DNA of 64,000 nucleotides from contig CALVOP010000003.1 in the NCBI GenBank assembly GCA_944350345.1, positions 1-64,000 of the forward strand. Direction: 5' to 3'. Of the stretch, positions 1 through 64,000 are shown in pieces. The notes under the pieces are model-generated. The model had not been told where the DNA came from and searched no databases. It saw nothing but the letters and a program-made list of their open reading frames with translations. This stretch comes from an uncultured Bacilli bacterium (GTDB lineage Bacteria; Bacillota_I; Bacilli_A; RF39; UBA660). Every line of letters starts with the position of its first letter. Position 1 is the first letter of the stretch. The translations under genes and the position numbers were made by a program.

Positions 1-6
1 TTTTGT

Positions 7-33
7 AGAACTTATTACCTTAAGTTCTTTTTT
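7..33 (+). terminator. Rho-independent terminator of an upstream gene
   Basis: A 7-bp stem (GAACTTA at 8-14 with TAAGTTC at 21-27) has a 6-nt loop and is followed directly by six T. It ends the transcript of a gene lying left of the window, within the integrated element. Confidence 0.7.
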
Positions 34-73
34 AGTTTTTATAAAAATAAACTTAAAAGAAAGGACAGAGTAT

Positions 74-280
74 ATGGGAACAATAAATGAAATTCCATCT
101 AGAATAATTGAAATAGAAACAAGTATCAAATTACTTGAATACTTAAAAAGAAAAAATGTCATAGATGATGGAATGTATAATTTTTGTATTAACAAATTAA
201 TGAATAAACTCACATTAGAAAAAAGTAAAATTAATGATGATTATATAAACAATATTGATAATTACAAAATATTAACTTAG
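74..280 (+). CDS. Small protein upstream of the serine recombinase, function unknown
   Basis: This 68-residue protein has a weak AAAGGA ribosome site. It is predicted to be mostly helical, with a central stretch (LKRKNVIDDGMYNFCINKLM) that resembles the short helix-turn-helix of SHOCT-like regions; that resemblance is only by eye. The stop codon merges with the AGGAGG site of the recombinase gene 11 bases later, so the two are surely co-transcribed. Small genes beside large serine integrases are sometimes recombination directionality factors. That role is an inference from position and nothing in the sequence proves it. Confidence 0.55.
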   Translation: MGTINEIPSRIIEIETSIKLLEYLKRKNVIDDGMYNFCINKLMNKLTLEKSKINDDYINNIDNYKILT

Positions 281-291
281 GAGGCGTTACT

Positions 292-1953
292 ATGGACTTA
301 TATACAGTTAGGAATAACATTATGAAAGGTGTTCCCTTGCAAGAATTAAAATTAAGAGTATGTTTTTATGCCAGAGTATCAACGGATAAAGATGAGCAGT
401 TGCACTCCTTATCTGCACAAATATCTTTCTTTAATGATTATATAAGTAAAATTCCTAACTGGTGTTTTATAGGTTCATATATTGATGAGGGTATTAGTGG
501 AACATCAGTCAATAAACGTGAAGAATTTTTAAGAATGATTGATGATGCTAAAAAGCATAAATTCGATTTAATATTAACAAAAGAAATATCCAGGTTTTCA
601 AGAAGCACTTTAGATAGTATCAAATATACTCAAGAATTACTGCAAGATGGTGTTGGGGTCTATTTTTTAAATGATAATATTAATACTATATTACCTGATT
701 CTGAACTTAGACTTACAATAATGTCATCGATTGCTCAAGACGAGGTAAGAAAACTATCAGAGAGAGTATCTTTCGGTATGAAAAGAAGTATTGATAGTGG
801 TACTGTATTAGGTTGTTCTAACATCTATGGTTATGTAAAAGATAAAGGAAAACTTGTTATTGATGAGAAACAAGCCGAAATGATTAAAATCATCTTTGAT
901 AGATATGCTAATAGCGCAGATGGTTTATCTAAAGTATCAAAGTATTTATATGAATTAGGTTATAAAAATAAAAAAGGTAAAAGGATAGATACAACAATAC
1001 TAACTAGAATTATCGAAAATCCAAAATATAAAGGATATTATTGTGGTCATAAAACGAAAGTATTAGATTATCGTACTAAGAAAAAGAAAAAATTAAATGA
1101 ATCTGATTGGATTATTTATAAAGACTATGAAAATGTCCCACCCATTGTATCGAAAGACTTATGGGAAAGAGCCAATAAAAAATTAAAGGAAAGGCAAGAC
1201 AGCTTTACAAACAGAGCAGTCGATAAAAAAGTATTTCAAAATAGATATACTTATTCAGGAAAAATTTATTGTGGATGTCACAACTTAACTTATCATAGAT
1301 CATCGGCTGGTAAAAGAAAAAATAATCCAGTTTGGGAATGCCAAGTATACCGGAAAGAAAGTTTAAAAGGTTGTTCTAACCCTAGAGTATTTGAACAAGA
1401 ACTAGATATAGTTTTTAAAGATATGTTTGGTAAATTATTGAAACGAAGAAAGCATATTTTCGATGACATATTAAATGATTGTAAGATTTATTTAGAAACG
1501 AATAATAATGAAGCTGAAATAAAAAATATCGAATCTAAAATTTTAATGTTTAATAATAAAAAAGATAAATTACTAGAACTTGTTATGGAAGAATATTTAT
1601 CTAAAGAAGATTATAAAAAACAGGTAGATTTGATTAATGAAGATATAATCACAAATCAAAACAGACTAAACGAATTACAAAATAATAAGCAAGATAAAAA
1701 TTATATTGAAAATAAAATTAATGAACTAAAAAAGATGTTAGATAATTGTTTAACTGATAATAAATGTTATAGTGATGTTTTTAATGAACTAATTGATAGA
1801 ATTTATGTTTATAAAGAAGAGAATAAAAAGATAAAACTAGATATTTATATTAAAACAGGAGAAAGCATAAATACATTCTCCGATAATTTGGGTAGAAAGT
1901 TTCATTTAATAGACAACTATACAACAAGTACAATCAGTTTCCACAATAGTTAA
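292..1953 (+). CDS. Large serine recombinase (site-specific integrase)
   Basis: This 553-residue protein would catalyse integration and excision through a serine-DNA intermediate. The resolvase catalytic domain is at about residues 21-165. The nucleophile is S30 in YARVSTDK, and EISRFSRS and the DEGISGTS motif are also present. A recombinase domain follows at about 175-290. A zinc-ribbon region follows, with CGC and later single cysteines at about 325-365, then a coiled coil at about 400-475. The start has an AGGAGG site overlapping the previous stop. The last ~25 residues, after KTGESIN, look like read-through across the attachment site. The TAA used lies in sequence that encodes the PBP in another frame, so the C-terminus probably differs when the element is excised. 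Confidence 0.93.
   Translation: MDLYTVRNNIMKGVPLQELKLRVCFYARVSTDKDEQLHSLSAQISFFNDYISKIPNWCFIGSYIDEGISGTSVNKREEFLRMIDDAKKHKFDLILTKEISRFSRSTLDSIKYTQELLQDGVGVYFLNDNINTILPDSELRLTIMSSIAQDEVRKLSERVSFGMKRSIDSGTVLGCSNIYGYVKDKGKLVIDEKQAEMIKIIFDRYANSADGLSKVSKYLYELGYKNKKGKRIDTTILTRIIENPKYKGYYCGHKTKVLDYRTKKKKKLNESDWIIYKDYENVPPIVSKDLWERANKKLKERQDSFTNRAVDKKVFQNRYTYSGKIYCGCHNLTYHRSSAGKRKNNPVWECQVYRKESLKGCSNPRVFEQELDIVFKDMFGKLLKRRKHIFDDILNDCKIYLETNNNEAEIKNIESKILMFNNKKDKLLELVMEEYLSKEDYKKQVDLINEDIITNQNRLNELQNNKQDKNYIENKINELKKMLDNCLTDNKCYSDVFNELIDRIYVYKEENKKIKLDIYIKTGESINTFSDNLGRKFHLIDNYTTSTISFHNS
1915..1950. other. Probable attR junction between element and spoVD-type gene
   Basis: Two reading frames meet here. 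The recombinase frame ends at 1953. The PBP frame, read as QQVQSVSTIVNGGT, is open from about 1922 and matches the conserved region just before the KTG box of class B PBPs. The crossover core must lie where host homology begins, but it cannot be placed exactly from one end. Confidence 0.5.
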
Positions 1954-2590
1954 TGGTGGAACAATGATGCAACCATTTATAGTAAAATCAATTAGTGAAC
2001 CAGAAACATCTACAATAGTTGAAGAGTACACACCTACTATAAAAAAAGAGAATGTTATAAGTAAAGAAACAAGCGATTTAGTAAAATACGTACTAGAAAG
2101 TGTTGTAGCAAACGGAAGTGGAAGAAATGCATACATAGAAAACTATAGAGTTGGAGGAAAAACTGGAACAGCGCAAAAAGTAGGAAGTGACGGAAGATAC
2201 ATGGTAGGAAACTATGTACTTTCATTTATAGGTTTTATGCCAGCAAATGATCCAGAATATGTCATTTATATAGCGATAGACAATGCAAAAGGAGTAACTC
2301 AATACGGAGGAACTGTAGCTGCTCCTATAGCAGGAAATGTTCTAAAAACTATAATTAATTTATATGATTTAGAAGAAGACACAAGTGGATTACCTAGAGA
2401 ATATTTATGGTACGAGCAAAAATATATAACAGTACCAGATGTAATTAACATGACAAAAAAAGAGGCAATAAAAGCACTAAATGGATTTACTATTGAATAT
2501 TCAGGACAAGGGGACAAAGTTATAAGCACCTCACCATCTGCAGGCGCTAGAATCAAAGAAGGCAGCATTGTCAAGATAATGTTAAATTGA
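1922..2590 (+). pseudogene. spoVD: 3' part of a SpoVD-type class B penicillin-binding protein, interrupted by the element
   Basis: Read in frame from about 1922, the product begins in the NGGT region of the transpeptidase domain. It contains the KTG box (GGKTGTAQ) and ends with one PASTA domain (from TVPDVINMTKKEA to the C-terminus). The SxxK and SxN motifs are missing because the 5' two thirds lie beyond the inserted element. The next genes are mraY and a SEDS protein, the place spoVD holds in the Bacillus dcw cluster. A separate ftsI/pbpB with PASTA domains sits at 51.6 kb, so this is most likely the sporulation-specific paralogue. A short ORF starting at ATG 1964 could be translated but would be inactive. 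The gene may be restorable by excision. Confidence 0.8.
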
Positions 2591-2611
2591 CACTTAAAAG
2601 TAAAGTATACT

Positions 2612-2639
2612 TTGGAATTATGCCATAAAAGAGTATAAT
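2612..2639 (+). promoter_or_regulatory. Promoter for mraY
   Basis: TTGGAA at 2612-2617 and TATAAT at 2634-2639 are separated by 16 bp, about 22 bases before the mraY start. It lets mraY and ftsW be expressed even though the upstream gene is interrupted. Confidence 0.6.
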
Positions 2640-2661
2640 TAATGTACGAGGAGAGATTTCT

Positions 2662-3654
2662 ATGTTAATTTTAGCAAAATCTGTTTTAGGTTTAATGATT
2701 GGATTTTTTCTTACAGTCATATTTGGCTATTTCATGATTCCAGTATTAAAAAAGATTAAATTCGGACAAGTAATAAGTACATATATCACAAAACGACATT
2801 TAGAAAAAGAAGGTACTCCAACAATAGGTGGGTTAATATTTATAATTCCTACAGTAATAACTATGATACTTTTATATTTAAGAGGAAGTTTAAATTTCTC
2901 ATATAACTTATTAATTGTCATGTTTGTATTTATTTCATATTCATTGCTAGGATTCATAGATGATTACTTAAAAATAAAAAGACACAATAATGATGGACTT
3001 AGTATAATACAAAAATTAATAGCGCAGGTATTCATAGCATTAGTATTTTTTTACATATATATGAGAAGTGGTGGAGAAACACTCTTAGAAATTACATCAA
3101 TCAACTTTAGTGTAGATTTAAAATGGACATATGGGCTTTTTATATTATTTTTACTAGTGGGAACTTCAAATGCAGTCAACATTACCGATGGAGAAGACGG
3201 ATTAGCAGCAGGACTATCAGCAGTTGCATTTGTTAGTTTTGGTATTATTACATGGGGAACTTCATGGGTAGAAGGATATCAAGAAATGGCAATTTTTTGC
3301 TTTATATTAGTAGGAGCCTTATTAGGATTTTTGGTATATAATACACATCCAGCTAAAGTTTTTATGGGTGACACCGGTTCGCTTGGCCTTGGGGCAGCAT
3401 TAGCTTCAATAGCAATATTGTCAAAACATGAGTTAAGTTTAGCTTTAATAGGTGGAGTGTTCATTGCTGAAACGTTATCAAGTCTAATACAAATAATATC
3501 AATAAGAAAATTCAATAAAAAAATATTTAGAATGGCACCTTTACACCACCATTTTGAACAATTAGGTTGGGAAGAAAGAGATATAGTAAAATTATTTTGG
3601 ATAGTTGGATTTATGTTAGGAATGATCGCAGTTTACTACGGAGTATGGTTATAA
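2662..3654 (+). CDS. mraY: Phospho-N-acetylmuramoyl-pentapeptide transferase
   Basis: MraY joins UDP-MurNAc-pentapeptide to undecaprenyl phosphate to form lipid I in the membrane. The product has 330 residues, the usual length, with about ten membrane segments. Family motifs are visible: TIGGLIF, the FIDDYLKI aspartates, NAVNITDGEDGLAAG, FMGDTGSLGLG and the MAPLHHHFE histidine cluster. The family usually has DGLDG where this protein has DGEDG. The site GAGGAGAG precedes the ATG. In Bacillus murE precedes and murD follows mraY; both are absent from this position here. Confidence 0.97.
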   Translation: MLILAKSVLGLMIGFFLTVIFGYFMIPVLKKIKFGQVISTYITKRHLEKEGTPTIGGLIFIIPTVITMILLYLRGSLNFSYNLLIVMFVFISYSLLGFIDDYLKIKRHNNDGLSIIQKLIAQVFIALVFFYIYMRSGGETLLEITSINFSVDLKWTYGLFILFLLVGTSNAVNITDGEDGLAAGLSAVAFVSFGIITWGTSWVEGYQEMAIFCFILVGALLGFLVYNTHPAKVFMGDTGSLGLGAALASIAILSKHELSLALIGGVFIAETLSSLIQIISIRKFNKKIFRMAPLHHHFEQLGWEERDIVKLFWIVGFMLGMIAVYYGVWL

Positions 3655-3674
3655 AACAAAAGGGGGTTTTATAA

Positions 3675-4754
3675 TTGAAAAAAGATAAAATATTATCTTT
3701 AGCAGTAACATTAATTAGCATTTTTGGTATAGTAATGATATACAGTTCTAGTTATATATGGGCTGAATACAAATACGACAATGCCTACAAGTACGTTATA
3801 AATCAAAGCATATTTTTTATCATAGGCATAATAATAGTTAACATAATTTCGAAAATTGACTATAACTTTTATAAGAAAAAAGCAAACCTCATATTAGGCG
3901 TTTGCTTTTTATTATTATTGCTTGTCCTTATCCCCGGGATTGGCATAGAAAGAAACGGATCGAGAAGTTGGTTTGGGATAGGTTCGCTAGGCATACAACC
4001 GAGCGAGCTATCAAAAATAGGTTTAGTAATTTTTATTTCAAAATTTTTATCCAAAAATGATAAAGAAAAAAAAGAAACAAAAAAATTTATATGGCCAGCG
4101 CTACTAATAATAGTAATATTTTTTGGTCTAATAATGCTAGAACCTGATTTTGGAACCGGAATGGTAATAGTAATGTCACTAATAGGATTAATATTCATAA
4201 CTGGCACTAAACTTGGAATTTTCATTAAACTGGGATTAGTAGGCTTAGTAGGAATTATAGGGCTAATAATAGCTGCCCCATACAGATTAAAAAGAATTAC
4301 TTCGTTTTTAAATCCATGGAGCGATCCATTAGGAAGTGGGTTTCAAATAATACAAAGTTTATATGCAATTGGGCCCGGAGGCTTACTAGGTTTTGGATTT
4401 TTAAACTCAAGACAAAAACACTTTTATTTACCAGAACCACAAACAGATTTTATATTTTCAATAATTTGTGAAGAGTTTGGAATTTTGGGGGTATTACTAG
4501 TTTCAACATTATTTGTAATAATCTTATATAGAAGTATCAAAATCAGTATAAACCAAACAGACTTATTTGGAAAATACTTAGCATTCGGATTATCATTTAT
4601 GCTAATCTTTCAAACATTACTTAATTTAATGGTAGTTGTAGGCATATTACCTGTAACGGGTGTTACCTTACCATTTATAAGTTATGGTGGAAGCAGTTTG
4701 CTCACCAGTTTAACAATGATAGGAATAATACTAAACATAAAAAATAGCAATTAA
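3675..4754 (+). CDS. SEDS-family peptidoglycan glycosyltransferase (FtsW/SpoVE type)
   Basis: SEDS proteins polymerise lipid II together with a class B PBP. The 359-residue protein has about ten hydrophobic segments. It carries the family signatures: NGSRSWF and QPSELSK near residue 95-110, the catalytic-region LEPDFGTG at about 155, and the C-terminal LPFISYGGSS. The start is TTG at 3675, preceded by AGGGGG. Its position after spoVD and mraY matches spoVE of Bacillus, and the partner would be the interrupted PBP. FtsW function in vegetative division is equally possible, so I leave the symbol open. Confidence 0.9.
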   Translation: MKKDKILSLAVTLISIFGIVMIYSSSYIWAEYKYDNAYKYVINQSIFFIIGIIIVNIISKIDYNFYKKKANLILGVCFLLLLLVLIPGIGIERNGSRSWFGIGSLGIQPSELSKIGLVIFISKFLSKNDKEKKETKKFIWPALLIIVIFFGLIMLEPDFGTGMVIVMSLIGLIFITGTKLGIFIKLGLVGLVGIIGLIIAAPYRLKRITSFLNPWSDPLGSGFQIIQSLYAIGPGGLLGFGFLNSRQKHFYLPEPQTDFIFSIICEEFGILGVLLVSTLFVIILYRSIKISINQTDLFGKYLAFGLSFMLIFQTLLNLMVVVGILPVTGVTLPFISYGGSSLLTSLTMIGIILNIKNSN

Positions 4755-4778
4755 AAAAGTTTAAAAATAAAACTTTTT
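4754..4778 (+). terminator. Possible terminator after the SEDS gene
   Basis: A 9-bp all-but-one AT stem (AAAAAGTTT/AAACTTTTT) has a 7-nt loop, and its T-run is part of the stem. It lies directly behind the stop codon. Confidence 0.45.
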
Positions 4779-4850
4779 AGCATAATAATAACCAGAAATT
4801 GGAATTAGAAATAATAAAAATATATATTAAAATAATTATTGGTGGTTATT

Positions 4851-5986
4851 ATGAATTTAGAGGAAAAACTAAAAATATTAACTGACAGTGCCAAAGTATG
4901 ATGCATCATGTTCATCAAGTGGAAGTAACAGAAAAAATAATAATGGAATTGGAAGCACAGCAATAAACGGCATATACCACTCATATTCAAGTGATGGAAG
5001 ATGCATATCACTTTTAAAAATACTTTTAACAAATGCATGCATGTACAACTGTGAATACTGCATAAATAGAAAAAGCAACGACATAAAACGCGCGATTTTT
5101 ACACCAGAAGAAATATGTTATATAACAATTAATTTTTACAAAAGAAACTATATAGAGGGATTATTCTTAAGTTCAGCCGTAATAAAAAATTCAGATTACA
5201 CAATGCAATTAATGATAGAAACAATTGAATTATTAAGAAAAAAATACCACTTTAACGGTTACATTCACGCAAAAGCAATACCGGGTGCAAGCCCAACTTT
5301 AATAAAAAAAACTAGGAAATCTAGTAGATAGATTAAGTGCCAACATAGAACTACCATCAGAACAAAGCATTCAGCTTTTAGCTCCAAGCAAACATGAAAA
5401 AGATGTGACAAACATAATGAAACAAGTTAAAAAAGAAAAAAACAAAGATTTTGTACCGGCTGGCCAATCAACACAAATGATAATAGGAGCGACAAATGAA
5501 AGCGACTATGACATAATAAACAAAAGCCCATTATTGCCATCACTAGCCATCCCAACGTTAAAAAAAGAACATAGATTATATCAAGCAGATTGGCTAATGA
5601 GATTTTATGGATTCAAACCTGAAAATCTTTTAAGTCAAGAAAATAAAAACTTTAACCTATTACTAGATCCAAAAATCACATGGGCGCTAAACAATCTGTG
5701 CGAATTTCCAAAAGAAATAAATAAAGTAGATTACTTTGAACTATTAAAAATACCAGGTATAGGCCCAAAAAGCGCAAAGAAAATAATATCGAGTAGACAA
5801 AAATTCAAAATAAAGTATGAAGACCTAAAAAAAATAGGAGTAGTAACAAAACGAGCAAAATATTTCATTTTATGTGATGGTAAATACTACTTTGACAGAG
5901 AAAATTTTAATAAAAAAATTATAGAAAAAAGCTTGATAGCAGAAGAAAACAAACCAACTTATGAACAAATGAGGCTTTTTGAATGA
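4851..5986 (+). pseudogene. Frameshifted radical-SAM protein with helix-hairpin-helix (TIGR03916-like, DNA modification/repair)
   Basis: The ATG at 4851 follows GGTGG. The product begins MNLEEKLKILTDSAK and then needs a shift at about 4895, where an extra G breaks AKYDASCSSSG. A second +1 shift lies in an A-run at about 5307-5314. Across the shifts the parts form one protein of about 375 residues. It has a CxxxCxxC iron-sulfur motif (CMYNCEYC) near residue 65, a TIM-barrel radical-SAM core, and a helix-hairpin-helix (KIPGIGPKSAKKI) near residue 300. This family is normally followed by the TIGR03915 partner, as it is here with a 4-base overlap. The first shift is not in a homopolymer, so decay is more likely than a sequencing error. 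Confidence 0.8.
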
Positions 5987-6303
5987 ACGAAGAAATAATT
6001 TACACCTACGACGGGACATTCAATGATTTAATAAATCTAATTGCAAGACTAATTAAAGTTAACAAAAGACCAACAACCATTATAGAAGAAAACAGATACA
6101 AAGATAATCTATTTGACAAAGTTATATCATATGACATAGACAAAAAAACAGTAAATTTATTAATACATAATTTAACAAAAGAAATAATCAAAACAATATT
6201 TAACGTATATTTATCAGAAAACAATGATAAAGAACTAATAATATATTACTTTACACTAAACAGTTTAAAATACAAAAACGAAATATTTAAAAAGACTTTC
6301 TAA
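5983..6303 (+). pseudogene. N-terminal fragment of a TIGR03915-like DNA metabolism protein
   Basis: The 106 residues open with NEEIIYTYDGTFNDLINLI, typical of the family that partners the radical-SAM/uracil-DNA glycosylase-linked protein. The family is usually about 250 residues; here the frame stops at 6301-6303. The same reading frame then continues as a groEL 3' remnant, so the missing half was probably deleted. Start and overlap (ATGA) with the radical-SAM relic are intact. Confidence 0.65.
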
Positions 6304-6834
6304 AAATCTAAAAACGATTTTAATAAAGAATTTATACAAAATAGAATTAACAAACTAAAAAATGGAAAAACAATTATTTATGTAGGAGGCTTAACAGAAA
6401 TAGAAATCAGAGAAAAGAAAATGAGATTTGACGATGCCTTATGTGCAATTAACACATTAAATGGAGGAGCATTAATAGGAGGTGGGATAACTTTATTAAA
6501 AATAAGTGACAAACTAGAAGAAAACAACGAAGGAGACAAAATAATAAAACAAACACTAACTAAGCCATTTGAAATACTAATAGAAAGTGTGGGGTTAAAT
6601 AGCGAAACAATAGAAAACAAAATAAGAGAAGAAAATTATAATACAATCTATAATGTAAAATCAAACAACTTTGAAAACTCAAAAGAAACAAAGATAATAG
6701 ACTCATACAATGTAGTTATAGAAACAATAAAAAATGCAAGTTCAATAGCAAATATGCTTTTAAATATATCGAGTATAATAATAAACGAAAACAACTTTTA
6801 CAAAACAAACAACAATTTTACTGATGAAATATAA
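6304..6834 (+). pseudogene. groEL: 3' relic of a chaperonin GroEL gene
   Basis: Directly after the stop at 6301 the same frame reads through GroEL's last third. Recognisable pieces are GGLTEIEIREKKMRFDDAL (GroEL: GAATEVEMKEKKARVEDAL), GALIGGGITLL (GVVAGGGVAL), and NASSIANMLLNISSIIINE (YAASVAGLMITTE). The conserved DPTKV region is eroded. The first two thirds of the protein are absent, because a different gene lies immediately upstream. The remnant cannot fold as a chaperonin. The only methionine that could start it is at 6421, without a good ribosome site. Whether an intact groEL exists elsewhere is unknown. Confidence 0.78.
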
Positions 6835-6890
6835 AATAATAATGCACAGCATTAAAAATATGATATAATAAAAAACGAAAGGTGTTAAAC

Positions 6891-7274
6891 ATGAAAAAAT
6901 TCAAAGTAATATTCTTATTTGCAATGCTAATATTCATCAGTGCATGTAACAAAACAGATAAAGTAGATGAAAATATGATTAGTATAAACATAAATGTTTA
7001 TGACAAAGAAGCAAAAGAAATATACAATCAAGAAATTAGCACAAACGAAAAATATTTATCTGAAGCAATTAAAGATATTGAAGACTTAAATGTTATTACT
7101 GTAGATAGTGAATACGGAGAATATATAACATCAATACTAGACATAAGTGAAGGCGACAATTACTACTGGAACTATTACACAAATGATGAATATGCTCAAG
7201 TGGGTATTTCTAGTTGCGAAATAAAAGATGGTACTACTTACACATTTAGGATTGAGAGGTATACAAGTGATTAA
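6891..7274 (+). CDS. Lipoprotein with a DUF4430-like domain
   Basis: The ATG at 6891 follows AAAGGTG; a GTG nine bases earlier is less likely. The 127-residue product has a lipoprotein signal (FISAC, Cys at about residue 19). It then has a small domain ending in YYWNYYTNDEYAQVGISS..DGTTYTFRIERY, the pattern of DUF4430 domains, which are found on surface proteins and beside vitamin-type ECF transporters. It overlaps the next gene by 8 bases, so the two are co-translated. Confidence 0.7.
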   Translation: MKKFKVIFLFAMLIFISACNKTDKVDENMISININVYDKEAKEIYNQEISTNEKYLSEAIKDIEDLNVITVDSEYGEYITSILDISEGDNYYWNYYTNDEYAQVGISSCEIKDGTTYTFRIERYTSD

Positions 7275-7704
7275 TTCTTTATTAATGTTAGGAGGATCTT
7301 CTAACAAGAAAATTTCAAAAGTATTTATAGTAACATGGCTTGCATATATGTTATTTGGAAGCAATTTGTCTTTAGGGCTAACTTTTCCGATTGTAAATGC
7401 TATTACATTTTTAGTAGTAACGTTGTTTATAAGTAAAATTAAAAATAACAAAGCAAACACAGTTTTATCTATAGCTTCAATATTAATTTGGAGTGTAACA
7501 ATTGATATAATTTGTTATTACTTATATCCAACAATGTCTTCAAATATCACATTGATAAATTATATATTTAATGGAATACTATTTAACTATAAATATATAT
7601 TTACAAACGTCTTAGCGTTAAGTTTAATAAAAGGACTTTCAATACTCAAAAAAACATTAACTGAAAAATTATCTACTAAAGAATGCAAAGTATTCGACGT
7701 TTAA
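7267..7704 (+). CDS. Small integral membrane protein paired with the DUF4430 lipoprotein
   Basis: The best start is GTG at 7267, inside the end of the lipoprotein gene and seven bases after GAGAGG. The 145-residue protein has about four hydrophobic segments and a basic C-terminal tail. It has no catalytic motif that I recognise. The pair resembles the lipoprotein plus substrate-binding (S) subunit arrangement of some ECF-type vitamin uptake systems. That is only an inference from the gene neighbour. Confidence 0.6.
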   Translation: MINSLLMLGGSSNKKISKVFIVTWLAYMLFGSNLSLGLTFPIVNAITFLVVTLFISKIKNNKANTVLSIASILIWSVTIDIICYYLYPTMSSNITLINYIFNGILFNYKYIFTNVLALSLIKGLSILKKTLTEKLSTKECKVFDV

Positions 7705-7728
7705 GAACTGAAAAAGTTCTTTTTTTAT
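7703..7728 (+). terminator. Rho-independent terminator
   Basis: An AAGAACT/AGTTCTT stem with a GAAAA loop and a run of T lies immediately after the membrane-protein gene. It separates this gene from murG. Confidence 0.8.
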
Positions 7729-7785
7729 TTAAAACAATACTATAATCAAAAACAATATGATATAATTTTAATAGGATGTGATTAC

Positions 7786-8853
7786 ATGCGAATTATATTA
7801 ACTGCTGGAGGAACAGGTGGACACATATATCCAGCGTTAGCAGTATTAGACACAATAAAAAAAGATAAACATAACGAATACTTATACATAGGAACAAAAG
7901 ACAGGATGGAAAGTGATTTAATTCCATCACTAAATATACCGTATAATAGTTTAGAAATATATGGATTAAATAAAAACATAATAAAAGACTTTAAGAACAT
8001 AAAATGTGTTTTTAAATCAATAAAACAATCAAAAAACATAATAAAAGAGTTTAAGCCTGATGCAGTAATAGCATTTGGTGGGTATGTTACTTTGCCAGTT
8101 ATAATAGCTGCTAAAAAGTTAAAAGTAAAAACATACATACATGAACAAAACTATATACCAGGTAAAGTAAACAAATACCTATCAAAATATGCTGATGCAA
8201 TATTTATATCATTTGAAGAAACAAAAAAATACTTTAAAAATAAAAATACAATTTATACTGGAAACCCATGTTCTGAACGAGCAAAAACCATTAGCCCAAT
8301 AGACAAAACAACGTTAGGATTTACAAAAGACAAAAAACTAATATTAATAGTCATGGGAAGTATGGGAAGCAGTGTAGTAAATGACAAACTAAAAGAATTT
8401 TTACAAACATACGAAGAACAAGATAAAGAAATTTTATTCATAACCGGGAAAAAATTATACGAGAATTTTAAAAATCTAAAAGTGCCAAAAAGCACTAAAA
8501 TAATGCCATATTTAGAAAATCTTTCAGGCTTAATGAAACAAGCTGATTTAATAATATCGAGAGCTGGTGCATCTACTATAAGTGAAATACTTGCACTCGA
8601 CTTACCATCAATACTAATACCTAGCCCATACGTAGCAAACAATCACCAATATTACAATGCGCTAGATTTAGACAAAAAAGGAGTTTCAAAAATGCTTGAA
8701 CAAACTGAATTAAATAGTGAAACATTAAAATCAACAATAAAAGAAATTTTAGATGACAAAAAAACATACTTAGAATACAAAGACAAACTAAAAAGTATTA
8801 CAAAAATTGATTCATCCACAAAAATTTACAATTATATAAAACAAAATTTATAG
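7786..8853 (+). CDS. murG: UDP-GlcNAc:lipid I N-acetylglucosaminyltransferase
   Basis: MurG converts lipid I to lipid II on the inner face of the membrane. The 355-residue, GT-B fold protein starts with LTAGGTGGHIYPALAV, the glycine-rich loop of the N-terminal domain. It also shows HEQNYIPGKVNKYLS, VMGSMGSS and the UDP-GlcNAc site SRAGASTISEI. A TATAAT box at 7761-7766 precedes it. The ftsQ/divIB gene follows after 8 bases, as in Bacillus (murG-murB-divIB) but without murB. Confidence 0.97.
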   Translation: MRIILTAGGTGGHIYPALAVLDTIKKDKHNEYLYIGTKDRMESDLIPSLNIPYNSLEIYGLNKNIIKDFKNIKCVFKSIKQSKNIIKEFKPDAVIAFGGYVTLPVIIAAKKLKVKTYIHEQNYIPGKVNKYLSKYADAIFISFEETKKYFKNKNTIYTGNPCSERAKTISPIDKTTLGFTKDKKLILIVMGSMGSSVVNDKLKEFLQTYEEQDKEILFITGKKLYENFKNLKVPKSTKIMPYLENLSGLMKQADLIISRAGASTISEILALDLPSILIPSPYVANNHQYYNALDLDKKGVSKMLEQTELNSETLKSTIKEILDDKKTYLEYKDKLKSITKIDSSTKIYNYIKQNL

Positions 8854-8861
8854 GAGGTAAA

Positions 8862-9542
8862 ATGACAAAAAAAGTAAAAAGAAGAAAATTTAACATAAAA
8901 AAATTTAGCTTATTCATATTCTTTTTACTATGCATAATTATTGGAATATACTATCTACTAAAAATGCCAATTAAAAACATAATTATAAGTGGAACATACT
9001 ACCTATCTGATGAATTAATTATAGAAGCCTCAGGAATAGAAAACTATCCATCATTTATAAAAACAACAAAAACAAGTCTAGAAAAAAAATTAAAGACCAT
9101 TGACATTATAAAAGATGTTCAAATACATAAAAAGTGGGGTGGGATTTTAGAAATAGAAGTTACAGAAAAAAAGATATTATTCGTTGAAAGAAGCACAGGA
9201 AAATACATATTAGAAGATAAAACAGAAGAAGACTTAACATATCAAATAAACGGAATACCAACACTAATAAATTTTGTAGTTGACGATATAAAAGACAAAC
9301 TAATTGAAAAACTTAGCGAAGTTGATTACGAAGTCATAACCAAAATAAGTGAAATAGAATACAGTCCAACCACATACGACGAAGAACGTTTTATTTTATA
9401 CATGAACGATGAAAATACTGTATACATTACACTTAACAAAATAGATGAATTTAAAAAATACATTGAAATAAAAAAACAATTAGAAGGAAAAAAAGGAATA
9501 CTTTATTTAGACAGTGGAAACTATTTTGAAATAAAAGAATAA
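8862..9542 (+). CDS. divIB: Cell division protein DivIB/FtsQ
   Basis: The 226-residue bitopic protein has a basic cytoplasmic start (KKVKRRKFNIKK), one membrane segment at about 15-37 and an extracellular POTRA-type domain. The latter begins MPIKNIIISGTYYLSDELI and continues with a beta domain (WGGILEIEVTEKKILF). It would form the FtsL-DivIC-DivIB division complex. An AGGAGG site lies six bases before the ATG, directly behind murG. Confidence 0.88.
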   Translation: MTKKVKRRKFNIKKFSLFIFFLLCIIIGIYYLLKMPIKNIIISGTYYLSDELIIEASGIENYPSFIKTTKTSLEKKLKTIDIIKDVQIHKKWGGILEIEVTEKKILFVERSTGKYILEDKTEEDLTYQINGIPTLINFVVDDIKDKLIEKLSEVDYEVITKISEIEYSPTTYDEERFILYMNDENTVYITLNKIDEFKKYIEIKKQLEGKKGILYLDSGNYFEIKE

Positions 9543-9583
9543 AAGTTTTGTGAAAATTAAACAAATTTAAACTAACTTTTATT
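9538..9583 (+). terminator. Possible terminator after divIB
   Basis: A 10-bp perfect inverted repeat (AATAAAAGTT at 9538 with AACTTTTATT at 9574) has a 26-nt loop and a partial T-run. The large loop makes this uncertain. Confidence 0.4.
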
Positions 9584-9619
9584 TTATTTGCTATAATGAA
9601 CTATGAAGAGGATGAAACA

Positions 9620-10030
9620 ATGAGAGAAAAAATAAGACAATTTCTATTAAAAAGAAATGGAATAGATAATTTATTTAATTTAATGTTTTTTATATATTTT
9701 ATAATATATATTATAAATTTATTTGTTAGAAGCATATATTTAGAAGCATTAAACTTAATAGTATTTTTAATAATGTTTTATAGATTTATGTCAAAAAATA
9801 TAATACAAAGAAAAAAAGAAAATCAAAAATATTTAGATATTAAAAACAAAATATTTAAATATTTTAAAGATGATTGCATATATAAAAAATGTAGAAAATG
9901 TAAAACAATATTAAAATTACCTTTACCTTATAAAAGAGGAATAAAGCACGCAAAATGTCCGACTTGTGGCAAAAGACTAACAATTTTATGCTTAAAATAT
10001 CAAAAAATAGAAGTAATAAGAAAGAAGTGA
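9620..10030 (+). CDS. Membrane protein with C-terminal zinc ribbon
   Basis: The start is ATG 9620 behind GAAGAGGA. A TATAAT at 9592-9597 makes the in-frame ATG at 9596 too close to transcription start. The 136-residue protein has two hydrophobic segments at about 15-65. A cytoplasmic zinc ribbon follows with cysteines in CRKC and CPTC spacing at about 95-125 (CRKCKTILKLPLP, then HAKCPTCGKRL). This layout is common in Firmicutes proteins of unknown function. Confidence 0.75.
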   Translation: MREKIRQFLLKRNGIDNLFNLMFFIYFIIYIINLFVRSIYLEALNLIVFLIMFYRFMSKNIIQRKKENQKYLDIKNKIFKYFKDDCIYKKCRKCKTILKLPLPYKRGIKHAKCPTCGKRLTILCLKYQKIEVIRKK

Positions 10031-10034
10031 TATA

Positions 10035-11783
10035 ATGTTAAAGCTATTAAAAAAAAGAACTGAATGGATAATGGTAGTTATAAGTGTAATTTTAATAGCA
10101 TTACAAGTTTGGCTAGATTTAAAAATGCCTGACTACATGTCAAACATTACAGTATTAGTTCAAACACCAAATTCAGAAATAAAAGATATATTAATTAATG
10201 GTGGCTACATGCTTTTATGTGCACTAGGAAGTTTAATTCTTTCAATTCTTGTAGGATATTTAGCAGCGACTATATCTGCTGGCTTAGCAAAAGAATTAAG
10301 AAAAAGTTTATTTCATAAAGTAGAAGATATGTCTATGGATGACGTGAAATCATTTAAAACAAGCAGCTTAATAACTAGAACAACTAACGATGTAACACAA
10401 ATTCAGATGTTCATATCAATGGGATTGCAATTATTAATAAAAGCACCCATAACAGCTGTATGGGCAGTCACAAAAATATTAAATAAAAACTGGGAATGGA
10501 GTTTACTAACCGGAATAGCAGTATTAGTATTATTATTTACAATAGGCATACTTATAATAGTAGTATTACCTAGATTTAAAAAAGTTCAAGAATTAACAGA
10601 TAACATAAACGGAGTAATGAGAGAAAATTTAACCGGAATAAGAGTAGTAAGAGCTTTCAATGCAGAAAAATACCAAGAAGATAAATTTGAAAATGTAAAC
10701 AACAAATTAACAAAATTACAATTATTTAATCAAAAAACATTTGGTATCTTATCACCAGTTATGTATCTAATAATGTATTGTTTAACTTTAGGAATATATT
10801 TTGTAGGTGCAAGGCTTATAGATGTAGCCAATATGGGAGATAAAATAACTTTATTTGGAGACATGGTAGTATTTTCATCATATGCTATGCAAGTAATAAT
10901 GTCATTCTTAATGTTAGCAATGATATTTATGATATTACCAAGAGCAGAAGTATCAGCAGCTAGAATAAATGAAGTACTAGATGTAAAAATAAAAATAAAA
11001 GACGGAAAAGTAAAAATAGGTAAAAACGGCGTACAAGGAAAAGTAGAATTTAAAAATGTAAACTTCAAATACCCAAATGCAGAAGAATACGTATTAAAAA
11101 ACATTTCTTTTGTTGCTAATCAAGGCGAAACTGTTGCTTTCATCGGATTAACAGGAAGTGGAAAAAGCACATTAATAAATTTAGTTCCAAGATTTTATGA
11201 TGTGACAGAAGGAGAAGTTTTAGTAGACGGAGTAAACGTTAAAGATTACGAACAAGAATCACTACACAACCTAATAGGATATGTACCACAAAAAGCAGTA
11301 ATATTTAAAGGAACAATTAAATCAAATGTGTCGTATGGAGAAGACGGAAAAGGCAAAAAATCAGAAGAAAAAATAAAAGAAGCAATAAAAGTCGCGCAAG
11401 CAAAAGAATTTGTAAACAAAATGCCTAAAAAATATGATACACAAATATCACAAGGAGGAACAAACATCAGTGGTGGACAAAAACAAAGACTATCTATTGC
11501 AAGAGCAGTAGCAAGAGATCCAGAGATATACATATTTGACGACACATTTTCAGCACTTGACTTTAAAACCGATGCTAAATTAAGAAAAGAACTAAAAGAA
11601 TACACAAAAAATGCAACAACATTAATAGTCGCACAAAGAATAGGAACAATAATGCATGCAGACAAAATAATAGTTTTAGAAGATGGAAAATGTGTAGGAA
11701 TGGGGACACACAAAGAACTATTAAAAAACTGCAAAGTATACAAGCAGATAGCTTTATCACAATTATCGGAAGGTGAGTTGTAA
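10035..11783 (+). CDS. Heterodimeric ABC exporter subunit, half with degenerate catalytic glutamate
   Basis: The 582-residue fused membrane/ATPase subunit has six membrane segments at about 1-310, Walker A GLTGSGKST near residue 370 and signature SGGQKQRLSIARA near 475. Walker B reads YIFDDTFSALD, with Asp where the catalytic Glu normally stands. This is typical of the degenerate half of exporters such as BmrCD, LmrCD or TM287/288. The partner gene starts on this gene's last base. The substrate is unknown; drugs or lipids are typical for the class. Confidence 0.9.
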   Translation: MLKLLKKRTEWIMVVISVILIALQVWLDLKMPDYMSNITVLVQTPNSEIKDILINGGYMLLCALGSLILSILVGYLAATISAGLAKELRKSLFHKVEDMSMDDVKSFKTSSLITRTTNDVTQIQMFISMGLQLLIKAPITAVWAVTKILNKNWEWSLLTGIAVLVLLFTIGILIIVVLPRFKKVQELTDNINGVMRENLTGIRVVRAFNAEKYQEDKFENVNNKLTKLQLFNQKTFGILSPVMYLIMYCLTLGIYFVGARLIDVANMGDKITLFGDMVVFSSYAMQVIMSFLMLAMIFMILPRAEVSAARINEVLDVKIKIKDGKVKIGKNGVQGKVEFKNVNFKYPNAEEYVLKNISFVANQGETVAFIGLTGSGKSTLINLVPRFYDVTEGEVLVDGVNVKDYEQESLHNLIGYVPQKAVIFKGTIKSNVSYGEDGKGKKSEEKIKEAIKVAQAKEFVNKMPKKYDTQISQGGTNISGGQKQRLSIARAVARDPEIYIFDDTFSALDFKTDAKLRKELKEYTKNATTLIVAQRIGTIMHADKIIVLEDGKCVGMGTHKELLKNCKVYKQIALSQLSEGEL

Positions 11784-14068
11784 TGAACGGAAGACCAGGA
11801 ATGAATTCAAGTCATGAAAAAGCAAAAGACTTCAAAAATACAATAATAAGGTTAGTAAAAGAACTAAAAGGATATAGACTTTTAATAACATTTTCATTAA
11901 TATTAGCAATACTCGGTTCAATATTATCTATAGTAGCCCCTGATAAACTATCTTTACTAACAAATGAGATACAAGAAGCTTTGCAAATAAATACAGATAA
12001 TTTAGAAACTTTAAATGAACACATAAAAACAGAAACTACAGAAGAAAACATATATAAGAGTTTTGGAAACATAATAAGTTTAAATATAACAAACGAAAAA
12101 ATTGACAAAATAAAAAACAGCGACGAATTAAGTAAAAGCGAAAAAGAAGCATTTAACAATTTTAAAGAAAATGGTAGTCAAATAAACGGATTAACAACAT
12201 TATCAAACAACGTATTGAATATAATATTAGATGAATCAATTTATAAAGAAACATTAATAAGTACTGAAGATAAAATAAAATTAATTAACAACATAAGTGA
12301 CATGTCTAAATATCCTGACAGTATCAAAGCAACACTATTTGACGAAATAACAATAGATGATACAGTAGTTAGTTCAGAAGATCAAATCACATACATAAAT
12401 TTAATGCAAAATGTTACAGATTCTAGTGAACTTATGATAAAACTTGTATCAATGCCAGATAGCATTTCAAAAGTATTGAGTAATAAAGTTAACTGGGATC
12501 AAATAAAAATGATAACAATAAATTTACTAGTATTATACATTTTTAGTGCAACATTTACATATTTAGAGTCAATATCTATGACTGATGTTGCCAACAAATT
12601 TGCAAGAAAATTAAGAAGAAATATAAGTACAAAAATAAACAGGTTACCATTAAAATATTTTGATAAACATAGAATAGGAGATATTTTATCAAGAGTAACG
12701 AACGACATAGATATGATAGCCCAATCAATGAATAACTCACTAGCCACATTAGTCAGTTCACTTACATTATTCATAGGAACAATAATAATGATGTTTGTAA
12801 CAAATTATGTAATGGCATTTACTGCAATAATTGCTAGTTTCATAGGATTTATACTAATGTTCATAGTACTAATAAAATCACAAAAATACTTCATACAAAG
12901 ACAAATTGAAATTGGAAATTTAAACGCACACATTGAAGAAATATATTCAGGAATAAATGTAGTAAAAGCATATAACGGACAAAAAGATGCTAATAGCAAA
13001 TTTGATCAACTAAACCAAAAAGTATACAACTGTAACAAAAAAGGTCAATTTTTATCTGGTATAATGATGCCTATTATGCATTTTGTAGGAAACTTAGGAT
13101 ATGTAGCCGTATGTATAGTAGGGGCACTTTTAGCATCAAATGGAACAATAACATTTGGAGTAATCGTTGCATTTATAGTATATGTTAGACTATTTACATC
13201 ACCATTATCTCAAATAGGTCAAGCAATGACATCAATACAAAGTACAGCTGCAGCAAGTGAAAGAGTATTTGAATTTTTAGACGAAAAAGAAATGGATGAC
13301 GAAAGCCACATAGTAAAAAAATTAAGCAAAGAAGAAGTAAAAGGAAACATAGAATTTAAAAACATTACCTTTAAATATGATGGAAATGACAAACCAACAA
13401 TTTACAACTTCAGTGCAGAAGCAAAACCGGGACAAAAAATAGCCATAGTCGGACCAACAGGTGCAGGAAAAACTACAATGGTAAACTTACTAATGAAATT
13501 TTATGACATAACAGACGGAGATATAATAATTGACGGAGTATCAACAAAAGAAATATCAAGAGAAAACGTACATGAATTATTTACAATGGTTTTACAAGAC
13601 ACATGGATATTTAACGGAACAATTAAAGAAAATATAGTATTTAATAACAAAAACGTAAAACAAGACGAAATAGAAAAAGTATGTAAGAAAGTTGGTATTC
13701 ACCACTTAATAAAGACGATGTCAAAAGGATATGATACAATTATAAATGATGACGATAGTGTTTCTGCAGGAGAAAGACAACTTATTACAATAGCAAGAGG
13801 AATGATTGACAACGCACCATTTTTGATATTAGATGAAGCAACTAGTAATGTTGATACTAGAACTGAAGAGTTAGTGCAAGAAGCAATGGACAAATTAGCT
13901 CAAAACAAGACAAGTTTTATAATTGCTCATAGACTATCAACAATAAAAAATGCAGATTTAATATTAGTAATGAAAGACGGAAACATAATTGAACAAGGAA
14001 CACATAATAATTTATTAAAACAAAAAGGTTTTTACTACGAATTATATAACGCACAATTTGAAAAATAA
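11783..14068 (+). CDS. Heterodimeric ABC exporter subunit, catalytic half with large extracytoplasmic insert
   Basis: The 761-residue subunit overlaps the previous gene by one base. Walker A is GPTGAGKTT, the Walker B region LILDEATSNVD has the normal catalytic Glu, and the signature is the variant SAGERQLITIARG. It thus complements the other half. About 200 residues between membrane segments 1 and 2 (about 55-250) are polar, repetitive and presumably extracytoplasmic. This insert accounts for the length above the usual ~580 and occurs in a subset of Firmicutes exporters. Confidence 0.9.
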   Translation: MNGRPGMNSSHEKAKDFKNTIIRLVKELKGYRLLITFSLILAILGSILSIVAPDKLSLLTNEIQEALQINTDNLETLNEHIKTETTEENIYKSFGNIISLNITNEKIDKIKNSDELSKSEKEAFNNFKENGSQINGLTTLSNNVLNIILDESIYKETLISTEDKIKLINNISDMSKYPDSIKATLFDEITIDDTVVSSEDQITYINLMQNVTDSSELMIKLVSMPDSISKVLSNKVNWDQIKMITINLLVLYIFSATFTYLESISMTDVANKFARKLRRNISTKINRLPLKYFDKHRIGDILSRVTNDIDMIAQSMNNSLATLVSSLTLFIGTIIMMFVTNYVMAFTAIIASFIGFILMFIVLIKSQKYFIQRQIEIGNLNAHIEEIYSGINVVKAYNGQKDANSKFDQLNQKVYNCNKKGQFLSGIMMPIMHFVGNLGYVAVCIVGALLASNGTITFGVIVAFIVYVRLFTSPLSQIGQAMTSIQSTAAASERVFEFLDEKEMDDESHIVKKLSKEEVKGNIEFKNITFKYDGNDKPTIYNFSAEAKPGQKIAIVGPTGAGKTTMVNLLMKFYDITDGDIIIDGVSTKEISRENVHELFTMVLQDTWIFNGTIKENIVFNNKNVKQDEIEKVCKKVGIHHLIKTMSKGYDTIINDDDSVSAGERQLITIARGMIDNAPFLILDEATSNVDTRTEELVQEAMDKLAQNKTSFIIAHRLSTIKNADLILVMKDGNIIEQGTHNNLLKQKGFYYELYNAQFEK

Positions 14069-14077
14069 GGAGTATCT

Positions 14078-14836
14078 ATGAAAAAGCCAAAAAAAGATAT
14101 TACAAAATCAAAAAAAATATTTTTATTATTGAGAGCAATAGTATTTTTAATACTTATAAGAAACATACTAACAGGAAACTATGAAAACGTATTTGTGTGT
14201 ATATTAACATTACTACTATTTTTAGTACCATTTATAATAGAAAGAAAATTTAAAATAGAAATACCAGATGATTTGGAAATAATAATATTAGTATTTATAT
14301 TTAGTGCAGAAATTTTAGGTGAACTAAACTCATTTTATACAAGAATTCCAGGATGGGACACAATGCTACATACAATAAACGGTTTTATAATGGGTGCAAT
14401 CGGACTTTCGCTAATAGAACTATTAAATAAAAATGAAAACATAAAAATAATGTTGTCACCAATCTTTGTTGCAATTGTCTCATTTTGCTTTTCAATGACA
14501 ATAGGTGTTTTATGGGAATTCTTTGAATTTGGAATGGACATAACATTCAACACAGACATGCAAAAAGACTACATTGTAGACAAAATAAATTCAGTAAAAT
14601 TTGATGAAAACAATTTAAATAAAGTTCACAGCATAGAAATAGAAAGTTTAATTGTAAACGGAGAAGACTGGATAGAAAAATACGGTGGATATATTGACAT
14701 AGGCTTAATAGATACAATAAAAGATTTATTTGTTAATTTTATTGGAGCACTAACTTTTTCAGTAATTGGATACTTTTATAGCAAAAACGGAAATAATGAC
14801 AAAATAAAAAAAATATTGATAGTCCACAATAGTTGA
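14078..14836 (+). CDS. DUF2238/YjdF-like membrane protein
   Basis: The 252-residue protein has about six hydrophobic segments. Its best-conserved stretch is GWDTMLHTINGFIMG, with a membrane histidine, followed by IGVLWEFFEFGMD, the pattern of the YjdF/DUF2238 membrane family of unknown function. A polar loop lies at about 165-205, between two hydrophobic segments. An AAGGAG site sits between the ABC gene stop and this ATG, so it belongs to the exporter operon. The stop codon overlaps the gatC promoter. Confidence 0.65.
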   Translation: MKKPKKDITKSKKIFLLLRAIVFLILIRNILTGNYENVFVCILTLLLFLVPFIIERKFKIEIPDDLEIIILVFIFSAEILGELNSFYTRIPGWDTMLHTINGFIMGAIGLSLIELLNKNENIKIMLSPIFVAIVSFCFSMTIGVLWEFFEFGMDITFNTDMQKDYIVDKINSVKFDENNLNKVHSIEIESLIVNGEDWIEKYGGYIDIGLIDTIKDLFVNFIGALTFSVIGYFYSKNGNNDKIKKILIVHNS

Positions 14837-14861
14837 CACAAAAAAACTAATATTTTATAAT
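14833..14861 (+). promoter_or_regulatory. Consensus sigma-A promoter for gatCAB
   Basis: TTGACA at 14833-14838 and TATAAT at 14856-14861 are both perfect and 17 bp apart. The -35 box overlaps the stop codon of the preceding gene. Transcription should start near 14868, giving a leader of about 107 bases. Confidence 0.85.
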
Positions 14862-14873
14862 TTTATTGAAAAA

Positions 14874-14958
14874 TTAAGTAATTATAAACATTATAAAATT
14901 TTAGTTATATTATTAAAATATTTTATCTCTTAATTACTTAAGAAATAAAATATTTTTT
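14874..14958 (+). promoter_or_regulatory. Putative attenuator leader of gatCAB
   Basis: A long hairpin occupies 14915-14956. It has a 12-bp perfect outer stem (AAAATATTTTAT with ATAAAATATTTT), one 1x1 mismatch and a 6-bp inner stem (TCTTAA/TTAAGA, loop TTAC). It runs into six T. TTAAGTAATTA at 14874-14884 is perfectly complementary to 14931-14941 and could instead pair there, opening the inner stem. The hairpin sits between the only visible promoter and the gatC ribosome site, so transcripts must pass it. No T-box sequence is present. Function is inferred. Confidence 0.5.
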
Positions 14959-14974
14959 ATTACAAGGAGGAAAA

Positions 14975-15271
14975 ATGAACAAATTTACAAAAGAAATGGT
15001 AGAAGATTACGCAGATAAATTACTAATTGGACTAACAGATGAAGAAAGTGAAATGGTATTAAATGAATTTGAAACAATTGATAAAAATATAGACATAATA
15101 AACACAATACCAAACATTGAACAAGTCGAACCGATGTCATTTTGTCTTGATGACTCTGAAGTAGATTTAAGAGAAGATGAAATAGAAGAAAGCATTAAAA
15201 TAGAAGAATTATTACAAAATTGTGACGAGGTAAATGATAGAGAAATAGAAGTTACAAAGGTGGTGGAATAA
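14975..15271 (+). CDS. gatC: Asp-tRNA(Asn)/Glu-tRNA(Gln) amidotransferase subunit C
   Basis: GatC stabilises the GatA-GatB complex that converts mischarged Glu-tRNA(Gln) or Asp-tRNA(Asn) to the correct amide. The 98-residue protein shows the family pattern: N-terminal helix, then EFETIDKNIDIINTIPNIEQVEPMS. The site AAGGAGG lies 6 bases before the ATG. Its TAA shares its last base with the gatA start. Confidence 0.92.
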   Translation: MNKFTKEMVEDYADKLLIGLTDEESEMVLNEFETIDKNIDIINTIPNIEQVEPMSFCLDDSEVDLREDEIEESIKIEELLQNCDEVNDREIEVTKVVE

Positions 15272-16737
15272 TGACGTACATGGACAAAAGCATAAAAGAA
15301 ATACATGAAGATCTAGTTCAAAAAAAAGTTAGTTCGAAAGAATTAATAGATGAATCAATCAAAAAGAGCCGTGAAATACAAGAAAAATATAATGCATTTG
15401 TAACTATATTAGATAATGTTGAGCCAAAAGAAGTAACAGAAGAACTAATATCTGCAATTCCATTTGGGGTAAAAGATAACTATAGCACAAAAGGAATTTT
15501 GAGCACAGGTTCTAGCAATACATTAAGAGATTATATACCATTTTTTAATGCGACAAGCATAGAAAATCTATTAAAAAAAGGTGCGATAATAGTAAATAAA
15601 ACAGTATTAGACGAATTTGGAATGGGTGGGACAGGAACAACAGGCCACACTGGTATAGTAAAAAATCCATGGAATCCTTTACACATGTGTGCAGGATCTT
15701 CGGCAGGTTCAGCATGCGCAGTTGCTGCAGGGGTTTATCCTTATGCTACAGGAAGTGATACTGGAGACTCAATTAGAAAACCAGCAGCTTATTGTGGAAT
15801 AGTAGGATACAAACCAACATATGGAATGATATCAAGATACGGATTATTTCCTTTTGCTAGTAGTTTAGACCACTGTGGAGTATTAACTAGAAATGTAGAA
15901 GATGCAGCAATAGTAGTAAATGCAATGAAAGGCAAAGATAAAAATGATATGACAACTTGGGATTCAAGTAAGATTGACTTAACAAAATCACTTTATGAAA
16001 ACGCAAATGGGAAAAAACTAGCGTATATAAAAGAATTATGTAATATAGAATATTATAAAAACGCAGATGAAACATTAAAAAAACATTTAGAAAATTTTAA
16101 AAATACATTAAACATATGTAAAGAAATAGGAATAGAAGTTGAAGAAATCAGCATAGATGAAAAACTTTTAAATGCAATCGCCTCAACTTATGTTGTCATA
16201 TCATGTGCTGAAGCTACATCAAATATGTCTAATCTAACTGGAATAATTTTTGGACCACGAGAAGAAGGAAAAAATTATGTCGAAATGATAAAAAATTATA
16301 GGACTAAAAACTTTTCGCCACTAATAAAAAGACGTTTTATAATTGGATCATACGTATTACAAAAAGAAAATAAAGATAGATACTTCTTTAATGCACAAAG
16401 AGTAAGAAGATTAGTAGTAGACGAATGGAAAAAAGCATTTCAAAAATACGACGCAATTATTTTGCCAGTTGGAACTGGGCCAGCACCATTACTTGCAGGT
16501 TCAAATGATGTAATTGATGAAAATACTAAAGTTTTAGAAGAACATTTACAAGTCGGAAATTTTGGTGGCTTTCCGTCAATAACAATACCAAACGGATTTA
16601 TAAATAATTTACCAGTAGGCATTAATATAACAGGAAATTGTTATGAAGATGAAAAAGTACTTAATATTGCATATCAAATTGAAAACAAAATGAATTACAA
16701 AAATCAAATAGCAAAGGAGAATAACGATGAAATATAA
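15271..16737 (+). CDS. gatA: Asp-tRNA(Asn)/Glu-tRNA(Gln) amidotransferase subunit A
   Basis: This is the amidase subunit that releases ammonia from glutamine. The 488-residue protein belongs to the amidase signature family. The catalytic Lys is in PFGVKDN, and the Ser-Ser-Gly region GSSAGSACAVAAG is near residue 145. The cis-Ser/nucleophile stretch reads TGSDTGDSIRKPAAYCGIVGYKPT. It is slightly shorter at the N-terminus than Bacillus GatA but complete. It overlaps gatB by 11 bases. Confidence 0.97.
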   Translation: MTYMDKSIKEIHEDLVQKKVSSKELIDESIKKSREIQEKYNAFVTILDNVEPKEVTEELISAIPFGVKDNYSTKGILSTGSSNTLRDYIPFFNATSIENLLKKGAIIVNKTVLDEFGMGGTGTTGHTGIVKNPWNPLHMCAGSSAGSACAVAAGVYPYATGSDTGDSIRKPAAYCGIVGYKPTYGMISRYGLFPFASSLDHCGVLTRNVEDAAIVVNAMKGKDKNDMTTWDSSKIDLTKSLYENANGKKLAYIKELCNIEYYKNADETLKKHLENFKNTLNICKEIGIEVEEISIDEKLLNAIASTYVVISCAEATSNMSNLTGIIFGPREEGKNYVEMIKNYRTKNFSPLIKRRFIIGSYVLQKENKDRYFFNAQRVRRLVVDEWKKAFQKYDAIILPVGTGPAPLLAGSNDVIDENTKVLEEHLQVGNFGGFPSITIPNGFINNLPVGINITGNCYEDEKVLNIAYQIENKMNYKNQIAKENNDEI

Positions 16738-18184
16738 AGCACTTATAGGTTTAGAAATGCACTGTGAAATAACAGGAACGAACACAAAAGCATTTTCAAG
16801 TGCTAAAAATAGTTATAGTACGACACCAAATGAAAATGTAAGACCAGTTGACATGGCATTTCCTGGAACATTACCAGTAGTAAACAAAGAAGCCGTAAAA
16901 AAAGCATTAATGGCTAGTATAATATTAAACTGTAAACAACCAGAGTACATATATTTTGAAAGAAAAAATTATTACTACCCAGATTTACCAAAAGGTTATC
17001 AAATAACACAAGAAACAAAACCAGCACCAGTAGGAATATACGGTTATCTAGATTATTATGCAAATGGAGAACAAAAAAGAGTAAGAATAAATAACATACA
17101 TTTAGAAGAAGATGCAGCAAGTTTAGATCACAAAGAAAATACATCTACTATAGACTATAATCGTGCTGGAGTCCCACTTTTAGAACTAGTAACTTATCCA
17201 GACTTTAAAAATGCAGAAGAGGCGGTATCATTTTTAGAAACAATGAGAAGTATTTATCAATACACGGGTATCAGTGAAGGAGACTCAAAAAAAGGACAAA
17301 TAAGATGTGATGTAAACGTAAGCATAATGGATGAAAATTTAGATGAAACAAAAGAAGAAAACTGGGGAACAAAGATAGAAATAAAAAACGTAAACTCATT
17401 TTCAACAGTAAAAGATGCAATAAATTATGAAATAGAAAGACAAATTGAAGCAAAAGAAAATGGAACATATGACGAAATGGAACAACAAACGAGAAGATGG
17501 GATGACGAAAAACAAGAAACAGTGTATATGAGAAGTAAAGTAGATGCAATAGACTACAAATATTTTATTGAACCAAATATACCAAAATTCAAAGTAAAAC
17601 AAGAATGGTTAGAAGAAATACGTTTATTAATTCCTGAGTTACCAAATGAAAGAAAAGAAAAATACATAAAAGAATACAACATAAATACAAAAGATGCTGA
17701 GACAATAGTAAAAGAAAAAAACATTTCAGATTATTTTGAAGAATGCATAAAACTAAAATGTGAACCAAAAGAAGCTTCAAACTGGATTACAACAAGGTTA
17801 TTAGGTTATTTAAATAAAAATGATATAACAATAAAAGATATATACATGACACCGAAAATGCTAACAGAAATATGTATGAGCGTTAAAGACGGAAAAATAT
17901 CTTCACAACAAGCAAAAGAAGTATTTACATTAGTACTTGAAGAGAATAAAAGTCCAGAAGAAATTATAAAAGAAAAAGGCTTTGTTCAAAATAGTAACGA
18001 AGAAGAAATAATATGTTTAATTCAAAAAGTATTAGATGAAAACGAACAAGCAGTAAATGACTACAAAAACGGAAAAACAAATATAGTAGGTTATTTAGTA
18101 GGCCAAGTTTTAAAAGCATCGCAGGGAAAATTTAATCCTGGATTAACAGCAAAATTATTAAACGAAGAAATAAAAAAAAGATAG
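16727..18184 (+). CDS. gatB: Asp-tRNA(Asn)/Glu-tRNA(Gln) amidotransferase subunit B
   Basis: GatB activates the tRNA-bound acid with ATP and holds the tRNA. The 485-residue protein begins IGLEMHCEI and has the cradle motifs NYYYPDLPKGYQI, NNIHLEEDAA, DYNRAGVPLLE and GQIRCDVNVS. The helical and YqeY-like tail domain ends at KFNPGLTAKLL. The ribosome site AAGGAG lies inside the end of gatA. Confidence 0.97.
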   Translation: MKYKALIGLEMHCEITGTNTKAFSSAKNSYSTTPNENVRPVDMAFPGTLPVVNKEAVKKALMASIILNCKQPEYIYFERKNYYYPDLPKGYQITQETKPAPVGIYGYLDYYANGEQKRVRINNIHLEEDAASLDHKENTSTIDYNRAGVPLLELVTYPDFKNAEEAVSFLETMRSIYQYTGISEGDSKKGQIRCDVNVSIMDENLDETKEENWGTKIEIKNVNSFSTVKDAINYEIERQIEAKENGTYDEMEQQTRRWDDEKQETVYMRSKVDAIDYKYFIEPNIPKFKVKQEWLEEIRLLIPELPNERKEKYIKEYNINTKDAETIVKEKNISDYFEECIKLKCEPKEASNWITTRLLGYLNKNDITIKDIYMTPKMLTEICMSVKDGKISSQQAKEVFTLVLEENKSPEEIIKEKGFVQNSNEEEIICLIQKVLDENEQAVNDYKNGKTNIVGYLVGQVLKASQGKFNPGLTAKLLNEEIKKR

Positions 18185-18208
18185 TATTATAAAAACTGTC
18201 TTTTTTTT
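18178..18208 (+). terminator. Rho-independent terminator of gatCAB
   Basis: An 8-bp stem AAGATAGT/ACTGTCTT (one G-U) at the end of gatB is followed by a run of T. Confidence 0.75.
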
Positions 18209-18264
18209 ACACATTTATTTTTAAAAGAGCTAATTTATGATATTATATAAATAGGTGGTATAAA

Positions 18265-20376
18265 TTGAAAGAAAAAGTTTTGCAGGTAATAAAAAATTCA
18301 CAGAAAAGTATTGATGCTATAAAAATAATGAGAACTATAAAAGATGACTATTCAAGAGAAGAATTAGAAGAAGTTTTGAGTTCAATAGATGAATTACTAA
18401 AAGAAGGTGAAATAGTATTAGGAAAAAATAATTGTTATATACCTTTTGAAATAAGCAAATATAAAAAAGGTAAAATAGAGATAACAAAATCAGGAAATGG
18501 TTATGTTTTACTTCCAGAAAGAGATTTATTTATAAACAAAAAAAATCTTAGGGGCTCAACTGATGGAGATACAGTTATATGTGAAGTGACAAAAGATAGA
18601 AAAGATTTATATGAAGGAAAAGTAAAAAAAGTTTTAACTAGAAGTTTAGGAGGAGCATTAGCAGAGGTACTAGTAGACAATGATGGAAATTATTCATTAA
18701 AAATGCTAACAGATTTACCATTTAAAGTGGTTTTAGATAGTGGCGAAGAAGTAGGCTTACTTGATGGAGAGATTGTTAAATTAGAAGTAGTCAGTGAAGT
18801 AGGAAACACAATATATGCAAGAGTAAAATCAAGAGTTGGACACAAAAATAGCCCAGACATTGATATATTAAAAATTGTTGCAGAATTTGACATTCCATAT
18901 GAATTTAGTGAAGAAACGTTACAAGAAGCTAAGTTAATGCCAAAAACAGTATTACCGAAAGACTTTGAAGGAAGAAGAGATCTAAGAGACAAAGAAATAT
19001 TTACTATAGATGGTAGTGACACTAAAGATATAGATGATGCAATAAGTTTAGAAAAATTACCAAACGGCAACTATTTATTAGGAGTTCATATTGCAGATGT
19101 TAGTTACTATGTAAAAGAAGGAAGTGCTTTAAAAAAAGAAGCATTAGAAAGAGGAAATTCAGTATATTTAGCTGACAGAGTAATACCTATGCTACCTATT
19201 GAACTATCAAATGGAATCTGTTCATTAAATCCAAACGTTGATAGATGCGCAATGAGCATAGAAATGGAAATAGATAAAGAAGGCAATGTAGTACACAAAG
19301 ACCTATTTAGAAGTATAATAAAATCTAGGAAGAAAATGACTTATGAAAGTGTTAACAAAGTATTAAAGGGAAATTGTGAAGAAGAATACAAACCATATGA
19401 AGAAACATTATTACAAATGCATGAATTATCAAAAATATTAAAAGCAAATAAATCGCGCCGTGGAGAAATAGATTTTATATCAAGTGAAGTAAAACTAATA
19501 GTTGATGAAAATGGAAAAGTAATAGACATTAAAAAAAGAGTTCAAGATTTAGCAGAAGAATTAATTGAAAACTTTATGGTTGTAGCAAACGAAAGTGTAA
19601 GTAGGACAATGACCGAGCATAATGTTCCATCAATTTATAGAGTACATGGAACGCCTGCACCTAAAAAAATAAAAGAATTTTTAGAATTTGCTACAACCTT
19701 AGGATGCCACATAGTTGGAAAAATTGATTATAATAATATAAAACCCAAAGACATACAAAATATTCTAAGTCAACTTGAAGATAGTTCTGCATATGAAATG
19801 TTAAATAAACATCTGTTAAGATGCATGCAAAAAGCAGTATATGACACCACAAATATAGGTCACTTTGGAATAGCAAGTACAGATTATACACACTTTACTT
19901 CACCAATAAGAAGATTTAGTGACTTAGAATTACACTACATAATAGGAGAAACAATATTCAAAAAAAGTGATAATACATTTAACGAAACACTAAGACAAAC
20001 ACTGCCTTATATCACAGAACACATCTCAGAAACAGAAAGAACAGCAGACAATTGTGAACATGAAGTAGATAACATGAAAATAGCAGAATACATGGAAGAA
20101 CACATAGGAGAAGAATACGATGCAGTAATAGACGGAATGTTAAAAAATGGTTTCTTTGTAGAAACAGATAATCTAATAAGCGGCCTAGTAAAACTAGAAA
20201 CATTAGAAGATTATTATACATTTAGGGAAGATTTAATGGCATATGTAAATAAAAAGAAACAAATTGCATTTCGTTTAGGAGACAAAGTAAGAGTTGAATG
20301 TATAGGTGCAAGTAAAGAGCAAAGAACAGTTGATTTTACATTAGTAAAAAAGGTGAAAAATGGAAATAATCAATAG
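18265..20376 (+). CDS. rnr: Ribonuclease R
   Basis: RNase R is a processive 3'-5' exoribonuclease that degrades structured RNA and works with SmpB-tmRNA on stalled messages. The 703-residue product has a helical N-terminus, cold-shock domains ([17 protein letters not shown] near residue 70) and the RNB catalytic domain. The latter's acidic motif reads [13 protein letters not shown] near residue 250. It ends with an S1 domain ([18 protein letters not shown], near 625). The start is TTG 18265 behind AGGTGG. It overlaps smpB, a linkage found in many Bacilli. Confidence 0.97.
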
Positions 20377-20788
20377 AAAAGCAAAATACAACTATATAAT
20401 AATAGACGAATACGAATGTGGAATAGAATTAAAAGGAACAGAAATAAAAAGCATAAGAAAAGGTTCAGCAAACTTCAATGATTCATACGGAAGAATAAAA
20501 AATGGTGAAGTATTCCTAATAAACATGTTTATAGCCAAATATGAAGAAGGAAACATTTTTAATCATGAAGAAACTCGAGAAAGAAAACTATTACTCCACA
20601 AAAGTGAAATAAAAAAATTAGAAAAAGAAATAACATTAAACAAATACACATTAGTTCCATTAAAACTATACTTTAAAAAAGGAAAAGCAAAAATACTTTT
20701 AGGTTTAGCAAAAGGAAAAAAACTATATGATAAAAGACAAACAATAAAAGAAAGAGATTTAAAAAGAAATATATACAAAGAAGAATAA
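20360..20788 (+). CDS. smpB: SsrA-binding protein SmpB
   Basis: SmpB carries tmRNA to stalled ribosomes. The 142-residue oligonucleotide-binding-fold protein shows the signatures [22 protein letters not shown] (opening, shown in part), [12 protein letters not shown], and the basic tail [16 protein letters not shown]. The gene overlaps rnr by 17 bases with AAAGGTG as ribosome site. Its RNA partner, ssrA, is also in the window at 35.3 kb. Confidence 0.97.
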
Positions 20789-20794
20789 AATCCT

Positions 20795-20822
20795 TTGAAA
20801 TAGTAAACAAACGTGATATAAT
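20795..20822 (+). promoter_or_regulatory. Promoter for rpmG-efp
   Basis: TTGAAA at 20795-20800 and TATAAT at 20817-20822 are spaced 16 bp, just after smpB. They give rpmG and efp their own transcript. Confidence 0.65.
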
Positions 20823-20847
20823 ACATATGATTTAAGGAGGGATAGAA

Positions 20848-21018
20848 ATGGCAAAAAAAGAAAATAGAGAAGGCGTAGCATTACAATGTACAGAATGTAA
20901 AACAATTGGATATGTTACTAGTAAAAATAAAAAAAATACTGAAGCAAAATTAGAAATAAACAAATATTGTAAAAAATGTAATAAAACAACTCTACATAAA
21001 GAAAGAAAGGTTGATTAA
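20848..21018 (+). CDS. rpmG: Ribosomal protein bL33
   Basis: The 56-codon gene has a strong AAGGAGGG site. It keeps a four-cysteine zinc ribbon: CTEC near residue 14 and CKKC near residue 42. Between them lie TIGYVTSKNKKNT and the basic segment typical of bL33. It is therefore the zinc-binding form. The efp gene begins two bases after its stop. Confidence 0.93.
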   Translation: MAKKENREGVALQCTECKTIGYVTSKNKKNTEAKLEINKYCKKCNKTTLHKERKVD

Positions 21019-21020
21019 TA

Positions 21021-21578
21021 ATGATAAATGTAAATGACATAAAAAACGGAATGACAATTTTATACGAAGGAAACGTTTATCAAGTAATAGAGTTTCAACA
21101 CGTTAAACCAGGAAAAGGTAGTGCATTTGTTAGAACTAAATTAAAAAATCTAAGAACAAACTCTACAATAGATATTACATTTAACGCAGGAATAAAAATA
21201 GAAAAAGCACATGTTACAAAAACTGAACTTCAATATTTATATAATCAAGGAGATATGTATGTATTTATGGATAACAATACATATGAACAAATCGAAATAC
21301 ATAAAGACAAATTAGAAAACGAAATAAAGTTTTTAAAAGAAGGATTAAATGTATTAGTAATGAATTTTGAAGGAGAAATTATTGGTATAGATTTACCAGA
21401 AAAAATTTCTTACAAAGTTATTGAAACCGAACAAGCAGTAAAAGGTAATACAACGAGTGGAGCATTAAAAGATGCAACAATTGAAACAGGATATACACTA
21501 AAAGTTCCTTTGTTTATAAGCGAAGGTGAAGAAATAATTGTAACAACAAGAGATGGAAAATATTCAAGTAGGGCATAA
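21021..21578 (+). CDS. efp: Translation elongation factor P
   Basis: EF-P helps ribosomes through polyproline. The 185-residue, three-domain protein starts NVNDIKNGMTILYEG. The loop lysine that enters the peptidyl centre is in HVKPGKGSAF (about residue 32). The C-terminal OB domain ends GEEIIVTTRDGKYSSRA. A lysine at the tip suggests Bacillus-style modification or none, not the arginine-rhamnose type. Confidence 0.97.
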   Translation: MINVNDIKNGMTILYEGNVYQVIEFQHVKPGKGSAFVRTKLKNLRTNSTIDITFNAGIKIEKAHVTKTELQYLYNQGDMYVFMDNNTYEQIEIHKDKLENEIKFLKEGLNVLVMNFEGEIIGIDLPEKISYKVIETEQAVKGNTTSGALKDATIETGYTLKVPLFISEGEEIIVTTRDGKYSSRA

Positions 21579-21594
21579 AAACATGCCTTTTTTT
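21570..21594 (+). terminator. Rho-independent terminator after efp
   Basis: The AGGGCAT stem pairs with ATGCCTT over an AAAAAC loop, followed by T-run; it overlaps the stop codon. Confidence 0.8.
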
Positions 21595-21634
21595 ATTTTA
21601 AATATGTTATAATTCATATAAGGAGGAAATGTAT

Positions 21635-22636
21635 ATGGACAGAGTTCAATTACAAAAGAAATTAAATGATGAATATCATAAATTGACCACATATAAGGAA
21701 AAAATGGTATTTTTGTATGAAATTATTATGCAATCTCAAAAGTATTATTTTGAATATATTGGCCAAGAAAACATTATTAATTTAGACGAATTATTAAAAA
21801 AAGTCTCATCTGTTACTAATGATGATGAATTTGCTGATTTGTTAGAAGTGGAAGTATTGAGAAAATTAAATTTAGGACATTTACATATAACACCTGTTGA
21901 AGAAAAATTAAATTTAGATGAATTACCATTGGATTTAAAAGAAAAAAAACAAGCTTACGACGCAAAAACTAATACATTTTATGAAGTAAATGGTTCAACA
22001 ATGATTATAACAATTCCAAGTTTTTCGCGTGTACACTTTGTAAAGGAAAAAGAACAAAATACTTATAAAAATATAAAAACAAGTTTAATGGAAAATGATA
22101 TTCAAAATATTATTATAGATATTAGGGGAAATGGTGGTGGAACTGATGAATATTTTGAACTTTTATTTCCAATTATAAGTGATAAAGACTTGATAGTGAA
22201 TAATTCATTCCGAAATTTATTTACTAATCAAAATGAAGATCACAGTTATGTAGTAAAAGGGAATCCAGATAACAAAAAATATTCTATCTATTTATTGGTA
22301 GATAATAAAGTTTTTTCTACTGCAGAAGGGTTTGCAAGATGTTGCAAAGATAACTCATTAGCAACATTAATTGGTACACCCACGCTTGGCGAAGGTTTTG
22401 GGATGACACCGTTAGAAATAATGTTAAGTGATAAGGAATATAATGGTGCATATAAAAAAGACTATGTTAAAATTCATGGCTTAAAAATGACTTTTCCTAT
22501 TGAAGCACCAATCAATGAATTTAAAGCGATTGATTATGCTCATTTTTATAATACAGTCCCTGACATTATATGCGATCCTAATTTGTCAATGGACGTGGCA
22601 TTAGGTCTAATAAAGGAAAATAAAATGAGTATATAA
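21635..22636 (+). CDS. S41-family (tail-specific type) peptidase without signal peptide or PDZ domain
   Basis: ATG 21635 sits eight bases behind AGGAGG; the in-frame ATG at 21629 is only two bases behind it. The 333-residue product has the S41 core: IIIDIRGNGGGTDEYF near residue 165, VDNKVFSTAEGFA with the nucleophile Ser-Thr-Ala region near 225, and IGTPTLGEGFGM. No membrane segment is seen, so it is probably cytoplasmic. The gene uses ATT and TTG codons more than its neighbours, which strongly favour ATA and TTA. This suggests later acquisition. CtpB of Bacillus belongs to the same clan, but no sporulation role can be assigned. Confidence 0.78.
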   Translation: MDRVQLQKKLNDEYHKLTTYKEKMVFLYEIIMQSQKYYFEYIGQENIINLDELLKKVSSVTNDDEFADLLEVEVLRKLNLGHLHITPVEEKLNLDELPLDLKEKKQAYDAKTNTFYEVNGSTMIITIPSFSRVHFVKEKEQNTYKNIKTSLMENDIQNIIIDIRGNGGGTDEYFELLFPIISDKDLIVNNSFRNLFTNQNEDHSYVVKGNPDNKKYSIYLLVDNKVFSTAEGFARCCKDNSLATLIGTPTLGEGFGMTPLEIMLSDKEYNGAYKKDYVKIHGLKMTFPIEAPINEFKAIDYAHFYNTVPDIICDPNLSMDVALGLIKENKMSI

Positions 22637-22648
22637 AATAATTTGTTC

Positions 22649-22700
22649 ATAAAATCCTCTTAATAAAATATATATTATTGAAACGGAGGATTTTATTATG
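22649..22700 (+). promoter_or_regulatory. Inverted repeat sequestering the spoIIIAH ribosome binding site
   Basis: ATAAAATCCTC at 22649-22659 is the perfect complement of GAGGATTTTAT at 22686-22696. The ribosome site GGAGG (22685-22689) falls inside the right arm and the ATG begins two bases after it. The loop is 26 bases. If transcribed as a unit, the stem would hide the ribosome site. It could instead be a protein-binding operator. It has no T-run suitable for a terminator before the start codon. Confidence 0.5.
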
Positions 22701-23192
22701 ATAAACAAGCAAAGCTTATGGTTTGTAACCTTACTAAGTCTAGTTCTAGTATTAGGAGTATATTATGTAACAATGCCTAACGACTTACTAAAAACCGAAG
22801 AAACTAAAAACGTAAATAGTGAAGTAACAGTTGACGTAGAAGAAAGCGACATGTTAGTAGCACTAAGAGTAGAGAGAGACGAAGAAGTAGCGACAAAAAT
22901 GGATGAACTAGAATCAGTACTTACAAACGAAACATCAACTACAGATGAAAAAAACAACGCATTTGAAGAATTAAAATTACTAAATTTAAACATAGGAAAA
23001 GAAGAAGAACTTGAAACATTAATTTTAGACACATACAAAATTAAAAGTTACGTAGAAATAAATAACGATCAAATAAAAGTAGTGGTCAACTCAAGCGAAC
23101 ATGACTCAAAACTAGCAAATGACATAATGAGAACCATCCAAGGCGAATTTGATGAAAAAATGTATATAACAATCAAATTTGAGACCAATTAG
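22698..23192 (+). CDS. spoIIIAH: Stage III sporulation protein AH
   Basis: SpoIIIAH is the mother-cell half of the SpoIIQ-SpoIIIAH channel across the engulfed forespore membranes. The 164-residue protein starts INKQSLWFVTLLSLVLVLGVYYV (one membrane segment, shown in part), followed by a charged stretch. It then has the ring-building module typical of the family (about 95-160, ending MRTIQGEFDEKMYITIKFE). It stands alone; spoIIIAA-AG are not adjacent. An inverted repeat covers its ribosome site. Confidence 0.85.
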   Translation: MINKQSLWFVTLLSLVLVLGVYYVTMPNDLLKTEETKNVNSEVTVDVEESDMLVALRVERDEEVATKMDELESVLTNETSTTDEKNNAFEELKLLNLNIGKEEELETLILDTYKIKSYVEINNDQIKVVVNSSEHDSKLANDIMRTIQGEFDEKMYITIKFETN

Positions 23193-23212
23193 GCATAAAC
23201 TCTCACTCAAAA

Positions 23213-23269
23213 CTCACTTTCACATAAAATATTTTAGGAATAAGTATACACCCATACTTAGAAAGTGAG
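23213..23269 (+). promoter_or_regulatory. Two-part inverted repeat over the gerE ribosome binding site
   Basis: CTCACTTTC at 23213-23221 pairs with GAAAGTGAG at 23261-23269. Nested inside, TAAGTAT at 23241-23247 pairs with ATACTTA at 23254-23260. The 3' arms are contiguous, so the two helices can stack. The gerE ribosome site (GAGGG, from 23267) begins in the outer arm. It is either an RNA switch or an operator. Confidence 0.45.
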
Positions 23270-23276
23270 GGAAAGA

Positions 23277-23480
23277 ATGAATAATATATTAACAAAACGA
23301 GAAAAAGAAGTATTTGAATTGTTAATCAAAAACAAATCTACAAAAGAAATAGCAGAAGAATTATTTATTAGCGAAAAAACAGTTAGAAATCACATATCAA
23401 ATTCAATGCAAAAACTAGGGGTAAAAGGTCGAGCAAGTGCTGTTATTGAACTATTAAAACTGGGTGAAATAAAATTATAA
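23277..23480 (+). CDS. gerE: Spore-development transcription regulator GerE
   Basis: GerE is the last mother-cell regulator in Bacillus, acting with sigma-K on coat genes. The 67-residue protein is a stand-alone LuxR-type helix-turn-helix. It matches GerE nearly end to end: LTKREKEVFELL, TKEIAEELFISEKTVRNHIS, MQKLGVKGRASAVIELL. I start it at ATG 23277; a GTG at 23265 lies within the ribosome site region. The product lacks about seven N-terminal residues present in Bacillus GerE. Confidence 0.9.
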   Translation: MNNILTKREKEVFELLIKNKSTKEIAEELFISEKTVRNHISNSMQKLGVKGRASAVIELLKLGEIKL

Positions 23481-23504
23481 AATGGCTTTTATAGTCATTT
23501 TTTT
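23480..23504 (+). terminator. Rho-independent terminator after gerE
   Basis: A 7-bp stem AAATGGC/GTCATTT (one G-U) has a 7-nt loop and is followed by T. Confidence 0.7.
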
Positions 23505-23538
23505 AAATATTCAATAATAATATTAACTGGAGGCGTAT

Positions 23539-24471
23539 ATGTTAAAAAAACTTGGACTAAGAAAACTTGCTGTTACCACTTCAGCTTTATTTATCATAGG
23601 GCTTATTTATCTATTTCCATCAAATAATGAAGAACTAAAAATAGAAAAAAATATAACCTATATAGAGCCAGATGAAATATATGAAGTATATCTAGTTGAT
23701 CAAAACGATTATGTAAGTATGGTAACATTACCTTTAGACTCAACAGAATTAATAGACATTTTAAAAGAAAAAATAGAATATTTAATAGTAGATGGCCAAA
23801 AACAAGAAGAAGTTCCTAATGGATTTAAACCAATTATTCCAGAAGGAACAGAAATATTAGATTTAAAAGTAGAAGAAAATACTGTAACAATCAATTTTAA
23901 TGAAAACATAAAAAACATAAGACAAGAAGACGAAGAAAAAATGATAGAAGCAATAGTATACACATTAACCAACGAAAGCAACATCAATAAAGTATACATC
24001 AAAATAAATGGAGAAACATTAGAAAGACTTCCTAACTCAAATAAACTATTACCAATACCACTAGACAGAAGTTATGGCATAAATAAATTTTATGACTTTA
24101 ATAGCTTATATGGTTTAACAAAAACTACAATTTATTACGTATCAAATAATGGCGATTTAACATATTATATACCTGTAACTAAAGTAACTAATGATGACAG
24201 AGAAAAAATAACTGTAATAATTGATGAGTTAAAAAGCAATGTAATATATCAAAGTAACTTAAGCAGTTATCTAAATGCTAATGCAGAACTAGAAGAATAT
24301 GAAATAATAGAAGATGCGATGCATTTAAGTTTTAATGATAAAATATTTGATTCACTAATAAACCAAAACATATTAGAAGAAGTAGAATATTCAATCAGCC
24401 TATCAGTAAAAGATAACTATGACGTTAACGAAGTAATATTTTATGTAAACGATAATTTAATAATGAATTAA
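23539..24471 (+). CDS. gerM: GerM-domain sporulation/germination protein
   Basis: The 310-residue protein has an N-terminal membrane anchor (about 10-28) and two GerM modules. The first is at about 45-165: MVTLPLDSTELIDILKEKIEYL, shown in part, with the family's GTEILDLKVEENTVTINFN. The second is at about 195-310: TKVTNDDREKITVIIDEL, LHLSFND-like ending. GerM is a mother-cell protein that helps stabilise the SpoIIIAH channel ring in Bacillus. Its closeness to spoIIIAH fits that role. The ribosome site is GGAGG. Confidence 0.82.
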   Translation: MLKKLGLRKLAVTTSALFIIGLIYLFPSNNEELKIEKNITYIEPDEIYEVYLVDQNDYVSMVTLPLDSTELIDILKEKIEYLIVDGQKQEEVPNGFKPIIPEGTEILDLKVEENTVTINFNENIKNIRQEDEEKMIEAIVYTLTNESNINKVYIKINGETLERLPNSNKLLPIPLDRSYGINKFYDFNSLYGLTKTTIYYVSNNGDLTYYIPVTKVTNDDREKITVIIDELKSNVIYQSNLSSYLNANAELEEYEIIEDAMHLSFNDKIFDSLINQNILEEVEYSISLSVKDNYDVNEVIFYVNDNLIMN

Positions 24472-24481
24472 GCAAAAAAAT

Positions 24482-24504
24482 AAAGCGTATAAAACGCTTT
24501 TTTT
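24482..24504 (+). terminator. Rho-independent terminator after gerM
   Basis: AAAGCGT pairs with ACGCTTT over ATAAA, followed by T. Being nearly symmetric it may also serve the convergent tRNA gene. Confidence 0.8.
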
Positions 24505-24509
24505 CTATA

Positions 24510-24586
<77 letters not shown>

Positions 24587-24603
24587 AGCTCATAACGCTA
24601 TTG

Positions 24604-24632
24604 ATTATACAATAATTTTTTAAATAATTCAA
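24604..24632 (-). promoter_or_regulatory. Promoter of the tRNA-Arg gene
   Basis: On the minus strand TTGAAT (24632-24627) and TATAAT (24609-24604) are 17 bp apart, about 18 bases before the tRNA. Confidence 0.8.
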
Positions 24633-24642
24633 GAAAATTTAA

Positions 24643-24688
24643 AAAAAACGATATCATATTGAGTGTTTAAAAAACGATATCATATTGA
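24643..24688. repeat. Direct repeat, two copies of a 20-bp unit
   Basis: AAAAAACGATATCATATTGA occurs at 24643-24662 and again at 24669-24688, a 26-bp period. It is centred on the palindrome GATATC. It lies between the tRNA promoter and a surface-protein relic, and could mark an insertion or rearrangement scar. Confidence 0.7.
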
Positions 24689-24698
24689 AAATATTTAA

Positions 24699-25052
24699 AA
24701 TATTATAACAAAAACTGATGGACAAAATGTTATACCAATGGAAAACGGTAAATTTACTATATCAGTTAAAGTAGATGAAGATATGGCTAACAAATATAAT
24801 GCATATAAAGCCGCATACATCAATGATGAAGGCAAAGTAGAAGAAGTAATAGATGCTAATGAAAAAGACGGATATATTACATTTGAAACATCACACTTAA
24901 GTACTTATTCAGTTTTAGGTTACAATGCAACAACAACCGAAGTACAAAATCCTCAAACCTATAATGGAATTATGAATTATGCATTTATTGGACTTCTATC
25001 TATTGTATGTTTAGCTGGAACTGCATTATACTTAAAAAGAAAATTTAACTAA
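24699..25052 (+). pseudogene. C-terminal relic of a sortase-anchored surface protein (NPQT signal)
   Basis: The frame opens after a stop at 24696 without a start signal. It reads TKTDGQNVIPMENGKFTISV, then a short domain ending GYITFETSHLSTYSVLGYN. Next come NPQT, a membrane segment (about 20 residues) and the basic tail LKRKFN. NPQT is the recognition core of class B-type sortases. The large N-terminal part is missing, so this is the end of a deleted gene. A homologous relic lies at 58.1-58.6 kb. Confidence 0.7.
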
Positions 25053-25077
25053 TAGAAATATTTAACTAAAGTATAAA

Positions 25078-25107
25078 AGTAGACACATGATGTGTTTACT
25101 TTTTTTG
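25078..25107 (+). terminator. Rho-independent terminator of the surface-protein relic
   Basis: A 10-bp stem AGTAGACACA/TGTGTTTACT (one G-U) with a TGA loop is followed by seven T. Confidence 0.85.
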
Positions 25108-25171
25108 TTTTATAAGAAACAAATAATTCATATGGTCAATATACATGTTATAATAAATAAAAGGAGAAAAA

Positions 25172-26395
25172 ATGATATACATAATAAAAGAAGAAAAAGA
25201 AATAAAAAAACATGATATAAAACAAATAATAGATTGCAATAACAAAAGTTTAGAAGAATTTTATAATGAGTTAAAAGAATTGAAATTAAACGATAAAGAT
25301 AACATAGGTTTATTAAATGGAACAAAAGAACAAAAATCATTATTAGATTTTTATTTATACTATCAAAAGTCTAAAAAAAATATAGATAAGGCAATAAAAG
25401 AATATAACAAAAACTCAAATGAAAAAGATAATTTTATAATAAAAAATGCCATAAAAAAATTAGCAATTGCAAACAAAGGTGGAAAAAATTTAAGGGGAAT
25501 GCTAATAAACCTAGCCTATGACATAACAGGAGAAGAAGACACAAATCCAATGCCATTAATAATTGCATATGAACTATTTCAAACATCAATTTTAATACAC
25601 GATGACATAATAGATAAAGCAACACTTAGAAGAGGGGAAAAAACAATTCCAGAAAATTACATAGACGAATTCAAAAAAAATGATGAAAAAAGTAAACACA
25701 TTGCAAACTCTTTAGCATTATGTTTAGGAGACTATGGATTCTTTAAAACAAACGAAATATTATTAAAAAACTATGGTAAGAACGAAAACTTTACAGAACT
25801 TTTTAGTTATTATAACAAAATAGTAATAAATACAATAAAAGGAGAGATATTAGACGTATATTTGCCATACAAAGAAGAATACAAGCTAGGAAATTCAACA
25901 AAAGAAAAAGAAGTATTAGACATATACAAATTAAAAACAAGTTATTACACAATAATTGGTCCATTTACATTAGGATTAATTCTAGGAAACACAAAACAAA
26001 GTGTTTATGAAAAATATGAAGAATTTTTACTTAACATCGGCATATCTTTTCAAATAAAAGACGACATATTAGGTATATATAGTGAAGAAAGTGCACTCGG
26101 TAAATCAACAATATCTGACATCAAAGAATATAAACAAACCATATTATACACAACAGTTGAAGGCAAATATAAAAAAGAACTACTAAAATATTATGGAAAA
26201 GAAAAATTAAATCAAAAAGAAATAGCAAAAGTAAAAGACATATTTACAAAAAGTGGAGCATTAAATTATGCTACCAATAAAATGAACGAGTACTTTAATA
26301 AATCAAAAGAAATACTTAAAAACTTAAAAATCAAAAATGAATACAAAAGCATATTACTAGGATTAATTATATATTTACAATTAAGAAATAAGTAA
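25172..26395 (+). CDS. Polyprenyl diphosphate synthase with N-terminal extension
   Basis: The 407-residue protein condenses isopentenyl diphosphate onto an allylic primer. From about residue 105 it is a standard trans-prenyltransferase. The first aspartate motif is HDDIIDKATLRRG near residue 148, and the second is IKDDILGIYSEE near residue 305 (DDxxG instead of DDxxD). KSTISDIKEYKQT follows. The first ~95 residues are charged, helical and not part of the usual fold. Product chain length cannot be judged. The ribosome site is AAGGAG. Confidence 0.85.
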   Translation: MIYIIKEEKEIKKHDIKQIIDCNNKSLEEFYNELKELKLNDKDNIGLLNGTKEQKSLLDFYLYYQKSKKNIDKAIKEYNKNSNEKDNFIIKNAIKKLAIANKGGKNLRGMLINLAYDITGEEDTNPMPLIIAYELFQTSILIHDDIIDKATLRRGEKTIPENYIDEFKKNDEKSKHIANSLALCLGDYGFFKTNEILLKNYGKNENFTELFSYYNKIVINTIKGEILDVYLPYKEEYKLGNSTKEKEVLDIYKLKTSYYTIIGPFTLGLILGNTKQSVYEKYEEFLLNIGISFQIKDDILGIYSEESALGKSTISDIKEYKQTILYTTVEGKYKKELLKYYGKEKLNQKEIAKVKDIFTKSGALNYATNKMNEYFNKSKEILKNLKIKNEYKSILLGLIIYLQLRNK

Positions 26396-26452
26396 ATAAT
26401 TTCATTTGTATTTCAACTAGTATATGATATAATAAAAAGTAGGTGATTAAGA

Positions 26453-27028
26453 GTGGCAAACAAAAAAAATAACAAAACAAAAAAAACAAAGAATAACATA
26501 AAAGTTATAAAAAAACAAATAAAAAAAGAAACAAAAAAAATAGAAAATAATAAACTAGACGGAGAAATTTTAAGCTTTATAAAAATTGCCCTAGGTGTTG
26601 GAGTGGTAGTATTAATAGTATTTGGTGCAACAATATTAATGAATAAACTTGGAGTATTTGACGAAGGATACACTAAACCAGAAAAAGGTGAAATAATTAT
26701 AAGTTATGAAGATGCAACTGTTGGAACAATATTTAATCGCCCTGATGCCGAATACTATGTAATATTTGATGACTTTACAGAAAATCCAAACCAATACTTG
26801 ACAAGTATACTATTCAGATATAGTAACGAAGAAGAGACATTACCAATTTACAAAGTAGATATGTCAAATGGATTTAACACAAAATATGCTGGCGAACAAG
26901 GCAATCCAAGTGCGCAAAAAGTAGAAGATATAAAGATAAATGGCGTAACACTAATAAAAATAGTAAACGGAAAAAATGTTAAGTATATAGAAGGCACAAC
27001 AAATATTGAAAACGAACTACTAAAATAA
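26453..27028 (+). CDS. Membrane-anchored protein, possible cysteine-free thioredoxin-like fold
   Basis: The GTG start at 26453 follows AGGTGA. The 191-residue protein has a very lysine-rich N-terminus (about 35 residues), one membrane segment (about 43-65) and an extracellular domain. The domain contains AEYYVIFDDF and ends GVTLIKIVNGKNVKYIEG, a pattern like the last strands of thioredoxin folds. There is no cysteine, so a redox role is excluded. The function is unknown. Confidence 0.6.
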   Translation: MANKKNNKTKKTKNNIKVIKKQIKKETKKIENNKLDGEILSFIKIALGVGVVVLIVFGATILMNKLGVFDEGYTKPEKGEIIISYEDATVGTIFNRPDAEYYVIFDDFTENPNQYLTSILFRYSNEEETLPIYKVDMSNGFNTKYAGEQGNPSAQKVEDIKINGVTLIKIVNGKNVKYIEGTTNIENELLK

Positions 27029-27055
27029 AAAATCTGAAAATTTTCAGATTTTTTT
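27028..27055. terminator. Bidirectional terminator
   Basis: AATCTGAAAATTTTCAGATT at 27031-27050 is a perfect 20-bp palindrome flanked by A and T runs. It serves the upstream plus-strand gene and the minus-strand rpmB. Confidence 0.85.
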
Positions 27056-27223
27056 TTATGCAGCTTTTTTAGCTGATTTAATTTCTTTAGTAGATAATCT
27101 AACTTTTTTACCGTCAATTTTAACAGTTTGCAAATTAACTTTTTGAGTTTTTTTAGTAGCTTTCAAAGAAAAAGGTCTATTATTTGCTACATTATTCTTT
27201 CTATTTGATATATTTTTTGCCAT
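27056..27223 (-). CDS. rpmB: Ribosomal protein bL28
   Basis: ATG at 27223 lies behind a strong AAGGAGG, so the upstream in-frame ATG is not used. The 55-residue product matches the C-terminal two thirds of bL28: RPFSLKATKKTQKVNLQTVK, then VRLSTKEIKSAKK. The N-terminus is short and lacks the cysteines of zinc-type bL28. It is a minus-strand single gene. Confidence 0.8.
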   Translation of the reverse strand: MAKNISNRKNNVANNRPFSLKATKKTQKVNLQTVKIDGKKVRLSTKEIKSAKKAA

Positions 27224-27309
27224 AAATGCCTCCTTAAATTCCTCTAATAATTTAGCATAAAACACTAGTTAAGTCAACCAAAAACGTGTATAATGTAATA
27301 GGTGGTAAT

Positions 27310-28170
27310 ATGTTATACATAGGTAGTCATGTAAGTTTTAATAAAGATACACAACTCATAGGAGTAGTACAAACAGCAATAGAAAATGATGCTAACGTTT
27401 TCATGTTTTACACAGGAAGTAATCAAAGCACATTAAGGTTCCCAATAGACAAAAGCCTTACAGACAAAGCACATCAAATAATGCTAGAACACAACATAGA
27501 TAGAGAAAAATGTATTATACATGCTCCATTTATAATTAACCTAGCCAACAACAGCGATGAAAGAAAATATCAGTTTTACATAGATTTTTTAAAACAAGAA
27601 ATAGACAGATGCATAGCTTTAGGCATAAACAACTTAGTTTTACACCCAGGCAGTCATGTGAAAGTAGCAAAAGAAGAAGCTTTATTAAGCGTTTCCAATG
27701 GATTAAACGAAGCACTAAAAGAAAATCAAAACATAAAAATACTAATTGAATTTATGAGTGGGAAAGGTACAGAAGTAGGATCAACAATAGACGAACTTAA
27801 GACCATTTTAGAAAACGTTATATATAAAGACAAAGTATATATATGTTTAGACACATGCCACATAAACGATGCCGGATATGACTTAAACAATTTTGACGAA
27901 TTTTTAAACGAATTCGATCAAAAAATAGGAATAGATAAAATAAAATGCATTCACATAAATGACAGCAAAAATAATTTAGGCACTCACAAAGATAGGCATG
28001 AAAACATAGGATACGGAACCATTGGATTTCAAACACTTATAAATATAATTTATAATAAAAGACTAGAAAGCGTACCTAAAATATTAGAAACACCTTTTAT
28101 AAATGACCAAAGTCCGTACAAAACAGAAATAAAAATAATTAGAGAAAAAAAGTTCATAGAATTCAAATGA
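27310..28170 (+). CDS. nfo: Endonuclease IV (AP endonuclease)
   Basis: Nfo cleaves DNA 5' of abasic sites using three metal ions. I start at ATG 27310 after TAGGTGG; the product of 286 residues is the usual length. Metal ligands are visible in IHAPFIINLA, LVLHPGSHV, LIEFMSGKGTEVG, LDTCHINDAGYD, IHINDSKN, HKDRHENIGYGTIG and ETPF. A TATAAT box lies just before the ribosome site. The neighbouring YqfT-like gene repeats the Bacillus arrangement. Confidence 0.96.
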   Translation: MLYIGSHVSFNKDTQLIGVVQTAIENDANVFMFYTGSNQSTLRFPIDKSLTDKAHQIMLEHNIDREKCIIHAPFIINLANNSDERKYQFYIDFLKQEIDRCIALGINNLVLHPGSHVKVAKEEALLSVSNGLNEALKENQNIKILIEFMSGKGTEVGSTIDELKTILENVIYKDKVYICLDTCHINDAGYDLNNFDEFLNEFDQKIGIDKIKCIHINDSKNNLGTHKDRHENIGYGTIGFQTLINIIYNKRLESVPKILETPFINDQSPYKTEIKIIREKKFIEFK

Positions 28171-28411
28171 ACTTTTTATATTTATTATAAAACTCTAACA
28201 ACTTTAAATAAACCTCATCACTTAACTTATCCTTATAGTCTTCCAAATAAGCAATAGGATCCTCAAGCAAAACATCTATATCAAAATGAATTGCCTTAAA
28301 GATAATATCAACTTCTGCATCACTTACCATTACATTTTCCTTATATGCAAAACTAACAATATCATTTTTTGTAACATTAGCTGCATATCTTTTAATTACA
28401 CTTTTATTCAT
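28163..28411 (-). CDS. YqfT-like (DUF2624) small protein
   Basis: The 82-residue soluble protein is helical and has the family pattern YAANVTKNDIVSFAYKEN, then EDPIAYLEDYKDKLSDEVYLKLL. In Bacillus yqfT (DUF2624) lies beside yqfS/nfo, as here. The coding ends of the two convergent genes overlap by 8 bases. The start has GGAGG on the minus strand. The function is unknown. Confidence 0.7.
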   Translation of the reverse strand: MNKSVIKRYAANVTKNDIVSFAYKENVMVSDAEVDIIFKAIHFDIDVLLEDPIAYLEDYKDKLSDEVYLKLLEFYNKYKKFI

Positions 28412-28461
28412 TATACCTCCTATATAGTTTATGTTATTAAATTTTGGAAATACTAAATAAT

Positions 28462-30447
28462 ATGAAAAAATATTTATCAGATAACAAATTAATAAAACTA
28501 AAAATAAATTTCATTTCCATTACAATGATAATTATTTTTGCGTTCATACTACTTTACACATTTAAAATAATGATAATAGATAAAGAAAAATACGAAGAAC
28601 TTTTATACATAAAAACCAGCAAAATATACAAAGGAAGCGAAGCACCACGAGGAAACATATATGATAGAAATGGAATACTTTTAGTTGGAAACGAAAGCAT
28701 TCCTATAATAAAATACACAAAAACAAATTTAACAAATGAAGAAGAAATAAAACTAGCAACCAGAATAGCTGAAAACATTAAAATCGATTACACAAAAGTA
28801 AACGAAAACATGTTAAAAGAATATATTTATAATACTAATAAAGAAGAACTTTTAGGTAGAATAACAGAAAAAGTAAAAAAACAATATGAAAACAGAAAAA
28901 TTACAAACCAAGAATACAAAGAAATAATACTAGATAACATAACAGAAGAAGAAATAAATTCACTTAGTGAACAAGAAAAAACGACTGCATACATATACTA
29001 CATAATGAATTTAGGCTATAGATACGAAGACAAAATGATAAAAAACAAAGAAGTAACAGAAGAAGAAATGAAATACATAGAAAATGAACCAAACTTATAT
29101 ATAGACTACATTTACGAAAGAACATATCCGTACGGAGACACACTAAAAAACATATTAGGAAATGTAGGCAGCATTCAAGAAGAAGACTTAGAACAATATT
29201 TAGAACAAGGATACTTTAGAAATGATTTAGTAGGAACAAGTTACTTAGAAGAAGAGTACGAATCATATTTAAAAGGAACACCATACACTTATAGAATAAC
29301 AAGCGATGGAAAAAGAGAGACAGTAACAGAAATGGAAAAAGGAAACGATTTATATCTCACAATAGACATAAATTTACAAGTTGAAATAGAAAAAATAGTA
29401 GAAGAACAAATGATAAAAACAAAAGGTGAGCCAAACACGACATATTTTAATAAAAACTACATCATAATTGGAAACGCATACAACGGAAGCATTTATGCAT
29501 TTGTCGGTAAAATGATAACATACAACGGAAAATATAATTTCATTGATAACAGTTTAGGTTTAATTACCGATGCGATAACACCAGGTTCATCAATAAAAGG
29601 AGCAAGCCATTTAGTAGGTTATAGCACAGGTGCAATAACATATGGACAAAAAATAACAGATGGCTGCATTAAAATAAAAAATACTGACGAAAAATGTTCA
29701 TGGAAAAATCTAGGAGTAATTGATGACCTAGAAGCACTAAAGTATTCATCAAACTACTATCAATTTGTAACAGCCATAAAAATTGGCAAAGGAAATTACA
29801 GATATAACGCACCACTAATACTAGACAAAAACGGTTTTGAAACATACAGAAAAATTTTTAACGGATTAGGTTTAGGAATAAAAACAGGTATAGATTTACC
29901 TTATGAAAGCACCGGTTTTAAAGGAAACGATGAATACGTATTAAGCTTATTAGACTTTCCTATAGGACAGTACGATAACTACACACCAATTCAAATGTTT
30001 CAATACATCTCAACAATATATAATAACGGCACCAGAGTTGCACCACACTTAGCAAACTACATAAAAAATGACACAGAAACCATATACGAATACAAAAGGA
30101 ATGTAGTTGGCGGGGTAAACGTAAAAGAGCAAGACTTTTTAAGAGTAAAAGAAGGCTTAAAAATGGTAATGGAAAGTGGTGGAACAGGGTATGGATACAT
30201 AAATTTAAAATACAATCCAATAGGAAAAACAGGAACAGCTCAAAGCTTTATTGACACAAATGGAGACGGGAAAATAGACACTGAAACAGTAAGCAAAGCA
30301 TTTGTTGGAATAGCAGATGAAATAACTTTTGTAGTATTAAGCCCAAACATAAGCGATAGAAAAACATCATACACATCTAGTAGCAACAAAAAATTAAGCA
30401 AAACAATAAGCAACTTATATTTTGAAAAATACAAAAAAACCCAATAA
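28462..30447 (+). CDS. Class B penicillin-binding protein (PBP2-like transpeptidase)
   Basis: The protein of about 661 residues has one membrane segment (about 18-38) and the dimerisation domain RGNIYDRNG. Its transpeptidase domain has SxxK at S376 (PGSSIKG), SxN near 430 (YSSNYYQF) and KTG near 589 (GKTGTAQSF). Directly after KTG comes DTNGDGKIDTET (30253-30288), a canonical-looking calcium-binding loop. There is no PASTA domain. The start is uncertain: TTG 28444 is also in frame and neither has a strong ribosome site. It is probably the elongation PBP; this third class B PBP is unlinked to the dcw genes. Confidence 0.9.
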   Translation: MKKYLSDNKLIKLKINFISITMIIIFAFILLYTFKIMIIDKEKYEELLYIKTSKIYKGSEAPRGNIYDRNGILLVGNESIPIIKYTKTNLTNEEEIKLATRIAENIKIDYTKVNENMLKEYIYNTNKEELLGRITEKVKKQYENRKITNQEYKEIILDNITEEEINSLSEQEKTTAYIYYIMNLGYRYEDKMIKNKEVTEEEMKYIENEPNLYIDYIYERTYPYGDTLKNILGNVGSIQEEDLEQYLEQGYFRNDLVGTSYLEEEYESYLKGTPYTYRITSDGKRETVTEMEKGNDLYLTIDINLQVEIEKIVEEQMIKTKGEPNTTYFNKNYIIIGNAYNGSIYAFVGKMITYNGKYNFIDNSLGLITDAITPGSSIKGASHLVGYSTGAITYGQKITDGCIKIKNTDEKCSWKNLGVIDDLEALKYSSNYYQFVTAIKIGKGNYRYNAPLILDKNGFETYRKIFNGLGLGIKTGIDLPYESTGFKGNDEYVLSLLDFPIGQYDNYTPIQMFQYISTIYNNGTRVAPHLANYIKNDTETIYEYKRNVVGGVNVKEQDFLRVKEGLKMVMESGGTGYGYINLKYNPIGKTGTAQSFIDTNGDGKIDTETVSKAFVGIADEITFVVLSPNISDRKTSYTSSSNKKLSKTISNLYFEKYKKTQ

Positions 30448-30451
30448 GGGT

Positions 30452-30775
30452 TTAAATAATAGTATTATTATAAGTAATATCTTCTTCCTTAACTTGTTCT
30501 AACTTAGATATTCTCGTATCAAGATTTCTAACTTGTCTTTCAAGTTTAGTTAACCTATCATCAATATCATAATCATAAATTTGGTTAGCCATTTGAGGAT
30601 ACATCATATTTTGATTATACATTTGATTTGGTAAAGAACTGTTTTGCATCATTTGGTTTGGCATCATCATATTAGGCATCATTTGATTAGGCATAAAGTT
30701 CTGATTAATTGGCATAGGTTGGTCTATAAATCCACCAGCATTATAATTAGAATAAAACATATCACGCTTGTTCAT
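30452..30775 (-). CDS. Met/Asn/Gln/Pro-rich protein with C-terminal coiled coil, possible spore coat protein
   Basis: The 107-residue product has a low-complexity half (repeats such as PNQMMPNMMMPNQMMQ, about residues 20-65). A coiled coil follows (DDRLTKLERQVRNLDTRISKL). The ribosome site on the minus strand is GGAGG. Such composition is frequent among Firmicutes spore-coat and exosporium proteins, and the genome carries sporulation genes. The coat role is an inference and not shown by homology. Confidence 0.5.
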   Translation of the reverse strand: MNKRDMFYSNYNAGGFIDQPMPINQNFMPNQMMPNMMMPNQMMQNSSLPNQMYNQNMMYPQMANQIYDYDIDDRLTKLERQVRNLDTRISKLEQVKEEDITYNNTII

Positions 30776-30860
30776 AGTTTACCTCCATTATTTCACTCAT
30801 ATTATATGATTATTGTTAAAAAATGTGAAAAATGCTAAAATATACATGAGGTCATATAAA

Positions 30861-31481
30861 ATGAGATTAAAAAACATAAAAGGCGCTAAAGAATTTGTGA
30901 CAAAAAACGATTACATAATAAAAAATCCAACAAATTATAAAGGCAAATACAAAAGCATATTTAAAAATAAAAACAAAATTGAATTAGAAATAGGTGTAGG
31001 CAAAGGAGACTTTATAATAGAAAAAGCCCTATCAAACCCAAATATAAATTATATTGGCGTAGAAAAATACGCCAGTGTTTTAATATTTGCAATAAAAAAA
31101 GCAGAAAAAAACAAAATTACAAATATAAAATTCATTCTATCAGATGCAATACATATAGACGAAATATTTTATAAAGAAATAAGTAAATTATATCTTAACT
31201 TTAGTGATCCATGGCCAAAAAAGAGACACGAAAAAAGAAGATTAACAAGTGACGTGTTTTTAAATAAATACAAAAGCATATTTAAAAACATAAAAATAAT
31301 CGAGCAAAAAACAGATAATGATAACCTATTTGAATACAGTATAAAAAGTTACAAAAGAAATGGATACATACCTATAAAGAAATCAACAAACTACATAAGC
31401 AAATACAAAACAGAATACGAAAACAAATTTATAAAAAAAGGTAAAAATATAAATTACATAAAAGTAATAAAATTAGTTTAA
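30861..31481 (+). CDS. trmB: tRNA (guanine-N7-)-methyltransferase
   Basis: TrmB methylates G46 in the tRNA variable loop with S-adenosylmethionine. I start at ATG 30861 (MRLKNIKGAKEFV), which matches the family N-terminus and follows GAGG; 206 residues. The SAM-binding IELEIGVGKGDF, VEKYASV and the signature YLNFSDPWPKKRHEKRRL (near residue 120) are present. Confidence 0.95.
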   Translation: MRLKNIKGAKEFVTKNDYIIKNPTNYKGKYKSIFKNKNKIELEIGVGKGDFIIEKALSNPNINYIGVEKYASVLIFAIKKAEKNKITNIKFILSDAIHIDEIFYKEISKLYLNFSDPWPKKRHEKRRLTSDVFLNKYKSIFKNIKIIEQKTDNDNLFEYSIKSYKRNGYIPIKKSTNYISKYKTEYENKFIKKGKNINYIKVIKLV

Positions 31482-31528
31482 CTTTTACAAAATATTTGTT
31501 ATAATTTTAAATGGAAGTGGGTGAAGTG

Positions 31529-32176
31529 ATGCTAAAAAAAATTATCTTGATAACCGGGCTATTTCTAATTACAGGATGTACAAGCGTGAGCATCAATACA
31601 TTAAGTATTGAATCTGCAATTAATAACGTATTAAATCAAGATAACGAATTATATAACACCTATGAAGTTGGATATAGATTTTATAAACCAAGAAACTTTA
31701 ATTTATTAAAAAGTGATGGAAACAATTATGAATATATAAATAACGGAAAAAAATATTACTTATATGTAGACGTATTAGCCTACTACAATAAAGTAAATAA
31801 TCAATACAGCCTAAAGAAAGATGCATATTACATACAAGAGTTTAACTACAATGGAGAATATGGTTTTTTAAATATTATTCAAAAAGATGATTACTTTTAT
31901 CTTAAAATAATGTATAATTATGCTATAATAGAAGTGAAAGTTAAAGAAGACGATATAATTGAATCAATAATATATTCTAGTATTTTGCTTTCGTCTATAA
32001 ATTACAATGATAATGTAATTGATCATTTAGTTCAAAACAATCTAATAGGAACTAACGAAAAAAAATTTGAGTTAGAAGGGCCTAAAGAGAAAGAAGAAAC
32101 ATATTTAGATTATTTAGAAGATTACGATGATTATGACAAAGAAAATGAAATACCTGACCCAGATGTTATTAATTAG
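31529..32176 (+). CDS. Lipoprotein of unknown function
   Basis: ATG 31529 follows GGGTGAAG. The 215-residue protein has a lipoprotein signal (FLITGCTS, Cys near residue 17), a central beta-rich domain and a very acidic tail (YLEDYDDYDKENE). I recognise no family. It is the first gene of a run of four envelope-type genes to 33.8 kb. Confidence 0.7.
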   Translation: MLKKIILITGLFLITGCTSVSINTLSIESAINNVLNQDNELYNTYEVGYRFYKPRNFNLLKSDGNNYEYINNGKKYYLYVDVLAYYNKVNNQYSLKKDAYYIQEFNYNGEYGFLNIIQKDDYFYLKIMYNYAIIEVKVKEDDIIESIIYSSILLSSINYNDNVIDHLVQNNLIGTNEKKFELEGPKEKEETYLDYLEDYDDYDKENEIPDPDVIN

Positions 32177-32191
32177 AAAGAGGTGTAAAAA

Positions 32192-33043
32192 ATGGGTTTA
32201 ATCGGAAAACTTAAAAACATATTTTATGATGAAGAAATTGTTGAAGTAAAAGAAGAACCAACAGTTAGAGAAGAAAAAAAAGAAGAAATTAGGAAGCCAA
32301 GAATAGAAGAGATACAGGTTCAAAAAGAAGAAAAAATAGAAAACACATATAGTGAAAGAGAATTATTTAAAAGTGAACCAACATTCAAATTTCCAGTTAT
32401 TGATGAGGATGATGATGAGCCAATTCAAACGAGAAGCAGAGTTAACACGATAGATTTAGATAGACGAGAACCAACAAAAAGATCTGAAATAGTAACTGAA
32501 AGAATTAACGAAATTCACAAACCAAGCATAAATACTACTATTAACAAGGAGAGGAATACTGAAAAAACTTTTACTCCATCGCCTGTCATTTCGCCAGTAT
32601 ATGGAATCCTTGATAAAAATTATACTAAAGAAGAAATAAAAGAAAAAATAGAAACATCAAAAAGACCAAGTGAATCGGAATTTAATTATGACTATGTAAG
32701 AAGAAAAGCTTATGGAACGCTTGAAGATGAATTAGAAAATACTTTAACAAAACTAAATAATGAGGTAGACAAAAAAGTTAAAGAAGAGCCAAAAGACGAT
32801 AATAGTAAAAGCATAGAAGAATTATTAACTGAAATAGAAGAAAATGCTAACATATCAGTTGGCGATTTAGAAGAAAAAATTAAAGACGAATATGAATTAG
32901 AAGAAGAACAAACACCAGTATTAGAAGAAAAAGAAGAAATCAAAATAGAAAACGACTTATCATTAGATACAGATGACAAAACACTTGAACATGATTTATT
33001 TAACTTAATAGATTCAATGTATGAAGATAAGGAAGGAGAATAA
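32192..33043 (+). CDS. Acidic, largely disordered protein with a SPVYG motif
   Basis: The 283-residue cytoplasmic protein is rich in Glu and Lys, with no membrane segment after a short hydrophobic start. Conserved-looking islands are TFKFPVIDEDDDEP (about 67), FTPSPVISPVYGILDKNY (about 128) and EHDLFNLIDSMYED at the end. This island pattern suggests a scaffold or adaptor with short linear binding motifs. The gene is tightly spaced with its neighbours; the next gene starts 3 bases after its stop. Confidence 0.6.
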   Translation: MGLIGKLKNIFYDEEIVEVKEEPTVREEKKEEIRKPRIEEIQVQKEEKIENTYSERELFKSEPTFKFPVIDEDDDEPIQTRSRVNTIDLDRREPTKRSEIVTERINEIHKPSINTTINKERNTEKTFTPSPVISPVYGILDKNYTKEEIKEKIETSKRPSESEFNYDYVRRKAYGTLEDELENTLTKLNNEVDKKVKEEPKDDNSKSIEELLTEIEENANISVGDLEEKIKDEYELEEEQTPVLEEKEEIKIENDLSLDTDDKTLEHDLFNLIDSMYEDKEGE

Positions 33044-33045
33044 AA

Positions 33046-33333
33046 ATGGAGGCGCTACAATTAACACTACCTATTGTTATTTACTTTTTGCTAATAATTT
33101 TACTCATAATAGGAATAGTATTAGGAATAAAATTAATAACAACTATGAATAAAGTGGATAAAATTTTAGATGATGTAAATGAAAAATTAGAATCAGTTGG
33201 TGAGGTATTTAACGTCATAGACTTTGTAACTGGTAAAATGTCAGCGATAAGTGAAACAATAATTGGAGCATTAACTACTGCAGTAGTTAAAATATTCAAG
33301 AAATTTAATAAGGAGAGTGGAATTGATGAGTAA
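33046..33333 (+). CDS. DUF948 (YtxG-like) membrane protein
   Basis: The 95-residue protein has one N-terminal membrane segment followed by an amphipathic helix (NKVDKILDDVNEKLESVGEV), the DUF948 layout. It overlaps the YtxH-like gene, as in Bacillus ytxG-ytxH. The ribosome site is AAGGAGA. Confidence 0.75.
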   Translation: MEALQLTLPIVIYFLLIILLIIGIVLGIKLITTMNKVDKILDDVNEKLESVGEVFNVIDFVTGKMSAISETIIGALTTAVVKIFKKFNKESGIDE

Positions 33334-33772
33334 AGGAAAAGGATTTGGGAAATTTATTTGTGGAGCAGCGTTAGGCGCAGGTTTGGCATTGTTATTTGCA
33401 CCTAATAAGGGAAGTGTAACAAGAGCAAAACTAAAGGCAAAATTAGATGAAGTACTAGATTATGTGAAAAACATTGACAAAGAAGAAGTAAAAGAAGAAA
33501 TAACAAATAGAGTATATGAATTAAAAAAAGAGTTAGCAACACTAGATAAAGAAAAAGTATTGGATATCGCAAAAGATCAAGCACAAAAAATCCAAAAGAA
33601 AGCAGAAGAATTATATCAATATGCAATAAAAAAAGGGACACCAGTTTTACAAGATGTTACTAACGAAGTAAGATTGCGTGCTTTACAAGTAGCCAAAGAT
33701 ATAGTTGTTAAATTAGAAAGTGCTGATACTAAGCCTAAAAAAACTACAACAAAAAAGAAAACAACAAAATAA
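33326..33772 (+). CDS. YtxH-like protein
   Basis: ATG 33326 follows AAGGAG and overlaps the previous gene by 8 bases. The 148-residue protein starts with a glycine-rich membrane helix (FGKFICGAALGAGLALLFAP), the YtxH signature. A long charged helix and a lysine/threonine tail follow. Family members are general-stress, membrane-associated proteins of unknown biochemical role. Confidence 0.8.
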   Translation: MSKGKGFGKFICGAALGAGLALLFAPNKGSVTRAKLKAKLDEVLDYVKNIDKEEVKEEITNRVYELKKELATLDKEKVLDIAKDQAQKIQKKAEELYQYAIKKGTPVLQDVTNEVRLRALQVAKDIVVKLESADTKPKKTTTKKKTTK

Positions 33773-33783
33773 TCTATGAAAAA

Positions 33784-33955
33784 AACGAATAGCAATATAA
33801 ACTGATTTCAGAAAGTTAGTGGGAGATGAAAACTAATACGGTTATATTGTAAATGTACATTTTTGGAGATTAATTAGGTCACGCTTTATAGTGAATGAGA
33901 AAAAAATAAGGTGGTACCACGGAAAAATTCGTCCTTTAGTGCTATCTTTTTTATT
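33784..33955 (+). promoter_or_regulatory. T-box riboswitch, tyrosine-specific, upstream of tyrS
   Basis: The T-box sequence AAGGTGGTACCACGG is at 33908-33922. Stem I base CAATATAA (33793-33800) pairs with TTATATTG (33842-33849). Just before the latter, AATACGG contains the specifier TAC (33837-33839), a Tyr codon matching the downstream gene. The AG-box-like AGTGGGAGATGAAAA is also present. A GTGCTATC stretch and a long T-run follow for termination. Uncharged tRNA-Tyr would turn tyrS on. Confidence 0.92.
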
Positions 33956-33972
33956 ATTTAAAGGAGGATAAA

Positions 33973-35166
33973 ATGAAATTATATGAAGATTTAAAATGGA
34001 GAGGACTAATAAATGATATAACAAGTCCAGAACTAATTGATAAATTAAATGAAGGTGGAATGATTTTTTATGTAGGAGTAGACCCAACAGGAGATAGTTT
34101 ACATATTGGACACTTCTTAACAGTAATAGCAACTGTAAAAAGATTAAAAGATGCAGGGCATACCCCCATTATTATCGCGGGTGGAGGAACAGGATTAATT
34201 GGAGATCCAAAGCCTAATATAGAAAGACCAATGATAACAAAAGAAGCAGTAAAACATAACATAGAATGTATAAAAAAACAAGTTAGCAACTTTCTACATG
34301 ATGACATTATAATAGTTAACAATGCAGACTGGTTATTAGAAATAAATGCAATTGATTTTTTAAGAGATTATGGGAAACATTTCAACATTAATTATATGAT
34401 AAATAAAGATACAGTAAAAAGAAGATTAGATATAGGAATTACATATACAGAATTTTCTTATATGATATTACAAAGCATAGATTTCTTAAAACTATACGAA
34501 AAATACAATTGCACATTACAGATTGGTGGACAAGATCAATGGGGAAATATAACATCAGGATTAGAATTAATAAGAAAAGTACATGGAGATAAAGTAAAAT
34601 GTTATGGATTAACAGTGCCGTTAGTAACTAAAAGTGACGGAAGCAAATTTGGAAAAACTGAAAAAGGTGAAAGTTTATGGTTAGATAAAGAAAAAACAAG
34701 TCCGTACAAAATGTACCAATACTTTATAAATAGTGAAGATGTTATGGTAATTGATTACTTAAAAAAATTAACATTTTTACCAAAAGAAGAAATAGAAAAG
34801 TTAGAACAAAGTTTAAAAGATGAACCAGAGAAAAGATTAGCTCAAAAAGCATTGGCATACAATATTGTGAAATTTTTACATGGAGAAAAAGAGGCAGAAA
34901 ATGCTAAAAAAACAAGTGAAGAAATTTTTAGTGGAACATATAATAATATGCCTACAATGAAAATTGGTAAAGAAAAAATAAATATACTTGAACTATTAGT
35001 AGAAATAAATATAGCAACATCCAAAAGTGAAGCAAAACGACTAGTTGTACAAGGAGGAATCAAAATCAACGATAAAAAAATATTTGATGAAAAATACGAT
35101 ATTGCTCTTGACAAAGAAATAGTGTTACAAAAAGGTAAGAAAACATTTGTAAAAATTGAAAAATAA
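33973..35166 (+). CDS. tyrS: Tyrosyl-tRNA synthetase
   Basis: This class I synthetase has 397 residues. The HIGH-equivalent is DSLHIGHF near residue 45, the KMSKS-equivalent is KFGKT near 225, and the tyrosine site reads QIGGQDQWGN near 185. It ends with an S4 RNA-binding domain (ATSKSEAKRLVVQGGIKIN). AAGGAGG precedes the ATG. It is under T-box control. Confidence 0.97.
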   Translation: MKLYEDLKWRGLINDITSPELIDKLNEGGMIFYVGVDPTGDSLHIGHFLTVIATVKRLKDAGHTPIIIAGGGTGLIGDPKPNIERPMITKEAVKHNIECIKKQVSNFLHDDIIIVNNADWLLEINAIDFLRDYGKHFNINYMINKDTVKRRLDIGITYTEFSYMILQSIDFLKLYEKYNCTLQIGGQDQWGNITSGLELIRKVHGDKVKCYGLTVPLVTKSDGSKFGKTEKGESLWLDKEKTSPYKMYQYFINSEDVMVIDYLKKLTFLPKEEIEKLEQSLKDEPEKRLAQKALAYNIVKFLHGEKEAENAKKTSEEIFSGTYNNMPTMKIGKEKINILELLVEINIATSKSEAKRLVVQGGIKINDKKIFDEKYDIALDKEIVLQKGKKTFVKIEK

Positions 35167-35205
35167 TAATTAAGCTTTTTAATAAATTTATAGAGAATAT
35201 AAAAG

Positions 35206-35233
35206 CTTGAATATATATAAGATTCAAGTTTTT
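35206..35233 (+). terminator. Rho-independent terminator after tyrS
   Basis: CTTGAAT pairs with ATTCAAG over a 9-nt loop, followed by TTTTT. Confidence 0.75.
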
Positions 35234-35251
35234 AATTTAATAATACAAAAT

Positions 35252-35280
35252 TTGAATAATTCATAAATATTTGCTATAAT
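35252..35280 (+). promoter_or_regulatory. Promoter of ssrA
   Basis: TTGAAT at 35252-35257 and TATAAT at 35275-35280, 17 bp apart, end 11 bases before the mature tmRNA 5' end. Confidence 0.85.
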
Positions 35281-35291
35281 TACAAATACAT

Positions 35292-35644
35292 GGGGCTGTT
35301 TTGTTTCGACAGAGTGATGATTTTGTTAATAGCAAGTAGTAGGGATACTATAAATCCAAAAACGTTAAATAAACGGAAAACAAAATAATTTTGCACCTGC
35401 TTTTGCCTAATTAAGGTACGCGGTGGCTCTTTCTTAACTTTGTTTGCGAGTTAAGGTAAAGGGTTCATAAAAGCAAACTATATCATTTATATGTCTATAT
35501 TAAATGATGAAATTTATAGACTTAGAAAAACATTGGAAGTTGGCAATCCATAAATGTTTTTTAAAAATACTAAACCAACTAAACTTGTAGAATATTAATG
35601 AAATTGCGCTTTGGACACGAGCTCGATACTCGTCAGCTCCACCA
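35292..35644 (+). ncRNA. ssrA: Transfer-messenger RNA (tmRNA)
   Basis: The 5' end GGGGCTGTTTTGTTTCGAC and 3' end CTCGTCAGCTCCACCA form the alanyl tRNA-like domain, with CCA encoded. The tag frame ends at TAA 35408-35410; reading back in frame gives GKQNNFAPAFA from GGA 35375, with an in-frame stop three codons upstream. The exact resume codon could be one or two codons earlier (AAC or ATA). Its partners smpB and rnr are at 18-21 kb. Confidence 0.95.
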
Positions 35645-35654
35645 ATTTGTTATT

Positions 35655-35677
35655 TAGTCCATAAAGGACTTTTTTTA
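35655..35677 (+). terminator. Rho-independent terminator of ssrA
   Basis: The AGTCC/GGACT stem with an ATAAA-type loop is followed by seven T, shortly after the CCA end. Confidence 0.85.
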
Positions 35678-35782
35678 TGCAAAAACAAGTAAAATATTTT
35701 ACATTTTTTATATATTTAGAGAATACTTTACTTTAAAAAAAATAAAATAGGTTGTATACTCTATAGTGAAAGTAGGTAGCGT

Positions 35783-36844
35783 ATGAAAGCAAAAAAAATA
35801 ATAATATCAATAATTGTAATAATATTAATAATACTAGGTTTATGTTTTATAAATTCTAAATTTAACATATTAGATAACATATTTGGTTTAGGAACAAGTG
35901 AATATGAAGAAAAAGAAGAACCAAAATTACAAATAGTAGATGAAGAAAGTGATTCAAGAATAATCGCGGTTATGATAAATAATAACCATGCAGCATGGCC
36001 ACATGCAGGACTGCAAGATGCATTTTTAAATTATGAAATAATTGTTGAAGGTGGAATAACAAGAATACTATCTTTATATAAAGATGCAGCCACAGAAAAA
36101 ATAGGTTCCGTTAGAAGTGCAAGGCATTATTTTCTAGATTATGCAATGGAAAATGATGCAATATATGTACATCATGGAAGAAGCCCACAAGCATTAGAAG
36201 ACATTGAAAGTTATAATATAGATAATATAGAGGGATTATATGATGAAGATGGATTTTGGAGAGACAAAACATTAAATAAGGCATATGAACACACATCATT
36301 TACTAATATTGAAAGAATAAATACAGTAATAAAAGAAAAAGGATATAGAACAACAACTGAAACAGATTTACTGTTAAATTATAGCGCTAAAGAAGTAGAT
36401 TTGAGTAAGAAAGAAAATAGTGTCAAAGCTGATAAAGTTAGTATAGAGTATTCAAGTTATCAAACTACATACTATGAATATGATTCGAAAAACAAACTAT
36501 ATTTAAGAAGTATGGACGACGAAAAACATGTTGATGCAATAACAGGAGAACAATATACAACAAAAAACATAATTACTTATCAAGTAAAAAATAGAACAAT
36601 AGATAGTACTGGAAGACAAGATTTAGATAATGTTGGTAGTGGAGAAGGATATTATATATCAAATGGATATGCAGTTCCAATAACGTGGGAAAAAGGTAGT
36701 AGAAGTAGCCAAACAATTTACAAATATATGGATGGCACAGAAATAGAAGTAAATGATGGAGTAACCTGGATCCAAATACAGCCAGTTGGTAAAGAATTAG
36801 GAATAGAAGCACTTGAAGAAGAATATAATGATACAGAAGAATAA
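35783..36844 (+). CDS. DUF3048 (YerB-like) membrane-anchored protein
   Basis: The 353-residue protein has an N-terminal membrane anchor and an extracellular part made of the two DUF3048 halves. The first has IAVMINNNHAAWPHAGLQDA, EGGITRILSLY and VGSVRSARHYFLDYA-type motifs. The second has QTTYYEYDSKNKLYLRS, VDAITGEQY and TWIQIQP. Bacillus YerB is a homologous lipoprotein of unknown function. No lipobox cysteine is seen here. GTAGGTAG is a weak ribosome site. Confidence 0.85.
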   Translation: MKAKKIIISIIVIILIILGLCFINSKFNILDNIFGLGTSEYEEKEEPKLQIVDEESDSRIIAVMINNNHAAWPHAGLQDAFLNYEIIVEGGITRILSLYKDAATEKIGSVRSARHYFLDYAMENDAIYVHHGRSPQALEDIESYNIDNIEGLYDEDGFWRDKTLNKAYEHTSFTNIERINTVIKEKGYRTTTETDLLLNYSAKEVDLSKKENSVKADKVSIEYSSYQTTYYEYDSKNKLYLRSMDDEKHVDAITGEQYTTKNIITYQVKNRTIDSTGRQDLDNVGSGEGYYISNGYAVPITWEKGSRSSQTIYKYMDGTEIEVNDGVTWIQIQPVGKELGIEALEEEYNDTEE

Positions 36845-36905
36845 ATGAGTTGATTAATTAACGATAATTTGCTAAAATAAAAATATAATAAGGAGGCTAG
36901 TAAAG

Positions 36906-37406
36906 ATGTTAGATTTTTTATCAGAAAATTATATATGGTTTTTTGTAGCCGCAGTTGTGCTACTATTTGCTTTAATAGGTTTTATAGTTGAAGGAAAGAA
37001 AAAGAAAAGTAAAGAATTTAAGGGAGAAAGTGTTAACGATAACGTTGAAAACTTAAACAGTGCTTCAGGACTTGAAGTAAATGATATTCCAGTGGCTGAA
37101 ACAATAAATAATATTTCTAGTGAACCAACAGCACCAGTTGAAAACATAACTGAACCTCAAGCTATTGAAGAATCTAATCAGATGGAGACTTTACAAAATG
37201 TAGATGTAACCGCACAAACAAATTTTTCAGCAAATGAACCTCAAAGTGTAACAATAGGTGAACCAATAGAAATGCAAAGTGAACCGGTAATACCAACTGC
37301 GCCCGAATCATTCTATGATGAACCATTAATGCCAGATAACAGCAAAGAAAAACCTACGGATATTGAAATAAATCCAAATGAAAATAATAATACTGAACGT
37401 CAATAA
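36906..37406 (+). CDS. Single-pass membrane protein with acidic disordered tail
   Basis: The 166-residue protein has a membrane segment at about 9-29 and a basic stop-transfer (KKKKSK). A long Glu/Asn/Pro-rich low-complexity region follows, with repeats like SEPxxP and NEPQS. The orientation suggests a cytoplasmic tail. I recognise no family. The ribosome site is AAGGAGG. Confidence 0.65.
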   Translation: MLDFLSENYIWFFVAAVVLLFALIGFIVEGKKKKSKEFKGESVNDNVENLNSASGLEVNDIPVAETINNISSEPTAPVENITEPQAIEESNQMETLQNVDVTAQTNFSANEPQSVTIGEPIEMQSEPVIPTAPESFYDEPLMPDNSKEKPTDIEINPNENNNTERQ

Positions 37407-37421
37407 AAATGTTAAACAAAT

Positions 37422-37449
37422 AAAAAGATATAGATAATATATCTTTTTT
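37422..37449 (+). terminator. Rho-independent terminator before cdaA
   Basis: An AAAGATAT/ATATCTTT stem has a 7-nt loop and trailing T. Confidence 0.7.
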
Positions 37450-37490
37450 ATTATATAATTAATTATAGTGAAAAGGGAGTTGAATTAAAA

Positions 37491-38342
37491 ATGTCATTAT
37501 CAACTTTATATAATTTATTTACAGAAGTAGTAGATATTGCTATAGTATGGTTTATGTTTTATTACATTTTAAAATTAATAAAGAACAACGTAAAATTAGT
37601 ACTAATATTTAAAGGGGTTATAATTATAGTTTTACTAAAACTTGTATCGGATTGGATGCATTTAAACACTGTAGGAATATTACTTGAATATGTGATTGCT
37701 TGGGGACCGCTAGCCCTTATAATAATATTTCAGCCAGAAATAAGAACAGTTTTAGAAAATCTAGGACGCAGCCAATTATTAGGAAGACATAAAGTATTAA
37801 CAGTAGATGAAAGAGAAAGAGTTGTATATGAAATAATGCAAGCCGTTGAATATTTTAAGAAAAATAGAATAGGAGCATTGATGATTATTGAACGTGATTA
37901 TAGTTTACAGCAATACATAGAACCAGCACAAAAGTTATATGCTGATATAAGTAACGAATTATTGATATCAATATTTTTTCCAAATAACCCTTTACATGAT
38001 GGCGCTGTAATTATTCAAGGAGATAGAATAACTTGTGCAGGAAGTGTATTACCTACAAGTATGAATCCAAATATATCAAAAAGACTAGGTACGAGACACC
38101 GCGCAGCATTAGGAATTTCGGAAATTACAGATGCTATTGCAATAATTGTCAGTGAAGAGACAGGTAGAATAAGCATCGGATTAAATGGCGAATTAAATTA
38201 CAATCTTACAGTTGATGATGCGAGAATGATGTTAATAAACGAATTACAACCTAAGAAAGAGACATTCTATGATGCAGAAGCTAATTTAGAAGAAGAAATT
38301 GAAAGCGAAGGTGAGACAAATGAAGAAGCAGAAGAAAAATAA
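37491..38342 (+). CDS. cdaA: Diadenylate cyclase CdaA
   Basis: CdaA makes cyclic di-AMP from two ATP, controlling potassium and turgor. The 283-residue protein has three membrane segments (to about residue 90) and the DAC domain. DGA (PLHDGAVII) is near residue 170 and RHR (GTRHRAALG) near 202. QPEIRTVLENLGR links the two parts. The acidic tail overlaps cdaR by 23 bases. The usual third gene, glmM, does not follow. Confidence 0.96.
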   Translation: MSLSTLYNLFTEVVDIAIVWFMFYYILKLIKNNVKLVLIFKGVIIIVLLKLVSDWMHLNTVGILLEYVIAWGPLALIIIFQPEIRTVLENLGRSQLLGRHKVLTVDERERVVYEIMQAVEYFKKNRIGALMIIERDYSLQQYIEPAQKLYADISNELLISIFFPNNPLHDGAVIIQGDRITCAGSVLPTSMNPNISKRLGTRHRAALGISEITDAIAIIVSEETGRISIGLNGELNYNLTVDDARMMLINELQPKKETFYDAEANLEEEIESEGETNEEAEEK

Positions 38343-39684
38343 AACAAACATATTTGTAAGAGCTTTCAAAGCAATAATTGAATTTTTTGACAAATTTATA
38401 ATAACACCACTTAGTAAATTAGCTTATATAATAACTGACAAACTAAATATAAAAAGTGGCACATTTGAAAAATTTTTAAATAAGCCTAACACCTTATTAT
38501 ATTTATCTCTTATATTAGCATTTTGTACATTTTTATTAATTGATAACAGGGTCATAAATTTAATTTCATCAGAGTCAATAGTACTTGAAAATCAACCAGT
38601 AGAAGTAGAATATAATGATGAAGCATATGTAGTCGAAGGATTGCCAGAAGATGTAGATATAGTTTTAATGGGCAGAAAAATGGATTTGTATTTAGCCGAA
38701 CAATTAGGAGATCATAAACTATCTTTAGATTTAAGTGACTATGGAGTAGGTACACATAAAGTCAACATAAAATATAACAATCCAGTAAACAATCTAGACT
38801 ACATAATAAGTCCTTCGGAAGTAACAGTAGTTATATATCCAAAAGTAAGTGAAGTAAGAACACTTTCAATAGATGTATTAAATACAGACAAATTAGATCA
38901 AACATTGGTAGTAAGCAACGTTTTACTTGATAGAGACGAAGTAATAATAAAATCACACGAAACAAAACTTGCAAAAGTGGCAAGTGTAAAAGCATTAATA
39001 GATGTAAATTCTTTAAATGCTACACAAGCAGGGACATATACACTTGAAAACGTCAAACTTGTTGCATATGACGAGAAAGGCACTGAACTTTCTGATATCG
39101 AAATAATACCAGAAACAGTAACGGCAACAGTAACGATAACAAGTCCAAGTAAAGTTGTACCAATACAAATTGTACCAATAGGAGATGTTGCACCAGGTAG
39201 TGCAATAGAATCAATTGAAAGTAGTGTAAGGCAAGTAACTGTTTACGCAGATGAAGAAATTCTCGCAGCATTAAATTACATAGAAGTAGAAATAGATGTT
39301 AGTGGATTAAATGAAGATAAAACATATCAAAAAGTTATAAATAAACCAAACGGAGCAAGAAGTATAAGTGAAACATCAATTACAATTAATGTAAAAATGG
39401 AGACAGAAACATCAAAAGAGTTTGAAAATATCCCTATAGTATTTGAAAACTTAGGCAATGGACTAAAAGTTAATGCACAAAGAGAAGAAGACACAAAAGT
39501 AACTGTATCAGTAGGTGGAGTTCAAAGTTTACTAGATAAATTAGAAGAAAGCGACATAAAAGCATACGTTGATCTAGAAGGCTTAGGAGTAGGAACGCAT
39601 ACCGTACCTGTATACGTAACTGGAGAAGACTTAAAATTAACATACACAAGCAAGACACAAAATATAAAAATAATAATTGAATAA
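38320..39684 (+). CDS. cdaR: CdaA regulator, YbbR-domain protein
   Basis: I start at ATG 38320 behind GAAGGTGAG. The 454-residue protein has a basic cytoplasmic N-terminus, one membrane segment (about 60-80) and four YbbR repeats outside. Each has the shape V..GLPEDVDIVLMG..., ending NIKIIIE. CdaR binds and modulates CdaA. Confidence 0.92.
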   Translation: MKKQKKNKTNIFVRAFKAIIEFFDKFIITPLSKLAYIITDKLNIKSGTFEKFLNKPNTLLYLSLILAFCTFLLIDNRVINLISSESIVLENQPVEVEYNDEAYVVEGLPEDVDIVLMGRKMDLYLAEQLGDHKLSLDLSDYGVGTHKVNIKYNNPVNNLDYIISPSEVTVVIYPKVSEVRTLSIDVLNTDKLDQTLVVSNVLLDRDEVIIKSHETKLAKVASVKALIDVNSLNATQAGTYTLENVKLVAYDEKGTELSDIEIIPETVTATVTITSPSKVVPIQIVPIGDVAPGSAIESIESSVRQVTVYADEEILAALNYIEVEIDVSGLNEDKTYQKVINKPNGARSISETSITINVKMETETSKEFENIPIVFENLGNGLKVNAQREEDTKVTVSVGGVQSLLDKLEESDIKAYVDLEGLGVGTHTVPVYVTGEDLKLTYTSKTQNIKIIIE

Positions 39685-39687
39685 AAA

Positions 39688-39720
39688 TAAAACTGTAAGA
39701 TTTAATTCTTACAGTTTTAC
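39688..39720. terminator. Bidirectional terminator between cdaR and the DUF378 gene
   Basis: AACTGTAAGA pairs with TCTTACAGTT (10 bp), with A-run before and T-run after, between convergent genes. Confidence 0.85.
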
Positions 39721-39920
39721 TTTTCAGGATGAAATGGTTTAACAAGAAGTCCTATATTTATAATACCAGCTAAACCTACTAAAGCGTAAACTAAATTAGT
39801 AAACATGCTGTCTGCGCCAAACAGCGAAGATACTAAGTTGAAATCAAATAAACCTACAAGACCCCAGTTTAATGCACCTATAATAGTAAAAGCTAGACAT
39901 ATCTTTTGTAATATATCCAT
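39717..39920 (-). CDS. DUF378 (YuzA-like) small membrane protein
   Basis: ATG 39920 lies behind GAGGAGG on the minus strand; the longer reading from 39935 is unlikely. The 67-residue protein has two membrane helices and the DUF378 signature ICLAFTIIGALNWGLVGLFDFN (shown in part), ending LVYALVGLAGI. The function is unknown. Confidence 0.88.
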   Translation of the reverse strand: MDILQKICLAFTIIGALNWGLVGLFDFNLVSSLFGADSMFTNLVYALVGLAGIINIGLLVKPFHPEK

Positions 39921-40016
39921 ATTATTCCTCCTCAATTATATTTTAAACAAATTTTCATCTTTTATTCATAAAGTGTTTTAGAAGAAATATAATTTACTAA
40001 TGATGGGGGAGGAAAA

Positions 40017-41015
40017 GTGAAAAAATTATTATTTATATTACTGTGTAGCATTTTAGTTGTTGGATGTGGAAAGGTTGATTCAGAAAAGGTGTTAAAAGAA
40101 TTTGAAACAAAAGTGACAAATAGTGACAATTATACATTAACTGGAACTATGGAAATAATTAACAATGAGGACGTATATAATTATGAAGTAAATGTATCTT
40201 ATTTAAAAGGAGACTATTATAAAGTTAATTTAATTAATACCAATAATGAACATGAACAAGTAATCTTAAAAAATGATGAGGGTGTATATGTAATAACACC
40301 TTCCTTAAATAAAAGTTTCAAATTCCAAAGTGATTGGCCAAACAACTCTAGTCAAACATACATCTTAGATTCATTATTATCAGATTTAAAAAGCGATGCA
40401 AATAGAGAATTACTAGAAGAGGGAGATAAATTAATATTAAAAAGCAGTGTAAATTATCCAAACAATAGTAATCTTGTAAGTCAGTCAGTAACATTTAATA
40501 AAGATATGGATTTAGAAAAAGTAGAAGTATTTAATGACGCAGGAGTAGCCCAAATTACTTTAGTTGTAACCGAACTAAACTTAAAAGCAAACAACACAAA
40601 AGAAATATTTAATCTAAGTAACATAATTCAAGAATCTGATGTAGATACAGAAACTGAAACAACAGGAACAATAGAAAATATAATTTACCCAATGTATGTA
40701 CCGACAGGCACGACATATAGTAGTGAAGAAAAAATAACAAACGAATCAAGCGAAAGAGTAATACTTACTTATACAGGAGAAAAACCGTTTATAATAATAG
40801 AGGAAACTGCACAAGTGCCTGAAGAAACAGAAGTAACAGCAGTGAATGGAGATTTGGTAACATATGGGAACATTGTAGGAGTATTGACAGATACTTCATT
40901 AAATTGGACAACAAACGGAATGGAATACTACATAGTAAGTTCAAATATGAGTGCAGAAGAATTACTACAAATTGCTGCATCTACCGCTACAGTAGCTGTA
41001 TCATCTATAAAATAA
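40017..41015 (+). CDS. ydcC: YdcC-type sporulation lipoprotein (LolA-like fold)
   Basis: GTG 40017 follows GGGGGAGGA. The 332-residue protein has a lipobox (LVVGCGK, Cys near 17). It then has a LolA-like sheet with the best-matching stretch LKNDEGVYVITPSLNKSFKF, followed by QSDWPNNSSQTYILDSLL. Bacillus YdcC is a mother-cell sporulation lipoprotein, and GerS of Clostridioides is a relative. About 110 extra residues at the C-terminus form a second domain (PTGTTYSSEEKI...). Confidence 0.82.
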   Translation: MKKLLFILLCSILVVGCGKVDSEKVLKEFETKVTNSDNYTLTGTMEIINNEDVYNYEVNVSYLKGDYYKVNLINTNNEHEQVILKNDEGVYVITPSLNKSFKFQSDWPNNSSQTYILDSLLSDLKSDANRELLEEGDKLILKSSVNYPNNSNLVSQSVTFNKDMDLEKVEVFNDAGVAQITLVVTELNLKANNTKEIFNLSNIIQESDVDTETETTGTIENIIYPMYVPTGTTYSSEEKITNESSERVILTYTGEKPFIIIEETAQVPEETEVTAVNGDLVTYGNIVGVLTDTSLNWTTNGMEYYIVSSNMSAEELLQIAASTATVAVSSIK

Positions 41016-41037
41016 CGTCTTTAAAAAGACGTTTTTT
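41014..41037 (+). terminator. Rho-independent terminator after ydcC
   Basis: AACGTCTTT pairs with AAAGACGTT, followed by T. Confidence 0.85.
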
Positions 41038-41078
41038 AATTTAAGAAAGCAAAATCTGTAAAAAATATGTGAAATCAC

Positions 41079-41107
41079 TTGATTTTTAGGCATATACTTA
41101 GTAAAAT
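41079..41107 (+). promoter_or_regulatory. Promoter of the HU gene
   Basis: TTGATT at 41079-41084 and TAAAAT at 41102-41107 are 17 bp apart. Confidence 0.65.
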
Positions 41108-41158
41108 GATAAATGTAAGCATAAAATATGCTTAAAAAATATAATGGAGGTATTAGGA

Positions 41159-41431
41159 ATGACAAAAAATGCATTAGTTGAATTCATAGCTGCAAAAGCT
41201 GGTTTAACAAAAGCAGATGCCGCAAGAGCATTAGAAGCTACATTAGAAGGGATTGAAACTGGATTAAAAAAAGAAAAAAAAGTATCACTAGTAGGTTTTG
41301 GTACATTCTCTGCTAAAAAAAGAGCTGCTAGAGAAGGTATTAATCCTTTAACTAAAAAACCATTAAAAATTCCTGCAAAAACAGTTGCTTCATTTAAAGC
41401 TGGTAGCAAACTAAAAGATGCTTTAAATTAA
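41159..41431 (+). CDS. hup: Nucleoid protein HU
   Basis: ATG 41159 follows TGGAGG; the track-length reading from 41144 would start inside the ribosome site. The 90-residue product has the DNA-arm signature GFGTFSAKKRAAREGINPLT (near 46-65). The termination region KAGSKLKDAL closes the fold. It is a single-gene unit with its own promoter and terminator. Confidence 0.96.
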   Translation: MTKNALVEFIAAKAGLTKADAARALEATLEGIETGLKKEKKVSLVGFGTFSAKKRAAREGINPLTKKPLKIPAKTVASFKAGSKLKDALN

Positions 41432-41454
41432 AAAAGCCATTTGGCTTTTTTTTT
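41431..41454 (+). terminator. Rho-independent terminator of the HU gene
   Basis: AAAAAGCC/GGCTTTTT with an ATTT loop, followed by T. Confidence 0.85.
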
Positions 41455-41482
41455 AAATTAAAATGTAATATAATATTTATAT

Positions 41483-42562
41483 ATGAAAGAAAAATATTTT
41501 AATATATTAAAAGTTCTTAATAATAATGGATATGAGGCCTATATAGTAGGCGGTTTTGTTCGTGACAAACTTTTAGGCATAAATACAAGTGATATAGATA
41601 TATGTACATCAGCAACACCAAAAGAAGTATTGGATATTTTTAAAAACAATGTAAAAGTAATAGAAGAATATGGAACAGTAAAACTAACATTAGAGGACAA
41701 CACAATAGACATTACAACGTTTAGGACGGAAGAAAATTACAAAAATAATAAACCTACAAAAATAAATTATACAAAAAGTCTAAAAGTAGATCTGTTAAGA
41801 AGAGATTTTACAATAAATACAATATGCTTAGATAAAGAATCAAATATAATTGATTTACTAAACGCCAAAAAAGATTTAGAGAATAGGATATTAAAAGTAG
41901 TAGGTAATACTGAGCAAAAACTTAAGGATGACGCCACAAGAATGCTTAGAAGTTTAAGATTTATGACAGTTTATAATTTTACACTAGATAAACCATTATA
42001 TGATTATATTTTAAATAATAAAGAAAAATTAAAAACAATAAGCTATTCGAAAAGAAAAGAAGAACTAGAAAAACTATTCAAGCACGAACAAATAAAACCA
42101 TTTTTTGACTTTATAAAAGAACATAACATTGAGAAATACTTGGGCATAAAGTCAAATAATTTTGTAGAAACAGGAACAATAGTAGGCGTTTGGGCTCAAC
42201 TAGAAGTTGATGAAGAATACCAATTTACAAAAAACGAACGTGAAGAAATAGAAAAAGTAAAAGAAATAATACATAACAAAAACATTTCCAAAGAAACAAT
42301 ATATCATTATGGCTTATACCTATCAATAATTGCTGGAGACATATTAGGAATAGACAAAGCAATAATTAATGAGATTTATAACAATTTACCAATAAAAAGT
42401 ACAAAAGATATAAATATATCTTATTTAGACATACAAGAAATAACAAATGCAACTCCCAAAACAATAAATAATATACTTAAAAATCTTGAAACTGAAATTT
42501 TAAATGGTAAAATAGAAAATAACCATGAAAAATTAATAGAAAAAGTCAAGGAGTATTTATGA
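41483..42562 (+). CDS. cca: CCA-adding tRNA nucleotidyltransferase
   Basis: The 359-residue class II nucleotidyltransferase has YIVGGFVRDKLLG near residue 20, the catalytic DID in TSDIDICTSATP near 40, and LRRDFTINTIC near 110. The head/neck motif RMLRSLRF is near 155. There is no ribosome site. TATAAT at 41469-41474 ends only 8 bases before the ATG, so the message may be leaderless. It overlaps dnaD by 4 bases. Confidence 0.93.
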   Translation: MKEKYFNILKVLNNNGYEAYIVGGFVRDKLLGINTSDIDICTSATPKEVLDIFKNNVKVIEEYGTVKLTLEDNTIDITTFRTEENYKNNKPTKINYTKSLKVDLLRRDFTINTICLDKESNIIDLLNAKKDLENRILKVVGNTEQKLKDDATRMLRSLRFMTVYNFTLDKPLYDYILNNKEKLKTISYSKRKEELEKLFKHEQIKPFFDFIKEHNIEKYLGIKSNNFVETGTIVGVWAQLEVDEEYQFTKNEREEIEKVKEIIHNKNISKETIYHYGLYLSIIAGDILGIDKAIINEIYNNLPIKSTKDINISYLDIQEITNATPKTINNILKNLETEILNGKIENNHEKLIEKVKEYL

Positions 42563-43155
42563 AAGAATTAAAAGAATTTTTAAAAACTAAAAGCTTTGTA
42601 ATTAATTCTAGTGTATTAAAAAACATATGTAATTTAGATATAAGTTTAAAAGAATTCATTTTAATTTTATATTTTATAAATATAGACAACCATTTGGATT
42701 TAGAAAACATAAAAAAATACATAGATTTAGGTGATGAAGAGGTATTAAATATATATACATCGCTAATTAACAAAGGCTTAATTGAGACAAAACTTAACAA
42801 AAATGGGACTACAATAGAAGAAGAAGTAAGTTTAGATTTATTCTATGATAAATTAATATTAAATAAAAAAGAAGAAAAAAAAGAAACTGATATATTTGAA
42901 GTATTTGAAAGCGAATTTGGACGCACATTAAGCCCAATAGAATACGAAACAATAAATACATGGTTAGATAGCAATATTGACGAAGAAACCATCAAAAGTG
43001 CATTAAAAGAAGCTGTGTTAAACGGAGTAACCAATTTAAAATACATAAACAGTATTTTATATGAATGGACAAAGAAAGGCATTAAAAATAAGTCATTAGA
43101 AGAAACAAAAGATTTTAAAGATTTATTTGATTATGATTGGCTAAAAGATGAATAG
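42559..43155 (+). CDS. dnaD: DNA replication protein DnaD
   Basis: DnaD helps load the replicative helicase at oriC together with DnaB and DnaI. The 198-residue product has an N-terminal winged-helix domain (about 1-90) and the C-terminal DnaD/DnaB2 domain, with FESEFGRTLSPIEYETINTW and YINSILYEWTKKG. In Bacillus dnaD is also followed by nth. It overlaps nth by 8 bases. Confidence 0.92.
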   Translation: MKELKEFLKTKSFVINSSVLKNICNLDISLKEFILILYFINIDNHLDLENIKKYIDLGDEEVLNIYTSLINKGLIETKLNKNGTTIEEEVSLDLFYDKLILNKKEEKKETDIFEVFESEFGRTLSPIEYETINTWLDSNIDEETIKSALKEAVLNGVTNLKYINSILYEWTKKGIKNKSLEETKDFKDLFDYDWLKDE

Positions 43156-43771
43156 TAAAGAAATATCAGAAATTTTAGATAATTACATTCCTAATCCAAA
43201 ATGTGAACTAGAGTTTAACAAAGACTATGAATTAGTACTAGCAGTGATGTTAAGTGCACAGACAACGGACAAAAGAGTAAACATGGTGACAAAAGAATTA
43301 TTTAAAGAATATGATTCATTAGAAAAATTAAACGAGTTATCTATTAAAGAAATAGAAGACAAAATAAAAACCATTGGTATGTATAGACAAAAAGCAAAAC
43401 ATTTCAAAAACATAGTTAATGAATTATCAAAAATAGGATACGTACCAAATGATAGAAAGTATTTAGAAAGTTTAAGTGGAGTAGGCAGAAAAAGCACTAA
43501 CGTTGTGCTTGCAGTTTTATATAATGAGCCATGCATAGCAGTTGATACACATGTGACAAGAGTAAGCAAAAGACTTGGACTAGCGGATGAAAAAGATGAT
43601 GTTTTAAAAATAGAACAAAAACTTATGAAATTTTTTCCAAAAGAATTATGGACGAAAATACATTACCAATTAGTTTTATTTGGCAGGTACCGTTGTTTAG
43701 CAAAGAAACCGCTATGTGATAACTGTAAATTCAAACAAATTTGTACATATAAAAAGAGTTCAAATAAATGA
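43148..43771 (+). CDS. nth: Endonuclease III
   Basis: This DNA glycosylase/AP lyase acts on oxidised pyrimidines. The 207-residue product has AVMLSAQTTDKRVN, the helix-hairpin-helix LSGVGRKSTNVVLAV with the catalytic lysine near 116, and the catalytic Asp in AVDTHVTRVSKRLGL near 136. The four-cysteine iron-sulfur cluster (CLAKKPLCDNCKFKQIC) is at the end. Confidence 0.97.
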   Translation: MNSKEISEILDNYIPNPKCELEFNKDYELVLAVMLSAQTTDKRVNMVTKELFKEYDSLEKLNELSIKEIEDKIKTIGMYRQKAKHFKNIVNELSKIGYVPNDRKYLESLSGVGRKSTNVVLAVLYNEPCIAVDTHVTRVSKRLGLADEKDDVLKIEQKLMKFFPKELWTKIHYQLVLFGRYRCLAKKPLCDNCKFKQICTYKKSSNK

Positions 43772-43780
43772 ACTCTTTTA
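43751..43780. terminator. Bidirectional terminator between nth and ponA
   Basis: AAAGAGTTCA pairs with TGAACTCTTT, with A-run and T-run outside, overlapping the nth stop and the ponA end. Confidence 0.85.
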
Positions 43781-46627
43781 TTCTATATAAATGCTTCTAC
43801 CTTCACTACTATAAGTAACACCCAAGTATGTAACATGATAAGTTATTTGATACCAACCTTTTTGAGAAGTATCTATATCAGATACACTATTCAACGTTTC
43901 GTTAGAAACTCTATCTTTAATAGTCATAGTAATGGTACTTTTATCAATAGTTTCAGTAACATCTAACCCGTTTACAATTACTTTAATCGTATTTACACTG
44001 ACGTCCGGAATAGTACCACCTATACTTATTGTCGGATGAATTTTGCCAATACCCTCTAGAGCTAAAAGTTCAATATCAACTTCAGTAGCAGAACCGGTAA
44101 TAGCTTTAGTCATACCATTACTAGCATTATCCTTAAATTTACTATATGCACTTTTAACCATAACCTCATTATATCCTGAAGTATTACTAATAGTATAAGT
44201 TGTATCAGTTGTAAATCCGACATATTTCAAAGTATCGCCATTTTTTAAATAAATATCAAATCCAAAAGTACCCATATATGTATTGTTGTATTGTAATCTC
44301 AAATTGTAATATTTATCTGCATATTTTCCATAATTAGTATTAAAGTAATCTCTCAAATATTCTTCAGTAGAAACTTCTGGAACACCAGGAGAAGTCCAGC
44401 TCAAAGTAGCACCACTACTAGTTTCAATAACATTTAAATCAGTAGGATCAGAAAGTTTAGCAAATCTAGGAGAAACTTCAGATGGTTCAGTACCCTTAAT
44501 AAACAAGTGTGTTTCTACTAAATCATCAGGTGTATACTCACTAGCCAACTGAGCAGGTATAGTTTCAAGTTCAACTTTTACAGAACTTATACCTCCTGGA
44601 TTAGTAAACTTAGAATTTTTTTCAAATAAATTGTTTAAAAGTACACCTTGAATTTTATTTCTATTGCTTGACGATGAACCCATTGTATTATAGTATTCGC
44701 TATATAATTCATCATAACCATACCAGAATGATAAAGTATAATCAGGACTATAAGTTGCTACCCATGAGTCACGTATTGTGCTAGATGGAACACCATATTC
44801 TTTAAGAGCCTCATCATCATAACTACTTGTGCCAGTTTTAGTTGCAACCTGTGTACCACTTACTCTTACACTTGAAGGTGTTACATTAAATAGTATGTTA
44901 GTTATCATATATGCCGTTTGAGGTGACATTACTTTTTCACGCTTGTGTTTAGGTTCTACAACTTCACCAGTATCTCTATAAACAATTTTAGTTACAGTAT
45001 ATGGTTCAGTGAAATATCCACCATTAGCAAACGCAGAATAAGCACCGGCAAGTTCGGAAGGAGTAACACCATTAAATGCTCCAACTGCATGGGCTTCGTG
45101 TAGATATCCATCAGTTGTTTCTGGAGTAATACCTAGAGAAGTAGCAAAATCATATTTTAAATTATTATCTATTGCTTGGAAAGCTTGAAGTGCAATAGTA
45201 TTTTTACTCTTATATAAAGCATATTTTAAAGTGACTAGTCCTTCGTACTGACTATTCCAGTTCGAAATAACTTGACCACTTGAATAAGCTACATCATTTT
45301 CATCAAAGAATGGAGTATAAGTAGACCATTTTAAATATTCAATACCTGGTCCATATTCAAATATTGGTTTAGCAGTAGATCCAGGATGACTATCTATTTC
45401 AGTTGCATAGTTAAATCCTAATGCACGATCTTTATTTCTACCAGCACCGACAGCTATCATCGCACCAGTATCATTATCTAGCATACTTATACCAACTTGT
45501 ATTTTTTCATCTTTAAATTCATAACCTAATTCTTCATTGTAGAATTTATTAATAATATCTTGTTTACCTTTATCAATAGTACTATAAATTTCCATTGAAA
45601 CATCATAAGGACTAACATCATATTTATTTATTATTTCTTTAACAACAGTATCAACAGCTCCTTGATATTCACTCACAGAAGAAGCACTAGAATTAACTAA
45701 CAAATCTTTAATATGAGTACTTTTAGCTGTTTCGCATTCTTCTTTAGTTATATAACCATGTCTTAACATCAAATTTAAAACAACATTTTTTCTAGCATCA
45801 GCATTATCAGGATAAACATAAGGGTCATATGCAGTAGGAGCCTGGAACAATCCAGCAATCATTGCAGCTTCAGGAAGAGATAAATCACTAACACTTTTGC
45901 CAAAATAAACTTGAGAAGCTTGCTCAACACCAAAAGCACCGCTACCTAAAAAAGGTCCGTTTACGTAAAACTCAATAATTTCATTTTTAGTATAATTCTT
46001 TTCAACTTTAAATACTGCCATATAAATATCAGTAAATTTTCTTATTATACCTTCAATACCAGTAGAGACATTATCAGTCCATGTATTTTTAACAACTTGC
46101 ATTGTCAAAGTAGAAGCCCCACCTGCATCAGAATTACCCATAAGTTGACCAACAGATGCTTTCAAAAATCTAAACAAGTCAAAACCATTATGCTGAAAAA
46201 ATCTAGCGTCTTCAGTTGCAATTAAAGCATCAATGAACACTTGACTTAACTCATCATATGTAACCTTTTCACGTTTTTCAACTGTATCATCACCAACACT
46301 AGTACCTAATGTTGCCATTATTTCACCATTAGAGAAATATATAATTGACGCTTCTTTTTCATATAACTTATCTGGATCAAAAGCAGGAGCCTTAAAAATA
46401 ATATAAGCACCAAATGCAATCACAGCTAGCAAGAAAAGAATAGCCAAACCAGTTATTGCTATTAAAATATAATAACCAACTCTAGAATTTTTCTTTTTCT
46501 TTTCTTTTTTAGTTTTCTTAACTTTCTTGCTTTCTCTTTCTTCCTTATCAGCCTTAAGTTTGGCTTTTATTTTACTTCCTTTATTTCTAATCTTATTAAA
46601 ATTAATTTTATTCTTTAAACTTGTCAT
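43778..46627 (-). CDS. ponA: Class A penicillin-binding protein (PBP1)
   Basis: This bifunctional wall synthase has 949 residues. A lysine-rich cytoplasmic start (about 50 residues) is followed by a membrane segment near 52-75. The glycosyltransferase (GT51) domain has EDARFFQHNG near 137 and QVVKNTW. The transpeptidase has STAK near 415, SKN near 472 and KTGTSSYD near 596. After 690 come two beta-type domains, one fibronectin-like (ATLSWTSPGVPEVS) and one Ig-like at the end. It shares an ATGA overlap with recU, the classical Firmicutes recU-ponA operon. Confidence 0.96.
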   Translation of the reverse strand: MTSLKNKINFNKIRNKGSKIKAKLKADKEERESKKVKKTKKEKKKKNSRVGYYILIAITGLAILFLLAVIAFGAYIIFKAPAFDPDKLYEKEASIIYFSNGEIMATLGTSVGDDTVEKREKVTYDELSQVFIDALIATEDARFFQHNGFDLFRFLKASVGQLMGNSDAGGASTLTMQVVKNTWTDNVSTGIEGIIRKFTDIYMAVFKVEKNYTKNEIIEFYVNGPFLGSGAFGVEQASQVYFGKSVSDLSLPEAAMIAGLFQAPTAYDPYVYPDNADARKNVVLNLMLRHGYITKEECETAKSTHIKDLLVNSSASSVSEYQGAVDTVVKEIINKYDVSPYDVSMEIYSTIDKGKQDIINKFYNEELGYEFKDEKIQVGISMLDNDTGAMIAVGAGRNKDRALGFNYATEIDSHPGSTAKPIFEYGPGIEYLKWSTYTPFFDENDVAYSSGQVISNWNSQYEGLVTLKYALYKSKNTIALQAFQAIDNNLKYDFATSLGITPETTDGYLHEAHAVGAFNGVTPSELAGAYSAFANGGYFTEPYTVTKIVYRDTGEVVEPKHKREKVMSPQTAYMITNILFNVTPSSVRVSGTQVATKTGTSSYDDEALKEYGVPSSTIRDSWVATYSPDYTLSFWYGYDELYSEYYNTMGSSSSNRNKIQGVLLNNLFEKNSKFTNPGGISSVKVELETIPAQLASEYTPDDLVETHLFIKGTEPSEVSPRFAKLSDPTDLNVIETSSGATLSWTSPGVPEVSTEEYLRDYFNTNYGKYADKYYNLRLQYNNTYMGTFGFDIYLKNGDTLKYVGFTTDTTYTISNTSGYNEVMVKSAYSKFKDNASNGMTKAITGSATEVDIELLALEGIGKIHPTISIGGTIPDVSVNTIKVIVNGLDVTETIDKSTITMTIKDRVSNETLNSVSDIDTSQKGWYQITYHVTYLGVTYSSEGRSIYIE

Positions 46628-47163
46628 AATTCACTCCTTATTAATTCATCAACAATTTTTAGATAATCAATTCTTGGAAAATACTTTTCAGGAATTTTAT
46701 GTCCGTTACTTTGTATAAACTCAAATGGAATACTTTTTCTATCATTATTATATATATATTCTAGAAGAACTTTACCTTCCAACAAATAAAACGCATTATT
46801 CATAAAGATTATTAAAAAAGTAATTCCACCATGCCTAATTATATTATCGATATGATTTAACTGATGCTTTTTAATATTTGAAAGAGGAAAACTAGTTGTA
46901 CTTTTACACTCCTTTGCATCAAATTCAATATATTTTCCTTTATAAATACCATTATAATCTAGAGTAGACGTATGAGCATAAACAGCCTTATCGATTATAG
47001 TAGTCTTCTTACTCCTATAACACACATTAAGCACTTTAATAGGTGTAGGCTTCTTATAAATAACAGCAATATCCTTAGATAAATAATAAGTATTAACGTC
47101 ATTTATAATATTCTCAAGCCACATTCCGCGGTTACTATAAATTGATTTAGTCTTAATTGCCAT
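46624..47163 (-). CDS. recU: Holliday junction resolvase RecU
   Basis: The 179-residue nuclease begins NRGMWLENIINDVNTYY and has the catalytic acids in DYNGIYKGKYIEFDAKEC. It then has TTSFPLSNIKKHQLNHI, all RecU signatures, and ends with the IPFEFIQSNGHKIPEKYFPRIDYL-type segment (shown in part). AGGTGG lies on the minus strand before the ATG. It is co-translated with ponA. Confidence 0.95.
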   Translation of the reverse strand: MAIKTKSIYSNRGMWLENIINDVNTYYLSKDIAVIYKKPTPIKVLNVCYRSKKTTIIDKAVYAHTSTLDYNGIYKGKYIEFDAKECKSTTSFPLSNIKKHQLNHIDNIIRHGGITFLIIFMNNAFYLLEGKVLLEYIYNNDRKSIPFEFIQSNGHKIPEKYFPRIDYLKIVDELIRSEL

Positions 47164-47252
47164 TTAGTCCACCTAACTAATTATACTATATTTTTTAGGA
47201 AATATCTATTTTACAAACATTTGACAACGGAATAATGTCAAGCAAAAATAAT

Positions 47253-47281
47253 TTGTCTTTTCAAAAAAAGTATGTTAAAAT
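47253..47281 (+). promoter_or_regulatory. Promoter of rpsB-tsf
   Basis: TTGTCT at 47253-47258 and TAAAAT at 47276-47281, 17 bp apart. Upstream at 47221-47241 lies an inverted repeat TTGACA-N9-TGTCAA, between the divergent recU and rpsB. Confidence 0.65.
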
Positions 47282-47287
47282 ACTAAT

Positions 47288-47395
47288 TGGCTTTAAAAAA
47301 TAAACACTTTTATGGATTTTATTTACCAGTGCTCATAGAATATGAGTGTAAATATTTAGAAATAAAAGGGTGTAATAACGAAGGGAGAGATTTAT
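47288..47395 (+). promoter_or_regulatory. Structured 5' leader of rpsB
   Basis: CTCATA (47332-47337) pairs with TATGAG (47341-47346) over a GAA loop. Outside this, ATTTAC (47321-47326) pairs with GTAAAT (47348-47353). An alternative outer pairing TTTTATTT/AAATAAAA overlaps the same bases. Ribosomal protein S2 leaders with autogenous control are known in several groups. Membership in one of those families cannot be judged by eye. Confidence 0.4.
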
Positions 47396-48340
47396 ATGGC
47401 AGTAGTGTCAAAAAGTTATTTATTAGAAGCAGGTGTTCATTTCGGACATCAAACAAAAAGATGGAATCCAAAAATGAAGGAGTACATTTTTACATCAAGA
47501 GACGACATTTATATTATTGACTTACAAAAAACAGTTGAAAAACTTGAAGAAGCATACGCCGAATTATTTAAAGCCACACAAAACGGTGGAAAAGTGTTAT
47601 TTGTAGGTACAAAAAAACAAGCTCAAGAAGCAAGTATTGAAGAAGCAAAAAGATGCAAAGGATATTATGTAACTGAGCGTTGGTTAGGAGGAACACTTAC
47701 TAACTTTAAAACAATTAAAGAAAGAATCAATAGACTTTCAGAAATTGAAGAACTTGAAAAGAAAGGAACATTAGAACTTTTACCAAAAAAAGAAGCAGCT
47801 AAGATTAAAAAAGAATACGACAAACTTAATAAAATATTATGCGGTATAAGAGAAATGAATAGATTACCACAAGCAGTTGTAATCGTAGATCCAAGAGTTG
47901 AAATAAATGCAATTAGAGAAGCAAGAAAACTAGGAATTCCAGTATTTGGAATAGTTGATACAAACTCAGACCCAGACGATGTAGACTTTGTAATACCAGG
48001 TAACGATGATGCAGTAAGAAGCGTTAAAGTAATACTTGGAGTTTTAGCAAATGCTGTTTGTGAAGCAAATGGTTTACCACTTGACGACTATATAACAGAA
48101 GATAGTGAAATTAAGCCAAAAAAGAATGAAAATAAAGTAGAAATAGAAGTTATAGAAAAAGAAGTTGAGTCAAAAGAAAATACTGAAGAAGAAATAGTTA
48201 ATGAAGAAGTAAAAGCAGAAAAAGAAGAAGTTGACTTAGATAGTATGAAATTAGCTGAATTAAAAGCATTAGCTAAAGAAAAAGGAATAAAAGGCTATTC
48301 ATCAATGAAAAAAGAAGAATTAATAAAAAAATTAAAGTAA
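47396..48340 (+). CDS. rpsB: Ribosomal protein uS2 with C-terminal SAP/Rho-N-like extension
   Basis: The 314-residue protein is longer than the usual ~240. The S2 body begins [19 protein letters not shown] and runs to PLDDYI (about 238). An acidic linker (about 240-275) follows, ending in a helical module [29 protein letters not shown]. That module resembles SAP or Rho N-terminal helical extension modules, which bind nucleic acid. The tsf gene follows after 12 bases. Confidence 0.95.
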
Positions 48341-48352
48341 AGAGGTGCTATT

Positions 48353-49228
48353 ATGGAGATAAACGCTAGTCTTGTAAAAGAATTAAGAGAAATAACAGGT
48401 GCTGGAATGATGGACTGCAAAAAAGCATTAGTAGAATGCAACGGAGACATCGATAAAAGCATAGATTATTTAAGAGAAAAAGGTATCAGCAAAGCTGCAA
48501 AAAAAGCAGATAGAATTGCTGCAGAAGGATTATCAAATATATATATAAATGGTAACAACGCTGTAGTAATAGAAGTTAATTCTGAAACAGATTTCGTAGC
48601 AAAAAATGATGAATTTAAAACAATGGTAGACAAAATTGGTAATGCAATTTTAAGTAGTGATGTTAAAACAGTTGAAGAAGCATTAGAATTAAACATTGAT
48701 GGAACTACAATTAATGATTTAATAGTAAATGAAACAGCTACGATTGGCGAAAAATTAAGTTTAAGAAGATTTGAAAAAATAACAAAAAATGACGATGAAA
48801 CTTTTGGAGCATACTTACATATGGGTGGAAAAATTTCATCATTAGTTGTAATAAAAGGTGCGAGCGAAGAAGTAGCAAAAGATGTAGCAATGCAAGCAGC
48901 AGCAATGCGTCCTGAATATATTGACAAAGACTCAGTTCCTGCTGAAGTAGTAGAACATGAAAAAAACATACTAAAAGAACAAGCATTAAGCGAAGGAAAA
49001 CCTCAAGAATTTGTTGAAAAAATAATAACAGGTAGACTAGAAAAATTTTATGCTGAAGTATGTTTAGTATTACAAACTTTTGTCAAAGACAGCGATTTAA
49101 CTATAAGACAATATTTAGATAAAAATAATTCAGATATTGTAGCATTAGTTAGATATGAAGTTGGCGAAGGTATGGAAAAAAGAAATGACAACTTTGCTGA
49201 AGAAGTAAGGAGTCAACTAAATAATTAG
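48353..49228 (+). CDS. tsf: Elongation factor Ts
   Basis: EF-Ts recycles EF-Tu by exchanging GDP for GTP. The 291-residue protein has the UBA-like N-terminus (LREITGAGMMDCKKAL), NSETDFVAKNDEF, and the coiled-coil region near 190-230. AGAGGTG precedes the ATG. Complete length. Confidence 0.97.
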   Translation: MEINASLVKELREITGAGMMDCKKALVECNGDIDKSIDYLREKGISKAAKKADRIAAEGLSNIYINGNNAVVIEVNSETDFVAKNDEFKTMVDKIGNAILSSDVKTVEEALELNIDGTTINDLIVNETATIGEKLSLRRFEKITKNDDETFGAYLHMGGKISSLVVIKGASEEVAKDVAMQAAAMRPEYIDKDSVPAEVVEHEKNILKEQALSEGKPQEFVEKIITGRLEKFYAEVCLVLQTFVKDSDLTIRQYLDKNNSDIVALVRYEVGEGMEKRNDNFAEEVRSQLNN

Positions 49229-49237
49229 TGATTAGTC

Positions 49238-49834
49238 ATGAAAAAAAATAGAAAAAAAGGAATGGCAATGCTAGTTGTTGCCATCTTTCTTTTGTTAATA
49301 ATCATAAACTTTGAGAGTTTAAGAAATACAGATGAAAACCTATTACTTAGTTTTAATAGTTCACACACATCATATAAAAAAGTAAAAGGCGAAGTATTTG
49401 ACATATTAACTGAAGATGCAGTAATAATATTTACAAGTGATGATACAGAAGCAAAAGAAGCAAAACGAATTTTATATAATGCGGCGGTAATAAATGATTA
49501 TAGACCAATTTACGAAGTGGATTTAACTGCAGAGGAAATAGAAATAGAACTTGTAGATAATAAAAACATAAATATAACAAAAGAACCAACCGAATTTTAC
49601 AAAAAACTTTTGAGTGAATTAGGATCATTTTCTGAAGTATATGCTATAAAAAATGATTTTGGAGAGTACATAAATACAGGTTACCAAAAAATATATACAC
49701 CATTAGTTGTATTTGTAAAAGACGGCAACATTTTATATTCTCTTTACTTAAGTCAAGACGAAGAGATAAGTGATGAAGAGTTAAAAGAAATATATTTATA
49801 TGGATTTAAATTACTAAATGATGAGAATGCCTAA
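49238..49834 (+). CDS. Membrane-anchored protein, possible cysteine-free thioredoxin-like fold
   Basis: The 198-residue protein has one N-terminal membrane helix (about 8-26) and an extracellular domain containing DAVIIFTSDDTEAKEAKRIL and TPLVVFVKDGNILYSLYL. The alternation and the cis-Pro-like TP before VVFVKDG resemble thioredoxin folds. The protein has no cysteine. Its layout recalls the protein at 26.5 kb. No clear ribosome site is present. Function unknown. Confidence 0.55.
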   Translation: MKKNRKKGMAMLVVAIFLLLIIINFESLRNTDENLLLSFNSSHTSYKKVKGEVFDILTEDAVIIFTSDDTEAKEAKRILYNAAVINDYRPIYEVDLTAEEIEIELVDNKNINITKEPTEFYKKLLSELGSFSEVYAIKNDFGEYINTGYQKIYTPLVVFVKDGNILYSLYLSQDEEISDEELKEIYLYGFKLLNDENA

Positions 49835-49847
49835 AAGGCATTTTTTT
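49826..49847 (+). terminator. Rho-independent terminator of the rpsB operon
   Basis: AATGCCT/AGGCATT with an AAA loop and seven T, overlapping the stop codon. Confidence 0.85.
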
Positions 49848-49903
49848 ATTTGTCATAAAAAATGTAAAGTTTAATAAAAAAAACAAAAAAAGCCAAAAAA
49901 ATA

Positions 49904-49932
49904 TTTACAATAAAAACTAAAAATAGTAATAT
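49904..49932 (+). promoter_or_regulatory. Promoter of the mraZ operon
   Basis: TTTACA at 49904-49909 and TAATAT at 49927-49932 are 17 bp apart. Transcription would start within the MraZ repeats. Confidence 0.7.
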
Positions 49933-49970
49933 AGTGGTAGATAGTGGCAAGATGTGGAAGAAAGTGGGGA
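49931..49970 (+). promoter_or_regulatory. MraZ operator: four tandem decamers with GTGG core
   Basis: Four contiguous 10-bp units, ATAGTGGTAG, ATAGTGGCAA, GATGTGGAAG and AAAGTGGGGA, share the pattern NNNGTGGNNN in perfect phase. They start in the -10 box and run to the ribosome site of mraZ. MraZ proteins are known to bind 10-bp-spaced direct repeats (TGGGN-type in E. coli, AAAGTGK in mycoplasmas). The last unit also supplies the ribosome site. Confidence 0.85.
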
Positions 49971-49976
49971 ATGGTA

Positions 49977-50405
49977 ATGTTTATAGGCGAGTTTCATCAT
50001 AACATAGATGATAAAGGCAGACTCATAATTCCATCAAAATTCAGGTGCGAATTAGGAGAAAAGTTTATAATTACTCGTGGATTAGATAAATGTTTGTTTA
50101 TATATTCAATGAACGAATGGGAAAACATTACCAAAAAACTTCAAACACTTCCATTCACTAAAAAGGATGCCAGAAATTTTTCAAGATTCTTTTTAAGTGG
50201 CGCTACTGAATGTGAATTCGATAAACAAGGTCGAATCCTAATTACCTCACCTTTAGTTCATTACGCCAATTTAGTACAAAAATGTGTAATAATTGGCGTA
50301 AATGAACGAATTGAAGTTTGGGATGAAGAAGAATTTAACAAATTCCTAAACGACAACGAAGAGCAGTTTAGTGAAATTGCAGAAAATCTATTTACTCAGG
50401 AGTAA
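49977..50405 (+). CDS. mraZ: Transcriptional regulator MraZ
   Basis: ATG 49977 gives the family N-terminus [20 protein letters not shown]; upstream in-frame starts lie inside the operator. The 142-residue protein has two AbrB-like repeats, the second being [19 protein letters not shown]. It represses the division operon by binding the repeats directly upstream. It is followed by rsmH after 2 bases. Confidence 0.96.
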
Positions 50406-50407
50406 AA

Positions 50408-51304
50408 ATGCATATAAGTGTATTATTAAACGAATCAATCGAATCACTAAATATTAAAGGTAATGGGAAATACATAGATGCGACACTTGGTTATGCAGGT
50501 CACTCTAGTGAAATCCTAAGGAGGTTAGAAAAAGAGGGGTTCCTTTTCGCCTTTGATCAAGATGAAGAAGCAGTAAAATTTAGCACAGAAAAGCTAAATA
50601 AAATTAACAGTAACTTTAAAATCTTTCACACAAATTTTAAAAATATGAAAGAATACATCGACGAAAAAGTTGATGGGATACTATTTGACTTAGGAGTAAG
50701 TAGCCCACAACTAGATGAAACAGAAAGAGGATTTAGTTACCACAATGATGCACCATTAGATATGAGAATGGACAAAAGACAAAAATTAACCGCTTACGAT
50801 GTAGTAAATAATTATAATCTAGAAAAACTTATAAAAATATTTTACGAATACGGAGAAGAAAAATATTCAAGAAATATAGCAAGAGAAATCATAAAAAATA
50901 GACCAATAAACACTACATTAGAACTAGCAGAAATAATAAAGTCAAGCGTTCCAGAAAAATATAGAAATAGTGCACATCCAGCAAGAAAAGTATTTCAAGC
51001 TATAAGAATTGAAGTTAATCAAGAATTAGAAATACTCGAACAAGCTTTATTAGATGCATTTTCGCTATTAAATAGCGGAGGAAGAATATCAGTAATAACA
51101 TTTCATTCACTAGAAGACAGAATAGTAAAAAATGTATTTAAAAAACTAACAGAAGAAGATGAAGTTAGCAAAAAATTGCCAACTACAAAAACAAATCAAA
51201 AAGCAAAATTAATAACGAAAAAACCAATTATTCCTAGTGAAGAAGAATTAGAAGAAAATAGAAGAAGTAGAAGTGCAAAACTAAGAGTAATTGAAAAAAT
51301 ATAA
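50408..51304 (+). CDS. rsmH: 16S rRNA (cytosine-N4)-methyltransferase RsmH (MraW)
   Basis: RsmH methylates C1402 in the ribosomal P site. The 298-residue product has HISVLLNESIE, the SAM loop DATLGYAGHSSEIL, DGILFDLGVSSPQLDE, APLDMRM, and the signature ISVITFHSLEDRIVK. The ribosome site overlaps the mraZ stop. Confidence 0.97.
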   Translation: MHISVLLNESIESLNIKGNGKYIDATLGYAGHSSEILRRLEKEGFLFAFDQDEEAVKFSTEKLNKINSNFKIFHTNFKNMKEYIDEKVDGILFDLGVSSPQLDETERGFSYHNDAPLDMRMDKRQKLTAYDVVNNYNLEKLIKIFYEYGEEKYSRNIAREIIKNRPINTTLELAEIIKSSVPEKYRNSAHPARKVFQAIRIEVNQELEILEQALLDAFSLLNSGGRISVITFHSLEDRIVKNVFKKLTEEDEVSKKLPTTKTNQKAKLITKKPIIPSEEELEENRRSRSAKLRVIEKI

Positions 51305-51316
51305 AGGAGAATAAAA

Positions 51317-51604
51317 ATGGCTAGAAAAAGAGTAATTACATTAAAAGGAGAAAAAGTATTATATGTTTTAATTGGACTATTAATAGTTTTAAACGTCTTA
51401 GGTCAATCTTTTTCTATGGCCTTATTAAGTAAAACAAACATTGAAGTTGAAAGCATGAGAACAAAGATAGAAAAGCAAGAAAACTTAAATGCAAGTTTAG
51501 AAATGAAAATAAACGAATTAGCATCTCTTGACAATATTCAAAGTGTTGCATACGCATACGGATTAGAGTATAATAATGATAACATTAGAGTAATTGAAGA
51601 GTGA
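51317..51604 (+). CDS. ftsL: Cell division protein FtsL
   Basis: The 95-residue bitopic protein has a basic N-terminus, one membrane helix (about 14-36) and an extracellular coiled coil (SKTNIEVESMRTKIEKQENL). It ends LDNIQSVAYAYGLEY. Composition, size and position between rsmH and pbpB identify it; sequence conservation in the family is low. Confidence 0.85.
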   Translation: MARKRVITLKGEKVLYVLIGLLIVLNVLGQSFSMALLSKTNIEVESMRTKIEKQENLNASLEMKINELASLDNIQSVAYAYGLEYNNDNIRVIEE

Positions 51605-51614
51605 GGTGCAATAA

Positions 51615-53750
51615 ATGAGTAAAGCAAGAACCATTAGAATAAATCGCGTTTTTTTGATGGTTGTTGTTTTTTTGTTTGCACTTATAATTGCTAAATTAGT
51701 ATATGTAGGATTAAGCCCCGTAGTAGATGGAGTAAATATCAAAGAATTTGCAGATAGTAGGAATACAAAAAAAGAAACCATAGTTGCTAATAGAGGAACA
51801 ATATATGATTCAAATGGAGAAATATTAGCCCAAAACGTAAATAGTTATACCGTCATAGCGTACCTAAGTGAATCAAGAACAACTGATCCAGAAAATCCCT
51901 ACCATGTTGTAGACAAAGAAAAAACAGCAAAATTACTATCTCCCATAATAAACATGACAGAAGAAAGAATATTAGAACTATTAAATTATGATGCATACCA
52001 AGTAGAACTAGGTCCAGGTGGAAGAGGATTAACGGAACTAGTAAAAGAAGAGATAGAAGCATTAGATTTGCCAGGAATAGACTTTATAAAAAGTACAAAA
52101 AGATACTATCCAAATGCCGACTTCTTGTCATATACTATAGGATATGCAAAAACAGACGAATCAAACAATGTTATAGGAGAGTTAGGAATTGAACTATACT
52201 ATAACGAGATACTAACTGGTAAAAATGGTTATAAAGAATACCAATCAGATATGTATGGATACCAAATAGCAAACACTGAACCACTCATAGAAGAAGCAGA
52301 AGACGGAAATGACATATACCTAACAATAGATACAAACATTCAAATGTTTATAGAACAAGCGATGAACACATTAACTGAATACGGTGTTGACTGGGCATCA
52401 ATAAGTATAACAAATGCAAAAACAGGAGAGATATTAGGAATAAGCTCTTCTCCAAGCTTTGATCCAAACATAAAAGACATCGAATCATATTACGATCCAT
52501 TCGTATCATATACATACGAGCCAGGTTCAACAATGAAGATATTTAGTTTTATGGCAGCAATAGAAAACGGATTATATGATGGAGAAGAATTATATAATAG
52601 TGGACAGTTGACGATTGGAGAAGACAAAGTAACAGATTGGAACACATACGGATGGGGAAAAATATCATTCAATCGAGGATTCTATGCTTCCAGTAACGTC
52701 GCCGCAACATTACTCGCACAAAGACTTGGAAGAGACAAATTAAAAGACTTTTACGAATCACTAGGATACGGAAAAATAACAGGAATAAATTTGCCCGAAG
52801 AACAAACAGGTGTCATAAATTTCAAATATGACATTGAAGTAGCCAATGCGGCTTTCGGTCAAGGAATGAGTGTAACACCAATTCAAATGGTACAAGCACT
52901 CACATCATTAGCAAATAATGGAACAGTAATCAAGCCATACATAGTAGATAAAATTATGGACGGAGACGAAATAGTATATGAAGGAAAAAGAGAAGAAGTA
53001 AGAAAAGTAGCAAGTCCAGAAACAATAAAACAAGTATTAGAACTAATGAATGGAGTAGTAAATTCAGAAGACAGCATAGCAACAGGAACAAGTTACAAAG
53101 TAGATTTTGTCAATTTAGCAGGAAAAACAGGAACCGCGCAGATAGCTAGCTCGAGCGGTGGATACATGACAGGATATTATGACAACATAAGAAGTTTTGC
53201 AGGAGTATTTCCATATGAAGATCCAGAAATAATAGTATATGCAGTTGTAAGAAGACTAACAGACACATCACTACTACCAGAATCTGTAAAAGCACTAGTA
53301 GAAGATGTATCAACTTATTTAAATATAACTAGCACTGATATAGTAAAAGAAGAAGGGACATACGAAGTAGATAGTTTCATTAACACTATAACTAAAGAAA
53401 CAAAAGAAGATTTAGAAAACAACGATTTCGAAGTTATTGCAATAGGAGACGGAAGCGTAGTAATAGATCAGTACCCTAAAAAAGGAACCACAATAAATGA
53501 GAAAGACAAAATATTTCTACTAACAAACGGGACTAACAAAACATATCCAGATATGACAAATTGGTCGAGAAGTGATGTAACATCATTTGCGAACTTAATA
53601 GGGTTATCAGTAACATTTGATGGATATGGTTACGTAAAAAGTATGACGTCAAAAATAGGAGAAACAATAAACCTAAACCAAACATTAAAAGTATCTCTTG
53701 AACCAATTTACAATTTAGAAGAGAGTCTAACAGAAAACGACAAAGAATGA
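51615..53750 (+). CDS. pbpB: Division transpeptidase PBP2B/FtsI with PASTA domains
   Basis: The 711-residue class B PBP has a membrane segment (about 11-31), RGTIYDSNGEILA in the dimerisation domain and SxxK at S305 (PGSTMKIFS). SxN is near 359 (YASSNVAAT) and KTG near 504 (GKTGTAQIAS). Two C-terminal PASTA-type modules follow from about 590. It cross-links septal peptidoglycan with FtsW. In Bacillus spoVD follows directly; here spoVD is in the other dcw piece at 2 kb. Confidence 0.95.
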   Translation: MSKARTIRINRVFLMVVVFLFALIIAKLVYVGLSPVVDGVNIKEFADSRNTKKETIVANRGTIYDSNGEILAQNVNSYTVIAYLSESRTTDPENPYHVVDKEKTAKLLSPIINMTEERILELLNYDAYQVELGPGGRGLTELVKEEIEALDLPGIDFIKSTKRYYPNADFLSYTIGYAKTDESNNVIGELGIELYYNEILTGKNGYKEYQSDMYGYQIANTEPLIEEAEDGNDIYLTIDTNIQMFIEQAMNTLTEYGVDWASISITNAKTGEILGISSSPSFDPNIKDIESYYDPFVSYTYEPGSTMKIFSFMAAIENGLYDGEELYNSGQLTIGEDKVTDWNTYGWGKISFNRGFYASSNVAATLLAQRLGRDKLKDFYESLGYGKITGINLPEEQTGVINFKYDIEVANAAFGQGMSVTPIQMVQALTSLANNGTVIKPYIVDKIMDGDEIVYEGKREEVRKVASPETIKQVLELMNGVVNSEDSIATGTSYKVDFVNLAGKTGTAQIASSSGGYMTGYYDNIRSFAGVFPYEDPEIIVYAVVRRLTDTSLLPESVKALVEDVSTYLNITSTDIVKEEGTYEVDSFINTITKETKEDLENNDFEVIAIGDGSVVIDQYPKKGTTINEKDKIFLLTNGTNKTYPDMTNWSRSDVTSFANLIGLSVTFDGYGYVKSMTSKIGETINLNQTLKVSLEPIYNLEESLTENDKE

Positions 53751-53784
53751 CAAGAATATAATGTATTCTAGTAATGGTGATATT

Positions 53785-54210
53785 ATGAGAATATATTATA
53801 TTTTTTTAATAAAAAAAGAAATAGTAGAATTAACCAAAACCAAACCTTACAACCTATATAAAATGTTAGAAAACATATATTTAATGAACAATGACGACAT
53901 AGTATTAGGATACAAAACATTTGAAAAACTGTGCAAAGTCATAAACAAAAGCAACTTTAGTAAACTTATAAAAGACATAAACAAAGACAATTTAAATTAC
54001 ACATGCTTTAACAATACACATTTATTAAACGATTTCTTTAAAAATGAAACGACCAAATTAATAATAAATAACAGTCACATGAAATTAAAAAGCAATGTAG
54101 AATACCCATCATTCTTAAAAGACGTAAAAAACATACCCAATTTATTCGTATGTGATTTTATAAATATGGATTATTTCTACATAAAAGACATATTAGTAGA
54201 AGCAAAATAA
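53785..54210 (+). CDS. sirA: Probable sporulation inhibitor of replication SirA
   Basis: ATG 53785 follows AATGGTGA; a TATAAT at 53757 gives it its own promoter. The 141-residue protein begins MRIYYIFLIKKEIVEL and ends FVCDFINMDYFYIKD, the pattern of the SirA (YneE) family. SirA binds DnaA domain I and blocks re-initiation during sporulation. The next gene is yneF, as in Bacillus, which supports the call. Overall identity looks low. Confidence 0.65.
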   Translation: MRIYYIFLIKKEIVELTKTKPYNLYKMLENIYLMNNDDIVLGYKTFEKLCKVINKSNFSKLIKDINKDNLNYTCFNNTHLLNDFFKNETTKLIINNSHMKLKSNVEYPSFLKDVKNIPNLFVCDFINMDYFYIKDILVEAK

Positions 54211-54274
54211 TCGCAAAGAATAATACTTGTAAAAACAACATAAAATTGATAAAATGATAGTGAGGTGACAACAC

Positions 54275-54484
54275 ATGTTAATGGATATACTATATATATT
54301 AATTGGATTAATAGTAGGTGTAATAATTGGATTTTTAATAGCTAGGCACATTATGAAAAAGCAACTTAAAGAAAATCCGCCAGTAAATGAAGAAATGATA
54401 AAAGCACTTATGAGAGGTATGGGAAGAAATCCTAGTCAAAAACAAGTAAATCAATTAATGAAACAAATGAGTAGATTTCAATAA
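54275..54484 (+). CDS. yneF: UPF0154 (YneF-like) small membrane protein
   Basis: The 69-residue protein has one membrane helix (LIVGVIIGFLIARHIMKKQL) followed by the conserved KENPPVNEEMIKALMRGMGR and PSQKQVNQLMKQM. It matches YneF over its whole length. AGGTGA precedes the ATG. The function is unknown. Confidence 0.92.
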   Translation: MLMDILYILIGLIVGVIIGFLIARHIMKKQLKENPPVNEEMIKALMRGMGRNPSQKQVNQLMKQMSRFQ

Positions 54485-54496
54485 TCACTCATTTTT
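54466..54496 (+). terminator. Possible terminator after yneF
   Basis: AATGAGT (54466-54472, in the coding end) pairs with ACTCATT (54487-54493), followed by T-rich sequence. Confidence 0.5.
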
Positions 54497-54554
54497 ATTT
54501 TTTTATCTTTTCTTTTTATAAATTATCATTTAAAATAAACTTTAGGTGAGTAGA

Positions 54555-55826
54555 ATGAAAGATATAAAATTATCTCCTTTAGACATATATCAAGTAATAA
54601 ACAAAAGCATATTAAACGAAACTGATAAATTAGTTTTAACGATACTTTATATGCCACTTATAGGAAATAACAGCATAACTTTATATCAAACGTTATATAG
54701 TGAGTTAAGCCTAAATAATTACATAACTAGAGAACTTTCGCACCATCACTTAATAAGTACCACTGGATTAGGAATTAAAGAACTAACCGAAGCCAGAATG
54801 AAACTTGAAGGAATTGGGTTAATGAAAACGTATATAAAAGAAGACGACATAAATAGCTATATTTATGAACTATATAGTCCAATAAGTCCAAATGAATTTT
54901 TTAACCATCCAATATTTAATATGGTTTTATTTAACAATATAGGAAAAGAAGAATACAATAGATTAATAAATTATTTTAAAGTTCCAAAGATAGATTTTAA
55001 AAATTACACAGATATAACATCCCCATTTGATATGTGTTTTAAAAGTGAATGTTTTACACCACTTGAAATAGAAGAAAATATAATCAAAAAAGAAACATTA
55101 AAACTAAATTATGAACTTGATTTTGATTTTGATATTATAATTAAAAGTATTCCAAAAAGCATATTTAACAGCAGATGTTTAAACAAAAGCATGAAAGAAT
55201 TAATAATCAATTTAGGATTTTTATACGAATTAGACCCACTAACAATGGCAGACTTAATAAAAACAGCTTTAAATGAAAAAGGATGCATAGAAAAAGAAGC
55301 ATTAAGAAAAAATGTAAGAAAATACTATCAATTTAACAATAGTAATAGATTACCAAGTTTAATTTTTAAAAGTCAACCCGAATACTTAAAAAGTAATAAA
55401 ACAGATAATACAAATCGTACTAGACTAATAAGAGTATTCGAAAATACAAGTCCTTACCAATTTTTAAGAGCAAAATATAAAGGTGCTAGGCCAACTGACA
55501 GAGATATGAGCATACTAGAAAACCTGCTAGTTGACTTAAAACTAAATCCAGCAGTAGTAAATGTACTAATAGATTATGTACTTAAAACCAATAACAACAA
55601 ACTAGTAAAAGCATATATAGATACAATTGCAGGACAATGGAAGCGAAGTGGAGTAGAAACAGCAAGTGAAGCCATGGATTTTGCTGAAAAAGAACATAAG
55701 AAAAAAACAAAAAGCAAAAAAACAATAGAAAAAACACCTGTTTGGTTCAACAAAGAGATAGAAAAAGAAGAAGTGAGCGAAGAAGAAAAAAAGGAATTAG
55801 AAGAACTATTAAAGGAGTTTAAATAA
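54555..55826 (+). CDS. dnaB: Replication initiation and membrane attachment protein DnaB
   Basis: Bacilli-type DnaB is the helicase loader partner, not the helicase. ATG 54555 follows AGGTGAG; 423 residues. The N-terminal winged-helix domain has DKLVLTILYMPLIGNNSITLY. The C-terminal DnaD/DnaB2 domain has TDRDMSILENLLVDLKLNPAVVNVLIDY (shown in part) and IAGQWKRSGVETASEAM. It overlaps dnaI by one base. Confidence 0.93.
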   Translation: MKDIKLSPLDIYQVINKSILNETDKLVLTILYMPLIGNNSITLYQTLYSELSLNNYITRELSHHHLISTTGLGIKELTEARMKLEGIGLMKTYIKEDDINSYIYELYSPISPNEFFNHPIFNMVLFNNIGKEEYNRLINYFKVPKIDFKNYTDITSPFDMCFKSECFTPLEIEENIIKKETLKLNYELDFDFDIIIKSIPKSIFNSRCLNKSMKELIINLGFLYELDPLTMADLIKTALNEKGCIEKEALRKNVRKYYQFNNSNRLPSLIFKSQPEYLKSNKTDNTNRTRLIRVFENTSPYQFLRAKYKGARPTDRDMSILENLLVDLKLNPAVVNVLIDYVLKTNNNKLVKAYIDTIAGQWKRSGVETASEAMDFAEKEHKKKTKSKKTIEKTPVWFNKEIEKEEVSEEEKKELEELLKEFK

Positions 55827-56731
55827 TGCAAAAAATAAGTAATATGAACAAATACAAAAAGAAAGATTTAACACTAACATTAAGAAAAAGTTTTATGCTG
55901 GCATTAAAAGACGAAAAATTTGTTAAATTAGTAAATAGACTAGATGTAGATGAAGAGACATTAATAAAATATACTACAAAACTAGAAAATACAGTTAGTG
56001 AACTTAATAATTGCAGCGGATGTAAAGGAATTAGCCATTGCAAAAACAGAGTAACTGGCTATGTAAGCTATCCAGGAAAACAAAATAACGGACTTGTATT
56101 TTCATACATTCCATGCAAACATCAAAAAGAACTATCTAAAATAAAAAATACAGTTACATTTTTTGAAACTCCCAAATTTTTAAGAGAAGCAAAAATGAAA
56201 GACATATATTTAAATGATAAAAGAAGAATAGAAGTAATAAAATACGCGAAAAAATTTATAGATTCTTATAAAAACGGAGAAAAAATAAAAGGACTATATT
56301 TATACGGATCGTTTGGCAGTGGAAAAAGTTACATAATCAACGCATTATTAAACGAATTAGGAAAAGAAGGAGTAATATGTATAAGCGTATACTATCCAAG
56401 TCTACTTAAAACATTAAAAGAAGGATTTAAAACAAATTACGAAGAAAGACTAAAAGAGATAATAGAATGTGATGTATTATTATTAGACGACATAGGCGCA
56501 GAAAATAATACAGCATGGGCTAGAGACGAAATATTAGGGACAATTTTGCAATACAGGATGGACAATGGTCTACCAACATTTTTTACATCGAACTTAAATT
56601 TAGAAGAATTAGAAGAGCACCTTAAAACCACTACTAATAGCACTGATAAAATAAAAGCGAGAAGAATAATAGAGAGAATAAAACAACTTACTGAACCACT
56701 AGAATTAGTCAGCAAAAACTTGAGAAAATAA
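55826..56731 (+). CDS. dnaI: Primosomal protein DnaI (helicase loader)
   Basis: DnaI is the AAA+ loader of the replicative helicase. The 301-residue protein has an N-terminal zinc-binding region (CSGCKGISHC, near 55-67). The AAA+ domain has Walker A GSFGSGKSY near 163, Walker B DVLLLDDIGAE near 213 and a sensor region FFTSNLNLEELEEHL. It forms an operon with dnaB. Confidence 0.94.
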   Translation: MQKISNMNKYKKKDLTLTLRKSFMLALKDEKFVKLVNRLDVDEETLIKYTTKLENTVSELNNCSGCKGISHCKNRVTGYVSYPGKQNNGLVFSYIPCKHQKELSKIKNTVTFFETPKFLREAKMKDIYLNDKRRIEVIKYAKKFIDSYKNGEKIKGLYLYGSFGSGKSYIINALLNELGKEGVICISVYYPSLLKTLKEGFKTNYEERLKEIIECDVLLLDDIGAENNTAWARDEILGTILQYRMDNGLPTFFTSNLNLEELEEHLKTTTNSTDKIKARRIIERIKQLTEPLELVSKNLRK

Positions 56732-56748
56732 GTTTAATGTGATATAAT
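56720..56748 (+). promoter_or_regulatory. Promoter of the AbiEii-like cassette
   Basis: TTGAGA at 56720-56725 (inside the dnaI end) and TATAAT at 56743-56748, 17 bp apart, give the cassette an independent transcript. Confidence 0.75.
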
Positions 56749-56775
56749 ACATTTTTATAAAAAGGGGTATTGGTT

Positions 56776-57606
56776 ATGGAATTAAAAAATGGTGATCAGT
56801 TAAAAGCATATTTGAAAAAAGAATCAAAAAGATTGGGGATTTCAATTAATAGTACGTATAATGCATTTTTTACTAGAAATTTATTAGAAAGTATATCTGG
56901 GCTAAATTATGGAAATTTCGTTGTTAAAGGTAGTTTTTCTCAATTAATTCACTCAGGGACAATGTATAGGCCAGTCACTGATATTGATTTAGCAAGCAAT
57001 AATGAAATTTCAGCTTTAAACCTTTTATATGAATTTTTAAACGGACAAAGTTCATTTATAACATATCAAATTAATAGAGAACCGCGTGTTACATCTCATG
57101 GCACTCATAATTTTTCAGTTTATTGTATGTTTGATAGTATTAAACATTCAATTGGAATTGATTTTATGCCAAATTATAATTGCTTATACGAAATTCAATA
57201 TAAACCAGTTCCCAAAATATTTTTAGGAGATAACGAATTTTATGTTAACACTCCATCATATGAAGAGTATTTAGCAGAAAAAGTTTGTATTGTTGCTGAA
57301 AATAATGCGTCTGGAAGAATTTTTAGAGTTAAAGATTTTTATGATATATATAAATTGCATAATGGTAAATATGATTATGAAAAATTTTCTATGTATTTTC
57401 AAAAAATGTTAAAAGATAGAAAACGTATTTCTATTGATGATGTCGATGCAAAGCATTTGAATAAAGATCTAATATTAAGAATCCAAGATATGTGGAATAA
57501 TGTTAAAAGCAATCATGAATTCTTGGATAGTTCGGTAGAACTTGAAGAAGCAGTTTATTATAGTAAAGGCGTTTTAGAAGACCAAATATTAAGGTTAAGG
57601 AGGTAA
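56776..57606 (+). CDS. AbiEii/MenT-type nucleotidyltransferase (toxin-like)
   Basis: ATG 56776 follows AAAGGGG. The 276-residue protein has the polymerase-beta-fold motif VVKGSFSQL...TDIDLAS (G-S then D-x-D, near 45-75) and a third acidic residue in IGIDFMPN near 130. The distal motif EEYLAEKVCIVAE with RVKDFYDIYKL is near 165-195. This is the order seen in AbiEii toxins, which add nucleotides to tRNA acceptor ends or other targets. No AbiEi antitoxin lies upstream. Codon use (many ATT, GTT, TTG) differs from the neighbours, suggesting transfer. Confidence 0.82.
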   Translation: MELKNGDQLKAYLKKESKRLGISINSTYNAFFTRNLLESISGLNYGNFVVKGSFSQLIHSGTMYRPVTDIDLASNNEISALNLLYEFLNGQSSFITYQINREPRVTSHGTHNFSVYCMFDSIKHSIGIDFMPNYNCLYEIQYKPVPKIFLGDNEFYVNTPSYEEYLAEKVCIVAENNASGRIFRVKDFYDIYKLHNGKYDYEKFSMYFQKMLKDRKRISIDDVDAKHLNKDLILRIQDMWNNVKSNHEFLDSSVELEEAVYYSKGVLEDQILRLRR

Positions 57607-57607
57607 T

Positions 57608-57814
57608 ATGGATAAAACATCATTTGATGGCAAAATGAGTATGTTAGTGACAGAAAAGAGGCTTTTAGAAACTAGTTACAAAAGAACAAAGGATGAGGAG
57701 GTACAGTTGGAAATAAAAAGAAGAATAATACACATAAGAAGCGAAATGCAAAAATTAAAAAAGGAATATAACGAAAATCCAAATACCTTAGAAGAAATTG
57801 AGGGGATAGAATGA
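57608..57814 (+). CDS. Small coiled-coil protein 1 of the AbiEii-like cassette
   Basis: The start lies behind AAGGAGG that overlaps the toxin-like gene's stop. The 68-residue charged protein is predicted to be one helical hairpin. Its core TSYKRTKDEEVQLEIKRRII resembles the next protein (EFYKTKDEKRKKEIKALIS), so the two look like tandem paralogues. It overlaps the next gene by 4 bases (ATGA). No known family recognised. Confidence 0.65.
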   Translation: MDKTSFDGKMSMLVTEKRLLETSYKRTKDEEVQLEIKRRIIHIRSEMQKLKKEYNENPNTLEEIEGIE

Positions 57815-58005
57815 GTTATAAAGATGAACTATTTGATTTACAACTTAGAGAGCAAATTTTAAAAGTGGAATTTTACAAAACTAAAGACGAAAAACGAAAA
57901 AAAGAAATTAAGGCATTAATTAGTGAAATAAACCGAGCAAAAAATACAATTGAAAAACATCAAACAAAAGCATACAAAAAGGCTGGACTTTATTTTAAAT
58001 TTTAA
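57811..58005 (+). CDS. Small coiled-coil protein 2 of the AbiEii-like cassette
   Basis: The 64-residue basic, helical protein is translationally coupled to the previous gene. It shares the motif KTKDExxxxEIKxxIxxI with that gene and ends in the distinct tail YKKAGLYFKF. The transcript ends just behind it at a strong terminator, so it is the last gene of a three-gene unit. It could be an antitoxin or an accessory protein; that is an inference. Confidence 0.62.
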   Translation: MSYKDELFDLQLREQILKVEFYKTKDEKRKKEIKALISEINRAKNTIEKHQTKAYKKAGLYFKF

Positions 58006-58033
58006 GCGTTCATTAAAACAATGGATGCTTTTT
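58004..58033 (+). terminator. Rho-independent terminator of the AbiEii-like cassette
   Basis: An 11-bp stem AAGCGTTCATT/AATGGATGCTT (two G-U) has a 5-nt loop and trailing T. Confidence 0.8.
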
Positions 58034-58062
58034 AATTGTAAAGGGAGAAGCAACATGATAAC

Positions 58063-58560
58063 AAGATGAAAACGGGACAATATATTTAGTAAGTGAAGAT
58101 AATGCATTACTAACTATATACAAATTGGTTATTGATGAAATAACTGATGAAGTGCAAATCAAGAGTGTTCAAGATTTATTAAAATCAAATGAAACACTAA
58201 TAAATTTATATGATATAAATTTATTAGATGGAAATAATTTAGTTGTAAAGTTAGAAAATGGAAATTATCTAATAAATATTAAACTTAAAGATGAGTTAAA
58301 AAATTTGAAAACCTACAAATAGTTTATGTAGATGAAAGTAGAGAAATTGCTGAAAGATTAGGTGCAAAAATAGAATATGGATATGTGACTTTTGCTACTA
58401 TACACTTAAGTACCTATGGAATTGTAGCATTGGGTAAAGTGGAAAATCCACAAAGAAATGATATTATCATAGCGTATATAATTATAATAATATGTGTTGT
58501 TAGGGGAATAGTAGGGTCAGCTTTATATATAAAATTTATAAAGAAAAAAAGATTTAATTA
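58063..58560 (+). pseudogene. Second C-terminal relic of the sortase-anchored surface protein family
   Basis: The frame opens at about 58063 (after stops) with QDENGTIYLVSEDNALL. It reads YDINLLDGNNLVVKLENGNYLINIKL, shown in part, then needs a shift in an A-run at about 58298-58303. It continues YGYVTFATIHLSTYGIVALG, VENPQRND, a membrane segment and KKKRFN. It is clearly homologous to the relic at 24.7 kb. Here the NPQT core has decayed to NPQR. No start, no ribosome site. Confidence 0.7.
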
Positions 58561-58583
58561 AAAAAACTGCTCAAAAAAAATAC

Positions 58584-58612
58584 TTGACTGAATATAATTA
58601 ATGTAGTATGAT
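58584..58612 (+). promoter_or_regulatory. Promoter of the str operon
   Basis: TTGACT at 58584-58589 and TATGAT at 58607-58612, 17 bp apart. Confidence 0.8.
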
Positions 58613-58618
58613 TATTTT

Positions 58619-58699
58619 GCTTTGAGTTTTCGCGAGAAAACTTAATAAAAATACAAAATATGATACACCAGGATGTGTGTATAAGAAGGGAGAAATTAT
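58619..58699 (+). promoter_or_regulatory. Structured leader of rpsL
   Basis: Two hairpins lie between the promoter and rpsL. AGTTTTC/GAAAACT with a GCGA tetraloop (GNRA type) is at 58625-58642. ATACAC/GTGTAT around CAGGATGT (58663-58682) ends just before the ribosome site. Autogenous control by a ribosomal protein is plausible but not shown. Confidence 0.45.
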
Positions 58700-59116
58700 A
58701 TGCCTACAATTAACCAATTAGTTAGAAAGAAAAGAGGACAAAAAGTAAGAAAAAGTAAAAGTCCAGTATTAGGAATGGGATTTAATACTAAAGATAGAAA
58801 AAGAACAAATTATGCTTCACCACAAAAACGTGGAGTATGTACACGTGTAGGAACAAAAACGCCAAAAAAACCAAACTCAGCACTTAGAAAATATGCACGT
58901 GTTAAATTAAGTAATAACTACGAAGTAACATGCTACATTCCAGGAGAAGGACACAATTTACAAGAGCACAGTGTAGTACTAATTAGAGGCGGTCGTGTAA
59001 AAGACCTAATTGGAGTACGTTATCACATTGTACGTGGAACATTAGATACAGCTGGTATAGATGCAAGAAGACAAGGTAGAAGTAAATACGGAACTAAAAA
59101 ACCAAAAAGTAATTAA
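58700..59116 (+). CDS. rpsL: Ribosomal protein uS12
   Basis: The 138-residue product has [14 protein letters not shown] at the start, and [16 protein letters not shown] and the conserved loop [20 protein letters not shown]. This is the normal Firmicutes length. GAAGGGAG precedes the ATG. It is the first gene of rpsL-rpsG-fusA. Confidence 0.98.
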
Positions 59117-59133
59117 TAGAAAGGAGAATTACA

Positions 59134-59601
59134 ATGCGTAAAAAAAGAGCAGAAATAAGAGAAGTATTACCAGATCCAATTTATAATTCAAAAGTAGTAA
59201 CAAAACTAATAAATAGAATTATGATAGGTGGTAAAAAAGGAACAGCACAAACAATATTATATGATGCATTTAATATTGTAAAAGAAAAAACTGGTAAAGA
59301 TCCAATGGAAGTATTTGAACTTGCATTTGAAAATATCAAGCCATCACTAGAAATAAAAAGTAGACGTATTGGTGGAGGTAACTATCAAGTACCAGTTGAA
59401 GTAAGAAAAGAAAGACAGCAAGCATTAACATTACGTTGGTTAGTGCAATATGCAAAAAATAGAAATGGCAAAGGAATGGCAGAAAACCTTGCTGACGAAA
59501 TAATTGATGCTTCAAACGGAGTAGGTGGTGCAGTTAAAAAACGTGAAGATACACACAAAATGGCAGAAGCTAACAAAGCATATGCTCATTATAGATGGTA
59601 A
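59134..59601 (+). CDS. rpsG: Ribosomal protein uS7
   Basis: The 155-residue protein initiates assembly of the 30S head. It shows [33 protein letters not shown] and the C-terminal [23 protein letters not shown] precedes the ATG. Confidence 0.98.
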
Positions 59602-59616
59602 GAAGGGAGAAAATAT

Positions 59617-61689
59617 ATGGCGCGTGACGTATCGTTAGACAAACTTCGTAATATAGGAATAATGGCACATATTGATGCCGGAAAAACTACATTTACTGAA
59701 CGTGTTCTTTTCCATACAGGAATTACACATAAAATTGGAGAAACTCACGATGGTGAATCTCAAATGGACTGGATGGAACAAGAAAAAGAGAGAGGTATAA
59801 CTATTACAAGTGCAGCTACTACAGCACATTGGAAAGGTTATAGATTAAATATAATAGATACACCAGGGCACGTAGACTTCACAATAGAAGTAGCGCGTTC
59901 ATTAAGGGTATTAGACGGAGCGATAGCTTTAATAGATGCTCAAGCTGGTGTTGAAACACAAACTGAACAAGTTTGGAGACAAGCAAACGAATGGAAAGTT
60001 CCAAGAATGATATTTGCTAACAAAATGGACAAAATGGGAGCAGATTTTAAATACAGTTTAAACAGCATTAAAGAAAGATTAAGCGAAAAATCAGCACCTA
60101 TTGAGTGGCCAATTGGAGCAGAAGACAATTTCAATGGAATAATCGATTTAGTTTCATTAAAAGCTTACAAATATAATGGTGAACAACACGAAGAACCAGA
60201 AGAAATAGAAATACCAGAAGATTTAAAAGACGAAGTAATGGAAAAGAGAAACGAACTTATAGAAGCAGTTGCAGACTTTGATGACGAATTAATGGAAAAC
60301 TACTTAGAGGGAAAAGAAATTACTGCTGAAGAACTTAAAAAAGCAATCAGAAAAGGCGTTTTAAGCGTAGAATTCTTCCCTGTAATGTGTGGAACAGCAT
60401 TAGGAAACATTGGAGTAAAACTAGCACTTGATGCAGTACTTGATTATTTACCAGCACCTACTGATATTGAAGCAATTAAAGGTGAAGATATGAAAGGTAA
60501 TCCAATCGAAAGAAAAGCAAGTGACTCTGAACCATTCAGTGCATTAGCATTTAAAGTAATGAACGACCCATTTGTAGGAAACCTAACTTTCTTTAGAGTA
60601 TATTCTGGTACATTAAAAAGTGGAAGTTACGTAATGAATTCTACAAAAGGAGAAAAAGAAAGAATTGGACGTATTTTACAAATGCATGCCAACCAAAGAA
60701 AAGAAATTAGCGAAGTATATGCAGGAGAAATCGCTGCTGCAGTAGGATTAAAAGATACCACAACAGGAGACACATTATGTGCTGAAAATAATCAAGTAAT
60801 TCTAGAAAAAATGGAATTCCCTGAACCTGTTATTCAATTAGCAATTGAACCAAAAAGTAAAAATGACCAAGAAAAAATGGGAATTGCATTACAAAAATTA
60901 GCAAAAGAAGACCCATCATTTAAAGCTAGTACAGACCATGAAACTGGTCAAACATTGATAGCTGGAATGGGAGAACTACATCTAGAAGTATTAGTTGATA
61001 GAATGAGAAGAGAATTTGATGTAGAAGCAAACATTGGTAAACCACAAGTTGCATACAGAGAAACATTAACACAAGCTGGAGAATGTGAAGGAAAGTACAT
61101 CAAACAATCAGGTGGACGTGGACAATACGGACACGTTTGGGTTAAATTTGAACCAAACAAAGACAAAGGCTACGAATTTGTTGATGAGGTTGTAGGTGGA
61201 GTTGTACCTAGAGAATACATAGGAGTTGTAGATAAAGGTTTACAAGAAGCACTTCAAGGAGGTCTATTAGCAGGATATCCTATGATAGACGTTAAATGTA
61301 CATTATTTGATGGATCATACCATGACGTCGACTCATCAGAAATGGCATTTAAAATAGCCGCTAGCATGGCACTTAAAGAAGCTAAAAACAAATGTAAACC
61401 AGTACTACTAGAACCAATTATGAACGTAAGTGTAGTTGTACCAGAAGAATTTATGGGAACAGTAATGGGAGACCTTACAAGTAGAAGAGGTAGACCACTT
61501 GGAAATGAAAGTAGAGGTCGTGACTTAGAGATAAGAGCAATGGTTCCACTTTCAGAAATGTTCGGTTATGCAACAAGTTTAAGAAGTAACACACAAGGTA
61601 GAGGTACTCACCAAATGATATTTGATCATTACGAAGAAGTACCAAAAAATATTGCTGAAGAAATTATAAAAAGAAATAGTGTTCAGTAA
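59617..61689 (+). CDS. fusA: Elongation factor G
   Basis: This translocation GTPase has 690 residues. The G1 loop is [16 protein letters not shown], the switch I region has [13 protein letters not shown]3 is DTPGHVDFT and G4 is NKMDK. Five domains are complete to the end ([13 protein letters not shown]). Confidence 0.98.
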
Positions 61690-61710
61690 TCAAAAAAATG
61701 ATAATAATAC

Positions 61711-61739
61711 TTGCAAAAATTAGAAGTATTAGATAAAAT
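61711..61739 (+). promoter_or_regulatory. Promoter of tuf
   Basis: TTGCAA at 61711-61716 and TAAAAT at 61734-61739, 17 bp apart, in the fusA-tuf gap. Confidence 0.7.
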
Positions 61740-61774
61740 TATATATGTAATTAAAAAAAGGAGGAAATTAAAAA

Positions 61775-62944
61775 ATGGCAAGAGAAAAATTTGATCGTTC
61801 AAAACCACATGTTAATATTGGTACTATTGGACACGTTGACCATGGTAAAACAACGTTAACAGCTGCAATTACAAAATATTTTGGTGATTTCGTTGATTAT
61901 GCTGATATCGATAAAGCACCAGAAGAAAGGGAAAGAGGTATAACTATTAATACTGCTCACGTTGAGTATGAGACTGAAAATAGACACTATGCTCACGTTG
62001 ACTGTCCAGGACACGCAGACTATGTAAAAAACATGATTACAGGTGCTGCACAAATGGACGGGGCAATTCTAGTTGTTAGTGCAACAGATGGACCTATGCC
62101 TCAAACAAGAGAGCACATCTTATTATCACGTCAAGTTGGTGTACCAAGAATGGTAGTTTTCATCAACAAATGTGATATGGTAGATGATCCAGAATTACTA
62201 GATTTAGTAGAAATGGAAGTAAGAGACTTACTTACTGAATATGAATTCGATGGAGACAACACTCCAATTATAAGAGGTAGTGCATTAAAAGCACTTGAAG
62301 GAGATCCTGAAGCAGAAAAATCTATAAGAGAATTAATGGCTGCAGTTGATACTTGGATTGAAACTCCACAAAGAGATACTGACAAACCATTCTTAATGAG
62401 TATAGAAGACGTTTTCACAATCACAGGACGTGGAACAGTTGTTACTGGTCGTGTTGAAAGAGGAAGACTAAATCTAAACGAAGAAGTTGAAATCGTTGGA
62501 ATTAAACCAACACAAAAATCAGTTGTTACAGGAATCGAAATGTTCAGAAAACAACTTGAATATGCTGAAGCAGGAGATAATGCAGGTGTATTACTTCGTG
62601 GAATTAACCGTGAAGATGTTGAAAGAGGACAAGTTCTTGCAAAACCAGGAACAGTTACTCCACACAAAAAATTTAAAGCAAGCGTATATGTATTGTCTAA
62701 AGAAGAAGGCGGAAGACACACTCCATTCTTCAGTAACTATAGACCACAATTCTACTTCAGAACTACAGATGTTACTGGTGTAATCGAATTACCACAAGGA
62801 ACTGAAATGGTAATGCCAGGTGACAACGTAGATATGACAGTTGAATTAATTACACCAATCGCTCTTGAAAACGGAACTAAATTCTCTATAAGAGAAGGTG
62901 GACGTACAGTTGGTGCTGGTGTAGTTTCAGAAATTATCGAATAA
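61775..62944 (+). CDS. tuf: Elongation factor Tu
   Basis: EF-Tu brings aminoacyl-tRNA to the ribosome. The 389-residue product has [38 protein letters not shown] and GSALKAL, and ends [22 protein letters not shown] precedes the ATG. Its codon choice is less ATA-biased than most genes here, as expected for a highly expressed gene. Confidence 0.98.
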
Positions 62945-62952
62945 TACATTTT

Positions 62953-62981
62953 AAAAAGTGCGATTTCATCGTACTTTTTTT
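62953..62981 (+). terminator. Rho-independent terminator of tuf
   Basis: A 9-bp stem AAGTGCGAT/ATCGTACTT (one G-U) with a TTC loop, followed by T. Confidence 0.85.
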
Positions 62982-63002
62982 ATTGACAAAAAATACAAAT
63001 AT

Positions 63003-63030
63003 TTGCAATTTTTAATATTTATGATATACT
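63003..63030 (+). promoter_or_regulatory. Promoter of the histidine kinase gene
   Basis: TTGCAA at 63003-63008 and TATACT at 63025-63030, spaced 16 bp. Confidence 0.55.
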
Positions 63031-63055
63031 AAAAATATAATAAGAGGTGAAATAG

Positions 63056-64000
63056 ATGACTAACAATTACTTTACTATATGTAGTTTATTTTATATAGTC
63101 ACTATTTGCATCGCTTTTTTTATAAAAGAAAGAATAAATTCAACTGAAACAAATATATACAAATACATAATATTAACTAATTTATTTACTGTTATAACTG
63201 CAATAATATGTTTCTTCACAATTAAATATTATGAAATTATTCCATTTATAAACATGATAGTTTCAAAGACATTAATTGTATTAATGTTTAGTTTTCATGT
63301 ATTTTTAACAGCATATATTTATTATATCTCATCTAAAAATGTAAATAAAAATAAGAAAAGTTATGTTTTTGAAATACAAATAGCATTATTATTTTATATG
63401 ATATCTGTGCTTTTAATATATGCTTTACCTCTTTATTACCACAATGACAATAATGTTATATATTCATACGGTCCAAGTGCAAACGTAACTTATATATCAA
63501 CCATAGTAATATTTGGATTTTGGATTTATTGTTTAATTAAAGATAGAAAAAACTTTAAAGATAAAAAGTATTGGCCGTTTTTTGTATTTATGATTTTAAG
63601 TATTATATGTGTTATAATACAAAAATTATATCCAGGTATTTTAGTTTTAACTGCACTTGAAACATTTATATGTGTAATAATGTACTTTACTATAGAAAAT
63701 CCTGATGTAAAATTAATTAAAGAATTAAATTTAGCAAAAGATCGGGCAGAAAAAGCCAACAGTGCAAAAACGGATTTTTTATCTAACATGTCACACGAAA
63801 TAAGAACGCCATTAAATGCTATAGTAGGATTCAGCGAAACACTATCAAGAGAAAATGTACCAAGTGAAATAAAAGAAGAAGTCAAAGACATACTAATGGC
63901 AAGCGATAACCTATTAGAAATAGTAAATGGAATATTAGATATATCAAAAATAGAAGCAGACAAACTAGAAATAATTAATACACCGTATAATTTTAATAAA
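63056..64000 (+). CDS. Membrane sensor histidine kinase, 5' part
   Basis: The frame is open from ATG 63056 (after AAGAGGTGA) to the window edge, 315 codons. The first ~215 residues hold about seven membrane helices with no large outside domain, a 7TM-type sensor. A short helix (AKDRAEKANSAKTDF) leads into the HisKA dimerisation domain with the phosphorylated histidine in SNMSHEIRTPLNAIVGF near residue 250. The ATPase domain would follow outside. The signal sensed is unknown. Confidence 0.88.
   Translation, partial: MTNNYFTICSLFYIVTICIAFFIKERINSTETNIYKYIILTNLFTVITAIICFFTIKYYEIIPFINMIVSKTLIVLMFSFHVFLTAYIYYISSKNVNKNKKSYVFEIQIALLFYMISVLLIYALPLYYHNDNNVIYSYGPSANVTYISTIVIFGFWIYCLIKDRKNFKDKKYWPFFVFMILSIICVIIQKLYPGILVLTALETFICVIMYFTIENPDVKLIKELNLAKDRAEKANSAKTDFLSNMSHEIRTPLNAIVGFSETLSRENVPSEIKEEVKDILMASDNLLEIVNGILDISKIEADKLEIINTPYNFNK

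Follow-up and report, generated by a model that had tools for sequence, protein, structure and literature searches.

Spore genes that are split by an intervening element have so far been known as scattered single cases, namely sigK, spsM, spoVFB, gerE and yabG. The mother cell, which dies in the end, is where SpoVD, SigK, SpoIVA and CotZ function. The skin element in sigK has been described in Bacillus subtilis and Clostridioides difficile (PMC5025042), while gerE of Bacillus cereus ATCC10987 is interrupted by the gin element, which is 28.6 kb long and carries three recombinases (PMC5595907). The yin element lies in yabG of Clostridium botulinum (PMC10747680) and SP-beta in spsM (PMC4191935), and both are excised by a serine recombinase together with a directionality factor. 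In cyanobacteria, heterocyst interruption elements split nifD and other genes, with up to four elements in one gene in the case of Rivularia nifD (PMC4874684).

The window, which is the whole stretch of 64,000 nucleotides analysed here, makes up the first 64 kb of contig C3 in an 898-kb draft genome of 33 contigs (90% complete). At a probability of about 0.83, it starts with the right end of a skin-type sporulation-gene intervening element, located in spoVD, whereas excision, its timing, the cell type and the role of a small ORF are inferred. The skin element of C. difficile, with its recombinase at the same place, is the closest model: in both cases, the 3' part of a spore gene is directly preceded by the gene for a large serine recombinase and the att cores restore the frame, and related recombinases adjoining split sigK belong to the same larger clade as those of spoVD. 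Unlike skin, the elements considered here have spoVD as their target, use several sites within it (A to D), reach up to three per gene and include small cargo elements. They resemble gin as intervening elements, apparently non-prophage ones, with a recombinase and a small accessory factor, which is only a candidate in the spoVD elements, but usually carry one recombinase in 3.4-21 kb instead of three in 28.6 kb. With yin and SP-beta they share the position in a mother-cell gene; however, yin and SP-beta are prophages or prophage-like, whereas the elements of sites A to D look like non-phage cargo islands, as far as the PHROGs sample can tell. Heterocyst elements are alike in splitting developmental genes, several times per gene, by DNA that is excisable (in spoVD by inference), and differ in that cyanobacterial nitrogen fixation genes are concerned rather than spore formation in Bacilli.

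The forward strand of the window begins, at base 1, with the end of a conserved leader, which is followed by a 68-aa ORF, the recombinase, the 3' part of a gene for a class B penicillin-binding protein (PBP), mraY, a SEDS gene, murG and a divIB-like gene. The 3' end of the leader (1-73, TTTTGTAGAACTTATTACCTTAAGTTCTTTTTT...GAAAGGAC), which contains the ribosome-binding site of the small ORF, is near-identical in the compared site-A elements. The 68-aa ORF (74-280, forward) lies directly upstream of the recombinase and is a candidate recombination directionality factor, a function that is inferred only. The ORF at 292-1953 (forward) meets the domain criteria of a large serine recombinase, with Resolvase (E 1.5e-28), Recombinase (E 7.8e-19) and Zn-ribbon (E 4e-6) domains in Pfam, a match to the integrases of PHROG 95, and an RVST active-site motif conserved in the alignment. 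No gap separates it from the PBP gene, into which its last codons read in a different frame. The PBP fragment is open from 1916 to 2590, the spoVD 3' part proper being 1922-2590 (forward), and matches positions 411-633 of the 636 in the SpoVD model TIGR02214 (E 6.7e-70). According to Pfam, it carries the end of the transpeptidase domain, including the KTG motif at about 2158-2166, and one PASTA domain at about 2426-2584. The next gene of the spoVD operon position, mraY (2662-3654, forward), was named by sequence and position, and it is followed by a spoVE-like SEDS gene (3675-4754, forward), for which the spoVE model TIGR02615 is the best among the SEDS models (E 5.5e-125), just under its cut-off (417.5 against 448.8 bits). 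The arrangement that the sequence-only reading had described, a large serine recombinase frame running into the 3' third of a PASTA-type class B PBP gene, with mraY and a SEDS gene behind it as in spoVD, is thus borne out.

The same reading had placed a separate pbpB near 51.6 kb and taken the interrupted copy as probably the sporulation paralogue, and both points are supported. The pbpB gene (51615-53750, forward) is intact and lies behind mraZ, rsmH and ftsL in a dcw context. The curated cut-off of TIGR02214, which applies to the whole protein, is 688 bits; an intact family member reaches 766.8 bits, and the fragment of the window, which covers a third of the model, scores 236 bits. For the two further class B PBPs in the window, the values are 370 (pbpB) and 91 bits, so that pbpB is a division paralogue and no substitute for spoVD. 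As for the further spore genes attributed to the window, SpoIIIAH and a Germane (GerM-type) protein were found and a SirA domain only marginally, while gerE and ydcC could not be upheld (40017-41012 has no Pfam match). SpoIVA is present elsewhere in the genome. The window also holds an AbiEii-type nucleotidyltransferase toxin gene at 56770-57606 (Pfam E 1.9e-13).

The breakpoint within spoVD is exact. From CAACAAGTACAATC onward, the window matches three same-genus genomes in which site A is uninterrupted (G001-G003) almost base for base, with few exceptions. To the left it reads AAAGTTTCATTTAATAGACAACTATA, which is common to G004, a genome interrupted at the same site, is absent from the empty sites and matches only other element ends. 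These comparisons, together with the attL/attR pairs of complete site-A elements, place the inferred crossover dinucleotide CA at 1922-1923 (forward), within the spoVD codons I-Q-Q. The element-side arm of attR (TTTAATAGACAAC, 1905-1917, forward) is the inverted partner of the left-end arm GTTGTCTAATAAA in relatives. Four relatives have a complete site-A element on one contig, with a left end like '..CCAATA CA CCTTGTTGTCTAATAAATGATACC' and a right end like '..TTTAATAGACAACGTTA CA ACAAATAACAGC', and joining of the flanks at site A gives P/A-I-Q-Q-I/V with nothing lost; a fifth complete element read alongside, in G289, sits at a different site (D). Judged by sequence, inverted arms around a common CA dinucleotide agree with the expected form of the attP and crossover of a serine integrase. 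That the element of the window lies inside spoVD and splits its reading frame follows from TIGR02214, the operon position and the empty-site comparison, whereas the common core of attL and attR which restores the exact gene was seen in relatives with both ends, the window offering attR only.

The window and contig C3 share their first base, so neither the left end of the element nor the 5' part of spoVD lies on the contig. Pfam-domain and protein searches of this 90% complete draft did not find the 5' half, returning only pbpB and another class B PBP, and the first 240 bases of the contig, examined as a pointer to a neighbouring contig, have no repeat elsewhere in the genome. The missing 5' part is predicted to be an open frame ending in '..ATTCA/ATACA', followed by CCTTG..GTCTAATAAA. 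Of the three findings that the sequence-only reading had named as refuting its idea of an excised element in spoVD, two turned out in its favour as far as the draft and the relatives allow: an intact copy elsewhere, of which there is none in this genome within the limits of the 90% complete draft, and an other end without a matching core, where relatives with complete elements show matching cores at both ends and open 5' halves.

The intact SpoVD of G016 was compared with 386 genomes of the family, all drafts and nearly all metagenome bins. A spoVD match is present in 377 of the 386, mostly intact with 632-690 codons, while a large minority has two or three partial matches. These stop at recurrent residues, namely near 291-297 at the active-site STFK (SxxK; site C), near 346-354 at SCN (SxN; site B), near 409-416 at 'SVT/IQQ' (site A, that of the window) and, in rare cases, about 403 (site D, which was read directly in G289). 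Automatic range sorting counted 99 genomes as split, with B alone in 40, A alone in 27, C alone in 10 and more than one site in about 19. About thirty junctions were inspected directly, as DNA or as protein, and the per-site counts come from the range sorting; because contig ends may disturb individual site assignments, about a quarter is the safe statement for the split share. In the SIG202 MAG, a single 169.5-kb contig carries exon 1, a 16.4-kb element, an exon of ~124 codons, a 6.8-kb element, the last exon and mraY, each element ending in its recombinase, and removal of both elements in a script yields 634 aa without internal stops, 470/636 identical to the intact SpoVD of G016. In G415, sites C, B and A are all occupied, and the pieces of 890, 158 and 196 nt and the 3' part, taken from two contigs, join to a 634-residue SpoVD with STFK, SCN and KTG intact. 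The middle pieces are not multiples of three, so only complete removal restores the frame. In G005, of the same genus as the window and 92% complete, no spoVD fragment was found, while pbpB and an intact cotZ are present.

Between the recombinases of sites A, B, C and D, identity is 36-50%, and it falls to ~26% against the other recombinases of the window's genome. In a maximum-likelihood tree, sites A, B and C each form one clade (bootstrap 100, SH-aLRT 98-100), that of the window falling in the site-A clade; the recombinases at split sigK and at split spoIVA also form one supported clade each, and those at a D-Ala-D-Ala carboxypeptidase (dac-type) gene a weaker one (89/77). Judging from tree and neighbouring genes, the spoVD site clades are nested in a larger clade whose members also adjoin split sigK, spoIVA and dac-type genes. 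When named genomes were scanned, 28 loci exceeded 59% identity, and 26 of these adjoin the expected spoVD piece or contain its other half. Loci of lower identity from Clostridia and Bacilli adjoin, in frame, the C part of one of three proteins: SigK (E 8e-50 with the NCBIfam SigK models; L147, L158, L162, L163, L166), SpoIVA (TIGR02836, E 1.7e-47; L123-L129, L138) or a D-Ala-D-Ala carboxypeptidase interrupted at its own SxxK motif (Peptidase_S11, E 3.6e-54; L120-L122, L144-L146, L153, L154, L157, L160), with only the C parts read in the latter two. The deepest related group (L132, L134, L136, L142, L143) adjoins a truncated NMT1-type substrate-binding (transporter) gene on the opposite strand, an apparently non-sporulation target, and the wider clade is therefore not exclusively directed to sporulation. 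A scan of IMG/VR with the recombinase alignment gave no match adjoining spoVD.

The elements are 3.4-21 kb long with, as a rule, one recombinase each, which is preceded by a small ORF of 53-82 aa in nearly all complete elements of sites A-D; the 68-aa ORF of the window has no match in Pfam or PHROGs. The ORFs listed for 14 complete elements include cargo-like genes, and the cargo is varied, with Fic, AbiEi/AbiEii-type, ABC transporter and glycosyltransferase genes. Ten element proteins, the only ones sampled against PHROGs, gave integrases, a replication-initiation-like fragment, regulators and an ABC transporter, and no structural match. One site-A element (L049, 2877-7463) encodes an AbiEi/AbiEii-type pair as well as a protein of 884 aa that contains an HNH-like motif and a nearly identical internal repeat in four copies. 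The leader of the site-A elements is strongly conserved (window 1-73; L051 13790-13980; L087 9593-9777) and is predicted to form strong helices, including a 20-bp hairpin and a helix over the Shine-Dalgarno sequence; covariation is weak and too little to claim an RNA structure, and Rfam gave no match within the elements. A sigma-E-type promoter was sought upstream of the recombinase and of the operon, and none was recognised there, nor was anything conserved.

Two loci with a site-A recombinase and no adjacent spoVD (L095 and L115, from two genomes) show attP-like joined ends. In these loci and in L284, the joined ends are followed by the left-end genes of another element, and the recombinase is broken in L115 and L284. 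L095 and L115 were considered as excised circles and not accepted as such, since the ends of the contigs lack an overlap and the genomes concerned retain a further element copy at spoVD or have degenerate recombinases, which makes tandem elements just as likely. The site-A recombinase ORF ends within the host gene in another frame (window 1922-1953), while the joined-end copies read on into a longer tail (L095 11600-11740), so that integrated and circular forms would encode different C-termini.

Other genes of the same genome are split as well. The cotZ gene is interrupted by a 6.84-kb serine-recombinase element (L063 8190-15033 = G000:C2:52189-59032), whose recombinase is unrelated to that of spoVD. 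DNA comparison fixed the crossover as TG in CCATGGAGTATGCC, and the rejoined CotZ is 99% identical over its whole length to the intact CotZ of G002 from the same genus, with slight uncertainty of the joined query at the junction; cotZ is intact in all five other genus members. Moreover, a gene encoding an Amidase_3 domain and five LysM repeats is interrupted by an element of 8.2 kb (L062, roughly G000:C1:46605-54817). The element contains a serine recombinase gene, a probable DNA methyltransferase gene and further cargo, and the amidase gene rejoins in frame through SNHINAGGGDGAEV; sporulation specificity of the amidase was not shown.

The sequence-only reading had allowed that the gene is simply dead, in which case the fragments of interrupted genomes would be decaying. 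The absence of the 5' half from the window's draft, and G005 without any spoVD, would suit such a loss. The 218-codon spoVD fragment of the window, however, has a dN/dS of 0.035-0.059 against four same-genus genomes, including 0.046 against G004, where both partners are interrupted at site A. The neighbouring mraY has 0.038-0.043 and the recombinase 0.06-0.08 against its closest relatives; the spoVD fragment is under strong purifying selection, as mraY is. A dN/dS of about 0.05 and frame-exact splits in about 100 genomes, with middle exons of 158 and 196 nt kept in frame, contradict a dead gene, which we regard as very improbable. That both halves are open and conserved would suit their production as separate proteins which assemble in trans, but the breaks fall inside the transpeptidase domain at SxxK, at SxN and before KTG, and the middle exons are not multiples of three, leaving this idea scarcely credible. 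Just as little weight is given to an assembly chimera, for which one could point to draft genomes and to many contigs ending inside elements, since the same junctions recur in many independent assemblies and are read through on contigs of up to 169 kb. As a separate observation, the synonymous distance between the window's genome (G000) and G002 is 0.17 in the spoVD 3' part (1934-2587) and 0.86 in the adjacent mraY (2662-3651), which suggests recent DNA exchange around spoVD.

It might also be that these are ordinary integrative elements, which use conserved spoVD DNA as attB and leave it occasionally without developmental control, the chance excisers being the cells capable of sporulation. 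Varied cargo, patchy presence within genera and the fact that sites B and C coincide with strongly conserved catalytic motifs are in keeping with this, and we consider it unlikely without dismissing it. Three related clades in one spore gene, with relatives at sigK, spoIVA and dac, are nevertheless hard to explain without a link to sporulation, and a triple-cut gene would need three coincident random excisions.

We therefore prefer a skin-type intervening element, and the suggestion that spoVD is a new target among recombinase-interrupted spore genes has gained support from the exact junctions and from the frames restored in relatives. In this reading, the element is integrated in spoVD at the codons I-Q-Q, and the chromosome accordingly encodes a SpoVD without the KTG motif and the PASTA domain. 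When the cell sporulates, attL would be recombined with attR by the recombinase, assisted by a directionality factor, for which the 68-aa ORF is a candidate; the most likely place is the terminal mother cell, in which spoVD is needed. The element would thus leave as a circle and give an exact full-length spoVD for cortex synthesis, while the germ line in the forespore would keep it. Because the mother cell dies, the element could be excised there without being lost from the lineage, which is the best reason for placing the event in that cell. Developmental excision is an inference by analogy with skin and from the choice of target, with no reads or cultures behind it.

A wider proposal remains tentative, and we lean slightly against it: that in this Bacilli family programmed excision of DNA gates the entire sporulation process, with spoVD as a multi-site target of site-dedicated recombinase lineages, up to three elements and four gene pieces, and cotZ and the amidase split too. 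With several spore-envelope genes split (cotZ, amidase), cortex and coat would then be made only after several independent recombinations.

What is new is the spoVD target, the several sites used by sister recombinases, the two or three elements per spore gene and the frequency of such splits; in the literature, as far as open-licence papers are concerned, no report of elements in spoVD, spoIVA or dac was found. The recombinases of four site specificities within one gene may be useful for understanding how serine integrases change their target. We presume that the family of the window belongs to RF39. A survey of Bacilli orders found spoVD reduced or absent in RF39, although spore formation was predicted (PMC10868615). 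Should the family lie there, split genes may partly explain why surveys call spoVD reduced or missing. The findings suggest that gut bacteria of this family rebuild spore genes by editing their own DNA, and, with excision being inferred, DNA rearrangement would be no mere curiosity but a common level at which sporulation is regulated. If excision did gate sporulation as a whole, endospore formation would have its own counterpart to the genome rearrangements of heterocysts.
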